Positions 1-64,000 of a stretch of 64,000 nt of DNA are shown one piece after another; position 1 is the stretch's first letter, and each line of letters begins with the position of its first letter. Under the pieces are notes generated by a model. That model did no database searches, was not told the origin of the DNA, and saw only the letters and a program-made list of their open reading frames with translations. This DNA comes from Eggerthellaceae bacterium (GTDB taxonomy: Bacteria; Actinomycetota; Coriobacteriia; Coriobacteriales; Eggerthellaceae): positions 1 to 64,000 of the forward strand of contig JALCHN010000001.1 in NCBI GenBank assembly GCA_022644775.1. The letters run 5' to 3'. A program made the position numbers and the translations under genes.

Positions 1-2
1 TC

Positions 3-155
3 GGCTGTCTGGCCATCTACGTGGTCTCCAAGCTCACCCCCGAGCCCGACCAGTCGGTGCTCGACACCTTCGACCACTACATGGACGAGCCGAAGACGGC
101 CACCCGCAACATGGACGACCGCATCCTGGAAGGCGGGCTCGACCCCGAGGATTAG
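3..155 (+). CDS. C-terminal fragment, possibly a sodium:solute symporter-like membrane protein (truncated by window edge)
   Basis: Open frame ...GCLAIYVVSKLTPEPDQSVLDTFDHYMDEPKTATRNMDDRILEGGLDPED* ending in TAG at 153-155; family guess rests only on the tail. Confidence 0.45.
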   Translation, partial: GCLAIYVVSKLTPEPDQSVLDTFDHYMDEPKTATRNMDDRILEGGLDPED

Positions 156-192
156 CCCCGCTCCCCCACTTCCGTCAGTCCTTCGTGAAAAT

Positions 193-228
193 GGCGCCCC
201 CGATGACCGGTCGGGGGCGCCTCGTTTT
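193..228 (+). terminator. intrinsic terminator
   Basis: GGCGCCCCCGA/TCGGGGGCGCC hairpin followed by CTCGTTTT. Confidence 0.75.
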
Positions 229-266
229 AGAATGTGCCCATTGCACCATCGATAGAAGGGACACGT

Positions 267-1553
267 ATGACCTCGTACGCCCAACAGTCCTCCGATGAAC
301 TGCACGCTCTCCGCGCGGCGTTGGAAGACGAGTACAACGGATTCAAAGCCAAGGGGCTTTCGCTCAACATGGCCCGCGGCAAGCCGTCCGCGGCCCAGCT
401 CGACCTGAGCCTTCCGATGCTCGACATCCTCTCCTCAAAGAGCGACCTGCGTGCCGAAGACGGCACCGACATCCGCAACTACGGCGTGGGCGCCGGTCTG
501 CCCGAGGCGCGCAAGCTCATGGCCGTCCTGCTCGACGACGAACCCGACAACGTGATCGTCTGCGGCAATTCGAGCCTCAACATCATGTACGACGAGATTT
601 CCCGCTGCGTGAACTTCGGCACGCTCGGCAACGCCCCCTGGCGCACGCTCGACACCGTCAAGTGGCTCTGCCCCGTCCCCGGCTACGACCGTCATTTCGC
701 GATTACCGAACAGTTCGGCTTCGAGATGATCAACGTCGACATGGACGATGATGGCCCCTGCATGGACCAGGTAGAACGGCTCGTCGCCAGCGACCCCGCG
801 ATCAAGGGTATCTGGTGCGTCCCATGCTATTCGAACCCCGGCGGCGTGGAGTATTCCGACGAGGTCGTCCGCCGCTTGGCAAACATGACCTGCGCCGCCT
901 CCGACTTCCGCATCTTTTGGGACAACGCCTACTGCGTCCACCATCTCGACCCCGACCCGGCCAACGAAGCCCACGTGCTCGACATCGGCGCCGCCTGCCG
1001 GGAAGCCGGCCATCCCGACCGCTACTTCAAGTTCGCCTCGACGAGCAAGATCACCTTCCCCGGAGCCGGCGTGGCCGCCCTGGCCGCGAGCCCGGAAAAC
1101 GTCGCCGAGATCGCCCGCATGATGAACGTGCAGACGATCGGCCACGACAAGTTCAACCAGCTGCGCCACGTGCGCTTTCTAAAGGACGCAGACGGCATCG
1201 CCGCCCACATGGCCAAGCACGCCGCAATCATCCGCCCCAAGTTCGATCTGGTCGAGCAGAAGCTCTCCGCCGGCCTTGCCGACGTCGACTGCCATTGGAG
1301 CACCCCGCGCGGCGGTTACTTCGTCTGCTTCTACGGCCCGGCGCACACCGCCAAGCGCATCGTCGAGCTCGCCAAGGAAGCAGGCGTCACGATGACCGGC
1401 GCCGGCGCCCCCTTCCCCTACCATAAGGACCCCGACGACGCCGTCATCCGCATCGCCCCCACCCTGCCGCCGATCGAAGAGCTCGATCAGGCTTTGGACG
1501 TCTTCGTCTGCTGCGTCAAACTGGCCGCCGTCGAAGAGCTGCTCGGCGCCTAG
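267..1553 (+). CDS. aminotransferase class I/II, aspartate aminotransferase-like
   Basis: MTSYAQQSSDELHALRAALEDEYNGFKAKGLSLNMARGKPSAAQLDLS...; PLP-binding region FASTSKITFPGAG; internal ATG at 267 preferred over 234. Confidence 0.85.
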   Translation: MTSYAQQSSDELHALRAALEDEYNGFKAKGLSLNMARGKPSAAQLDLSLPMLDILSSKSDLRAEDGTDIRNYGVGAGLPEARKLMAVLLDDEPDNVIVCGNSSLNIMYDEISRCVNFGTLGNAPWRTLDTVKWLCPVPGYDRHFAITEQFGFEMINVDMDDDGPCMDQVERLVASDPAIKGIWCVPCYSNPGGVEYSDEVVRRLANMTCAASDFRIFWDNAYCVHHLDPDPANEAHVLDIGAACREAGHPDRYFKFASTSKITFPGAGVAALAASPENVAEIARMMNVQTIGHDKFNQLRHVRFLKDADGIAAHMAKHAAIIRPKFDLVEQKLSAGLADVDCHWSTPRGGYFVCFYGPAHTAKRIVELAKEAGVTMTGAGAPFPYHKDPDDAVIRIAPTLPPIEELDQALDVFVCCVKLAAVEELLGA

Positions 1554-1584
1554 GCCTTTCCGCCTCTCCGCATCCTGCATCCGC

Positions 1585-1622
1585 AACGGGCCCGCACGCA
1601 TCGCGCATGCGGGCCCGTTTTT
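1585..1622 (+). terminator. intrinsic terminator after the aminotransferase
   Basis: AACGGGCCCGCACGC/GCATGCGGGCCCGTTTTT hairpin with T tract. Confidence 0.8.
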
Positions 1623-1643
1623 CATGTTCTGGAATCTCCTATG

Positions 1644-1670
1644 AAAAGAGGGCCCCGGAGGGCCCTCTTT
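1644..1670. terminator. bidirectional terminator (PFOR side)
   Basis: AAAAGAGGGCCC cgg AGGGCCCTCTTT. Confidence 0.75.
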
Positions 1671-1691
1671 ATCAAGCGCATGACGGAAGGA

Positions 1692-5249
<3,558 letters not shown>

Positions 5250-5427
5250 GAAAACCTCCTGATGAAGAGCGGTCGCTCTTGGGAATCGTGAGAGCGTGTC
5301 CCGACGGTCCCCCCTCTTCTGCGTTGCTATCGTAGCAGTACGGGAAAAACGCCATTGACAAGCATTGCTCGCGGGCAATCTCTCTCGGCGAACGGACGGA
5401 ATTATGGCGTCTGCGTGGCGCCGTCCT

Positions 5428-5997
5428 TCACAACCGTTCGAGGGACGTGTCCTCGTCCGCTTCCGTGCCGCCGGCTTCATCGAGCGCGCCGAGCGCCTCG
5501 CGAGCCGATGCGGGCACGGGCGGCTGTGCACCCTCGACCGGTGCGGCTTCCACGAGCGGCTTGCCCAATTCGCGGGACAGCACGGGAAACAACACAGCTA
5601 ACGTATCGTCGATTTTTCTCTTTTTCAGTTGGCATTCCCACACAACATGCACGTGCCAGCCCGCTTCTTGCAATTTCAGGATGTTGGCGACGTCGCGCTC
5701 CTGGTTGCGGGCGAACTTGACGCTCCAGTACTCCACGTGCGATTTCGGCAGGGACGGATGGCAATAGGGGCACCGATGCCAGAAGCACCCGTTCACAAAG
5801 AGGGCCACCTTCTTGCCGGGCCAGGCGATGTCGGGGCGGCCGGGCACCTTCCATTGCAGGCGGTAGCCGCCCAGGCCCGCTTCGCGCAACCGTCGGCGCA
5901 TGACGAGCTCGGGCTTGGTATCCGCGCGCTTGTTGCCCTGCATCGAATGGCGCACCGCCTCGCTCGACGCCTGCGGCGCCGCGAGTTTCTTGGTCAT
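5428..5997 (-). CDS. vsr: very short patch repair endonuclease (Vsr)
   Basis: PGRPDI, NGCFWHRCPYC, EYW, NQERD and VVWECQL match Vsr motifs. Confidence 0.92.
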   Translation of the reverse strand: MTKKLAAPQASSEAVRHSMQGNKRADTKPELVMRRRLREAGLGGYRLQWKVPGRPDIAWPGKKVALFVNGCFWHRCPYCHPSLPKSHVEYWSVKFARNQERDVANILKLQEAGWHVHVVWECQLKKRKIDDTLAVLFPVLSRELGKPLVEAAPVEGAQPPVPASAREALGALDEAGGTEADEDTSLERL

Positions 5998-6006
5998 GGC
6001 CGCGGC

Positions 6007-8193
6007 CTAGGTCCAGAACTGGAACATATGGATAATGCCCTGATAGGCCCAGGGATAGGCATCGGAATACCACCCGGTTTCGGGGACGAGGCACAACAGC
6101 AGGCTGTAGGCCACGCTAATCGCCACCGTGACGGGAAGCACCTTCATGATCACGTCGTAGCCCATCGAGGAGTGGTCGAAGTTCTCGTTCATGATGAAGA
6201 GGAGGAGAACCGCCACGATGAGGAACATGACGCTGAAGTCGGCGTAGTAGCGCTGCAGGATGCCGGCGGCTTCGGCATCGAGCAGGGCGATGAGGATGCC
6301 GGTGACCAGAAGGACGACGATGACGCCCGCGATGGTATGGGTGCTGCGCGTACGGACGCGCATCTTCACGCCCGTGCCCGCAAAGGGCAGGACCCAGAGG
6401 ATGGGCAGGCAGGCGAAGATGCCGCCGAACGTGACCTCCTTAATCGTCTGTCCCATGTACGTGGTGTCGAACGTGACCGGCTGCAGGTAGGGGAAGACGC
6501 CGGTGGTCGTGGGCGTTTGGAAGAAGAAGGCGAACAGGGCCGGCGCCAGGCGCCCCACGTCCATGCCGCGCTTGGTCATGTCGTTGGTCGTGAGATTGTA
6601 GTTGCCGCCGAAATCGGTGAAGCTGCCGAACCGGGCGTGGTTGTACCACATGATGCCGGCGGCCACGACGATATAGGGCGCTACGAGGCAGGCGAATTCG
6701 GCCGCCCCGCGCCGGGTGAGGATGCGCTTATCGACGATGTAGCGTTTCCAGAAGAGGGGCACCGCCACCAAGGAAAGCAGCACGAGCTGGGGCCGGCAGC
6801 CCACGACGAGGGCCATGCTCAGCGAGCCGGCAAGGTACCAGCCGAAGGGACGCTCGGCGCTGCGGCCACGCATCCACAGATAGAGGCCCCACATCGAAAA
6901 CGCCAAGCCCAGCATGATGGGCAGCGAATAGAAGGTGGGGAACTTCACCAGATAGAGGATGCCGCAACAGAAGACCAGGGGCAGCTGCAAGAGTAGATAG
7001 AGCCCCAGGCTCACGCGCTTGAAGTGGTAGCGGGCGAAACGGTCGAGCAGGGCCGTGCACCCCAGGATGAAGGCGATGCAGGAAATCCATACCCCGATAG
7101 CCGTGGGAAAATCCATGCCCGTCGCCAGATAGTAAGGCAAATAGAAGAGCACGACCGGCACAACGCCGAAGTAGACGTAGTAGTGTCCGTCGCGATAGGC
7201 CACGTCCCACAGGTAGGGCTCCCCCGTTTCCTTCTGAAGCTCGTCGCGGGCGCCCTTGTCATAGGGGTTGTCCATCTGCTTGAGCCAATCGGGCGGGTCC
7301 TGTTCCAGATAGAGCTGGCCATGGGCCATCGCGCGCGCCAAATCGGCGTACTGCTGGGCGTTTTCGCCGCCCACCTCGAAGGTGGTGACAACCGTCGTAT
7401 CCTTCCAGGAACCGGAGTTGTAGCTCGACGTGGCCACCCCCACCAGGTTCGACCCGGCAAAGAGCACGACCGAAATGAGGTAGATCTCGAAGACGTTGGC
7501 AAGCACGATGCCCGCACGCGAAGCAAAGGCATGGTCGCGAATGGAAATCCGATAAATGGTCGAGCCGGGCCGGAACATGTAGAAGAGCGTGAGCACCACG
7601 AGCGCGAGGCCGAAGCGCGTCATGTTGAAGGAGAAGGGATAGGTGTTGTTGATGTAGACGGCTTTGAGCTTGATCGGGTAGGTCACGTCCTCGCCGGTGA
7701 TTTCGATGCGCAGGTTGTTGGTGACGCCCGTCGTGTTGAGCTTGAGGTATTCGGTCGCATCGTTGTTGGTCGCGATCGTGCGCGTGGGCACGCCCGAAGA
7801 ATACTCGGTCGAATTGAAGTAGGTCTCATGCGCGTCGTCGGTGAATTCGATGTTGACCTCGACGTTCTGGGCCGATTGGCCGCCGTCGAAGTCAAGGCGG
7901 ATGTTCTTGATTTCCTTATTGAGATTGCTGAACTCGATGACGTGGTCGTTTTCCGTCAGACGGTAGGTCTTGTCGGAATTCTTCTGCAGGGTGAGCTGGT
8001 CGGTAAGGTTGACGCAGTCGTAGCCAAGCGTGGCCCAGTGATTGAAGTTGAAGACGAAGGCTTCGAGGGCGACGGCGATCGCGACGAGCACGAGGGCCAC
8101 CCGTACGTAATGACGCACGCGCCGAGCGTACATATGCATGAACGACTGGAAGCCGTCGGCGAATCTGTGGAGCGTGGTTTGCATAGCTTGCAT
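6007..8193 (-). CDS. large polytopic membrane protein, glycosyltransferase-like
   Basis: 728 aa; N-terminal TM, ~200 aa extracytoplasmic region, then many TM helices; GT-C-like layout. Confidence 0.7.
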   Translation of the reverse strand: MQAMQTTLHRFADGFQSFMHMYARRVRHYVRVALVLVAIAVALEAFVFNFNHWATLGYDCVNLTDQLTLQKNSDKTYRLTENDHVIEFSNLNKEIKNIRLDFDGGQSAQNVEVNIEFTDDAHETYFNSTEYSSGVPTRTIATNNDATEYLKLNTTGVTNNLRIEITGEDVTYPIKLKAVYINNTYPFSFNMTRFGLALVVLTLFYMFRPGSTIYRISIRDHAFASRAGIVLANVFEIYLISVVLFAGSNLVGVATSSYNSGSWKDTTVVTTFEVGGENAQQYADLARAMAHGQLYLEQDPPDWLKQMDNPYDKGARDELQKETGEPYLWDVAYRDGHYYVYFGVVPVVLFYLPYYLATGMDFPTAIGVWISCIAFILGCTALLDRFARYHFKRVSLGLYLLLQLPLVFCCGILYLVKFPTFYSLPIMLGLAFSMWGLYLWMRGRSAERPFGWYLAGSLSMALVVGCRPQLVLLSLVAVPLFWKRYIVDKRILTRRGAAEFACLVAPYIVVAAGIMWYNHARFGSFTDFGGNYNLTTNDMTKRGMDVGRLAPALFAFFFQTPTTTGVFPYLQPVTFDTTYMGQTIKEVTFGGIFACLPILWVLPFAGTGVKMRVRTRSTHTIAGVIVVLLVTGILIALLDAEAAGILQRYYADFSVMFLIVAVLLLFIMNENFDHSSMGYDVIMKVLPVTVAISVAYSLLLCLVPETGWYSDAYPWAYQGIIHMFQFWT

Positions 8194-8202
8194 TATAAAG
8201 AA

Positions 8203-8236
8203 CGGGCCCCCATGCGCAAACGCACGGGGGTCCGAA
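8203..8236 (-). terminator. terminator downstream of adk
   Basis: minus strand CGGACCCCCGTGCG tttg CGCATGGGGGCCCG TTCTTT. Confidence 0.7.
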
Positions 8237-8265
8237 ATGCAACGTTTAAAGACGCAAACTCTAAA

Positions 8266-8895
8266 CTAGAGGTTGAGCTGCTTCTTCACGTCGTCGAATA
8301 CCACTTCGGGGTCGCGGTCGCCGTCAATCGTGACGAGCAGATCCTTGCCGCGGTAGTAGTCGGTCAGCGGAGCAGTGGAGGTAGCGTAGACATCAAGACG
8401 GTTGCGCACCGTGGCTTCATTGTCGTCGTCGCGCTGATACATCTCGCCGCCGCACTTGGGGCAGGTGGCTCCGTCATCGGCCGTGCCGATGTAGCCGCAG
8501 GACTTGCACATGCGACGAGAGGTGAGGCGCTTGACGATAACTTCGGGATCGACGTCGATCAGCAGGGCCGCGTTGAGCGGACGGTCGAGGGACGCGAGCA
8601 TCGTGTCGAGCGCAACGGCCTGAGTGGTCGTGCGCGGAAAGCCGTCGAGAATGACGCCGGCTTCGGTGTCGGGCTGCTGAATGCGCTCTTTCATGAGGTC
8701 GATGATCAGATCGTCGGGCACGAGGTCGCCGGCATCCATATAGCCCTTGGCCTTCTTGCCCAGTTCGGTCTGGTCGCGCACGGCAGCGCGCAGAATGTCA
8801 CCCGTGGAGATGTGGCAGAGGCCGAAACGTTCGACGAGCTTAGCCGCCTGCGTACCCTTGCCAGCACCGGGAGCCCCGAGCAATACGATGTTCAT
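8266..8895 (-). CDS. adk: adenylate kinase
   Basis: MNIVLLGAPGAGKGTQA; zinc LID CKSCGYIGT...CPKCGGEMYQRDDD. Confidence 0.98.
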   Translation of the reverse strand: MNIVLLGAPGAGKGTQAAKLVERFGLCHISTGDILRAAVRDQTELGKKAKGYMDAGDLVPDDLIIDLMKERIQQPDTEAGVILDGFPRTTTQAVALDTMLASLDRPLNAALLIDVDPEVIVKRLTSRRMCKSCGYIGTADDGATCPKCGGEMYQRDDDNEATVRNRLDVYATSTAPLTDYYRGKDLLVTIDGDRDPEVVFDDVKKQLNL

Positions 8896-9183
8896 ATCGA
8901 TTCCTTTCGCTTGGACAGTGGCCCCACTATACCAAAGCACGACCCCTTTGCGTCAGCCTTCGCCGACATATCCGCTGGGTTTGCAAATTCGTTGAGACAC
9001 TACGCAGAATGGTGCATAAACCAGAGTCATCGAGCTGGCTAGGGGCACCGCTTGCCGCCCGCGGCGCACGGTCCTCACGATAAAGGGAGCAGCACGGTGC
9101 AGGCGCGCATGGAGACGATTCCGCCCAATAGGCCAGCCGGCACAAGCCACCCCTCCCCTTCCGAAGCACCTCATCGCCCAAAC

Positions 9184-9218
9184 GAAAAGGGCCCGCACCA
9201 ACTGGTGCGGGCCCTGCA
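9184..9218 (-). terminator. terminator at end of rplO-secY unit
   Basis: minus strand GGGCCCGCACC agtt GGTGCGGGCCC TTTTCGTTT. Confidence 0.8.
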
Positions 9219-9235
9219 ACCGATGAGACGAAGGC

Positions 9236-10519
9236 TTACTTGAAGAAGCCGTCGTAGTTGTACATCTTCAGCTGCGATTCGACCTTGCTCATGGTGTCGA
9301 GGGCAACACCGATCATGATGAGGATCGAAGTGCCGCCGAAAGCCTGAATGAGCTGGTTGTTCGTGAAGACGAACAGAATCGACGGGACGACGGCAACGAG
9401 ACCGATGAACATGGCGCCGGGAAGCGTGACGTGCTTGATCACGTTCTTAATGTAGTTCACCGTAGCCGTACCCGGGCGGATGCCGGGGATGAAGCCGCCC
9501 TGCTTGCGCAGGTTATCGGAGAGCTCTTCGGGGTTGAACACCATCGACGTGTAGAAGTACGCGAAGAAGATGATCAAACCGAAGGTGAGCAGCCAGTTGA
9601 CCCAACCGGACGAAATCGCGTTCGCGAACGCGTCGAGCCAGCCCACGTTGAAGAGGGCGGCGATCTGAGCCGGGAAGTAGATCAGGCAGCTCGCGAAGAT
9701 GATCGGGATAACGCCGGCCGCGTTGACCTTCAGGGGGATGTAGGTGGTCTGACCGCCCATCATCCTGCGCCCCTGCACGCGCTTGGCGTAGCTTACCGGG
9801 ATACGGCGCTGAGCGCGCTCCATCCAGATAATGGCCGGAATCGCAAGCACGATAACCACGATGACGAGCAGGGTCACGGCGATGCCCATGCCCGCGTCGT
9901 CCTGGCTGGACGCACTCGAGAAGATCGCGGAAGGCACACGGGATACGATGCTCGTGAAGATGATGAGCGACATGCCGTTGCCCACACCGCGCTGGGTGAT
10001 CAACTCGCCCATCCACATGATGAAGGCGGTGCCCGCCACGAGCGTGAAGACGATGATGACGCTCGTGAGCCAATAGGGCACCTGGTCGGTGAAGGTCACG
10101 CCGTAACGGTCGGACTGGAAGAGCAGCAGATAGCCCACTGCGTTGATAAGGCCAAGGGCCAGGGTGAGCCAACGCGTGGTCTGAGTGATTTTCCTACGCC
10201 CAGGCTCGCCTTCCTTCGCCCAACGGCCCACCGTGGGGATGACGCCCTGCATCAGCTGCATGATGATCGATGCGGTGATGTAGGGCATGATTCCCAGCGC
10301 GAACACGCTGAAGTGCGAAAGGGCGCCGCCGGAGAAGACGTCGATCATCGTCATGGCGGCGCCGCCCGCCTGCTGGTACGCATCAGCGAACTGAGCAAAC
10401 GGGATTCCCGGTACGGGAATGAACGAGCCCAAACGGTACAGAGCCAAAATTCCAAGGGTGAACAGGATCTTCTTGCGAAGCTCCGGCACCTTGAAGGCTT
10501 CTACCAGGGACTTAAGCAA
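9236..10519 (-). CDS. secY: preprotein translocase subunit SecY
   Basis: 427 aa, FIPVPGIPF, GTAFIMWMGELITQRGVGNGMSLIIF. Confidence 0.98.
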   Translation of the reverse strand: MLKSLVEAFKVPELRKKILFTLGILALYRLGSFIPVPGIPFAQFADAYQQAGGAAMTMIDVFSGGALSHFSVFALGIMPYITASIIMQLMQGVIPTVGRWAKEGEPGRRKITQTTRWLTLALGLINAVGYLLLFQSDRYGVTFTDQVPYWLTSVIIVFTLVAGTAFIMWMGELITQRGVGNGMSLIIFTSIVSRVPSAIFSSASSQDDAGMGIAVTLLVIVVIVLAIPAIIWMERAQRRIPVSYAKRVQGRRMMGGQTTYIPLKVNAAGVIPIIFASCLIYFPAQIAALFNVGWLDAFANAISSGWVNWLLTFGLIIFFAYFYTSMVFNPEELSDNLRKQGGFIPGIRPGTATVNYIKNVIKHVTLPGAMFIGLVAVVPSILFVFTNNQLIQAFGGTSILIMIGVALDTMSKVESQLKMYNYDGFFK

Positions 10520-10521
10520 GG

Positions 10522-10962
10522 CTATTCAACCTTTCCGCCTGCTGCTTCGATCTTCTTGGCAGCGCTTGCAGACACCTTGTCAACCTTGACCGTAAGGGCC
10601 TTGGTGAGGTCGCCGTCGCCGAGAACCTTCACCAGGTCGGCTTCATGCTTGATGATGCCCTTGGCCACGAGCGCAGCCTTGTCGACGGTTTCGCCGGCTT
10701 CGAACTTCTCTTCAAGGCGAGACACGTTGACGGGCAGGTACTCCACGTGGTTGATGTTCTTGAACCCCGGGAGCTTGGGCAGACGCATGTAGAGAGGCGT
10801 CTGGCCGCCCTCGAAGCCTGCGCGCTTCTGCTTGCCTGCGCGGGACTTGGCGCCGTTCATGCCGCGACCAGAGGTCTTGCCGTAGCCGGAGCCGTTGCCG
10901 CGGCCAACGCGCTTGCGGTTCTTGCGAGAGCCCGGCGCAGGGGTGAGGTCTTTAAGTTCCAT
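10522..10962 (-). CDS. rplO: 50S ribosomal protein L15
   Basis: MELKDLTPAPGSRKNRKRVGRGNGSGYGKTSGRGMNG. Confidence 0.98.
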   Translation of the reverse strand: MELKDLTPAPGSRKNRKRVGRGNGSGYGKTSGRGMNGAKSRAGKQKRAGFEGGQTPLYMRLPKLPGFKNINHVEYLPVNVSRLEEKFEAGETVDKAALVAKGIIKHEADLVKVLGDGDLTKALTVKVDKVSASAAKKIEAAGGKVE

Positions 10963-11072
10963 GAATACAATCTCCTTGTATCGCTGTTACGGGGAATGCG
11001 CTCCCCCGCTGCTGGCAGCTCGCAGCCAGCACAACTACTAATGCAGGACGGTACTATACCGCCCTCTTCAAA

Positions 11073-11102
11073 ACGGCCTTTGGAGTTGCCCCCAAAGGCC
11101 GT
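11073..11102 (-). terminator. terminator-like hairpin between rpmD and rplO
   Basis: minus strand ACGGCCTTTGG gggcaact CCAAAGGCCGT TTTG: perfect 11-bp stem plus T run. Confidence 0.7.
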
Positions 11103-11119
11103 AAAAGAAGCAGATTTAC

Positions 11120-11311
11120 TTACGCTTCGGTGACTTCGACAAGGTGCTTGACCTTGAAGATCTGACCACGGGTGGCCGGATTGTCGGGCAGGTCGTTGGA
11201 ACTGCCGATACGGCCGAGGCCGAGGGCGCGCAGGGTCCTGCGCTGGGTCTCTGCATAGCCGATGTAGGACTTCACCTGCACAACATGCAGCGTCTTCTTG
11301 GATTCTGCCAT
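11120..11311 (-). CDS. rpmD: 50S ribosomal protein L30
   Basis: HVVQVKSYIGYAETQRRTLRALGLGRIG. Confidence 0.97.
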   Translation of the reverse strand: MAESKKTLHVVQVKSYIGYAETQRRTLRALGLGRIGSSNDLPDNPATRGQIFKVKHLVEVTEA

Positions 11312-11314
11312 AGG

Positions 11315-11842
11315 TTAGTCACGTTCCTTCCAGCCGTAGATCTGGTTGACGGAAATGCCGCGACGCTCGCTGACGGCTTCGGGGCTTTCCATAGCCTGCA
11401 GACCGGCAGCAGTGGCCTTGACGACGTTCATGATGTTGTCGGAGCCCAGGGACTTGGCGAACACGTCCTTAACGCCGGCGAGTTCCATGACGGCACGAGC
11501 AGCGCCGCCGGCAATAACGCCGGTACCGGGGGTAGCGGGCTTGATGAGCACGCGGCCGGCACCGAATTCGCCAATGATGTCGTGCGGCAGGGTGCCTTCG
11601 GAAGTCAGAGGAACCTTGAACATGTTCTTCTTGGCATCCTCGACGCCCTTGCGGATGGCGACGGGCACTTCGAGCGACTTGCCCATGCCCACGCCGACGT
11701 TCCCGTTGCCGTCGCCCACCACGACGAGCGCGGTGAGGTTCATGCGGCGGCCGCCCTTGACGGTCTTGGAAACGCGATTGATGTAAACGACACGCTCCTG
11801 AAGTTCAGGGGCGCCCGACTGATGTTCTTGCTTACGAGCCAT
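11315..11842 (-). CDS. rpsE: 30S ribosomal protein S5
   Basis: [34 protein letters not shown]. Confidence 0.98.
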
Positions 11843-11854
11843 TCTTACCCTCTC

Positions 11855-12223
11855 TTAGAATTTCAGGCCGGCTTCACGAGCACCGTCGGCAACAGCCTTG
11901 ATGCGACCGTGATACAGATTGCCACCGCGATCGAACACGACTTCGGTGATACCGGCAGCAGTTGCCTTCTTCCCGATGAGTTCGCCGATGACGGCAGCGC
12001 CTTCGACGTTGGCGCCGTTCTTGCCGGTCGCCTTGAACTCGGGGCCGAGGGTGGAAACTGCGCAGAGGGTCTTGCCCGCCACGTCGTCGATAACCTGAGC
12101 GTAGATGTTGGAGTTGCTGCGCGTGATGCACAGGCGCGGGCGCTCCGGCGTGCCGGAAACCTTGCCACGAACGCGAGTGTGACGGCGACGCAGACCAGCT
12201 TGCTTCTTCTGAAGCTTCTTCAT
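11855..12223 (-). CDS. rplR: 50S ribosomal protein L18
   Basis: [31 protein letters not shown]. Confidence 0.97.
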
Positions 12224-12243
12224 ATCGTTTCCCTTCACTTTCG

Positions 12244-12786
12244 CTATTCGGACTTAGCGGCCTTGCCAAGCTTACGACGGACATGTTCGCCCTCGTAGCG
12301 GATACCCTTGCCCTTATAGGGTTCGGGCTTGCGCCAGGCGCGGACGTCGGCGGCCACCTGGCCGACCTGTTCCTTGCTGGGGCCCTTCACGAGGATTTCG
12401 GTCGCGCTCGGCACTTCGAAGGTAATGCCCGCGGGCGGTTCGATGACCACATCGTGGGAGAAACCGAGCTGAAGGTCGAGGTTCTTGCCCTTGAGCGCGG
12501 CACGGTAGCCGACGCCCACGAGCTCGAGCTTCTTGCTGTAGCCTTCGCTCACGCCGACGACCATGTTGTGGATCAGCGTGCGGGTAAGGCCGTGCAGGCT
12601 CTTGGCTTCACGGGAATCGTTAGGACGGGTGACGATGATTTCGTCGCCTTCCTGCTTGATCGTGAGGATCGGGCTGAAGCTGCGCGTCAGTTCGCCGAGC
12701 TTGCCCTTGGCGGTTACGGTAGAACCGTCGATGGTGACGTCGACACCCTGGGGGATGGCGACAGGCTGCTTACCAATACGAGACAT
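12244..12786 (-). CDS. rplF: 50S ribosomal protein L6
   Basis: [21 protein letters not shown]. Confidence 0.98.
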
Positions 12787-12800
12787 CTATCGGCTCCCTT

Positions 12801-13199
12801 CTACCAGATGTAGGCGATGACTTCGCCGCCGATGCCCTTCTTGCGGGCATCGCGATCGGCCATAACGCCGTTCGACGTGGAAATGATTGCCGTGCCGAGG
12901 CCGCCCAGCACGCGGGGCAGCTCGTCCTTGCCGGCGTAGATGCGCAGGCCGGGCTTGCTAATGCGCTTGATGCCACGGATGGTGCGGGCCTTCTTCGGGC
13001 CGTACTTCAGCGTGATAACGAGGGTGTTGCGGGGCTCGGACTCTTCGATGTCGTAGCCGGCGATGTAGCCCTCTTCGCGCATAATGCGGGCGATTTCCAC
13101 GAGCTTCTTGCTCGTCGGCATCGACACCGTCTGATGACCGGCAGAATTAGCGTTACGCACGCGCGTAAGCATGTCTGCGATGGGGTCGTTCATGCTCAT
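12801..13199 (-). CDS. rpsH: 30S ribosomal protein S8
   Basis: [31 protein letters not shown]. Confidence 0.98.
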
Positions 13200-13306
13200 G
13201 TGTTTCTCCTTTGGTTCGTGATGAATCGAGAATGCGGTTCACGTGAGCCCGTAGCCCACGTGCCTTCATTAACGACACACCCAACGTGGATCGGTCGTGC
13301 CTGGAA

Positions 13307-13492
13307 CTACCAGGAGGACTTGGTCACGCCGGGAAGTTCGCCCTTGTTCGCCAGCTCGCGCAGGCACACGCGGCACAGGCCGAACTTGCGGTAGTACGCA
13401 CGGGGGCGACCGCAACGGGTGCAGCGATTGTGCTGACGCGTCGAGAACTTCGGCTCGCGCTTCGACTTGGCGATCATCGATTTCTTAGCCAT
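13307..13492 (-). CDS. rpsN: 30S ribosomal protein S14, zinc-binding short form
   Basis: 61 aa, [25 protein letters not shown]. Confidence 0.97.
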
Positions 13493-13535
13493 TAAATCCT
13501 TCTTTCTTTACCTCACTCGATGAGAGTGCAGTTGC

Positions 13536-14081
13536 TTAATCCTTAAACGGGAAGCCCAGGGCGTCGAACAGAGCCTTGGCGCTGCCGTCATCTTCAGCAG
13601 TGGTGACGAAGGTGATATCCATACCACGGGTGCGATCGATCTTTTCGTAGTCGATCTCGGGGAAGATGAGCTGTTCGGTGATACCGAGGGTGTAGTTACC
13701 GCGACCGTCGAAAGACGTGGACGGGATACCGCGGAAGTCGCGCACGCGCGGCAGAGCGATGGCCAGCAGGCGATCCAGGAACTCCCACATGCGGTCGCCG
13801 CGCAGGGTCACCTTGCAGCCGATCGGCTGACCGGCGCGTACGTGGAAGCCGGCGATGGACTTCTTGGCGCGGCAGATCATGGGCTGCTGGCCGGTGATCT
13901 GGCGCATGTCGGCCACGGCGGCATCGAGCAGCTTGGCGTCGCCGGAGGCAGCGCCCACGCCCATGTTCACAACGATCTTTTCCAGACGCGGAACCTGGTT
14001 GATGTTCTGGATCGACAGCTCTTTTTCGAGCTTGGAGACGATCTCGTTCTTGTACTTTTCCTTCAGACGAGGAGCAGTCAT
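13536..14081 (-). CDS. rplE: 50S ribosomal protein L5
   Basis: [25 protein letters not shown] at 14081 preferred over 14144. Confidence 0.97.
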
Positions 14082-14105
14082 CTTGCATTCCTTCCGATGA
14101 TTTGA

Positions 14106-14187
14106 ACGTAGGATTTCCGACCCTACGTCCCTTGCAATCTGCAAGGGTCATGGCAAAACCTGCCCGCACAGGGCGGACAGGTTTTGC
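14106..14187 (-). promoter_or_regulatory. three abutting hairpins in rplX-rplE gap (candidate leader/autoregulatory RNA)
   Basis: plus coordinates 14106-14128 (7-bp stem), 14129-14147 (8-bp stem), 14153-14187 (15-bp stem including one G-U). Confidence 0.6.
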
Positions 14188-14200
14188 AAACTAGGATACT

Positions 14201-14518
14201 TTAATCGATATCGGCGCCGCACTTCTTGCAAACGCGAATCTTCTTACCATCTTCACGCTTGATGGCAACGCGGGTCGGCTTGCCGCACTTGGGGCAGACC
14301 AGCATCACGTTGGACACGTGGATGGGAGCCTCGACGTGGGTCAGGCCGCCCTGGGGGTTGGCCTGCGTGGGATGCAGGGCCTTGGTGACCACGTTGACCT
14401 TTTCGACCACGACGCGCTCTTTCTGGGGAAGCGCACGGATCACGGTGGATTCAACGCCCTTGTCTTTACCGGCGAGGACCTTGACCTTATCGCCCTTCTT
14501 GATTTTCATCTTTGCCAT
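14201..14518 (-). CDS. rplX: 50S ribosomal protein L24
   Basis: [21 protein letters not shown]. Confidence 0.98.
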
Positions 14519-14532
14519 TGCTCTTCCCTCCT

Positions 14533-14901
14533 CTACAGCGTTTCAGGTGCCAGAGACACGATCTTCATGTACTTCTTGTCGCGCAGCTCGCGAGCGACGG
14601 GCCCGAAGATACGGGTGCCGCGGGGCTCGCCGTTGGCATCGACCAGCACGCAGGCGTTCTGGTCGAACTTGATGTAGCTGCCGTCGGCGCGACGCACTTC
14701 CTTCTTCTCGCGAACGACCACGGCGCGGACGACTTCGCCCTTCTTCACCTGACCGCTGGGAATCGCTTCTTGCACGGCGCAGATGATAACGTCGCCAAGA
14801 CCCGCGTAACGGCGCTTGGAGCCGCCCAGGACCTTGATGCAACGCACCTTGCGCGCGCCGGAGTTGTCGGCCACCGCGAGCATGGTTTGCATTTGAATCA
14901 T
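14533..14901 (-). CDS. rplN: 50S ribosomal protein L14
   Basis: [31 protein letters not shown]. Confidence 0.98.
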
Positions 14902-14938
14902 TGCTTAAACCTTCCTTACGAATAGTCTTGCGAGAAGA

Positions 14939-15199
14939 CTATTTGGCCTTTTCCACGATCTCGATGAGGCGCCAGCGCTTCATCTTCGACAGAGGACGGG
15001 TTTCCATGATGCGGACGGTATCGCCGACGCCGGCTTCGTTGTTCTCGTCATGCGCATGGAACTTCTTCGTGGTGGTGATCATCTTGCCGTAAACGGGGTG
15101 CGGCTTGCGCTCGCGGACCGTCACGACGATGGTCTTGTCGCCAGAATTGCTCGTCACGATGCCCTGGCGAACTTTGCGAGAGTTGCGTTCTTCGCTCAT
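14939..15199 (-). CDS. rpsQ: 30S ribosomal protein S17
   Basis: [29 protein letters not shown]. Confidence 0.97.
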
Positions 15200-15228
15200 T
15201 CTTCTCTCAAATCCTTTCAGTTCGCGCT

Positions 15229-15423
15229 CTACGCAGAGAGCTCACGGGCACGCATCTCGGTCTGGATGCGGGCGATGTCCTTCTTGACCTGCTTCACACG
15301 GGCCGTGTTGTCGAGCTGGCTCGTAGCCATCTGGAAGCGCAGGTTGAACAGCTCGGCACGAGCTTCCTTCAGCTTGGCCTGCAAATCGTCGGCGGAAAGT
15401 TCGCGGATTTCACTTGCCTTCAT
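15229..15423 (-). CDS. rpmC: 50S ribosomal protein L29
   Basis: [39 protein letters not shown]; start overlaps rplP stop by one base. Confidence 0.97.
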
Positions 15424-15845
15424 TATTCCTGGCCCTCCGTTTCCTTCGTGACGATCTTGCACTTGATCGGAAGCTTGTTGATAGCGAGGCGCAGAGCTTC
15501 CTTGGCGGTCGCTTCGTCGACGCCGCCGACCTCGAACATGATGCGGCCGGGCTTGACAACGGCGACCCAACCTTCGGGGTTGCCCTTACCGGAACCCATG
15601 CGGGTTTCGGCCGGCTTGTTGGTGATCGGCTTGTCGGGGAAGATCGTGATCCAGACCTTGCCGCCGCGCTTGAGGTAACGGGTGATGGCCACACGAGCGG
15701 CCTCGATCTGGCGGTTGGTGATCCAGTGGGCTTCGAGAGCCTGGATGCCGTACTCGCCGTAGTTCAGACGCGTACCGCCCTTTGCATGGCCCTTCATGGA
15801 GCCACGCTGCACCTTACGATGCTTTACACGCTTAGGTACGAGCAT
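15423..15845 (-). CDS. rplP: 50S ribosomal protein L16
   Basis: [25 protein letters not shown]. Confidence 0.98.
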
Positions 15846-16553
<708 letters not shown>

Positions 16554-16556
16554 GTG

Positions 16557-16901
16557 TTATGCCTCCTCTCGGGTGGAAACGATGATAGTGATGTGGCTCG
16601 TGCGCTTGCGGATGCGAGCCGCGGCGCCCTTGGCGCGCGGACGGATGCGCTTGAGCGTGGGGCCCTCGTCGACGAACGCGGCCTTGACGACCAGGTTGTT
16701 GCCGTTGAGGTGCTCGTTGTGCTCAGCGTTGGCAACCGCGGAATTGAGCGTCTTCTCGACGGTTTCGGCGATAGCGCGGTTGGTGAACGCGAGGATCTCG
16801 CGGGCCTGCACGACGGACTTGCCGCGAATCTGATCGACTACGATACGGGCCTTGCGAGGAGAGACGCGTACGTAACGAGCAACAGCTTTAGCTTCTGCCA
16901 T
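16557..16901 (-). CDS. rplV: 50S ribosomal protein L22
   Basis: [27 protein letters not shown] (start could also be 16910). Confidence 0.97.
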
Positions 16902-16920
16902 TGTGTTCAACTCTCCTTAC

Positions 16921-17187
16921 TTATTTATCTTTGCGGGCATGGCCCTTGAAGGTGCGGGACGGGGCGAATTCGCCGAGCTTATGGCCGACCATGGATTCGG
17001 TGATGTAGACCGGCACATGCTTGCGACCATCGTGAACGGCGATCGTGTGACCCACCATTTCGGGGAAGATCGTGCTGGAACGAGACCAGGTCTTCACGAC
17101 ATCCTTGGTGCCTGCTTCATTCATTGCGTCGATGCGCTGAAGAAGGCGCGGTTCCACAAAGGGACCCTTTTTCAAACTTCTGCTCAC
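16921..17187 (-). CDS. rpsS: 30S ribosomal protein S19
   Basis: [24 protein letters not shown]. Confidence 0.98.
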
Positions 17188-17209
17188 ATTTACTCCTTAT
17201 GCGCTCAGG

Positions 17210-18040
17210 CTACTTCTTGCGACGACGAATGATCAGGCGACTCGAAGGCTTCTTCGGGTTGCGGGTGCGATGGCCCTTGGTAGGCACGCCCCACGGAGAA
17301 ACGGGATGACGACCGGAGGTCTTGTTCTTGCCTTCGCCACCGCCATGGGGATGGTCGACCGGGTTCATAACAGTACCGCGGACGGTCGGACGGACGCCCA
17401 TCCAACGCTTGCGGCCGGCCTTGCCGATCTTGATGTTGGAGTGCTCGGCATTGCCCACTTCGCCGATCGTGGCGCGGCAGGTGACGAGCACGCGGCGCAT
17501 TTCGGAAGACGGCATGCGCAGAATCGCGTACTTGCCTTCCTTGCCCATCAGCTGGATGCTCGTGCCGGCGGAGCGGGCGATCGCAGCGCCCTTGCCCGGC
17601 TGGAGCTCGACGGCATGGATGAGCGTACCGACGGGGATGGAGGACAGCGGCAGAGCGTTGCCCGGCTTGATATCGGCATCAGGACCGGAGACGACGGTGT
17701 CGCCGACCTTGAGGCCGCGAGGATACAGGATGTAGCGCTTCTCGCCATCGGCGTAGTGCAGAAGCGCGATGCGCGCGCTACGGTTCGGGTCGTATTCGAC
17801 CGTGGCAACCTTGGCGGGCACGCCGTCCTTGTTGCGCTTGAAGTCGATGATACGGTAACGACGCTTGGCGCCGCCGCCCTGATGACGCGTCGTGATGCGA
17901 CCGTAGTTGTTGCGGCCTGCCTTCTTCGGCAGAGGCGTGAGCAACGACTTCTCCGGCTTGTCGCAGGTGATTTCCGCGAAGTCGGAAACCGTCTGGAAGC
18001 GACGACCGGGGCTGGTCGGCTTGAACTGCTTGACTCCCAT
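17210..18040 (-). CDS. rplB: 50S ribosomal protein L2
   Basis: [34 protein letters not shown]. Confidence 0.98.
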
Positions 18041-18120
18041 TCAAATTCCTTTCTGTCTCTGTGGCTTCCGATCGCCGCTTAACCGTGGCCGGGAGAACCT
18101 CGGTTTACGACTCCGGTTGA

Positions 18121-18150
18121 ACCACGCGCCCGGGTGTATCCATAACCCAT
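18121..18150 (-). promoter_or_regulatory. motif copy 1 upstream of rplB
   Basis: minus strand ATGGGTTATGGATACACCCGGGCGCGTGG, near-identical to the copy upstream of rpsL. Confidence 0.6.
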
Positions 18151-18166
18151 TTAGACGCAGAAAAGA

Positions 18167-18195
18167 ATTATATCCACTTGGGGGTAGACAAACAA
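18167..18195 (-). promoter_or_regulatory. candidate promoter for the rplB unit
   Basis: minus strand TTGTTT-17 bp-TATAAT. Confidence 0.55.
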
Positions 18196-18269
18196 GGGAA
18201 TTTGAGCTTTCGCCGATCGCCCATACAACACCCACAATTAGCCCGGTGCCGCAGAGTATGATACCACCT

Positions 18270-19745
18270 ATGGAAAATTCCTCCCCCGCAAAGAACGATT
18301 CGCGCGCCGCCGACGCGCACCGCCTTGGCCCCGAAGCTCTGGGCGCCGAGGATCTGCGCGTATTCGAGGAGATCGAGGCCTGGCGCAAGGGCGAGAGCAC
18401 CGCCGACGACGAGAAGATGAAGGCGGCCTACCACGTGGACAAGGAGCTCGCCTTCCGCGACTCCTACCAACCGCCCCACCCCACCATCCTGATTCTTCAT
18501 GCCTCGGTGGGGTCGGGCCACCGCAGCGCGGCGATCGCCATCGCCCAGGAGCTCTGCGACCTGCGCGACCGCCAGCTGCCCGCCTTCCCCGACGGCCGCC
18601 CGCTCGACCCCGGCACGCGCGTGGTCGTATCCGACATCTTGGCCTGGGGCGACCACGTCTTCGACGGCAACAAGACCGCGACAAGTTTCACGGGCAAAAC
18701 GCGCCCCCTCTACGACCTCACCTGGCGCTACACCTTCACGGGCCGGGCTCTGTGGGGACAGGGGACCTTCCTTAACTACGTCATGTGGCGCAAGTTCACC
18801 CGCTACATCGGCCACATCAAGCCGCTCGCCGTAATCGCCACCCACATCATGGGAGCCAACATGGCCGCCGGCGCGCGCACGATCTGCAAGCAGAGCTACC
18901 CGCTCGTCTGCGTGCCCACCGACTACGAAACGGAAGGCCTGTGGCCCCACAAGGCCGCCGACGTCTTCTGCGTGGGCAACGAATCGATGGCCGAGACTCT
19001 GCGCGCCCGCCACATCGCCGACGAGAGGATCCGCATCACCGGCATCCCCACGCGCATCGATTTCCGCCGCTCCTACGACACCGCCCAGGTGCGCGAGCGC
19101 TTCGGCCTGCCCGCCGACAAGAAGATCGTGCTCGCGTTAGCCGGCGCCACCCTCCCCCAGCCCTACGTGATCTTCCGCCAGACGCTCGAGACGGTGATCC
19201 CCGCGTTCGCCGACCATCCCGACCTGCACCTGGTCATGGTCTGCGGCAAGGATGCCGACTACACGGCCCACGTGCGGGACCTGTGCGCAGAGCACGGGCT
19301 TGCAAACGTCACCGTGCTCGAGTACGTGAACGGCATGGCCTCCCTCATGGCCGCAAGCGACGTGATCGTCACGAAATCGGGAGGGCTCACCGTGACCGAA
19401 TGCCTCGTGTCGAGTACGCCGATGATCTTGGTGGGGCGCGCCTACGGCCAGGAGAAGGTCAACGTCAACATGCTCACCAACGCCGGTGCCGCCATCCACG
19501 TGACGACGGCCCGCGAGCTCGTCAGCCAGATCGACCTCATCGACCGCCACCCCGAGCGCCTGTCGTCGATGGTGGTCAACGCCAACCTCCTGCGCCGCCC
19601 CAACGCCGCCCACGACATCGCCCGGACCACCCTTGAGCTCACCGCTCTGCCCGCCGACAAGGTGCAGCACGTGGTCGTGACCAAGAAGCTGGCCTGGACC
19701 CTCTTCAACTTCTACTGGGGCGACAAGCCCGCCCACATCCGCTAA
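18270..19745 (+). CDS. glycosyltransferase family 28 / diacylglycerol glucosyltransferase (MGDG synthase-like)
   Basis: ILILHASVGSGHRSAAIAIAQEL N-terminal motif; C-terminal KSGGLTVTECLVSSTPMILVGRAYGQEKVN; lies between rplB and rplW on the opposite strand. Confidence 0.85.
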   Translation: MENSSPAKNDSRAADAHRLGPEALGAEDLRVFEEIEAWRKGESTADDEKMKAAYHVDKELAFRDSYQPPHPTILILHASVGSGHRSAAIAIAQELCDLRDRQLPAFPDGRPLDPGTRVVVSDILAWGDHVFDGNKTATSFTGKTRPLYDLTWRYTFTGRALWGQGTFLNYVMWRKFTRYIGHIKPLAVIATHIMGANMAAGARTICKQSYPLVCVPTDYETEGLWPHKAADVFCVGNESMAETLRARHIADERIRITGIPTRIDFRRSYDTAQVRERFGLPADKKIVLALAGATLPQPYVIFRQTLETVIPAFADHPDLHLVMVCGKDADYTAHVRDLCAEHGLANVTVLEYVNGMASLMAASDVIVTKSGGLTVTECLVSSTPMILVGRAYGQEKVNVNMLTNAGAAIHVTTARELVSQIDLIDRHPERLSSMVVNANLLRRPNAAHDIARTTLELTALPADKVQHVVVTKKLAWTLFNFYWGDKPAHIR

Positions 19746-19794
19746 CCACAGCCAGCCCCTCTCGCGGGCAGCCCGCAGAGCGCCGCCGCACGGC

Positions 19795-19886
19795 CCCGTA
19801 CCCCAAGAGGGCCGGGGCCTTTTTGTATGGGCGCCCAGCCCCGGCCCCCATACAAAAAGGCCCGCTGCACGGGGCAGCGGGCCTTA
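19795..19886. terminator. convergent terminator block between the glycosyltransferase gene and rplW
   Basis: GGCCCCG...CGGGGCC TTTTTG (plus) and AAGGCCCGCTGC acggg GCAGCGGGCCTT read as minus terminator with TTTTTG; contains 16-bp perfect inverted repeat 19816-19831/19847-19862. Confidence 0.75.
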
Positions 19887-19908
19887 CGCGATTCAGAAGG
19901 GAATCGTC

Positions 19909-20196
19909 TTAGTTGGCGGCGAACAGCTCGATGGAGTCGCCTTCCGCCAGCGTCACCATAGCCTTCTTCCAGCTACGGGTCTTGCCGACGCTCGTGCGCA
20001 CGCGCTTGGGCTTCGGCTTGACGTTCAAGGTGTTCACCTTGACGACCTTGACGTCGAAGAGCTCTTCGACGGCCTTGGCGATTTCGACCTTGTTCGAGGT
20101 CTTGGCCACTTCGAAGGTGTAGACGTTGTCGGCCATACGGTCATAGCTATGCTCAGAGATGACCGGACGGATGATCACTTCGCGAGGATCCTTCAT
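19909..20196 (-). CDS. rplW: 50S ribosomal protein L23
   Basis: MKDPREVIIRPVISEHSYDRMADNVYTFEV. Confidence 0.98.
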   Translation of the reverse strand: MKDPREVIIRPVISEHSYDRMADNVYTFEVAKTSNKVEIAKAVEELFDVKVVKVNTLNVKPKPKRVRTSVGKTRSWKKAMVTLAEGDSIELFAAN

Positions 20197-20820
20197 TTAT
20201 GCGAGCACCTCCTCGATGCGGGCCAGGGCGTCGGCGGTGAAGACGAGCGCCTTGTTGTTAATCAAATCGTACGCGTTGGATTCCGCCACGGGGATGATTT
20301 CCACGCCCGGGATGTTGCGGAAGGACAGGTACGCGTTCACGTCGTCGTTGGCAACGACGACGGTCGTGCGGCCTTCGATGCCCAGAGCCTTGAGGACCGC
20401 CACGGCGTCCTTGGTCTTCGGGGCTTCAAAGCCGAAGGTGTCGACCACGTAGAGCTCGCCGTCGGCAAGCTTGGCGGACAGGGCGCTGCGCATGGCCAGC
20501 TTCACGACCTTGTTGTTCACGCGGTAGGCGTAGGAACGGTTGTGAGGACCGAACACGGTCGCGCCGCCGACCCAGTGGGGTGCGCGGATAGAGCCCTGGC
20601 GCGCATGGCCGGTGCCCTTCTGGCGCCACGGCTTCTTGCCGCCGCCACGGACTTCGCTGCGGGTACGGGTCTCGTGAGAGCCCTGACGCCACGACGCACG
20701 CTGAGCACGAACGACTTCGTGCATCACGTGAATGTTCGGCTCGATACCGAACACGTCGGCGTTGAGGTCGCGCGATTCGACCTTCTCGCCGCTGGCGTTC
20801 TTCACTTCGATATTTGCCAT
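20197..20820 (-). CDS. rplD: 50S ribosomal protein L4
   Basis: [41 protein letters not shown]. Confidence 0.98.
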
Positions 20821-20844
20821 AATCTTTTAAACTCCTCGGGGTTC

Positions 20845-21465
20845 TTACGCCATGCGGATGCGCACGGTGGCGTTCTTGCCGCCCGGCAGCGCACCCTTGA
20901 TCAGGATGAGGTTCTGCTCTTCGTCCACGCGAACCACTTCCAGGTTCTTCACCGTGACGGTGTCGACGCCCATGTGGCCCGGGAGACGCATGCCCTTGAA
21001 CACGCGGGAAGGCGTAGCGCACATGCCGACCGAACCCGGAGCGCGATGGAAGTGCGCACCGTGGCCGCCAGGGCCGCCCTGGAAGCCGTAGCGGCGCATA
21101 ACGCCCGCGAAGCCCTTGCCCTTGGACGTACCGGTGACGTCGACGAGCTTGGTGTCGGCGAAGTTGGCAACGGTGACCGTGTCGCCGGGCTTGTAGTCGG
21201 CGGCGTTGTCGACGCGCACCTCGCGGAGGTGGCGGACCGGCTCGACGCCCTGCTTGGCGAAGTGACCGGCCATGGGCTTGTTCACCTTAGCGGGCTTGAT
21301 CGCGCCGAAGCCCAGCTGCACGGCTTCGTAGCCGTCGGATTCAGCGGTCTTCACCTGGCAGATCGTGTTGGGCTCGGCCTGAACGACGGTCACGGGGACC
21401 ATGTTGTCGTTCTCGTCGAACACCTGGGTCATGCCCAGCTTGGTGCCGTAGATAGCGTTAATCAT
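20845..21465 (-). CDS. rplC: 50S ribosomal protein L3
   Basis: MINAIYGTKLGMTQVFDENDNMVPVTVV. Confidence 0.98.
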   Translation of the reverse strand: MINAIYGTKLGMTQVFDENDNMVPVTVVQAEPNTICQVKTAESDGYEAVQLGFGAIKPAKVNKPMAGHFAKQGVEPVRHLREVRVDNAADYKPGDTVTVANFADTKLVDVTGTSKGKGFAGVMRRYGFQGGPGGHGAHFHRAPGSVGMCATPSRVFKGMRLPGHMGVDTVTVKNLEVVRVDEEQNLILIKGALPGGKNATVRIRMA

Positions 21466-21478
21466 TCAATACCCTCCC

Positions 21479-21787
21479 CTAGAGCTTGATTTCGATGTCG
21501 ACGCCAGCGGGAAGGTCCAGACGCATCAGCGAATCGACCGTGTTGGGGGTCGGCTCGAGGATGTCGATCAGGCGCTTGTGCGTGCGCATTTCGAACTGTT
21601 CACGAGAGTCCTTGTCCACGTGCGGGCCCTTCACAACAGTGAACATGTTGCGTTCGGTCGGCAGGGGGATAGGACCGGAAACCTTGGCACCGGTCTTCTG
21701 GGCGGTGTCGACGATGAGCTTGGTGGACTGATCCACGATCTCATGGTCGTAGCCCTTCAGGCGGATGCGAATCTTTTGATTTGCCAC
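21479..21787 (-). CDS. rpsJ: 30S ribosomal protein S10
   Basis: [42 protein letters not shown]. Confidence 0.98.
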
Positions 21788-21834
21788 TTTTGTATTCCTC
21801 CGTATAGAAGCGTTGCGCTTACACCCGTGCGGGC

Positions 21835-23943
21835 TTAGGCGTTGCCGCCAGCCTTGCTGATGATTTCGTCTGCCACGTTCTTGGGCACCTGCTCGTACTC
21901 GTCGAACTGCATCGTGTACGAAGCACGGCCCTGCGTGCCGCTGCGAAGGTCGGTCGCGTAACCGAACATTTCGCTCAGAGGCACCTTGGCCTTGATGATC
22001 TTGGCGTTGCCACGGTCGCCCATGCCCTGGATCTGGCCACGGCGGCTCGACAGGTTGCCCATGACGTCGCCCATGTACTCTTCAGGCGTTTCGACTTCGA
22101 CGGACATGACGGGCTCGAGGATGACCGGAGCGGCCTTCTTGAGCGCGTTCTTGACGGCCATGGAGCCGGCGACCTTGAAGGCGGCTTCAGAGGAGTCGAC
22201 TTCGTGATAGGAGCCGTCGATGAGCTCGACGCGGACGTCGACGACCGGGTAGCCGGCCAGCACGCCGTTGTTGAGGGCTTCCTGGATGCCCTTGTCGACC
22301 GAGGGGATGTATTCCTTGGGAATAGCGCCGCCCACGATCTTGTTCTCGAACTCGTAGCCCTTGCCCGTTTCGTTCGGGTAGAGGTTGATGACGGCGTCGC
22401 CGTACTGGCCGCGGCCGCCGGACTGGCGGACGAACTTGCCCTGCACGTTTTCGGCCGGCTTCGTGGCGGTTTCGCGGTAGGCGACCTGGGGCTTGCCAAC
22501 GTTGGCATCGACCTTGAACTCGCGCAGCAGGCGGTCAACGATGATTTCCAGATGCAGCTCGCCCATGCCGGCGATGATGGTCTGGCCCGTTTCCTCGTTG
22601 GTGTGCACGCGGAAGGTCGGGTCCTCTTCGGCCAGCTTCTGCAGACCCACGCTCATCTTGTCCTGCTCGGCCTTGGTCTTAGGCTCGATGGCGACGTCGA
22701 TAACCGGGTCGGGGAATTCCATCGATTCGAGGACGATCGGATGATCGGGGTCGCACAGGGTATCGCCGGTGGTCGTGTTCTTCAGGCCCACGACGGCGAC
22801 GATGTCGCCGGCGGAGCACTTGTCGACGTCCTGGCGCTGGTTGGAGTTCATCTCGAGCAGACGGCCGATGCGCTCTTTCTTGTCCTTCGTGGCGTTCTGC
22901 ACGTAGGAGCCCGCTTCGAGCGTGCCGGAGTAGACGCGCAGGTAGGTGAGCTTGCCGACGAAGGGGTCGGTCATGATCTTGAAGGCCAGAGCGGCGAAGG
23001 GCGCCTTGGGATCGGAAGGACGGTTGTCCTCTTCGCCCGTTTCGGGGTTGGTGCCCTCGATAGGCGGCACGTCGACGGGGCTCGGCAGGTAGTCGACGAC
23101 GGCGTCGAGGAGTTCCTGCACGCCCTTGTTCTTGTAGGCGGAGCCCACGAACACGGGGTTGAGCTTGTTGGCGATAACGCCCTTGCGGATGGCGGCCTTG
23201 AGTTCGTCGACGGTGACTTCCTCGTCCATGAGGACCTTCTCCATCAGGTCGTCGTCGCAGTCAGCGGCGGCTTCCACGAGCTCGGTATGAAGCTTTTCGG
23301 CTTCGTCCTTGAACTCGGCGGGGATTTCGTCCATGGCTTCGGGGTAGGTCATGCCCTTGTCGTCGGCCTTGAAGTCCCAGGCGGTCATCGTCACGAGGTC
23401 GATGTTGCCCCAGAAGTTGTCCTCAGCGCCCATGGGCAGCTGAGCGGCAACGGCCTTGGCGCCCAGACGGTCGCGCATCGTGTCGATGGCGTGCATGAAG
23501 TCGGCGCCCACGCGGTCGTACTTGTTGATGAAGGCGATGCGGGGGACGTTGTAGCGCACGGCCTGGCGCCACACGGTTTCGGACTGCGGCTGCACGCCGG
23601 CGACGGCGTCGAAGACGGCCACAGCGCCGTCGAGCACGCGCAGGGAGCGCTCGACTTCAGCGGTGAAGTCGACGTGGCCCGGGGTGTCGATGATCTGAAT
23701 GCGGTACTGCTGACCGTCCTTGTCCCAGTAGCAGGTCGTGGCGGCGGAGGTGATCGTTACGCCGCGTTCCTGTTCCTGGACCATCCAGTCCATGGTGGCA
23801 GCGCCATCGTGGACCTCGCCGATCTTGTGCGTCTTGCCCGTGTAGTACAGGATGCGCTCGGTCGTGGTGGTCTTACCGGCGTCGATGTGAGCCATGATGC
23901 CGATATTGCGGGTATGGTCGAGACCAGCTTTCTTCGTAGCCAT
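21835..23943 (-). CDS. fusA: elongation factor G
   Basis: [25 protein letters not shown]; full-length 702 aa. Confidence 0.99.
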
Positions 23944-23954
23944 TCTAGAGCCCC

Positions 23955-24425
23955 TTAGAATCGGTAGTGCGAGAACGCACGGTTGGATTCAGCCATCTTG
24001 TACAGGTCTTCGCGACGCTTCACGGACGCGCCCTGGTTTTCGGCGGCATCCATGATTTCGGCGGCGAGGCGCTGCTTCATCGTGTGCTCTTTGCGGGAAC
24101 GGGAGAAGTCGACGATCCAGCGGATGGCCAGCGTGGTGGCACGGCGGGAGTTGACCTCCATCGGCACCTGGTAGGTGGCGCCGCCGACACGCTTCGGCTT
24201 GACTTCGAGGGTCGGGCGGACGTTGTCCATGGCCTTCTTGAAGACGGCCAGGGGATCGTCGCCGGTCTTTTCGGCCACGATGTCGAACGCACCGTAGACG
24301 ATGCCCTCGGCGGTGGACTTCTTACCGTCCAGGAGCACCTTGTTGATCAGCTGGGTGACCAGTCGGTTGTTATACACTGCATCCGCCTGTACTTCACGGC
24401 GGCTTGCTGCTGCACGACGCGGCAT
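23955..24425 (-). CDS. rpsG: 30S ribosomal protein S7
   Basis: [44 protein letters not shown]. Confidence 0.98.
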
Positions 24426-24464
24426 GTAACTTCCTTTCGTTAACTAATTACTAAACGGAGGTGC

Positions 24465-24839
24465 TTATTTCTTCGGCTTCTTCGCGCCGTAACGGCTGCG
24501 CGCCTGCATACGGCCGTCGACCGCAGCGCAGTCGAGCGCCGCGCGGATGACCTTGTAACGCACACCGGGGAGGTCCTTCACACGACCGCCGCGGATGAGC
24601 ACCATGGAGTGCTCCTGAAGGTTGTGGCCTTCGCCGGGGATGTAGCAGGTGACTTCCATGCCGTTCACCAGACGGACACGGGCGACCTTGCGCAGTGCCG
24701 AGTTAGGTTTCTTAGGCGTCGTGGTGAACACGCGCGTGCACACGCCGCGCTTCTGAGGATTGCCCTGCAGCGCAGGGGTCTTCTTCTTTGCTTCCTGGTC
24801 GTGGCGGCCCTTGCGGACCAGCTGGTTGATAGTAGGCAA
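24465..24839 (-). CDS. rpsL: 30S ribosomal protein S12
   Basis: [12 protein letters not shown]...[36 protein letters not shown]. Confidence 0.99.
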
Positions 24840-24938
24840 ATCTCACTCCTTTTGTTTCGAGACTCGCGCGCGAGGCCCGCGCGCGACGTCGTTGCCTTTC
24901 ATGTTCGAGTGCGTTCAGCTGTTACGCACACGAAAAGA

Positions 24939-24955
24939 CACCCCCAGCGGGGGTG
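24939..24955 (-). promoter_or_regulatory. 5'-leader hairpin of rpsL (attenuator-like or 5' stabiliser)
   Basis: minus strand CACCCCC gct GGGGGTG followed by TCTTTTC, just after the proximal promoter. Confidence 0.5.
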
Positions 24956-24964
24956 CGTTTGGGT

Positions 24965-24993
24965 ACTTTATCAGCCGCCCTAGGGCCTGTCAA
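24965..24993 (-). promoter_or_regulatory. rpsL proximal promoter
   Basis: minus strand TTGACA-17 bp-TAAAGT. Confidence 0.75.
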
Positions 24994-24996
24994 ACG

Positions 24997-25024
24997 CCAC
25001 GCATCCGGGCGTATCCATACCCAT
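24997..25024 (-). promoter_or_regulatory. motif copy 2 upstream of rpsL
   Basis: minus strand ATGGGTATGGATACGCCCGGATGCGTGG; matches copy at 18121-18150. Confidence 0.6.
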
Positions 25025-25203
25025 AGCTCACCGTTTTACCAGGTCAGGTTATACTCCCTACCCGTGCGTATCTACACGGGCGTACCCGTGCACAGAATCT
25101 TCATGGACAAATGGCCCCCGATGTGTTTTACCGCTAGTCTCAGCGAGGGCGCGCCCGCGCGTGCGCTAGCATGGGAGTGTCCGCGAGCGGAGAGGAGCAG
25201 CAC

Positions 25204-26850
25204 ATGAAACTACAGCGCATCGCCGACATCATCGGCCCGATCATGGTGGGCCCGTCGAGCAGCCACACCGCAGGCGCCCTGAGGATTGCCTCTATGGCCC
25301 GCAGGCTTTCGGCCGGCACGCCCGCGCGCGTCGAGTTCAAGCTCTACGGTTCCTTCGCCCACACCTACCACGGCCACGGCACCGACCGGGCGCTCGTGGG
25401 CGGCATCTTGGGGATGGCCGCCGACGATCTGCGCATCCGCACCTCCTTCGAGCTCGCCCGCGAGGCCGGCATCGACGTCGCGATCACGCCCCTGCCCGAC
25501 GCCCCCTACGACCATCCCAACACCGTCGACGTCCTCATGACCGACGCCGACGGCACGACGGTCGCCGTGCGCGGCGTGAGCATCGGCGGCGGGGCTGCCG
25601 TCCTCACCCAGATCAACGGAGTCGACGTCTACATCACCGGCGAGAGCGCGAGCGTGATCGTGCGCCATCGCGACACCGTGGGCGTGCTCGCCCACATCAC
25701 CCAAAGCGTGAGCCTGTTCGGCGGCAATATCGCGACGCTCAAGTCCTATCGCGAAAAGCACGGCGGAACCGCCTACACGGTCCTCGAACTCGACAGCATG
25801 CTCTCCGACGTGGCCCGCGAGGCCATGCTCGTGCACCCGCACATCCTCGACGTGCGCGCCATCCCCGCCGACGGCCCCGCCGAAGAGGTGTCCGAACCCG
25901 ACGAGGACGCAGAGCACGAGCTCGAGACCCTCGACTTCATGACCGGGCAGGCCCTGCTCGCCTACTGCGACGAGCACGCGGTCTCGATTGCAGACGCCTT
26001 CCGCGCCCGCGAGGACGCGATCGGCCGGGCGCAGGGCAAGCCCTTCGACCTCGACGCCTACCTGGCCCGCGTCTTCGACGTCATGAAGGCCTCCGCCACC
26101 GAGCCGGTAGAGGCCCCCGTGAAGACCATGGGCGGGCTCATCGGCGGCGAGTCCTACGCGATCGCCCAGCTCGAGCGCGAGGGGCGCGGCGTGGCCACCG
26201 GTCAGATGGCCACGGTTACCCGTTACGCCATGGCCGTGCTCGAAACCAACGCCGCAATGGGCCGCATCGTCGCCGCGCCCACGGCCGGCTCTTCGGGCGT
26301 GCTGCCCGCCGTCCTGCTCACCTTGGCCGAAGAGGGCGCCTACAGCGAAGAGCAGATCGCCGACGCGCTCGTGTGCGCCGCCGCCGTGGGCTGCCTGATC
26401 ACGCGCAACGCCACGGTCGCCGGCGCCGAAGGCGGATGCCAGGCCGAGATAGGCGCCGCTGCCGCCATGGCCGCGGCCGCCGCCGTCCAGCTCGCCGGCG
26501 GCACGCCCGCCCAGTGCCTGGCTGCCGCGAGCAACGCGATCGCCAACATGCTCGGGCTCGTCTGCGACCCGATCGCCGGACTCGTCGAAGTGCCCTGCCA
26601 GAAGCGCAACGCCTCGGGCGCGGCCTGCGCCCTCGTGTCGGCGCAAATCGCGCTGGCGGGCATCGAGAACCTTGTGAACTTCGACGAATCGGTCGACGCC
26701 CTCTATCGCGTGGGACGGGCCCTGCCCTTCGAGCTGCGCGAGAGCGCCTTGGGCGGCCTGGCCGCCGAGCCTTCGGCCTGCAAGTGGTGCGAGAGCTTCA
26801 TGTGCGCCTCCCACGCCGACGACATCGCCAGCGCCCTTACGACAGAATAG
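25204..26850 (+). CDS. sdaA: L-serine ammonia-lyase (iron-sulfur type), fused beta(ACT)-alpha single chain
   Basis: MKLQRIADIIGPIMVGPSSSHTAGALRI; ACT-like region; alpha part GRIVAAPTAGSSGVLPAVLL and GLVCDPIAGLVEVPCQKRNA. Confidence 0.95.
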   Translation: MKLQRIADIIGPIMVGPSSSHTAGALRIASMARRLSAGTPARVEFKLYGSFAHTYHGHGTDRALVGGILGMAADDLRIRTSFELAREAGIDVAITPLPDAPYDHPNTVDVLMTDADGTTVAVRGVSIGGGAAVLTQINGVDVYITGESASVIVRHRDTVGVLAHITQSVSLFGGNIATLKSYREKHGGTAYTVLELDSMLSDVAREAMLVHPHILDVRAIPADGPAEEVSEPDEDAEHELETLDFMTGQALLAYCDEHAVSIADAFRAREDAIGRAQGKPFDLDAYLARVFDVMKASATEPVEAPVKTMGGLIGGESYAIAQLEREGRGVATGQMATVTRYAMAVLETNAAMGRIVAAPTAGSSGVLPAVLLTLAEEGAYSEEQIADALVCAAAVGCLITRNATVAGAEGGCQAEIGAAAAMAAAAAVQLAGGTPAQCLAAASNAIANMLGLVCDPIAGLVEVPCQKRNASGAACALVSAQIALAGIENLVNFDESVDALYRVGRALPFELRESALGGLAAEPSACKWCESFMCASHADDIASALTTE

Positions 26851-26862
26851 GAACGAATCCCC

Positions 26863-28026
26863 ATGCCCCAGAAGACGACCCCCGCCGCAAGCGCCCCGGC
26901 GCCCCAGCAGGTTACACAGCCCCGGGTGCCTTCCGCCCGCAAGACCGCCCTGCTCGACATCGGCTTCGCCATCTCGATAGCCATTACCGTGGCGGCGCTT
27001 GTAGTCTTCTGCATCTATTTCTCGTGGGACTTCGACAAAGAGAGCACGCTCACCCATGTGCTGGGCATCCTCTACATCGTCCTACTGGCCGCCGACGCGA
27101 CCGGCTGCATGACGATGGTGGTCTTTGACTTCGAGACGCACATGAAGCAGGCCCGCGTGGTGGCCCGCGCGACGATGGTCGCCCTGCTCGCCACCGCCGT
27201 GGTGGGCCTTATGATCAAGGGCGTCGATCTGGTCAACCTCGTCTTCCTCTTCCAGTTCGTCTGCCTGATCGCCTTCCAAACCGCAACCGACGCCTCGATT
27301 GCCCGCAACCGCACCTTCACCGCCCCCTGGCACGTGAGCAGCGACCCCACGCGCACCGACTACATCCCGCTCAACTTCTTCAACCTCTTCTGGGTCTTTT
27401 TGATCGCCTCGGTCTTGGGTCTCATCGTCGAGGAGGTCTACTTCGCCCTCGTCTTCGACGCCTGCCCCGACCGCGCGGGGCTTCTATGGGGCCCCTTCTC
27501 CCCCATTTACGGCTTCGGGGCCGTGCTCATGACTGTGGCGCTCAACCGCTACTGGAACCGCAACATCTTCCTTATCTTCGGCGTGTCGGGGCTGATCGGA
27601 GCGGCCTTCGAATTCGCCGTGAGCTGGTTCATGGAAACGGCCTTCGGCATCATCGCCTGGGACTATTCGGGCACCTTCCTCAACATCCAGGGGCGCACCA
27701 ACTTCGCCTTCTTCTGCGCCTGGGGCTTTTTGGGCCTCATGTGGGTGAAGATTTTCCTGCCGAGCGTCCTGCGCCTCGTCGACGCGATTCCCATCCGCTG
27801 GCGGATCGCCCTCACGTCGATCTTCGCCGTCTTTATGATCGCTGACGGACTCATGACGCTCATCACCGTCGACTGCTGGTACCAGCGCGAAGCGGGCCAG
27901 GCGCCCCAAACCACGATCGAGCAGTTCTGCGCCAACCACTTCGACGACGATTTCATGGCCCAGCGCTTCCAATCTATGGACATGAACCCTTCGCGTGCCC
28001 AGCGCGTCGAGGACCCGCGTCCCTGA
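26863..28026 (+). CDS. putative ABC transporter permease (CmpB/PF06541-like) membrane protein
   Basis: LLWGPFSPIYGFGAVLMTVALNRYWNRN; multiple TM segments. Confidence 0.75.
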   Translation: MPQKTTPAASAPAPQQVTQPRVPSARKTALLDIGFAISIAITVAALVVFCIYFSWDFDKESTLTHVLGILYIVLLAADATGCMTMVVFDFETHMKQARVVARATMVALLATAVVGLMIKGVDLVNLVFLFQFVCLIAFQTATDASIARNRTFTAPWHVSSDPTRTDYIPLNFFNLFWVFLIASVLGLIVEEVYFALVFDACPDRAGLLWGPFSPIYGFGAVLMTVALNRYWNRNIFLIFGVSGLIGAAFEFAVSWFMETAFGIIAWDYSGTFLNIQGRTNFAFFCAWGFLGLMWVKIFLPSVLRLVDAIPIRWRIALTSIFAVFMIADGLMTLITVDCWYQREAGQAPQTTIEQFCANHFDDDFMAQRFQSMDMNPSRAQRVEDPRP

Positions 28027-28106
28027 TACCTGGCATTTCTGCAGGTCGGCGCCCACCAACAGTACTACAATGGCCATAGCATAAGGACTCATGAAAGAGG
28101 TGGACC

Positions 28107-28544
28107 ATGTCTACTGAATACCATCGCATCTTCGTTGCGCTCGACGGAACGGAAGCCCAGAAGGACGTTGCCCGCAAGGCGGTCGCCATCGCCTCCGACA
28201 ACCATGCGGCGCTGCGCTTCGGCCATGTAGTCGATGCCGTGCCCGCCGAGGCGAGCGCCGTCGATTTCGAAGAGCTCTGCAACACGGCCAAGGAAGACGT
28301 GACCTCCCAGATCGCCGACCTGCTGAAGATCGCCGAAGACGACCCCAACATCCCCAGCGTCGACGTCGCCGTGGAAGCCGGTTCGATCAACGACACGCTC
28401 GACAACCTGCTCATCGCCCCCTTCGACCCCGACCTGGTCGTGTGCGGCGCTCGCGGGCTTTCGAACATCAAGTACGCATTCGTCGGCAGCGTGAGCACGC
28501 ATCTGATCCGCACCCAGGAATGCGACGTGCTCGTCGTGAAGTAG
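28107..28544 (+). CDS. universal stress protein family
   Basis: YHRIFVALDGTEAQKDVARKAVAIASDN...DLVVCGARGLSNIKYAFVGSVSTHLIRTQECDVLVVK. Confidence 0.92.
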   Translation: MSTEYHRIFVALDGTEAQKDVARKAVAIASDNHAALRFGHVVDAVPAEASAVDFEELCNTAKEDVTSQIADLLKIAEDDPNIPSVDVAVEAGSINDTLDNLLIAPFDPDLVVCGARGLSNIKYAFVGSVSTHLIRTQECDVLVVK

Positions 28545-28566
28545 GCGCAGCTCACCGCACGAATGA

Positions 28567-28605
28567 AAAGGGGGCCTGCATCCGCGGATGCAGGCCCCCT
28601 TTTAG
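28567..28605. terminator. bidirectional terminator
   Basis: AAAAGGGGGCCTGCATCCGCGGATGCAGGCCCCCTTTT. Confidence 0.85.
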
Positions 28606-28645
28606 ATGGCAGGCGTTGAAGCCGACAGCGAACGGGGGTCGGGCG

Positions 28646-29269
28646 CTACTTGCCCCAGTTCTTGAAATCGAACATGTCCTGCAGGTCGTCGACGACGCTC
28701 TTGAGCTCGCGAGCCGTTTCGGCGCCTTCCTTGACGATTTGGTTGAGGTCGTCGGTGGTGCGCTGGACGCGGTCGTAGGTCTTCTTGCCCTCGCTGGGCG
28801 CTTCCTCTTCGACGACGGTGAGCTCGGCGCGCTCCTCTTCGGTAAGGGAGTCCCAGTCGACGGGGTTGCCGTCCTCGTCGACGTAGACCACGTCGTCTTC
28901 GCCGGGCAGCGGGTTGCCGTCCTCGTCGACCGGGTTGCCGTCCTCGTCGACCGGGTTGCCGTCCTCGTCGACGTAGACGACCTCGACGTCCTCGTCCTCT
29001 TCGGCACCCTCGGCCTCTGCTTCCCCCGCAGCGGCCGCCTCCGCGCCTTCCGAATCGTTCTCGCCCTCTGCGCCGGCGGAATCCACATCCGCGGCTTCGG
29101 GGGCCTGCTCATCCTCTTCGACGACCGGGTTGCCGTCCTCGTCGACGTAGACGACCTCGACGTCCTCGTCCTCGGACGCATCGAAGACGACGACTTCTTC
29201 GTTCGGGGAAGCCGCAGCCGCCTTCACGCTCTTCGCCTTGGCCTTCGATTTCCTCTTAATCAAGCGCAT
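28646..29269 (-). CDS. acidic repeat protein with DEDGNP repeats, unknown function
   Basis: MRLIKRKSKAKAKS basic head; VDEDGNPV repeats; C-terminal helix-like tail TYDRVQRTTDDLNQIVKEGAETARELKSVVDDLQDMFDF; follows smpB with an RBS. Confidence 0.8.
   Translation of the reverse strand: MRLIKRKSKAKAKSVKAAAASPNEEVVVFDASEDEDVEVVYVDEDGNPVVEEDEQAPEAADVDSAGAEGENDSEGAEAAAAGEAEAEGAEEDEDVEVVYVDEDGNPVDEDGNPVDEDGNPLPGEDDVVYVDEDGNPVDWDSLTEEERAELTVVEEEAPSEGKKTYDRVQRTTDDLNQIVKEGAETARELKSVVDDLQDMFDFKNWGK
28862..29174. repeat. 21-bp tandem repeat and ~47-bp direct repeat inside the acidic protein gene
   Basis: gggttgccgtcctcgtcgacc units in tandem near 28910-28975; block gggttgccgtcctcgtcgacgtagacgacctcgacgtcctcgtcctc recurs near 28953 and 29127. 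Confidence 0.85.
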
Positions 29270-29280
29270 GGCGCCCCTTC

Positions 29281-29748
29281 CTATCGCGTGCGTTCCTTCA
29301 GCGACCGCTCGATTTCGCGCTTCGCATCGCGGGCGCGCAGGTCCTGCCGCTTATCGTAGAGCTTCTTGCCCTTGCAGACGGCCAGCTCGACCTTCACCAG
29401 ATTGTTCTTCGCGAAATACATCTTGAGCGGTACGAGCGACATGCCGCGCTCCCGCGTCTGCTCGGAGAGCATGCGAATCTCCTTGCGGTGAAGGAGGAGC
29501 TTACGGTTGCGGTCGGGGTCGGGGTTGCTCAAGTTGCCGTGGCTGTAGGGGTGAATGTGAAGGTTGACGAGCCACACCTCGCCCTTTTTGATGATTGCGA
29601 AGCAGTCGGTGAGCTGGCAGTTGCTCTCGCGCAAGCTGCAGACCTCCGTGCCGGTGAGCGCGATGCCCGCTTCGAGCGTGCGCAGGACCTCGTAGTCGTG
29701 GAAGGCCTTTCTGTTCTTCGCTATGAGTTTTTCCTCACGATGGGCCAT
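29281..29748 (-). CDS. smpB: SsrA-binding protein SmpB
   Basis: IAKNRKAFHDYEVLRTLEAGIALTGTEVCSLRE. Confidence 0.97.
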   Translation of the reverse strand: MAHREEKLIAKNRKAFHDYEVLRTLEAGIALTGTEVCSLRESNCQLTDCFAIIKKGEVWLVNLHIHPYSHGNLSNPDPDRNRKLLLHRKEIRMLSEQTRERGMSLVPLKMYFAKNNLVKVELAVCKGKKLYDKRQDLRARDAKREIERSLKERTR

Positions 29749-29815
29749 ACCCGTATGCCTGAACCTTTCGATTGTCGAATGGACGCCATTATACCCAAAC
29801 GGACGCGGGGCGCGC

Positions 29816-31864
29816 TCACGCCAAGCGGAGGTCGAGCTTGCGCGCGTGGGCGGGCGCCGCCTTGACGATCACGCGCACCTGCTGTCCCATCCGCAGCCGC
29901 AGGCCCGAGTCCTCGCCGGTCACCGCATAGCGAGCGGCGTCGTAGGAGAAGTACTCGCGGCCCAGATCGCGCACGGGGATGACCCCTTCGACCGTGTTGG
30001 GCAGGCGCACGAAGACCGCCGAAGGCGTCACGTAAGAGACGACCCCCTCCATCTGTCGGCCCACGAACCGCGCCATGTATTCCACAAGCTTGACCTCCTG
30101 CGATTCGCGCGCCGCCGCATCGGCGACGCGTTCCATGCCCGACGCATGCTCGGCGATCCAGCCGGCCGCCTCGCGCTCGGCGGCAAGGTCGGCGGCGGCA
30201 CCGCGCAGGTGCGCCTTGAGCATGCGGTGGACGAAGAGGTCGGGATAACGGCGGATCGGGCTCGTGAAATGGCAGTAGGCTTCGCTCGCCAGCCCGTAAT
30301 GGGGCGCGCAGAAGGGCTTGTAGACCGCGCGCTGCATGCTGCGGATCACAAGCGACGACACGAGCTCCTCTTCGGCGGTACCGCGGGCCAGATCGAGCAC
30401 CGCCTGGATGGCGACCGGGTCGCCCGACACGAAGGACTCCACGTTCACGGCTCGGGTAAATCCGAGCTCGTCGAGCAGGGGCACCAAGGCGGCGAGCGCG
30501 TCGACGGTAGGCTTGTCGTGCACGCGGAAGATGCCCGGAAGGTCGGCATCGAGCAGGATGCGGGCCGTGCACTCGTTGGCCAAGATCATAGCTTCCTCGA
30601 TGCAGGAGGTCGCTTCGGTGCGCGTGCGCAGGCGCACGTCGATGGCCTCCCCCGCCTCGTTGAGCACGACTTTCGCCTCGCGGGCCAAAAAGTCGATGCC
30701 GCCCCGAGCCGCGCGTTGGGCCCGGCGGGCACGGGCAAAGGCCGAAAGCTCGTCGAGGGCGCGGGCGACGGATCCCAGAGCGAGCGCATCGAGCGGGCGG
30801 GCACCCTGCGGGGTGTCCTGGGCGTCGAAGGCGCGACGGGCCTCCGCCGCATCGGCACCCCGCTTGCCCGCATCGAGCAGGGCCTGGGCCTGGTCGTAGG
30901 ACAGGCGGGCCTTCGAGGAGATCACCGATTCGTAGCAGTCGACCGACGAGACGCGGTAATCGGCGTCGAGCACCACATCGACGGTGAGCGCTCGGCGGTC
31001 CTCGCCGGGCGCAAGCGAGCAGAGGCCGTTGGACAAACGTTCGGGAAGCATGGGCAGCACGCGGTCGACCAGGTAGACGCTCGTGGCTCGCGAGCGCGCT
31101 TCGACGTCGATCGGCGAATCCCAGGGAACGTAGGAGGCCACGTCGGCAATATGCACGCCCAGGCGAATCGACCGAGCAGACAGGCGCTCGATCGAGACCG
31201 CATCGTCGAAGTCGCGGGCATCGACGGGGTCGACGGTGAAGACGAACCGGTCGCGTAGGTCGCGATACCCAGCGGAAAGGGCGCCGGCGCCGTCGACCCG
31301 TGCGGCCTGAGCCTGGGCGAGGGCCTCTTCGGAAAAGGTCATCGCAAGCTGATGGCGGGCGATGATGCTCTCGATGTCGCTGCGCGGGTCGTCGTCGCGG
31401 CCGAGCACTTCTTCGATGACGCCGGTCGCCGCGCTCTTGCGGTCGGGAAAGCTCTTCATCCGCACGCGCACCAAGGATCCGTCGGGAATGTCGGGGTTGT
31501 CGGCGCGCATCGTAAAGATGTCGTAGGGAATGCGCGGATCGCTGGGAACGACGACGCCGAAGGGGTCGGCCACCTCGTAACGGCCCACGATCAGCTCGTG
31601 CGCCCGCTGCAGGACGGCGACCACGCGCGCGCTCGGCAGGTTGCCCACCTTGTTGTGGGCCTTGCCTTCCTGAGGACGATCGGGGTTCACGTGGGTGGGA
31701 ACCACTTCGACCAGGTCGCCGTCGAAGGCCCCGCCCATCTTGGAAGCGGGAACGAACAGCGAGCCTTCGGCCGTGCGGACGAAGCCGTAGCCATCGGAGG
31801 CGACGCTCAGCACGCCGCGGGGATTGCTACGAGGCCGGCGGCGGGTGCGCGAGCGTTTCGCCAC
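29816..31864 (-). CDS. rnr: ribonuclease R / RNase II family 3'-5' exoribonuclease
   Basis: VFTVDPVDARDFDDAVSIERL; YCHFTSPIRRYPDLFVHRML; C-terminal S1-like domain. Confidence 0.95.
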   Translation of the reverse strand: MAKRSRTRRRPRSNPRGVLSVASDGYGFVRTAEGSLFVPASKMGGAFDGDLVEVVPTHVNPDRPQEGKAHNKVGNLPSARVVAVLQRAHELIVGRYEVADPFGVVVPSDPRIPYDIFTMRADNPDIPDGSLVRVRMKSFPDRKSAATGVIEEVLGRDDDPRSDIESIIARHQLAMTFSEEALAQAQAARVDGAGALSAGYRDLRDRFVFTVDPVDARDFDDAVSIERLSARSIRLGVHIADVASYVPWDSPIDVEARSRATSVYLVDRVLPMLPERLSNGLCSLAPGEDRRALTVDVVLDADYRVSSVDCYESVISSKARLSYDQAQALLDAGKRGADAAEARRAFDAQDTPQGARPLDALALGSVARALDELSAFARARRAQRAARGGIDFLAREAKVVLNEAGEAIDVRLRTRTEATSCIEEAMILANECTARILLDADLPGIFRVHDKPTVDALAALVPLLDELGFTRAVNVESFVSGDPVAIQAVLDLARGTAEEELVSSLVIRSMQRAVYKPFCAPHYGLASEAYCHFTSPIRRYPDLFVHRMLKAHLRGAAADLAAEREAAGWIAEHASGMERVADAAARESQEVKLVEYMARFVGRQMEGVVSYVTPSAVFVRLPNTVEGVIPVRDLGREYFSYDAARYAVTGEDSGLRLRMGQQVRVIVKAAPAHARKLDLRLA

Positions 31865-31873
31865 GAATCCTCC

Positions 31874-33148
31874 TTAGGAACGAACGAGCGATTGGGCGGT
31901 TTCTATCGCCAGATTCTTTTGGTTGTCGACCGAGGTGTCGGAGCTGCGGACGATTTGCACATCGGGAGTGATCCCGTTGCCGTCGATGCTGTAGCCGAGC
32001 GGGGTTTTGTAATAGGCCGACGTGTAGCGCAGCGCGCCGCCGAAGGAAAGCTCCTGCACGGATTGAACCGAGCCCTTCCCCATGGTCTTCTCGCCGCAGA
32101 TGGTGGCGCGGTGGTTGTCCTGCAAGGCCGCGGCGATCGTTTCGGCCGTGGCGGCCGTGTTGCCGTTGACGAGCACGACCACCGGGGCGTCGGTAATCGA
32201 CGAGCCGGTTGCTTGGCGCGAGGACGTGGTGTCCTTGGTCTGAATCTGCACGACGACGCCGCTCTTCAAGAAGAGGGAGGACACGTTGACCGCCTGGGTG
32301 AGATAGCCGCCGGGGTTGTCGCGCAAATCGAGCACGAAGGACTGGGCGCCCTGGTCGGCCAGGGAGGTGACCGCAGCCGAGACGAGCGTGTCGGCGTTTT
32401 GCGAGATCTGGGAGAGTTTGATGTAGCCCACCGAGCCGTCGAGTTCGGAGACCACGTTGGGCTCGTCGTAATCCGTGCAGGTGAGCGTCACCGTGTACTC
32501 GTCGCCGCCCTGGGCGTCGATCGTCGAGGGGCGGCGGAACGTGATGACCGCCGACGAGCCTTCGTCGCGAGCGAGCGCCTTGATCGCTTCGGAGGCCGAC
32601 CAACCGCCGTTGCCGCCCCGATCGCCGTCGATCGAAACGATGAAGTCGCCCACTTCGACGCCGGACGATTCGGCTTCGGACCCGCTGAAGACGTCGACCA
32701 CGTAGGCCTGCCCGTTGTTTTCGGCGAACAAGAGGCCCACCCCCGCATAGGAGGCGGACACGTCCTTCAGGTAGGTGGCGTAATGGGAGGCATCGTAGTA
32801 GTGCACCGACGAGTCGTTGGTCGTGGCCGCAAGGGCCCCGATGACGTTGGACGTCGCCGCGTCGAGGTCGTAGCCGTCGAGGCTGCTCTGGTCGAGAATG
32901 CCCTGCACTTCGGCCACGCGGGCCGAAAGCGAGTTATAGGTGTTGCCCGAAACGGTGAGTCCCGGGTTCTGATCCTTGCTCGACGCCTCGTCGCCCATCC
33001 CCAACCGATCGAGGACGGCGGCGTTGCCCCGCAGGGTGAACCCGAGCACGAACGCCGCAACGATGAACAACAGGCTGATCATCACTTTGATCAGCCTGAA
33101 GTTCCGCTCGCTGCGTTTCTGCAACGTGATATGTGATCCGCGCGACAT
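31874..33148 (-). CDS. S41 family C-terminal processing peptidase homologue with PDZ domain
   Basis: PDZ-like GVGLLFAENNGQAYVVDVFSGSEAESSGVEVGDFIVSIDG; DLRDNPGGYLTQAV; VNGNTAATAETIAAALQDNHRATICGEKTMGKGSVQ. Confidence 0.92.
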   Translation of the reverse strand: MSRGSHITLQKRSERNFRLIKVMISLLFIVAAFVLGFTLRGNAAVLDRLGMGDEASSKDQNPGLTVSGNTYNSLSARVAEVQGILDQSSLDGYDLDAATSNVIGALAATTNDSSVHYYDASHYATYLKDVSASYAGVGLLFAENNGQAYVVDVFSGSEAESSGVEVGDFIVSIDGDRGGNGGWSASEAIKALARDEGSSAVITFRRPSTIDAQGGDEYTVTLTCTDYDEPNVVSELDGSVGYIKLSQISQNADTLVSAAVTSLADQGAQSFVLDLRDNPGGYLTQAVNVSSLFLKSGVVVQIQTKDTTSSRQATGSSITDAPVVVLVNGNTAATAETIAAALQDNHRATICGEKTMGKGSVQSVQELSFGGALRYTSAYYKTPLGYSIDGNGITPDVQIVRSSDTSVDNQKNLAIETAQSLVRS

Positions 33149-33169
33149 AGGTTTTCGCCTGTATGCTCC

Positions 33170-34084
33170 CTACACCTTCAGGTAACGGCGCATGGCGAGC
33201 GCCGAGCCAAGGAGGCCGATGACCAGGCCGCTGACGAGCAGCATGAGATAGATGATGCCGAAGCTCGAGCCGGGGATGTTGATCGGCAGCCAGGGAAGCG
33301 AGCTCTGGATCTGCGGCAGGGCGACCCGGCGCAGGACTTCCATGACGACGATCGACAGGCCCGCGCCGATGATGGCGTGCAGGGCGCCTTCCATCAGAAA
33401 CGGCCCGCGGATGAAGTTGTTCGACGCGCCCACCAGGCGCATGATGGCGATTTCCTTGCGACGGGCGAGAATCGACAGGCGAATCGTGTTGTTGATGAAC
33501 ACGAAGGCGATGAAGATGAGCAGGACCACAAGGGCCACGCCGATCGTACGGATGTAGTTGGTCACCGTGAACAGGCGGTCGACCGTCTTCTGCCCGTACT
33601 TCAGGGAGTCAGAAGGATCATCGGGGTTGTCGGCGATCTTCTGGAAGGTTTCGTTCGATTCGATTTCGCCGGCCACCGTTTCGACCATCTGGGCGTCGGA
33701 GAGCTGGACGTCGATAGAGGCGGGCAGCGGGTTCTGGCCGTCGAGCTGGTCGACGATTTCGGGGTTGCTCGTCATCGAGTTCTTGAAGTTCTCGAGGGCC
33801 TGGTCCTTGGTCGTGAAGTGGATCGAGGCCACGCCGTCGAGACCGGTGATGTAGTTCTCGACCGCATCGATGTCTTCCTGGCTCGCATCGTCGGCCACGT
33901 AGGCCGTGATCGAGACCTTGTCTTCCACTGAATTGACAATGTTATCGACGACGAGGCCGCCGATCAGGAAGACGCCGATGATGAGCAGGGACAGGAAAAT
34001 CGTGACGATCGAGCCGAGCGCCGTGGAAAGGTTACGCGCGAAGCCCTTAAGGGATTCGCTGAAGAAATACGCGAAACTAGACAT
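33170..34084 (-). CDS. ftsX: cell division protein FtsX
   Basis: [61 protein letters not shown]. Confidence 0.95.
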
Positions 34085-34919
34085 CGAAACCGTACACACC
34101 CCTGTCCTGGTCACGGGTCAAGCGACCCTTGTCGAGCGCGATGACGCGCCGACGCATATTGTCGACCATTTCACGGTCGTGCGTTGCCACGAGCACCGTG
34201 GTGCCCGTGCGGTTGATGCGCTCGAGCAGGTCCATGATGCCGCGGGAGGTCTGCGGGTCAAGGTTACCGGTGGGCTCGTCGCAGACGAGCAGCGGCGGAC
34301 GGTTCACGATCGCGCGCGCGATCGACACGCGCTGCTGCTCGCCGCCGGAAAGCTGGTCGGGATACTTGTCGAGCTTGTCCTGCAGGCCCACCAAGCGCAG
34401 CACTTCGGGCACCTGGGTGCGGATGACGTGGCGCGACTTGCCGATAACCTCGAGGGCGAAGGCGACGTTTTCGAACACCGTCTTGTTGGGCAGGAGCTTG
34501 AAGTCCTGGAAGACCGTGCCGATGTTGCGGCGCAGATAGGGCACGCGCCAGTTGCGCATCGTGGAGAGGTCTTCGTCGGCGATGTAGATATGGCCTTCGG
34601 TCGGCTTGATCTCGCGGATGATCATACGCGTGAGGGTGGTCTTGCCCGAGCCCGAATGGCCGACGAGGAAGACGAATTCGCCGGCGAAGACCTGCAGCGA
34701 GATGTCGTAGAGCGCAGGCTTGCTCGGCTGGGCCGGGTACACTTTGGTCACATGGTCGAACGTGATGACGGGCGTACCGGAAGGCTGAGCGACGGTGTCC
34801 AGATCGAGATCTGGCAGCTGGGCGGACAGCTGGGCCGTGAGATTGGGCCTGGCCGGTGCTTTCGCCCCCGCGGAATGACTGGCGTGAGCAGGCATTCCTT
34901 GGTTGTTAGCGTTTGTCAC
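34077..34919 (-). CDS. ftsE: cell division ATP-binding protein FtsE, ~45-aa N-terminal extension
   Basis: [12 protein letters not shown]...[15 protein letters not shown]...[33 protein letters not shown]. Confidence 0.95.
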
Positions 34920-34962
34920 AAATAGCTCCGATCACATAGTTGGAAACGGATAGATACGAAGT

Positions 34963-35937
34963 CTAGCAGACCTGTTTCTTGGCCATCGCCCTCTTCACAG
35001 CATCGACAATGGCGGCGGAATCGAGGTTGAAGAAGTTCATGAGCTCTTCGAAGGACCCCGATTTGCCGAAGCGGTCTTCCATGCCCACGTACTCCATGGG
35101 CACCGGATGGCGCACAGAGAGGGCCTGCGCGACGGCGCTGCCCAGGCCGCCGATGACCGAATGCTCCTCGCAGGCGACGACGGCGCCGGTCTTTGCGGCG
35201 CTCGCGGCGATCGTGTCGACATCGAGGGGCTTGACGCTGAAGGCGTCGATGACCTCGACCGACACGCCCTCGCGAGCGAGTTCGTCGGCAGCGAGCAGGG
35301 CCTCGCGGATTTCCACGCCCATGGCCACGACCGTGACGTCGGTGCCTTCGCGCAGGACGTAGGCGCGACCCACTTCGAGCTCGACGCCGGGGGCGTAGAC
35401 CGCCGGCAGGGCGGCGCGGCCCATGCGCACGTAGACGGGACCGGGCGTGGCGGCGGCCAGTTTGAGCGCGCTGCGCGCCGCTTCGTAGTCGGCGGGAACG
35501 AGCACGCGCATGCCCGGCAGGGCGCGCATGAGGGCCACGTCTTCGAGCATCTGGTGGCTGCCGCCGTCGGGGCCCACCGACACGCCGGCATGGGTCGGGC
35601 AGATCTTCACGTTGAGGCCCGCGTAGCAGACCGTGTTGCGGATCTGGTCGTAGGCGCGGCCGGTGCCGAAGACGGCAAAGCTGCCAGTAAAGGCAGTCTT
35701 GCCCGTGAGCGAGAGGCCGGCGGCCACGTCGATCATGTTCTGTTCGGCGATGCCCACGTTGAAGAAGGCATCGGGATGGGCCGCCGCGAACTTGTTGAGC
35801 GTGGTCGAACCCGACAGGTCGGCATCGATGGCGACGATGGGTTCGCCGGCATCGGCGAGTTCGTTGAGCGTGACGCCGAAAGCGGCGCGGGTGGCCTTCT
35901 TTTCGGCCTTCTGTTCTTCGCTTGCGAAGCGCACCAT
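34963..35937 (-). CDS. transketolase C-terminal subunit
   Basis: PIVAIDADLSGSTTLNKFAAAHPDAFFNVGIAEQNMIDVAAGLSLTGKTAF. Confidence 0.94.
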   Translation of the reverse strand: MVRFASEEQKAEKKATRAAFGVTLNELADAGEPIVAIDADLSGSTTLNKFAAAHPDAFFNVGIAEQNMIDVAAGLSLTGKTAFTGSFAVFGTGRAYDQIRNTVCYAGLNVKICPTHAGVSVGPDGGSHQMLEDVALMRALPGMRVLVPADYEAARSALKLAAATPGPVYVRMGRAALPAVYAPGVELEVGRAYVLREGTDVTVVAMGVEIREALLAADELAREGVSVEVIDAFSVKPLDVDTIAASAAKTGAVVACEEHSVIGGLGSAVAQALSVRHPVPMEYVGMEDRFGKSGSFEELMNFFNLDSAAIVDAVKRAMAKKQVC

Positions 35938-35938
35938 G

Positions 35939-36766
35939 TTATGCCCCCTGCTTTTCGAGTTCGGACAGTGCTTCAGTGAGCTGCGCGGCGTTGGGCGCCT
36001 TGCCGTGCCAGCCCACCTGGTTTTCCATGAAGGAGACGCCCTTGCCCTTGACGGTGCGGGCGATCACCGCGTGGGGCTTGGTTCCGCCCTCTTCCTTGAG
36101 GGCGCCGAGAAGGTCGACGAGGGCGTCGATGTCGTGGCCGTCGACGTGGCGGACGTCCCAGCCGAAGGCCTGGAACTTGTCGGCGAGCGTGCCGGTCTGC
36201 ACCACGTCGGTCACCGGGCCGTCGATCTGCAGGCCGTTGGCGTCAACGATGGCCACAAGGCTGCCGAGCTGTTCGTGGGCCGCGAACATGGCCGCTTCCC
36301 ACACCTGGCCCTCTTCGCATTCGCCGTCGCCGAGCAGGGCGAAGACGCGGGCCGGGTTACCGTCGATGCGCAGGCCGCAGGCGATGCCGCTGGCGATCGA
36401 GAGACCCTGGCCCAACGAGCCGGTGGACGCTTCGACGCCGGGGACGAGATGCATGTCGGGATGGCCCTGCAGCTTGCTACCGAGCTTGCGCAGGGTCGCG
36501 AGCTCTTCGCGGGGGAAATAGCCCGCCTGGGCGAGCGCGGCGTAGAGGGCCGGCGCCGCATGGCCTTTGCAGAGGATGAACCGGTCGCGCGCCGGATCGT
36601 CGGGATGTGCCGGATCATGCTTCAGCACGCCCCCGAAGTAGAGCGCCGTGAGGATATCGGCGCACGAGAGGGATCCGCCCGGATGGCCGCTGCCGGCCTC
36701 GGCGATCATCTTGACGATGTCGATCCTCATCTCGTTGGCGGCATGCCGCAATGCATCTGAGTTCAT
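35939..36766 (-). CDS. transketolase N-terminal subunit
   Basis: GSGHPGGSLSCADILTALYFG; GDGECEEGQVWEAAMFA. Confidence 0.94.
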   Translation of the reverse strand: MNSDALRHAANEMRIDIVKMIAEAGSGHPGGSLSCADILTALYFGGVLKHDPAHPDDPARDRFILCKGHAAPALYAALAQAGYFPREELATLRKLGSKLQGHPDMHLVPGVEASTGSLGQGLSIASGIACGLRIDGNPARVFALLGDGECEEGQVWEAAMFAAHEQLGSLVAIVDANGLQIDGPVTDVVQTGTLADKFQAFGWDVRHVDGHDIDALVDLLGALKEEGGTKPHAVIARTVKGKGVSFMENQVGWHGKAPNAAQLTEALSELEKQGA

Positions 36767-36890
36767 ACAAGAACCTTCCCTGTGTGGACGAGCCCGGCGT
36801 GCGGGCGCAGAAACGTCTCTATTGTGGCACGCTTGGCGCCGAGCGCCACACCCTGCGGGGGAATAGACGAAAAAACCGCGCGCGAGCGGG

Positions 36891-37988
36891 TTAGCGCTGG
36901 GCCGATTCGGCCCGCCAGCGATGGTAGCCGACCACGAACGCGTCGATATCGCCGTCGAGCACCGCGTCGACGTTGCTCGTTTCCACCCCGCTGCGCAGGT
37001 CCTTGACCAACTGGTAGGGGTAGAGGACGTAGTTGCGGATCTGGCTGCCGAAGGAGTTCTCGAGCTTTTCGCCGCGCAGGGCCGCGATCTCTTCCTGGCG
37101 CTTGCGCTCTTCGAGCTCGTAGAGGCGGGAACGCAGGACCTGGAAGGCCACTTCCCTGTTCTGGATCTGCGACTTCTGGTCTTGGCAGGTGACGACGATG
37201 CCGGTGGGGATATGCGTGAGGCGCACCGCCGAGTCGGTCGTGTTGACGCACTGGCCGCCCGGGCCGCTCGACCGGTAGACGTCGACGCGGACGTCGTTGG
37301 GGTCGAGGTCGACTTCGATGTCGGTGGGCAGAAGAGGCATGACTTCGACGCTCGCGAAGGTGGTATGGCGGCGCTTCTTCTCGTCGGTGGGCGAGATGCG
37401 CACCAAGCGGTGGACGCCGATCTCGCTGCGCAGCATGCCGTAGGCGAACCGGCCGTCGACGCGGAAGCTCGCCCGCTCCAGGCCGATTTCAGGGCTCGGC
37501 ACGACGTCGAGCAGCTCGACCTTCCAGCCCTTCGACTCGCAGTAGCGCACGTACATGCGGTAGAGCATGTCGACCCAGTCGTGGGCTTCCAAACCGCCCG
37601 CGCCGGGGTTGATCGTCACGATCGCCGTGCCCTCGTCGAACTTGCCCGTGAACCAGGATTCGATCTCGAAGCGCTCGAGCAGATCGTCGAGCGCGCGCGA
37701 GGACGCCTCGGCATCGGCGGCGAAGTCGGGATCCTCTTGCGCGAGCTCGAGGGCAGCGCGGCAATCGTCGGCAAGCGAGCGGGCCCGCTCGTAGTCGGCG
37801 AGCAGGTCGCGCACGTCGCTCGCCCTCTTGGACACCTGCTGGGCGCGCTCGGGATCGTTCCAGAAGTCGGGCGCGGCGCTCTGGTCGTCGAGCTTCTTGA
37901 GCTCGACGCGCTTCTCCTCGATATGAAGGTACGCGCGCGCCTGGTCGAGGCGCGTTTCCTGGTCGTGTAATGTTTTCTCGTCTACCAT
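36891..37988 (-). CDS. prfB: peptide chain release factor 2, no programmed frameshift
   Basis: GPGGQCVNTTDSAVRLTHIPTGIVVTCQDQKSQIQN; uninterrupted ...ARAYLHIEEKRVEL. Confidence 0.96.
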   Translation of the reverse strand: MVDEKTLHDQETRLDQARAYLHIEEKRVELKKLDDQSAAPDFWNDPERAQQVSKRASDVRDLLADYERARSLADDCRAALELAQEDPDFAADAEASSRALDDLLERFEIESWFTGKFDEGTAIVTINPGAGGLEAHDWVDMLYRMYVRYCESKGWKVELLDVVPSPEIGLERASFRVDGRFAYGMLRSEIGVHRLVRISPTDEKKRRHTTFASVEVMPLLPTDIEVDLDPNDVRVDVYRSSGPGGQCVNTTDSAVRLTHIPTGIVVTCQDQKSQIQNREVAFQVLRSRLYELEERKRQEEIAALRGEKLENSFGSQIRNYVLYPYQLVKDLRSGVETSNVDAVLDGDIDAFVVGYHRWRAESAQR

Positions 37989-38084
37989 CGTTTCCCCGCT
38001 TGCGCGCCCCTCCCCTACCCGGGGCCGGAGCGCAATCGTCCCGTTACCAATGCCGGCGCAGGCGCCGGCCGATCAAGGGGCGGT

Positions 38085-40901
<2,817 letters not shown>

Positions 40902-41040
40902 TGCCGCCTAACTTTCTTCGTGATGAGGCGCGCGCCGGCACGCGTCCGCGCACGCCCCTGTACAGTCATTCGTACTCTAGCATAGCCCCCTGTCCTGCAG
41001 CGGAAATACACACCGCCGTGCCCGAGGCGTCATGCGCGCG

Positions 41041-43509
41041 TTACGCGAAGAGCGCCACATCCAAGGAGCCGTCGACGATGCTGTCGTAGAGAGAGCGGAT
41101 GCGGGGCGAGGCGTCGAGCCCGGCCGCATCGACCTGGGCCAAGTAGGCCTCCCAGGTTTCGACCACGCTCATGCGCAGGCCGCATGCCGCCTGGGCCCGC
41201 ATGAGCTCCGCGTAGGCGATCTCGCAGGTGGCGTCCCATTCCACGACGGCGCGGGCCATGGGGAGCACCTCGGCGAAGGCCCCTTCGGACGAAAGTGCGC
41301 GCATCGCGCTGACCACCGACGACACGACCTGCCGGCGCACCGCCGCGCGCACCGCCTCGGTGATCTCGTCGGCCCCGCTGGCGGGCATGAAGGCGCCCCG
41401 ATAGATTTCCTCGATGCGCTCGAAGGTGCGGGCGCGGGCCTCGGGCTCGATTACCTTCGACGAAGCGGCCCGGCACAGTTCGCCCAGCTCGAGGTAGTCG
41501 CTTTGCAGCAGGTCGCTGCGCAGGCACACCATCCCCTGCGAGCGCGCCACATAGGGTTCGGCCCCCGACGGCAGCGTGAGCGCCGTGCGCACATGGGAAA
41601 GCGAATTATAGAGGTTATGGAGGGCTTTGGCCGGCACGCTGCGGGGCCAGAGCTTTTCGGCGACCGCCTTGCAGTTGACCTCTTTGCCCGCGTTGATCAC
41701 GAGAAGGGCGAGCAGGACGCGGTCCTTCTTGCGCGAGAGGATCGACAGGTCGCATTCGACGCCGTCGAAGGCAACCGACAGGCGGCCGAAAAGCTGGACC
41801 GTGAGCACTGGGAACGACCCGCCCACCTCTCGGGCCGGGGCGGGCGGCGGGACCTCCCCCACGAGCATACGCGAATAGGAAACGATCTGGTCTTTGAGCG
41901 CACGCTCGAGCCGATCGTCTTCGAGCGGCTTGGGGAGAGGCGCGGCGACCGGGCGCAGGCCCGCCTCGCCAAGAGCCGCGAGCGCCGCGCGCAAGAGGTG
42001 CTGCTCCATCGTGATGCTCGCGCCCGCTTCGAGCGCCCTGCGGGCCCGCTCATCGACCGCCTGGGGCACGCGCATGCCCGCCGCAAGGGCCGCCCGCAAC
42101 GCGCAGGCGAGCGCGAGCGCTTCGGTCGTGACGGCGCCTTGCTCCTCGTCGAGCGCGACAAGGTGCGCGAAGGATTCATCGAGATCGCGCGCATGGGCCC
42201 AGAAGGCGAGCAGGATGCGCGTGTCGGGCGCGAGCCGGTCGGTGGGCACCCAACGGCCGACGGCCGCCACGCCCTCGGTCGCCCCGTAGGCGACGTCGGC
42301 GTGACCGCAGCCCGACGAGAGCAGGAAGGACCAGCTCGCCGCCGTCAAACGCACCCGCAGGGGCGCGTCCCCCTTGCGCGCTGCGCGCGCAAGCGATTCG
42401 AGGGCCTGGCGATCGCCCAAGAGCGACCGGCGGACGAGGGAGGCCGTGCGCACATCGCTTGCCTGGGCGTGCCGTTCGGGCTGCAGGCTGCGATAGACCG
42501 TTTCGGCCGCCATGAGCGCCGGGGCCGACAGCACGTCCGCCTCGTGGTCGCGCAGCCAGGTCGCGCGCGTGTCGGCGGGAGCAAGGGCGACAAGGAGCCT
42601 GGCAACGCGTTCATAGGCACCTTGAGCGGCCAAGATGTCGGCGAGCGCCACCACGAAGGCGGCGCTGATGCCCTCTTCCGACACGCACGGAACGCACGAA
42701 CGCAGAGCCGCTTCGAAGGGGATTCCCCGCGCCAGGATCGTCCCGTCGACGGGATGCACGTCGACGAAGGGGAACACGTCGGGCGAAAGGTCGCCTACGG
42801 AGACGCCGGAGAGGGCGCGCACCGTATCGACCGTCGTCTCTTCCAAAGCGAGAAGGGCGCAGGTCGCGCGCCGGCGCTCGGAACCTTGATCGGACATGAG
42901 TTCGGCGAGGAACTCGTCATAGGAATGCGCGCCATGGAGGGCAAGGCCCGGCACCCAATCGGCGGGTTTGCCGCGGTCGAAGGGCGGCACGAAGGAGGGC
43001 TCGCAATCACGCAGGGCCTGCATGTCCTCGCGACCGTAGACAAGGTCGTGCGCCCCGAACACGAGGCATTCGTCCCTATGGGCGGCCAGCGGATCGGCGC
43101 CGGGCGTCGCGGTCACCACCACTTCGACGCCATGCGAGAGGAAAGAGGCGCAGGCCTCCCAGAGCAGTTGCGCGCTCGCCTCGTCGAGCGCGGGGACGTC
43201 CTCGATGACCACGAGCCCGTCAGCCACATGGCGCAGGCCTTCCTCGACGAGGGTGCCCGCAACCAGGTCCCGTTGGAAGCAGGCGCTTTTCCCGTTGAAC
43301 CACAGGGTGCTGCGAAACTGCAAGACGACCTCGGCATAGGTCGCCGCGAGCGCCGTTTTGCCGCAGAGGGCGGGAGCCACGAGATAGCGCACATGGGTTC
43401 GGTCGCGCATCATCGCCGACAAGAGGGCGTTCCGGTAGAAGAAATGCTTCGCCGCAAGAGCGCGCGGGCGAGAGCCATTGCATACGGAACGAAGGATGAA
43501 GTTATTCAT
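41041..43509 (-). CDS. large SARP/BTAD-type transcriptional regulator
   Basis: 822 aa; C-terminal LTVQLFGRLSVAFDGVECDLSILSRKKDRVLLALLVINAGKEVNCKAVAEKLWP plus BTAD-like helical tail; Walker-like APALCGKTALA. Confidence 0.8.
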   Translation of the reverse strand: MNNFILRSVCNGSRPRALAAKHFFYRNALLSAMMRDRTHVRYLVAPALCGKTALAATYAEVVLQFRSTLWFNGKSACFQRDLVAGTLVEEGLRHVADGLVVIEDVPALDEASAQLLWEACASFLSHGVEVVVTATPGADPLAAHRDECLVFGAHDLVYGREDMQALRDCEPSFVPPFDRGKPADWVPGLALHGAHSYDEFLAELMSDQGSERRRATCALLALEETTVDTVRALSGVSVGDLSPDVFPFVDVHPVDGTILARGIPFEAALRSCVPCVSEEGISAAFVVALADILAAQGAYERVARLLVALAPADTRATWLRDHEADVLSAPALMAAETVYRSLQPERHAQASDVRTASLVRRSLLGDRQALESLARAARKGDAPLRVRLTAASWSFLLSSGCGHADVAYGATEGVAAVGRWVPTDRLAPDTRILLAFWAHARDLDESFAHLVALDEEQGAVTTEALALACALRAALAAGMRVPQAVDERARRALEAGASITMEQHLLRAALAALGEAGLRPVAAPLPKPLEDDRLERALKDQIVSYSRMLVGEVPPPAPAREVGGSFPVLTVQLFGRLSVAFDGVECDLSILSRKKDRVLLALLVINAGKEVNCKAVAEKLWPRSVPAKALHNLYNSLSHVRTALTLPSGAEPYVARSQGMVCLRSDLLQSDYLELGELCRAASSKVIEPEARARTFERIEEIYRGAFMPASGADEITEAVRAAVRRQVVSSVVSAMRALSSEGAFAEVLPMARAVVEWDATCEIAYAELMRAQAACGLRMSVVETWEAYLAQVDAAGLDASPRIRSLYDSIVDGSLDVALFA

Positions 43510-43548
43510 AGGGTTCCCCTATCCGGGGGACCGCTTGCAGTGGGGTAG

Positions 43549-43670
43549 ATGCAACGTTACGACATACGATGGCACTTTGTCTATCTCAAATGAACATAAC
43601 TTGGACAATTTGGATATATTGATGGTTTGATGCAATAACTTGCATACCGTTTCGTTGTTCATGCAACGTT
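43549..43670. promoter_or_regulatory. AT-rich upstream region with repeated ATGCAACGTT motifs
   Basis: ATGCAACGTT at 43549 and 43661, ATGCAA-taac-TTGCAT at 43630-43645. Confidence 0.5.
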
Positions 43671-44147
43671 GTAGAATTTTTGGACCGACCTACCTATGTC
43701 GAGCGCTGGTGCGCCGTGCGGTCCGTTTCACGAGGACGGGGCAGACGGATGCTCGTTGTCGAGAACAGCGCGATGCGCGACGAGGGCGGTTCTCGGAGCC
43801 CTAGACAACAAGCGCGCCGAGACGCAGCCGAACCGTTGCCCCACGGGCTGCCGGCATGCAGGTTGTCCCGGCTCGCCACGGCGCCCCGCCTCCCGACGCC
43901 CATGACCGTCTCGAAGCAAGCTGGCCCGCAGAACTCGCCATGAAGCGGGGAGGCGAACTACGATGGCGATGTATCTGGGATGGACTGCCGATTGCCCGCC
44001 CGCGCACGGCCCGCGCCCCTGCCCCGCAGAGGGCTCGAGGGTGTTGCCGGCGCAGGCGCCGATGTCCCTCGCCCGCCGATGCCCCGTCTCCTGATGGCTC
44101 GGCCCTGCCCCTGCCGCCGACGAGTGCGCGGCGGTGGCTGAGGTCAC

Positions 44148-44370
44148 GAGAAATGCGGTCGATTTCGCCGCCCGTTGGCTTAAATCGCACATTTTGCGGT
44201 CTGCGATGGCTGGCGTTTTTCGAGCGGGCTTCGCGCGCGACTCCCTGACCTGGTGTTTTACTAACAGCGTTTCTGACAACGGGCGCGGTCCGCTCGATTC
44301 GGCGCGATTGAAGACCGCATTTCTGCCCGTTTCCGCCAGCGGCATTGAAAATCGACCGCATATCTGCCCA
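44148..44370. repeat. four copies (two inverted, two direct) of a GACCGCA(t/a)TTCT-like motif
   Basis: minus copies 44148-44165 and 44191-44207; plus copies 44308-44330 and 44346-44370. Confidence 0.6.
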
Positions 44371-44523
44371 TCTGCGCCAACCTTCGCGCGCATCGTCTTG
44401 GAGCGCACGCCGCATCCCGGGCACGACGCCAACCTCCGGACACCGTCGGCCACCCTGGCACCGCGCCTTGATAGAACGCGGAATTTGGCCCATAGCCCCA
44501 CGCTGTCGCTCGCCTGCGCATAG

Positions 44524-44556
44524 CAAAAAAAGCCGCCGGCAAAGCCGACGGCCTTC
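44524..44556 (-). terminator. terminator downstream of tRNA pair
   Basis: minus strand AAGGCCGTCGGC ttt GCCGGCGGCTTTTTTT. Confidence 0.85.
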
Positions 44557-44563
44557 ACATTTG

Positions 44564-44640
44564 TGGTAGCCCGTACCAGATTCGAACTGGTGATCTCCGC
44601 CTTGAGAGGGCGGCGTCCTGAACCGCTAGACGAACGGGCC
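44564..44640 (-). tRNA. tRNA-Glu(CTC), CCA encoded
   Basis: minus strand GGCCCGTTCGTCTAGCGGTTCAGGACGCCGCCCTCTCAAGGCGGAGATCACCAGTTCGAATCTGGTACGGGCTACCA; anticodon loop CT-CTC-AA. Confidence 0.93.
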
Positions 44641-44643
44641 AAA

Positions 44644-44717
44644 TGGCTGGGGTAGCAGGAGTCGAACCCACACATACGGTACCAGAAACCGCTGTACTAC
44701 CATTATACGATACCCCA
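44644..44717 (-). tRNA. tRNA-Gln(CTG), CCA encoded
   Basis: minus strand TGGGGTATCGTATAATGGTAGTACAGCGGTTTCTGGTACCGTATGTGTGGGTTCGACTCCTGCTACCCCAGCCA; loop TT-CTG-GT. Confidence 0.93.
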
Positions 44718-44917
44718 ATGGCATGTGCTACAAAACGTGGAACGCTCCGTAACGCGAGTGATAATATTACGCAGGGTTCCCCGCCCTGTCAACACCTTTT
44801 TCGAGAGCGTGGGAAATTTCTTCGCAATAGCGGCCGCGCGGACGCACCGACGCCTGCGCGCCGCCCAGGCCCCCGCAGCCGCGCGGACGAAGGTCGCCCG
44901 CTCGCCCGCCGACGCCC

Positions 44918-45886
44918 CTAGTCGTAGTCGGGCGTCACGCGGACCGACCCGCCCTTCGAGGTGATGATGACCCCTTCGACGTTGTGCTTGACGTACTTCG
45001 AGAGCTTGGCGTAGCCGTAGTCCTTCATGCTGAACGTGGGGAACGACTCGCCGATTGCCTGGCCCAGCTTGCCGAGCGCCACGCCCTCGGTGCCGTGCTT
45101 GCGCACCTCCTGGCGAATGAAGGCGTTCACCTCGTCGCGCAGATCGTCGTTGCCGCGCAGGCTCACGAGCACCGCCGTGTCGCGCTTTTCGAGCTTGAGG
45201 TTGTCGAAGCTTTCCAAAAACCGCGACAGCTGGCTGTAGCCGAAGGCGCGCACGTCGAAATCGGGGTAGATGTTGGGCAGGCGGTTGCCCACCGCACCGA
45301 GCGTGACCTGGCCCTGGGCGTTGCCCTCTTCGTTGACCATGTCGACGATCGCATCGAGGATCTCGCGCTTGGTGACCGTGGTCGCCCCGTCGTCTGCGGC
45401 ATCGTCGCGCGCGTCTTCGGCAGGCGCTTCCTCCTCGTCGGCCAAGAGCAGCTCGAGGCCGGTGAACACCGTGCAGGCGTTGCGGAAGGACCGCGGGGTC
45501 TTCTTCTCGCCCATGCCCACGACCACCATGCCCGCGTCGCGCAGGCGGCTGGCCAGGCGCGTGAAGTCGCTGTCGCTCGACACGATGCAGAAGCCCTGGA
45601 CCTTGCCCTCGTAGAGGATGTCCATGGCGTCGATGATCAGGAAGCTGTCGGTGGCGTTCTTGCCCTTGGTGTTGGGGAACTGCTGCATGGGCGTCAGCGA
45701 GAACTCGGCGAGCACGTCTTTCCACTTGGCCATCTGAGGGCTCGTCCAGTCACCGTAGATGCGGCGGTAGGTCACCTGGCCGTGGCGGCTCGTGAGCTCG
45801 TTCATGATGCCTTGGATGTACTTCGCCGACACGTTGTCCGAGTCGATGAGCAGCGCAAACGACTTGCGCTCTTCCGTATCCGTCAC
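44918..45886 (-). CDS. NYN-domain protein with C-terminal tandem OST-HTH/LOTUS-like domains
   Basis: FALLIDSDNVSAKYIQGIMNEL...FCIVSSDSDFTRLASRLRDAGMVVVGMGEKKTP; two winged-helix-like repeats; GTG start with upstream AAGGAGA. Confidence 0.85.
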   Translation of the reverse strand: MTDTEERKSFALLIDSDNVSAKYIQGIMNELTSRHGQVTYRRIYGDWTSPQMAKWKDVLAEFSLTPMQQFPNTKGKNATDSFLIIDAMDILYEGKVQGFCIVSSDSDFTRLASRLRDAGMVVVGMGEKKTPRSFRNACTVFTGLELLLADEEEAPAEDARDDAADDGATTVTKREILDAIVDMVNEEGNAQGQVTLGAVGNRLPNIYPDFDVRAFGYSQLSRFLESFDNLKLEKRDTAVLVSLRGNDDLRDEVNAFIRQEVRKHGTEGVALGKLGQAIGESFPTFSMKDYGYAKLSKYVKHNVEGVIITSKGGSVRVTPDYD

Positions 45887-45958
45887 CTTGCGGTCTCCTT
45901 TCGCGCCCTGCGCGCTCGTGAAATTCCCCTCTGATTCTAGCGCACCGCGCCCGCGCGC

Positions 45959-47437
45959 TTGCAAAACCGCCGCCGCATGCCCACAATCGATGAAACAGTT
46001 ACTTCGCGCGCACGCGCGCTGCCCGCGGAGTGTCGAGGCGGCCCTGCCGCAGCGCGCGAGGTCCCCGTGCCCGAAGATATCCTCAACCCCACGCAAACGC
46101 CCTCCGTGCCTGCGTCCGCCCGGCGCGTCATCGACGCCTTGGAAGACGCCGGCTTCGAAACGTGGATGGTGGGCGGCTGCGTGCGCGACGCCCTGTTGGG
46201 CCGTCCCATCAACGACATCGACCTCACCTGCGCCGCCCCCTGGCAAGACACCCAGCGGGTCTGCGAGGCAGCGGGCATGCGGACCTTCGAGACGGGCGTG
46301 GCCCACGGCACGCTCACCGTGGAAGCCGACGGCCGCACCTTCGAGGTGACCACCTTCCGCACCGACGGCGCCTATTCCGACGCCCGCCACCCCGACAGCG
46401 TGAGCTTCGTCACCGACATCAGCGAGGACCTTGCCCGCCGCGATTTCACGATGAACGCGATCGCCTTCCACCCCGACCGCGGCCTGCTCGACCCGTTCGG
46501 CGGCAGGGTCGACATCGAGGCCGGCACGATCCGCGCCGTGGGCGACCCCACCCTGCGCTTCCGCGAAGACGCCCTGCGCATCCTGCGCGGCGTGCGTTTC
46601 GCGAGCCAGCTGGGCTTCTCGATCGAGCCGGCCACCGAAGCGGGCATGCTCGACGCGCGCAACCTCCTGCGGAAGGTGTCGGCCGAGCGCGTGTCCCACG
46701 AACTCGACGCGATGCTTCTGGGCGACCACATCCACGACGCGATCATGGCCTACCCGGGCATCCTCGAAACGGTCATACCCGAGCTGGGCCCCATGCGCGG
46801 GCTCGACCAGCTCACCAAGTACCACATCTACGACGTACTCGAGCATTCGGCCTGGGCCTGCCAGCTCATCCCTGCCACGCTCCTTTTGCGCTGGACGGCG
46901 CTCCTGCACGACGTGGGGAAACCGAGCACCTTCTTCACCGACGACAACGGCATCGGTCACTTCTACGGCCATGCCGAAGCCGGCGTCGACATCGCTGCGG
47001 GCGCCCTGAAGCGCCTGAAGAAGAGCCCACGCTTCATCCACGACGTGCGCCTGCTCGTGCGCTACCACGACACGCCGGTGCCGGCCCAACCCAAGTACGT
47101 CAAGCACATGCTGCGGATGTTCGACGGCCGCATCGACCTGGTACGGGCCCTGTGCGACGTGAAGCGGGCCGATTCGGCCGCCCACGCGCCGCGCTACCAG
47201 AGCGGCATCCGCCTAGCCAACGACATCGACGCCTGTCTTGACGAGATCGTCGCCAAAGACGAGGCCTTCACCTTGAACCAGCTCGCCCTGAACGGCAACG
47301 ACATCATCGCCCTGGGCGTGGCCCCCGGCCCCGAAGTGGGCCGCGTGCTCCATGCGGCGCTCGCCGCGGTCATCGACGGCAAGGTGCCCAACGTCCACGA
47401 CGACGTCGCGGCCTACGTGCGCGACCGCCTGCTATAG
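45959..47437 (+). CDS. cca: CCA tRNA nucleotidyltransferase / poly(A) polymerase family
   Basis: WMVGGCVRDALLGRPINDIDLTCAAPW; LEHSAWACQLIPATLLLRWTALLHDVGKP HD motif; exact start uncertain. Confidence 0.9.
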   Translation: MQNRRRMPTIDETVTSRARALPAECRGGPAAAREVPVPEDILNPTQTPSVPASARRVIDALEDAGFETWMVGGCVRDALLGRPINDIDLTCAAPWQDTQRVCEAAGMRTFETGVAHGTLTVEADGRTFEVTTFRTDGAYSDARHPDSVSFVTDISEDLARRDFTMNAIAFHPDRGLLDPFGGRVDIEAGTIRAVGDPTLRFREDALRILRGVRFASQLGFSIEPATEAGMLDARNLLRKVSAERVSHELDAMLLGDHIHDAIMAYPGILETVIPELGPMRGLDQLTKYHIYDVLEHSAWACQLIPATLLLRWTALLHDVGKPSTFFTDDNGIGHFYGHAEAGVDIAAGALKRLKKSPRFIHDVRLLVRYHDTPVPAQPKYVKHMLRMFDGRIDLVRALCDVKRADSAAHAPRYQSGIRLANDIDACLDEIVAKDEAFTLNQLALNGNDIIALGVAPGPEVGRVLHAALAAVIDGKVPNVHDDVAAYVRDRLL

Positions 47438-47525
47438 GCGGGATGCGCGCAGCCGCACGGTCCGCGCGTCCTGCAAGCGGCAAAAGGTCGGCGGGCGCCC
47501 CTGCGCTCGCGCCCGCCCGCGCGCC

Positions 47526-49169
47526 CTACCCCTCGCGGTCGTCGAGCATCTGGCGGGCGTGCGCCAAGGACGCGGCGCTTTCGTCGCCCGAAAGCATACG
47601 GGCGATCTCATGCACGCGCTCTTCGGCGGACAGGCGCACGAGCTGGGTTTCCGGCGCGTCCTCGCCCACCTTGCGCACGAGGTAGTGCACGTCGCCGGCC
47701 ACGGCCACCAGGGCCAAGTGGGTAACCACGATCACCTGATGGGTGCGTGACAAATCGACGAGCACGTCGGCCAGGGCGCGGGCCGTGGCCCCGCCCACGC
47801 CGGCGTCGACCTCGTCGAAGACGAGCGTGTCGACCGCGTCGGACTCCCCGAGCACCACCTTGATCGCGAGCATCACGCGGCTGAGCTCGCCGCCGGAGGC
47901 GATCTTGGCAAGGGGACGGGCCGTCATTTCCAGGCCCGGCTGGAAGAGAAACTCCACCTCGTCGGGGCCCTGCGCGGTCCACTTGGCGCGCGGAAGCTCG
48001 TCGACCGAGCAGACGAGGCGGGCGTGCCCCAGCTCGAGCCGGGCCATCTGGGCCGACACCGCGTCCGAAAAGCCGGGGGCCGCCGCCGCGCGGGCTTCGT
48101 GAAGGGCGGCAGCCGCCCCGGCGAGCACGCCTTCGGCCTCTTCTTGGGTCGCAAGGGCCGCCTGGAGCTTTTCGTCGAAGCCGTCGACCGAGGCGACCGT
48201 GCGGGCGGCTTCGACGTAGGCTTCTTTCACTTCCTTCATCGTGGGGCCCCATTTGCGCATGAGCAGCTGCAGCTCGCCCATGCGGTTCTGCATGGATTCG
48301 AGGTCGGACTCGTCGAAATCGAGCGAATCGCCCCAGGTGCGCACGTCGCGCGCCACGTCTTCGACGATGTAGCCCGCCTCGCGCAGGCTCTGGGCGAGCG
48401 CGCCCAGATCGGCGTCGACGGAAGCCACCCCCTCGAGCAGGGCGACGGCCGACCCGATCGCGTCGATCGCGCCCCCGTCGCCTGCAAGCGCCTCTCGCGC
48501 GCCCTCGACGGCGCGCGAGAGGTCGGCGGCGTTTTCCACTTTGACCACCTGCTGGGAGAGCTCGTCGTACTCGCCGTCGAGCGGATGGACCTCGTCGATG
48601 CGGGCGAGGACGAACCGGGCCTGGTCGACCGCTTGGGCGTCGAGCTGCCCGGCCGCGCGCACCGCCTCGACCGCGCGCGCGGCGTCCTGCGCGTCCTTGA
48701 AGGCTGCGGCGTAGGCGGTCTGCGCTTCGGCGATCGCGTCGTGCGCCCATTCGTCGAGCATGGCGCGGTGGTTGGCCGGCTTCATGAGGCGCTGGTGCTC
48801 GTGCTGGCCGCACAGGTCGATCGTAGCGCCCACCGTGGCGGCGAGCTGTTTGACGCTGGCGATCGAACCGTCGATGCGCACGCGGCTGCGGCCGTCGGCG
48901 CTCACCGTGCGTTCCGCCACGCAGCCTTCCGCCTGCTCCTCTTCCCCGCCGCCGGAAAGCGGGAAGAGGCGGCCTTCGACGCGCAGGCCGTCGGCGCCCT
49001 CCCGCACCATGCCGGCGTCGGCCCGGTCGCCGCCGAGCAGCTTGAGCGACCCGAGCAGGGCCGTCTTGCCGGCGCCCGTTTCGCCCGTGACCACCGTGAG
49101 CCCGCGGGCGGGCGCGAGCGTGGCGTCGCGGATGAGCGCGACATCCTGTACATGCAGCTCGTCGATCAT
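47526..49169 (-). CDS. recN: DNA repair protein RecN
   Basis: MIDELHVQDVALIRDATLAPARGLTVVTGETGAGKTALLGSLKLL; LVFDEVDAGVGGATARALADVL. Confidence 0.96.
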   Translation of the reverse strand: MIDELHVQDVALIRDATLAPARGLTVVTGETGAGKTALLGSLKLLGGDRADAGMVREGADGLRVEGRLFPLSGGGEEEQAEGCVAERTVSADGRSRVRIDGSIASVKQLAATVGATIDLCGQHEHQRLMKPANHRAMLDEWAHDAIAEAQTAYAAAFKDAQDAARAVEAVRAAGQLDAQAVDQARFVLARIDEVHPLDGEYDELSQQVVKVENAADLSRAVEGAREALAGDGGAIDAIGSAVALLEGVASVDADLGALAQSLREAGYIVEDVARDVRTWGDSLDFDESDLESMQNRMGELQLLMRKWGPTMKEVKEAYVEAARTVASVDGFDEKLQAALATQEEAEGVLAGAAAALHEARAAAAPGFSDAVSAQMARLELGHARLVCSVDELPRAKWTAQGPDEVEFLFQPGLEMTARPLAKIASGGELSRVMLAIKVVLGESDAVDTLVFDEVDAGVGGATARALADVLVDLSRTHQVIVVTHLALVAVAGDVHYLVRKVGEDAPETQLVRLSAEERVHEIARMLSGDESAASLAHARQMLDDREG

Positions 49170-49322
49170 GGGCGCTCCTTTGCAAAGCCGGGTTCGAACA
49201 CGAACAAGTGTACCATTTCGCTCGTGCGGGAAAAGCTTCTGAACGCATGAGCGCAAACCTAGCGAAAACCTATCGCCGCCTGCGGTATGCTGTGCGCACA
49301 CGCGTATGAAAGGGAGGCGCCC

Positions 49323-49805
49323 ATGAGGGCATTGCTGCAGTGCGCATCGCACGCACAGGTAACCATCAACGACGGCACGACGGGAACGTTCGACGGCATG
49401 ATCGCCGGCGACCCCGCCCGCTCGATCGACCGCGGGCTCGTGATCTTTCTGGGCGTGGGCCAAGACGACGGCGAAGCCGAAGCGGAAAAGCTCTGGCGCA
49501 AGATTTCCAAACTGCGCATCTTCGCCGACGATGCCGGCAAGACCAACCTGTCCCTTTCGGCCATCGGCGGCAGCGTCTTGATCGTGTCGCAGTTCACCCT
49601 CTACGCCGACTGCAAGCGCGGCAACCGCCCGAGCTTCACGGCCGCCGGCGACCCCGCCCTCGCCCGCACCCTCTACCGGCGCTTCGTCGAGCTCGCGCAA
49701 GCGGACGTCGAGACGGTCGCCGTAGGGGAATTCGGCGCCGACATGAGCGTGTCGCTCGTCAACGAAGGCCCCTTCACCGTCTGGCTCGACACCGACGCCC
49801 TCTAG
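49323..49805 (+). CDS. dtd: D-aminoacyl-tRNA deacylase
   Basis: MRALLQCASHAQVTIND...VSQFTLYADCKRGNRPSFTAA. Confidence 0.95.
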   Translation: MRALLQCASHAQVTINDGTTGTFDGMIAGDPARSIDRGLVIFLGVGQDDGEAEAEKLWRKISKLRIFADDAGKTNLSLSAIGGSVLIVSQFTLYADCKRGNRPSFTAAGDPALARTLYRRFVELAQADVETVAVGEFGADMSVSLVNEGPFTVWLDTDAL

Positions 49806-49875
49806 CCAGCGCCCGGGCCTTAAGGCCCGCACCCATTCACCCCACCAGCATGCGCCCCGCGCAAAGGACCCAAGG

Positions 49876-50859
49876 ATGATCTTCTACTTCACGGGAACGG
49901 GCAATTCGTTCGCCGCCGCCCACACCATCGCCGAAATCACCCACGACGAGCTCGTCGACATCGGCGAATCCTACCGCATGGGCCGATTCAGCTTCCGCGT
50001 GGAGCAGGGCGAGACGCTGGGGTTCGTCTTCCCCGTCTACGACCGCGCCGTCCCCCGCATCGTAGCCGACTTCATCGACTGGCTCGCCTTCATCACGCCC
50101 AACGGCAACCCCTTCGTGCCCGGCTACTGCTTCTGCGCGATCACCTGCGGGGAGGCGGTGGGCAACGCGGCCAAGGAGCTCGCCCGCACGCTCAAGGCCG
50201 CCCTCAACATCCGCCTCGACGCCTCGTATTCGATCGAGGACGTCGACAACTGCATCATCAAGCGCTCGCCGGGTTCGCCGGAAGCGCGCCGCATGAAGAA
50301 CCACGCCGCCCACCGGCAGGCCCGGTCGGTGGCCTTTTCGGTGAACGCCAAGCGCATGGGCAGCATGGAGAAGAAGGGCGCCCTGAGCGCGGCCGCCGGC
50401 GCGCTCGCCGCCCTTGGCTCGCGCAAGATCGACATCGCGCCCTTCACCGTCGACCGCACGGCCTGCGTGGGCTGCGGCACCTGCGCGCGCCTGTGCCCCA
50501 CCCGCACCGTGACGATCGAGGACGGGGCCCCGCGCTGGGACGGCGAGCGCTGCACCCTGTGCTTGGCCTGTCTGCAGCGCTGTCCGACCTTCGCGATCGA
50601 CTATGGCGCGCGCACCGCCGACCGCGACCGGTACGTGAACCCCGTCTTCAAGCGCACACCCACCCGCCTGTCGGCGCTTGCCGCGAGCGTGGACATGACC
50701 GTCCCCGACCCCGACGACGTCGTGCGCCAGGGCGAATACGAGGAGCCCGACGTCGACGAACCGAGCGATGCGGCCCTTTCGGCCTTCGCTCTGCCAGCGG
50801 AAGCCGATGCGGGCGAGGGCAAGAAAAAAGCGGCCGAACCCGACCGCTTGGAAGGCTAG
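49876..50859 (+). CDS. EFR1-type flavodoxin-like/ferredoxin fusion protein
   Basis: MIFYFTGTGNSFAAA; CVGCGTCARLCP and CTLCLACLQRCP. Confidence 0.88.
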   Translation: MIFYFTGTGNSFAAAHTIAEITHDELVDIGESYRMGRFSFRVEQGETLGFVFPVYDRAVPRIVADFIDWLAFITPNGNPFVPGYCFCAITCGEAVGNAAKELARTLKAALNIRLDASYSIEDVDNCIIKRSPGSPEARRMKNHAAHRQARSVAFSVNAKRMGSMEKKGALSAAAGALAALGSRKIDIAPFTVDRTACVGCGTCARLCPTRTVTIEDGAPRWDGERCTLCLACLQRCPTFAIDYGARTADRDRYVNPVFKRTPTRLSALAASVDMTVPDPDDVVRQGEYEEPDVDEPSDAALSAFALPAEADAGEGKKKAAEPDRLEG

Positions 50860-51284
50860 CCCGCTTGCGGGACCCGCACCCGCTTGCGCACCATGTCGTC
50901 GACCGACACGCTGTCGACGTAGCTTTCTATCGTGCGGTCGAGCCCGGTCCAGAAATCGACCGTCTCGCATTCGCCGCGCATGGGGCAGATGCCCGCACCC
51001 TCTTCCAAACAGGCGACGGTGGCCATGCTGCCCTCGCTCGCCCGCAGGATGTCGCCGGCTGTGATGTCGGTCGCCGGCCGCGACAGGCTATAGCCGCCGT
51101 GGGCGCCGCGCGTGCTGCGCAGGACGCCGTAGCGGGTGAGCTGGCCGGCGAGCTGTTCCATATATTTCACCGAAATGCCCGTGCGCTGAGCCGATTCGCG
51201 CAGCGCCACCGGCCCCTCTTCGGCATGTTCGGCAATGTCGATGACCATGCGCAGCGCGTAGCGCCCTTTCGTGGAAATCTTCAT
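50856..51284 (-). CDS. Rrf2 family transcriptional regulator with conserved cysteines
   Basis: MKISTKGRYALRMVIDIAEHAEEGPVALRESAQRTGISVKYMEQLAGQL; ACLEEGAGICPMRGEC. Confidence 0.93.
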   Translation of the reverse strand: MKISTKGRYALRMVIDIAEHAEEGPVALRESAQRTGISVKYMEQLAGQLTRYGVLRSTRGAHGGYSLSRPATDITAGDILRASEGSMATVACLEEGAGICPMRGECETVDFWTGLDRTIESYVDSVSVDDMVRKRVRVPQAG

Positions 51285-51596
51285 GCGAGGTCCTTTCGCT
51301 CGTTTTGTTGAAAGTATCGCACAGCTTCGCCTCTACCGGCAGGAATTCCCAGTAAATGATTAGGAATTGTAAGTTTCCAGGATGAAACTCCTGCGCAGGG
51401 ACGCTGCAAGCGGAGCAGAAAAGCGAAAGAAGCACGTCGCGGCCCCCTGAGGGGCGCTCGCGTGCCGCCCCCGCCCCGCTTCCGCGCCGCGCACGCGCCC
51501 TGCGCGCGCCCCTTCCGCGCGCTTTACGAGGTCGCAATTTCATGGATGTTCCGTCGAAGAGATATGGCTTGCCCTCGAGCGGGTACTATGCATCTA

Positions 51597-53224
51597 TGAC
51601 TTCCAATCGACACCCCGTGCTCTCCGCCCGCTGGTTCCACCTTCTCGTGCTAGCGGTCGGCGCCGTCTACCTTCTTTCCGGCGCCTTCCACGACAACATC
51701 TGGTTCGACGAAAGCTACTCGGTGGCGATCGCCAACTACTCCTTCCCTGAAATCTGGCACATCACTTCAGGCGACGTGCATCCGCCCCTCTACTACTGGG
51801 CCCTGCACGTGATCCACCTCTTCGGCGGCGACGTGACCGCCTACCGCGTCTTCACCGCCTTGGGGTCGGTGGCCATGGCCGCCATCGGCTTCACCCACCT
51901 GCGCCGCGACTTCGGCTGGCGCATCGGCCTGCTCTTCAGCGTGATTGCCCTTTTCACGCCCTACGTGTCCTTCATCGCCATCGAAGTGCGCATGTACGCC
52001 TGGGCGTCGTGCCTGATCATGCTCACCTTCGTCTACGGCCTGCGCATCATCCGCGCCAAGCCCGCGCCCGGCGGCGCGCGCGACGTACCCGTCTCAACCT
52101 GGGTCCTGTTCGCCGTCTGCTCGCTCGCTTCGGCCTACCTGCATTACTTCGCCGTGATGTCGGCCTTCATCATCAACCTCGAGGTGCTCGTCTGCCTGTT
52201 GGCCAGACGGCGCGAGCGCGGCGCCGACCTCAAGGCCTTCGTCATCCAGGCCGCCGCCCAGGTCGCCCTCTACGCGCCCTGGCTCGTGTCCTTCGTCTCC
52301 CAGCTCGGCGTGGTTTCGAACACCTACTGGCTCAATTTCGAATTCCCCGGCACGCTCATCTCGCTCGCGCGCTACCCCTTCATCACGATGCAGATCGACT
52401 TCGCCTGGAAGGGCGATTACGGCATCGTCGCACACATCGCCGTCTGGGTCCTCATCGTCTGCGCGAGCATCCTGCTCGCCGCCCTCGTCTACCAGGTCGT
52501 CAAAGCAATCCGCGCCCACAAGCGCCGCTCGCCACATACGCACGCGCGCAACCCCCTCGCCCGCTTCGGCTCCTGGCTCGTTAGCCCGGCGGTCCTTCCC
52601 GCCTTCCTGGGCATTTCGGTCTACCTGGGCCTGTTCGCCCTTTCGGGTCTCGCGTCCGCGCTCATGCACTCTTTCATGGTCTACTTCCGCTACGTGTTCA
52701 TCGGCATCGGGCCCTTCCTGTTCGGCATCGTCATAATCCTGCGCCGCGTCGATTCGAACACGCTCACCGCTTCTGCCTGCGCCGTGCTCATGAGCATGTC
52801 GCTCGTGGGCCAGGCCCTCATCCTGCAGGACGACTACTCCAGCCAGAACCGCGAGCTCTTCCAGTACATGCAGGCCAACATCGGCGCCGACGACCTCGTG
52901 ATCTCGAGCGACATCGGCATCGAAGGCGTCACGTCCGTCGAGCTGCCCGACATCCCCCAGTACTACATGGAATGGCAGAAGGGCAACTGGGATCTGGCCT
53001 ACTCCTGCTACGAGCCCACGCTGCGCATCGTCCACAGCTGGGAAGAGGTCCTGAACGACTATCACGGCTACTTCTGGGTGCTCGGCCAATCGACCGACGC
53101 CGTGCCCCCGCGCGACGTCGATGACCTCCAGGCCAAAGACGGCATCTCTTTAATCGACACCCAGCAGTTCTACCGCCCCTACGAGCGCGGCTACTACACG
53201 ATCGCCCTCATGTACAAGGAATAG
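51597..53224 (+). CDS. GT-C / family 39-like membrane glycosyltransferase
   Basis: IWFDESYSVAIANYSFPEIWHITSGDVHPPLYYWALHVIHLFGGD; many TM helices; internal ATG at 51597 preferred. Confidence 0.8.
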
Positions 53225-53379
53225 GAAGCGCTCAGCACTAAACAGAAACCCGAGCCCATCTGGTCGGATTTCTCGGTTACCTGAACCACCAGACGGGCGT
53301 TTGAACAGGGCACGAAGCACCATGGACCGTGAGCGCCGTCTGCGCCTTGCGGCTCATGCGATTTCATTAATCATTTATT

Positions 53380-53398
53380 AGTAAAGATTATCATTATT
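53380..53398. promoter_or_regulatory. Fur/PerR-like box upstream of rubrerythrin
   Basis: minus strand AATAATGATAATCTTTACT, 15/19 to GATAATGATAATCATTATC. Confidence 0.4.
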
Positions 53399-53439
53399 GC
53401 AGGATTTTTCCTCCCCCACCAGAATAGAATATTTCTCCT

Positions 53440-53520
53440 TATTGATATAGCTTATCAATAGCGATAGTGAGGAGGCTATCGCATCGCAGACGGCGTTCGA
53501 TCTCTGCAGCATCGAACGCC
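53440..53520 (+). promoter_or_regulatory. three tandem hairpins/dyads in rubrerythrin leader
   Basis: TATTGATA-tagct-TATCAATA (53440-53460), GCGATAG-tgaggagg-CTATCGC (53461-53482), GGCGTTCGAT-ctctgcagc-ATCGAACGCC (53492-53520). Confidence 0.6.
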
Positions 53521-53541
53521 GCAGACACATGAGGAGGAGTC

Positions 53542-54312
53542 ATGTCCGAACTTTCACGCCGCGACTTCATGAAAGGTGCCGTCGTAGGCACCGCCGCCAT
53601 TTCAGCTGCCGGTCTCTTTGCCGGATGCGCACCGAAGTCGTCCGCATCATCGAGCTCTTCGACAGGCAGCTCGAGCAGCGCGACGACGAGCACCGCTTCG
53701 TACGTGCTCGACCCGAAAACCATGCCCGATGCAAGCACCGGGCACAACTTCGACGTCGCCCCTGAAAGCAAAACGACGGTCGGCACCACACTTGAGAACC
53801 TGAAGTCGGCCATCGTTGGCGAAACAGCGGCTACGACCAAGTACGCCACCTGGGCACAGGCCGCTGAAAAGGAAGGCTTCCCCGAGCTCAAACGCCTGTT
53901 CTCCTGCACGTCCGACGCCGAGAAGATTCATATCGAGCTTGAATACGCCCTGGCCAGCAAGCTGGACCCCAGCTATCAGAAGCCGGCAATCCCCGAAGTG
54001 CCCACGTACACGAGCGGCACCAACCTCATCGAGGCAGCCAACGGCGAGATTTACGAAACGTCGGATATGTATCCTTCGTTCATCAAGGCCGCACAAGCCG
54101 AAGGAAACAGCGAAGCCGTGCAGATATTCACGCGTGCCAAGCTAGCTGAAGCCTATCATGCCGAACGATATCTGAACGCCTACTCCATGATCGATACGCC
54201 GAGCGACGAGACCTACTATCTCTGCCCCGTGTGCGGCTACATTCACAAGGGCGAGGACTTCACGGCGTGCCCCATTTGCCTGACCCCCAAGGCTTCTTTC
54301 AAGGCCTACTAG
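53542..54312 (+). CDS. rubrerythrin with Tat signal and lipobox (extracytoplasmic lipoprotein)
   Basis: MSELSRRDFMKGAVVGTAAISAAGLFAGCAPKSSASSSSS; ferritin-like helices; C-terminal CPVCGYIHKGEDFTACPIC. Confidence 0.92.
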   Translation: MSELSRRDFMKGAVVGTAAISAAGLFAGCAPKSSASSSSSTGSSSSATTSTASYVLDPKTMPDASTGHNFDVAPESKTTVGTTLENLKSAIVGETAATTKYATWAQAAEKEGFPELKRLFSCTSDAEKIHIELEYALASKLDPSYQKPAIPEVPTYTSGTNLIEAANGEIYETSDMYPSFIKAAQAEGNSEAVQIFTRAKLAEAYHAERYLNAYSMIDTPSDETYYLCPVCGYIHKGEDFTACPICLTPKASFKAY

Positions 54313-54349
54313 AATCCTCTTCCCCCACCGATCCTTTCCTTCCTTGTCG

Positions 54350-54390
54350 GAACGGCCGCGCACTCATCTGAGAGCGCGGCCGTTCTCTTT
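54350..54390. terminator. bidirectional terminator
   Basis: GAACGGCCGCGC actcatctgaga GCGCGGCCGTTC TCTTT. Confidence 0.75.
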
Positions 54391-54447
54391 GTCTGAAAGC
54401 GCGGAGGCTGCCTGCTTGCTTGCAGCTTCCCGAAAGCGCGGGAGCGA

Positions 54448-56574
54448 TTACTTGCGCTTGCGCCTGCCGAAGTCACTTCCCTTGCGAGCGCTCTTGCGCA
54501 GATCGGCGAGCGCGCTTTCCTCGGTCGACCCTTCCACCTGGGCGCGGAGCTTGACCACCTGGTCGCGCAGGGCGGCGGCGCGTTCGAAGTCCATGTCGGC
54601 CGACGCCTGGCGCATCTCCTCTTCCATCGAGGCCACCACGCGGTTCACTTCCGAACGCGACAGGTTCGCGAGCTCCCGGTTCACGTCCTCGGCCGAACGG
54701 TCGCCGGCATCCTGCTGCACGTAGTCGAGGATGTCGTTGACGTCCTTCTTGATCGTCTTCGGCACGATCCCGTGCTCTTCGTTGTAGGCCATCTGGATGC
54801 TGCGGCGGCGCTCGGTTTCGGTGATAGCCAGGTCCATCGAATCGGTGCGCTTGTCGGCGTACATGATCACCTGGCCGTGCGCGTTGCGGGCCGCGCGGCC
54901 GATCGTCTGGATGAGCGAGCGGTAGTTGCGCAGGAAGCCTTCCTTGTCGGCATCGAGGATCGCCACCAGGCTCACCTCGGGAAGGTCGAGCCCCTCGCGC
55001 AGCAGGTTGATGCCCACGAGCACGTCGAACTTGCCCAGGCGCAGGTCGCGCAGGATGTCAACGCGGTCGAGCGTGGCGATGTCGGAATGCATGTAGTTGG
55101 CCCGGATGCCCTCGTCGAGCAGGTGGTCGGTGAGGTCTTCGGCCATCTTCTTGGTAAGGGTGGTGATCAACGTGCGCTCGTGGCGCTCGGCCCGCATGCG
55201 CGCCTCGTCGATGATGTCGTCGATCTGGCTGGCCGTGGGACGGACGATGATTTCAGGGTCGAGCAGGCCCGTGGGGCGGATGATCTGCTCGACGCGGTTC
55301 TCGCTCACGCGCTTCTCGTAGTCGCCCGGCGTGGCGCTCACGTAGACGAACTGGGGGATGCGCTCCTCGAACTCGTCAAAGCGCAGGGGCCGGTTGTCCA
55401 GGCAGCTGGGCAGGCGGAAGCCGTGCTCGGCCAGCGTCACCTTGCGGCTGCGGTCGCCTTCGTGCATGCCGCGCACCTGCGGCACCGTCACGTGGCTCTC
55501 GTCGATCATGCAGACGAAGTCTTTGGGGAAGTAGTCGAGCAGGGTGTAGGGCGGTTCGCCGGGGGCGCGCCCATCGAGGTGGCGGCTGTAGTTTTCGATG
55601 CCGCTGCAGAAGCCCATGGTCTCCATCATTTCCAAATCGTAGGACACGCGCATCTCGAGGCGCTCGGCCTCGAGCAGTTTGCCCTCTTCCTTGAACTGGG
55701 CCAGGCGCTCGCGCAGCTCCTCGCGGATCGTCTTGATCGCGTGGTCCATCTTGGGCTTGGCCGTCACGTAATGGGACGCCGGCCAGATGGGCAAGGCCTC
55801 GTATTCGTTGACCACGTGGCCGGTGACGTTGTCGACTTCGGTGATCGATTCGATTTCGTCGCCGAAGAACTCCACCCGCACCGGGTTGTCGGCGTAGGGC
55901 GGGAAGACGTCGAGCGCGTCGCCGCGCACACGGAAAGTGCCGCGCGTCATCTCGTAGTCGTTGCGGTCGTACTGGATGTCGATGAGCTCGCGGATCACGT
56001 CGTCGCGCTCGGCGGGCTTGCCCTTGTCCAAGAACACCGCCATGCCCGCGTAGTCCATGGGGCTGCCGATACCGTAGATGCAGCTCACCGAAGCCACCAC
56101 GATCACGTCGCGGCGCGAAAGCAGGGCGCTCGTGGCCGCATGGCGCAGCTTCTCGACCTCTTCGTTGATCGAGGCGTCCTTTTCGATGAAGGTGTCGGTC
56201 TGGGGCACGTAGGCTTCGGGCTGGTAGTAGTCGTAGTAGGACACGAAGTAGACCACGGCGTTGTCGGGGAAGAACTCGCGCAGCTCGGCGGCCACCTGGG
56301 CCGCGAGCGTTTTATTGGGCTCGAGCACGAGGGTGGGCCGCTGCACGGCCTCGATCGTCTTCGCCATCGTGAAGGTCTTGCCCGACCCGGTCACGCCCAG
56401 AAGCGTCTGGTAGCGCAGGCCCTCTTCGATCCCGTGCGCCAGGCTCGCGATCGCCTGGGGCTGGTCGCCGGTGGGCTCGAAGGGCGCGACCACCTTGAAG
56501 GGCTGCGAGGACAGGCGCACTTCGGGCAGCTTGCCCTCCATTTCTGCCCCGTCGATATTCGAAAGATGCGGCAT
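54448..56574 (-). CDS. uvrB: excinuclease ABC subunit B
   Basis: [41 protein letters not shown]-terminal UVR motif. Confidence 0.98.
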
Positions 56575-56604
56575 AGGTGCCTCCTCGTGGCTCTCACCGC
56601 AGAA

Positions 56605-56650
56605 GCGGTCCCCATGGGCGCGACGGCGAGCCGGCATCCATGGGGACCGC
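56605..56650. repeat. 13-bp perfect inverted repeat between coaE and uvrB
   Basis: GCGGTCCCCATGG (56605-56617) / CCATGGGGACCGC (56638-56650). Confidence 0.8.
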
Positions 56651-56673
56651 CCCAAAGGTCGTGTGAAGGCGCG

Positions 56674-57279
56674 CTAGCGCTTCGAGATCTGGTCCCAGAC
56701 CTCGTCGACGCGGGCGCGCAGGTCGTCGATCGACCCCTTGTTGGAGATGATGTAGTCGCTCCACAGGGCGCGCTGTTCGTCGGACACCTGGCGCTTGATG
56801 CGGTTGCGGACGTCCTTTTCGGAAAAGCCCTTGGCCACCGCGCGCTCGATGCGCAGGCGCGTGGGAGCCGTGACGCAGACGACGCCGTCGTCGCCGCGGA
56901 AGAGCGGGGCAAAGGTGCCGTCGGGGCCGTCGTAGGCGGAAATCTCGACGAAGGAGACCTCGCAACCCGCGCGCTCGAGCGCCTCGAGGCGGTCTTCGGC
57001 CACCTTGAGCAGGCGGGGCTGGGTGATCTGGTTGAGCTTGACCGTGGCGCTCGGAGTGGCGAAGGCCTTAGCCGCGAGCTTCTTGTGGTCGACCTCCCCG
57101 TTTTCGTCGAGGATGTCGGAGCCGAAGGTTTCGGCCAGCATGCTGATCACTTCGGGTTTCAGGAGCACTTCATGGCCGCAGTCGTCGAGATCGACGCACT
57201 TCGCCCCATGCTCTTGCAGCATCCGCGAGACGGTGGATTTCCCCGAACCGATTCCGCCGATGAGCACACAACGTTTCAT
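56674..57279 (-). CDS. coaE: dephospho-CoA kinase
   Basis: MKRCVLIGGIGSGKSTVSRMLQEHGAKCVDLD. Confidence 0.95.
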   Translation of the reverse strand: MKRCVLIGGIGSGKSTVSRMLQEHGAKCVDLDDCGHEVLLKPEVISMLAETFGSDILDENGEVDHKKLAAKAFATPSATVKLNQITQPRLLKVAEDRLEALERAGCEVSFVEISAYDGPDGTFAPLFRGDDGVVCVTAPTRLRIERAVAKGFSEKDVRNRIKRQVSDEQRALWSDYIISNKGSIDDLRARVDEVWDQISKR

Positions 57280-57488
57280 ACGTACCCCCCTTGCAAGCGC
57301 TGCGCCCTGCGCGCGCCGACTCGAACCCTCCTTGTGGAACGCTTTCCATCCTATCACGCGCGCGCCCGCCTGCGCGCGCCGGGCAGCATCGGTTCGGTAA
57401 CCGTACAGAGCCCGCCCCTTTGCCCAACCGGAGCGCGGCGCGCACGCACCCCGCAGCGACTTTGCCCGATCTTTTCGCTCGCGGGGAA

Positions 57489-57505
57489 TGTCACAGCCGC
57501 GTCAC
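57489..57505 (+). promoter_or_regulatory. candidate Pho box upstream of pstS
   Basis: TGTCACAGCCGCGTCAC: TGTCA/CGTCA direct repeats with 11-nt periodicity. Confidence 0.45.
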
Positions 57506-57666
57506 GAACGGGCAAAGGCATTTCGGCGCCGTGCGCCGCATGTGGGCCCGAATTCAAAATCAGGGCAATATCTGGCCGTCGCGTCGCGCGACCGGCGTGC
57601 GGCCACCCTATGATGCCGTGCTGATGGGCCTTATCGGGGCACCACGTAGATCGAGAGGATTAAGGT

Positions 57667-58632
57667 ATGTCAAATCGCATCGAAGGCAAGCAGTTCTCGC
57701 GCCGTTCGTTCTTGGGTCTGATGGGCGTCGCCGGCGTCACCGCGCTCAGCATGGGCCTCACCGGCTGCGGATCGAGCTCCCAGAGCTCCTCGAGCTCTAG
57801 CTCGTCCACCTCGTCGATCGCCAGCTCGAAGACGCTCTCCGGCAGCATCACCGCCGTGGGATCGACCGCCCTGCAGCCCCTCGTCGAAGCTGCGGCCGAA
57901 CAGTTCATGCAGCAGAACCCGGGCGTGCAGATCACCGTCCAGGGCGGCGGCTCGGGCCAGGGCATCACGCAGATCGCCCAGGGCGCCGTGCAGATCGGCG
58001 ATTCCGACGTCTTCGCCGAAAGCAAGCTCTCCGACGCGAGCGACCTGGCCAAGATCAAGGATAACCAGGTGTGCGTCGTGGGCATGGGCCCGGTCGCCCA
58101 CAAGGACTGCGGCGTGACCAACCTGAGCATGGAGCAGCTGCAGGGCATCTTCACCGGCAAGATCACCAACTGGAGCGAAGTGGGTGGCGCCGACCAGGCC
58201 ATCGTCGTCCTCAACCGCGCTTCAGGCTCCGGCACCCGCGCCACCTTCGAAGACGCCGTCCTGAAGGGCGTCGACGTTCCCGAAACCTTCAAGCCGCAGG
58301 AGCAGGATTCTTCGGGCACCGTCGCCAAGATGGTCAAGGAGACCCCGGGCACCATTTCCTACCTGGCCTTCTCCTACTTCGACGACAACATGGTCGCCCT
58401 TTCGGTCGACAACGCCGAACCGAAGGAAGCCAACGTCGAAACCAACGACTGGAAGATCTGGGCCTACGAGCACATGTACACCGCCGCCAGCCCCGACGAG
58501 ACCACCCAGGCCTTCATCGACTACATGATGGGCGACGACGTTCAGGGCAGCCTGGTCGAGCAGACCGGCTACATCCCCGTGACCGGCATGAAGGTCGCCC
58601 GCGACAAAGACGGCAACGTGAGCAACAAATAG
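57667..58632 (+). CDS. pstS: phosphate ABC transporter substrate-binding lipoprotein (Tat-type signal)
   Basis: FSRRSFLGLMGVAGVTALSMGLTGCGSSSQSSSSS; GSTALQPLVEAAAEQF; GSGTRATFE. Confidence 0.94.
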   Translation: MSNRIEGKQFSRRSFLGLMGVAGVTALSMGLTGCGSSSQSSSSSSSSTSSIASSKTLSGSITAVGSTALQPLVEAAAEQFMQQNPGVQITVQGGGSGQGITQIAQGAVQIGDSDVFAESKLSDASDLAKIKDNQVCVVGMGPVAHKDCGVTNLSMEQLQGIFTGKITNWSEVGGADQAIVVLNRASGSGTRATFEDAVLKGVDVPETFKPQEQDSSGTVAKMVKETPGTISYLAFSYFDDNMVALSVDNAEPKEANVETNDWKIWAYEHMYTAASPDETTQAFIDYMMGDDVQGSLVEQTGYIPVTGMKVARDKDGNVSNK

Positions 58633-58661
58633 CGCAAACCCCTGGTATCTGAAGGAGAACG

Positions 58662-59642
58662 ATGGCCGAAGCAGTACAGCCGGCGGCGCCGGCCCCCCAA
58701 CCGGCGCCGCAAGCGCCCCAAGCGGCGCGAGCGCGCGCGAAGCGCATGATGCCCAAGAAGCGCGTCGAGCTTTTGGGCGGTGGAATCAGCGGGGCGTGCG
58801 CGGGTCTTGCCACCCTGCTCGTTGTGACGCTGATCTTCATGGTAGCCCAGCACGGCTTGGCGACCTTCACCACGGACGGCATCTCTTTGGCCTCGTTCTT
58901 CGGGGGCACCACCTGGAACCCCCACTCCACCGACGACGCCGGCGCGCCCCTTGTGGGCGCGCTGCCCATGATCATCGGTTCCTTCGGCGTGACGATCATG
59001 TCGACCCTGTTCGTCTTTCCCTTCGCGATCGGCGCCGCGATCTTCGTGGTCGAGATCCAGCCCACGTTCGGGCGCAAGGTCCTGCAGCCGGTCATCGAGC
59101 TTCTGGTGGGCATCCCCTCGGTCGTCTTCGGCCTGCTGGGCCTTTCGATCATCGTGCCCTTCATCCGCGGCATAGCAGGCGGCACCGGCTACGGCCTACT
59201 CGCCGGCTCGATCGTGCTCGCCGTCATGGTGCTGCCCACGGTCACCTCGCTTTCCATCGACGCGATCGCGGCCGTGCCCAAGTCCTACCGCGAAGGCTCC
59301 TTAGGCCTCGGCTGCTCGCGCTGGCAGACCATCTGGAAAGTGGTCCTGCGCAGCGCCCTTCCCGGCATCATGACCGCCCTCATCCTGGGCATGACCCGCG
59401 CCTTCGGCGAGGCGCTCGCCGTGCAGATGGTCATCGGCAACGCGGCCGTGATCCCCACCTCGCTCGTAACGCCCGCCGCCACCCTCACCTCGGTGCTCAC
59501 GATGGGCATGGGCAACGAGGCCATGGGCACCATGTACAACGACGTGCTCTGGTCGCTGGCCCTCGTGCTGCTCGCCATGTCCCTGGCGTTCATCCTCATC
59601 GTCCACCTGATCGGCCGCAAGGGAGCAAAGATCAATGGCTAA
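58662..59642 (+). CDS. pstC: phosphate ABC transporter permease
   Basis: MTALILGMTRAFGEALAVQMVIGN; order pstS-C-A-B. Confidence 0.95.
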   Translation: MAEAVQPAAPAPQPAPQAPQAARARAKRMMPKKRVELLGGGISGACAGLATLLVVTLIFMVAQHGLATFTTDGISLASFFGGTTWNPHSTDDAGAPLVGALPMIIGSFGVTIMSTLFVFPFAIGAAIFVVEIQPTFGRKVLQPVIELLVGIPSVVFGLLGLSIIVPFIRGIAGGTGYGLLAGSIVLAVMVLPTVTSLSIDAIAAVPKSYREGSLGLGCSRWQTIWKVVLRSALPGIMTALILGMTRAFGEALAVQMVIGNAAVIPTSLVTPAATLTSVLTMGMGNEAMGTMYNDVLWSLALVLLAMSLAFILIVHLIGRKGAKING

Positions 59643-60591
59643 CACCGCAACGCCCCAACCCGCCCCGCGTCTTATCGACCCCGACGCCGTCGTCGCCCAC
59701 GTCGAAAAGGCGCGACGTCAGAGCAAAGCGGCCACGGTCATCCTCACGGCGATCGCCGGCGCCATCTGCGTGTTGCTCGCGGCCATCCTGGTCTACATCA
59801 TTTCGGCCGGCGCCTCGAAGGCCTTCGACCCCGCCTTCCTCACGAGCCCGCCCCAGCAGTTCAAAGAGGGCGGCGGCATCGGTCCCGAGCTCTTCAACTC
59901 CTTCTACCTGCTCGTGCTCACGCTCGTGATTTCGATCCCCTTGTCGCTGGGCGCCGCCATCTTCCTGGTGGAATACGCCCCCGACAACTGGGTCACCCGC
60001 GCGGTGAAGACGGCCATCGAAGTGCTCTCCTCCCTGCCTTCGATCGTCGTGGGCCTCTTCGGTTTCCTGCTCTTCGTGCTGCAGATGAGCTGGGGCTTCT
60101 CGATCATCTCGGGCGCGCTCGCCCTCACGATGTTCAACATTCCCATCCTGCTGCGCGTGATCCAGCAGGCCCTCGAAGCGGTGCCCACCGACCAGCGCGA
60201 CGCGGGCCTGGCGCTCGGCATGACCCGCTGGGAGACCACGGTGCACATCCTGCTCCCCTGCGCCATGCCCGCGATCATCACCGGCGTGATCCTGTCGGCC
60301 GGCCGCGTGTTCGGCGAGGCCGCAGCCCTGATCTACACGGCCGGCCAGTCGGCCCCGGCGCTCGACTTCACGAGCTTCGATTTGACCAATCCCGCCTGCC
60401 CCTGGAACATCTGGCGCCCGGCCGAAACGCTTGCCGTGCACATCTGGAAGATAAACTCCGAAGGCGTGGTCCCCGACCTCACAGCCGTGTCCGACGGCAC
60501 CGCCGCCGTGCTCGTGATCTGCATCCTCGCCTTTAACCTGATCGCCCGATTCGCCGGCCGCCGTCTTTCGAAGAAACTCACGGCCGAATAG
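59635..60591 (+). CDS. pstA: phosphate ABC transporter permease
   Basis: MTRWETTVHILLPCAMPAIITGVILSAGRVFGEAAAL; overlaps pstC by 8 bp. Confidence 0.95.
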   Translation: MANTATPQPAPRLIDPDAVVAHVEKARRQSKAATVILTAIAGAICVLLAAILVYIISAGASKAFDPAFLTSPPQQFKEGGGIGPELFNSFYLLVLTLVISIPLSLGAAIFLVEYAPDNWVTRAVKTAIEVLSSLPSIVVGLFGFLLFVLQMSWGFSIISGALALTMFNIPILLRVIQQALEAVPTDQRDAGLALGMTRWETTVHILLPCAMPAIITGVILSAGRVFGEAAALIYTAGQSAPALDFTSFDLTNPACPWNIWRPAETLAVHIWKINSEGVVPDLTAVSDGTAAVLVICILAFNLIARFAGRRLSKKLTAE

Positions 60592-60610
60592 AGAGAGCTG
60601 ACGAACGTTT

Positions 60611-61462
<852 letters not shown>

Positions 61463-61503
61463 GCCGCCCCGTCTGGTCGCCATTCAATACGAGGGAGCAT
61501 TCC

Positions 61504-62418
61504 ATGCAACAGCAATCCACGGAAGCAAACAAGCCGACCACGGCGCCCGGCGCTGCCGCGACGCCGGCGGCGACTCGCCCCAACGACGTGTCGCTGATCG
61601 ACCGCGCCAGCGTGCTCGAAGAGGCGGACGCGATTTCGCACTACGCGGCGCCCGTGCCGTCCAACGCGCCCGCCAAGATGCGCACGCGCAACGTGAACCT
61701 CTACTACGGCGAGTTCCACGCCCTGAAGCACGTCAACCTCAACATCCCCGAACACGAGGTCACCGCCCTCATCGGGCCGTCGGGTTGCGGCAAGTCGACC
61801 TTCTTGCGCTGCCTGAACCGCATGAACGACCTCATCGAGGGCTGCCGGGTGGAAGGCGAGGTCACGCTCGACGGCATCGACGTCTACCGGGACCTCGACC
61901 CTGCCCTTCTGCGCTGCCGCGTGGGCATGGTCTTTCAGCACCCCAACCCCTTTCCCATGAGCGTCTACGACAACGTGGCCTACGGGCCGCGCGCCCACGG
62001 CATCACCAAGCGCGCCGACCTCGACGATATCGTCGAGCAGAGCCTGCGCGACGCCGCCGTGTGGGACGAGCTGAAAGACCGCCTCGACGCCAACGGCCTG
62101 GGGCTTTCAGGCGGCCAGGCCCAGCGCCTCTGCATCGCCCGCGCCCTGGCCATCGCCCCCGACGTCCTGCTCATGGACGAGGCCACGAGCGCCCTCGACC
62201 CCATTTCGACCAACAAGGTCGAAGAGCTCGTGGGCGCGCTCAAGGACCGCTACACGATCGTCTTGGTGACCCACAACATGCTGCAGGCCACCCGCGTCGC
62301 CCAGAAGACCGCCTTCTTCCTGATGGGCGAGATGGTCGAGGCCGGGCCCACGATGCAGATCTTCGAAGACCCCCAGGATACGCGCACGAAAGACTACGTG
62401 TCCGGGCGATTCGGTTAA
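61504..62418 (+). CDS. pstB: phosphate ABC transporter ATP-binding protein, copy 2
   Basis: [57 protein letters not shown]. Confidence 0.95.
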
Positions 62419-62444
62419 CCGGACATCTCCCTTCCCTCTAGCCT

Positions 62445-62480
62445 GGAACGGGCCCGCACTATGCGGGCCCGTTCCCTTTT
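62445..62480. terminator. bidirectional terminator
   Basis: GGAACGGGCCCGCA cta TGCGGGCCCGTTCC CTTTT. Confidence 0.85.
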
Positions 62481-62523
62481 GTGCGCCGGGAATTCCGGCT
62501 GCACGTTATGCGCTCGTGGGCGC

Positions 62524-63606
62524 TTAGGCGGCCAGCTCGGCCTCGTCGATGCGGGCGCGGGCCTGTTCGTAGTCGCGCGTGCCGACGAAGACCTCGTGCT
62601 TGTAGGGGTTCACGCCGAGCTTCTTGGCACGGTAGGCGATGTAGGCGATCGCGAAGACGTTCACCGCAAGGGCGATGAGCGACACGGTGAGGTTGACCGT
62701 GTAGTTGAGGGTGGAGTTCACCGCGAACACCGAATCGAATCCCATCTGGGGGAAGCTGTCCTGGAACTGCGGGAAGACCTGGGCGAACATGCACCAAATG
62801 GCCAGCGTGTTCGCACGGTTCTGGATCCAGCCGCCCTTGTTCCAGAAGGCGTTTGCCACCGTGGGAGCCAGCAGCAGGGCCAGACCGCAGTACCATGAGT
62901 GGTTGGGCAGGCAGTTATAGGTGTAGCAGAAGTTCCAGATGTCGTAAGCCAGGATGAAGACCCAGGTCATGTCGGCCCAGACCATGTCGTCCTTCTTCTT
63001 AGAGGTGTAGATGGCCCACCAGCCGGTCATGCAGAAGATGTTGATGAGGCCGGCAATGCCGTTGAAGAGGTTGTTGTAGCCGGCAATCTGCGTGGCGTGC
63101 TCGCTCGTGACCCACACGACCGAGCCGTTCTGCACGAAGGCGCCTGCCGATCCGGGCACCGAGGGGTCCTGAATCACGCCGGCCGTGAACTGGAGGTAGT
63201 GGATGAAGGATTCGAAATCGCTCACGTTGGCGATCATGATGTTGATGGCCACGATGATGAAGGGGAAGCATTTGAACATTTCGGACTTGCCGAGCTTGCC
63301 CCAGTGGTACTTGATGATCATGAAGCCGATGCAGCCTGCGAGCGCCGCGTAGACCTTGGCGTAATGGAACCATCCGTTTTGGAAGAGCACGGTGGGATTG
63401 TTGACGCCCCAGGAAAGCCCTGCGTTGGCGGCGAGCGTCACCGCGATACAGTAGATCGTCATGAAGATGGGCAGCACGACGAACATGATGATGCCGCCCG
63501 TTTTCGATCGACGAGCGAACTCGTTGAGCAGGATGAGCCCGATGAACACCATCACCCAGCCTACCCACTGGAACAACGCGTTGTCTCCGTACACTTGGAA
63601 TAGCAT
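62524..63606 (-). CDS. DUF5692-like polytopic membrane protein
   Basis: 360 aa; MLFQVYGDNALFQWVGWVMVFIGLILLNEFARRSKTGGIIMFVVLPIFMTIYC; family recalled, not searched. Confidence 0.7.
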   Translation of the reverse strand: MLFQVYGDNALFQWVGWVMVFIGLILLNEFARRSKTGGIIMFVVLPIFMTIYCIAVTLAANAGLSWGVNNPTVLFQNGWFHYAKVYAALAGCIGFMIIKYHWGKLGKSEMFKCFPFIIVAINIMIANVSDFESFIHYLQFTAGVIQDPSVPGSAGAFVQNGSVVWVTSEHATQIAGYNNLFNGIAGLINIFCMTGWWAIYTSKKKDDMVWADMTWVFILAYDIWNFCYTYNCLPNHSWYCGLALLLAPTVANAFWNKGGWIQNRANTLAIWCMFAQVFPQFQDSFPQMGFDSVFAVNSTLNYTVNLTVSLIALAVNVFAIAYIAYRAKKLGVNPYKHEVFVGTRDYEQARARIDEAELAA

Positions 63607-63767
63607 GGTCCGACCTCCTCGTCGTTCCTACTGGCATATACCGTTCGAATCGCCCTAAAGACGCGACGACCCAAGGCCCCGCCCTCACGGGGTCTCCTTA
63701 GCAGGTCGATCGGAATGAAAACAGAGGACGCACGAGCGCCCGCGTCGCGCGGCCGCTTCCTTCTCTC

Positions 63768-64000
63768 CTAGCGGCACTCTTCTTCGGGCGTCAGGTCGCT
63801 CGCAGGGTCCCTGCGGGCGGAACCGTCAAGGTCGAGCCGAAGCGCCTGAGCGATGAGGTCTTCCAGAAGCTCGTCGGGGGCGTCCGGATTCTGCCGGACG
63901 TAGCTCACCAGCCCCACCACGAGCAGATAGAACGTCTCGTAGACGTGATCGATCCGCTGGTAGTGGTAACGGGCGTACTCGACGGCCGTGGTGTCGGTTA
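63768..64000 (-). CDS. C-terminal fragment of hypothetical protein (truncated by window edge)
   Basis: open frame TDTTAVEYARYHYQRIDHVYETFYLLVVGLVSYVRQNPDAPDELLEDLIAQALRLDLDGSARRDPASDLTPEEECR*. Confidence 0.55.
   Translation of the reverse strand, partial: TDTTAVEYARYHYQRIDHVYETFYLLVVGLVSYVRQNPDAPDELLEDLIAQALRLDLDGSARRDPASDLTPEEECR

Follow-up and report, generated by a model that had tools for sequence, protein, structure and literature searches.

The rplX-rplE junction of the spc operon is the site of the S8 operator in E. coli, where S8 lowers the downstream cistrons by translational coupling, and a 2024 review states the matter as unknown for B. subtilis and for any species other than E. 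coli and V. cholerae (PMC10931766). What occupies this junction in Coriobacteriia is the question raised by an Eggerthellaceae bacterium in which rplX and rplE are separated by 119 nt on the minus strand (coordinates refer to the window, i.e., the whole stretch of 64,000 nt analysed). An earlier note had described three abutting hairpins in this gap and proposed that they form a lineage-specific target of S8 or another ribosomal protein, or an attenuator. Positions 14097-14151 (-) are best read as a ribosomal leader within the S10-spc mRNA, just 5' of the rplE ribosome-binding site, and that a conserved regulatory RNA resides at the junction is hardly in doubt. The fuller reading has an even chance of being right: L5 (uL5) would control its own synthesis through a class-wide leader imitating helix 84 (H84) of the 23S rRNA, to our knowledge the first r-leader for L5. 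Coordinates and open reading frames (ORFs) place the element in the part of the spc mRNA where rplE translation is initiated, with the following features in the order of the transcript:

14201-14518 (-): rplX, the upstream gene, encoding ribosomal protein L24 (ORF and Pfam PF17136)
14153-14187 (-): H0, a 15-bp hairpin, GCAAAACCTGTCCGC-CCTGT-GCGGGCAGGTTTTGC (repeats, fold and comparison with relatives)
14148-14151 (-): 5' strand of stem P1, AUGA (covariation and fold)
14129-14147 (-): hairpin P2, CCCTTGCA-GAT-TGCAAGGG (inverted repeat and covariation)
14106-14128 (-): hairpin P3, 23 nt, ACGTAGGGT-CGGAA-ATCCTACGT (covariation and fold)
14112-14122 (-): H84-like tip within P3, GGUCGGAAAUC (class consensus GGUYRGWAAYC), the proposed L5 binding site (comparison with 23S rRNA)
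14101-14105 (-): junction strand J3/1, UCAAA (comparison with relatives)
14097-14100 (-): 3' strand of stem P1, UCAU (covariation and fold)
14089-14095 (-): Shine-Dalgarno sequence of rplE, GGAAGGA, 1 nt past P1 (sequence)
13536-14081 (-): rplE, encoding ribosomal protein L5, with its ATG at 14079-14081 (ORF and Pfam PF00281, PF00673)

Structure of the rplX-rplE gap

The three inverted repeats lie exactly where they had been reported, at 14153-14167/14173-14187 (15 nt, one G-U), 14129-14136/14140-14147 (8 nt, perfect) and 14106-14112/14122-14128 (7 nt, perfect), and the minus-strand RNA of the gap is predicted to fold into exactly these three hairpins (-64.5 kcal/mol, z -3.5, with 2 of 200 shuffles equally good). 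They do not, however, form a single unit, since the 15-bp hairpin is unconserved. Instead, a 4-bp closing stem absent from the earlier note (P1, ATGR/YCAT, pairing 14148-14151 with 14097-14100) joins the second and third hairpins into one three-way junction, and the third hairpin gains a G-U and a U-A pair, giving a 9-bp stem with the 5-nt loop CGGAA. The resulting conserved block starts with AUGR and ends with YCAU 1 nt ahead of the Shine-Dalgarno sequence, and the isolated 60-nt element folds into the P1-P2-P3 shape at -24.2 kcal/mol (z -4.3), which none of 200 shuffles equalled. Among relatives, P2 retains its pairing while its sequence and length are free to vary, P3 has a nearly invariant tip on a stem with compensatory changes, and J3/1 reads UUAAU, UUAAAA or UGAGAA. 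A pseudoknot between a P1 strand and the P3 loop (UGAC/GUCG), noticed by eye, was dropped, as the same letters are explained by the covarying P1 pairing.

The 15-bp hairpin, H0, is on comparison with relatives separate from the leader. The sister species has it with a compensatory change, and a strong hairpin of some kind is found at its site in most Eggerthellaceae, with neither sequence nor presence conserved, several relatives (L024, L026) having no H0 or a dissimilar one. Possibly, it is a barrier or weak terminator at the rplX end, protecting or ending the rplX part of the transcript. The GC-rich, A/U-ended arms of H0 and the terminator-like hairpins in the gap of some relatives (L025) would also fit the attenuator or terminator between rplX and rplE that had been suggested earlier. 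However, the terminator-like A...U ends of H0 comprise just four U, all within the stem, no U-run follows P2 or P3, and a terminator scan listed none of the three hairpins, i.e., none is a GC-rich hairpin with a U-run at once after it. Together with the patchy occurrence of H0, this makes transcription attenuation a highly improbable explanation, and nothing indicates it for P2 and P3.

Covariation and distribution

The earlier note had named a lack of compensatory changes in relatives among the outcomes that would refute its proposal; many such changes were found. In the main covariation set of 24 sequences, mostly from Eggerthellaceae, 97.6% of the pair cells contain standard pairs, double changes occur at 10 of 19 pairs, and the covariation score is 0.338, compared to 0.141 for shuffled alignments (reached in 0 of 500) and at most 0.089 for slid partners. 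For the short P1 stem, the 3' strands of 46 distinct class members were re-dealt among them; the observed pairing was 3.01, against 2.39 +/- 0.11 after shuffling (0 of 5000). While relatedness inflates covariation counts, P1 nevertheless switches in different families, among the types AUGA/UCAU, AUGG/CCAU, GAGG/CCUC, CGG/CCG and GCGG/CCGU.

A covariance model of the element (R1) was used to search genomes: of 113 from Eggerthellaceae, 103 contain a single strong copy (E below 1e-7), and of 400 from Coriobacteriia, 190 give matches at E <= 1. All 40 matches that were fetched, mostly divergent ones, are located before rplE, and rplE lies downstream in every member inspected. With a conserved secondary structure supported by covariation and a consistent position before ribosomal protein genes, the element qualifies as a ribosomal leader under the comparative criteria of the field. 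A search of 397 genomes from the phylum yielded no credible R1 match outside Coriobacteriia, and Streptomyces and other actinobacteria have almost no gap between rplX and rplE.

Within the class, the element varies between families. Some genomes of families f13 and f14 lack it, and in family f12, which falls outside the order, there is no junction and a lone hairpin with an H84-like tip precedes rplE. Minimum-energy folding does not predict this lone hairpin in f12. Its tip in one f12 genome (G098) is GGUCGGCAAUC, carrying the 23S letter at the position that otherwise differs between leaders and rRNA. Conversely, Collinsella (f10) and some Atopobiaceae keep P1, P2 and the P3 base but have another tip in P3, so that the tip is not found in every lineage with the element.

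Two further variations of P3 were observed. Collinsella-type loci (L246, L250, L040, L043, L045) carry a long variable insert in place of the tip, often ACAACCC...GGCCAAG, and keep P1, P2, the P3 base and the AAAACCCC strand; the insert may represent a ligand switch or a new binding element. In Atopobiaceae and families f6 and f9 (e.g., L174, L189, L027 and L021), P3 contains a conserved A-C mismatch (GAGG/CCCC), where the stem of other families has A-U or G-C, combined with a G-U farther up.

The P3 tip and helix 84 of the 23S rRNA

The tip GGUYRGWAAYC is the most conserved part of the element in most families, including the one without the junction, and resembles H84, which reads GGUYGGCAAYC in every Coriobacteriia 23S rRNA from which it was extracted (a search of 60 genomes) and GGUCGGACAUC in E. 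coli (23S 2303-2313). When every stem-closed site in the 16S and 23S rRNA was scored against the P3 tip (maximum 11), H84 was the single best match, at 10/11, in all four genomes scanned, and also in the E. coli 23S rRNA. The two hairpins share the tip GGUYGGNAAYC with the same predicted pairing and 5-nt loop geometry, but the surrounding stem and junction are unrelated, and one tip position differs systematically, most leaders having A or U where the Coriobacteriia 23S rRNA has C. A match of 10/11 or better anywhere in the rRNA is expected by chance in ~5% of random sets, and loop-permuted consensus sets gave a match this good for all four genomes at once in 3%; these figures should be read with the fact that H84 was reached after other rRNA sites (h21 and H18-H20) had been compared. 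What makes the match persuasive is that H84 is contacted by the product of the adjacent gene, L5, and we judge the joint chance of such a match and of its falling on the site of that product to be near 1%, allowing for several acceptable sites.

In ribosome structures, the P-site loop of uL5 contacts H84 (PMC10531944). Yeast uL5 (RpL11) is pulled down by a 19-nt H84 hairpin on its own, GGGAGAACAGAAATCTCCC, which also competes the chaperone off RpL11, showing that a lone hairpin can suffice for L5 (PMC4396368). The H84-like hairpin kept on its own in f12 supports the tip as the core of the element, while the Collinsella and Atopobiaceae members that retain P1, P2 and the P3 base with another tip show that it does not account for everything. 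In unbiased covariance scans, H84 does not stand out either: R1 matched it in rRNA at E 2.4-3.5 only, and a model of P3 alone (R2) gave no H84 match in rRNA, its top matches being GC-rich hairpins. Because of these scans and the loss of the tip in Collinsella, L5 is rated as the probable ligand of the leader and not more, with the balance slightly in its favor.

The earlier note had put forward S8 as a possible ligand, and the same P3 hairpin was compared with 16S helix 21 (h21). A conserved leader that binds S8, as in the E. coli spc operon but through another RNA shape, would fit the position in the operon, which equals that of the E. coli S8 operator (PMC10931766). It would also fit the role of S8 as a primary rRNA binder encoded two genes downstream, and the P3 form of an outgroup, GAGGUUGGAAACCCC, can be read as A595 / G596-C644 / G597-C643 / U598-A640 / A641 A642. 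However, the form of the window and the majority, CAGGGUCGGAAAUCCUG, lacks an unpaired A595 and shows G-U where G597-C643 is expected, and nothing prolongs the helix above 598-640. Base by base against the 16S rRNA of the genus, whose h21 is AAGCGG...CCGAACCGG, the core features of S8 recognition (unpaired A595, G597-C643, N641 and A642) are missing from P3, which is a continuous stem with a G-U. In the stem-closed scan, no h21 site scored above 7/11. Furthermore, the element stops ~15 nt 5' of the start codon, unlike the E. coli operator, which includes the start region. S8 is thus quite unlikely as the ligand, and L5 appears to be the better candidate from the rRNA comparison. Of the earlier proposal of a lineage-specific ribosomal protein target at the L24-L5 junction, the general idea is well supported, the element being conserved, covarying, class-wide, located before rplE and abutting its ribosome-binding site, whereas S8 as its ligand is not.

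Alternatively, the leader could be bound by L24, encoded directly upstream, or by another protein of the operon, with the junction rather than the tip being recognized. The retention of the junction without the tip in Collinsella and some Atopobiaceae would agree with this, and P3 plus J3/1 loosely resembles 23S H20 and the strand after it, a region bound by L24 and L4. This likeness to H18-H20, appealing by eye, was rejected, as local alignment of 71 leaders to the 16S and 23S rRNA gave no enrichment there and the R1 scan no match. Moreover, the tip rather than the junction is most conserved in most families, even where the junction is lost, and recognition of the junction by L24 or another protein is considered unlikely.

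Proposed mechanism of L5 autoregulation

If L5 is the ligand, free L5 in excess over 23S and 5S rRNA would bind the P3 tip as an imitation of H84, its docking site in the large ribosomal subunit. L5 bound at the tip would lock or stabilize the junction next to the Shine-Dalgarno sequence, hindering 30S binding and blocking initiation of rplE. As the first repressed gene, rplE would then take the following genes down by translational coupling, namely those for S14, S8, L6, L18, S5, L30 and L15 and secY. We infer L5 binding at the tip and the block of initiation; the abutment of P1 on the Shine-Dalgarno sequence is directly apparent from the locus. That abutment also means that folding alone could limit initiation, and a conserved structure acting without protein, e.g., by passive tuning of rplE translation or mRNA decay, might be suspected further from the H0-like strong hairpins upstream in most Eggerthellaceae. 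Yet, a passive barrier would not require the 11 nt of the tip to be nearly invariant while the stem varies freely, leaving such a role rather improbable and L5 binding the preferred reading.

Relation to known leaders

In the window and 12 relatives, no Rfam 15 family matched the element at or above its gathering threshold. The best sub-threshold match, engA RNA (RF02972; 18.6 bits, E 0.12, cut-off 46), likewise has two abutting hairpins and is attributed to chance, because no match above the cut-off occurred in 61 genomes of the order and control genomes match at the same level. The leaders described by Eckert and Weinberg in 2020, including L31-Coriobacteria (RF03128), are also conserved, covarying RNAs before ribosomal protein genes, each in one lineage, but none of the 20 precedes rplE or has L5 as its ligand, and RF03128 matches here at noise level (14.9 bits, E 4). 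No leader of this structure or with L5 as ligand was found in the open-licence literature, an earlier report elsewhere being possible.

The closest parallel is the E. coli S8 operator, whose principle is rRNA mimicry (PMC10931766, PMC4176348). The leader described here shares with it the rplX-rplE junction and the expected effect, a block of rplE initiation with downstream coupling, but consists of a three-way junction with an H84-like tip and not of an internal loop resembling h21, stops short of the start region, and has L5 rather than S8 as its probable ligand. Lacking the S8 core, it is not a member of the E. coli operator family. It provides a concrete, class-wide candidate at this junction, with a testable ligand. 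If L5 is right, two lineages would regulate the same operon at the same junction by different proteins and unrelated RNAs, with L5 replacing S8 as the regulator. The output of the spc operon would then be tied to the 5S RNP and central protuberance branch of 50S assembly, L5 would be added to the ligands known for r-leaders, and the element would constitute a natural 60-nt L5-binding RNA.

Other features of the S10-spc region

TATAAT/TACAAT-like sequences are found in the gaps before rplE of several relatives (L009, L011, L013, L026, L034 and L199), some after strong hairpins, and for this reason an operon promoter may reside at the rplX-rplE junction in some of them. Upstream, the S10 operon of the window contains an inverted gene for an MGDG-synthase/GT28-type glycosyltransferase (18240-19745, +) between rplB (17210-18040, -) and rplW (19909-20196, -), with a terminator-like hairpin (19885-19857, -) after rplW. 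The sister species carries the inverted gene at the same position (91% identity), and it was not found in four other genera of Eggerthellaceae. In four other Eggerthellaceae loci (L252, L253, L254 and L255), no rplW was detected in the ~4 kb fetched upstream of rplB, which holds unrelated ORFs; this suggests a break in the S10 operon between the L23 and L2 genes across much of the family. Finally, positions 28910-28972 consist of three perfect copies of a 21-nt unit (CGGGTTGCCGTCCTCGTCGAC), which would correspond to a 7-residue repeat if coding.
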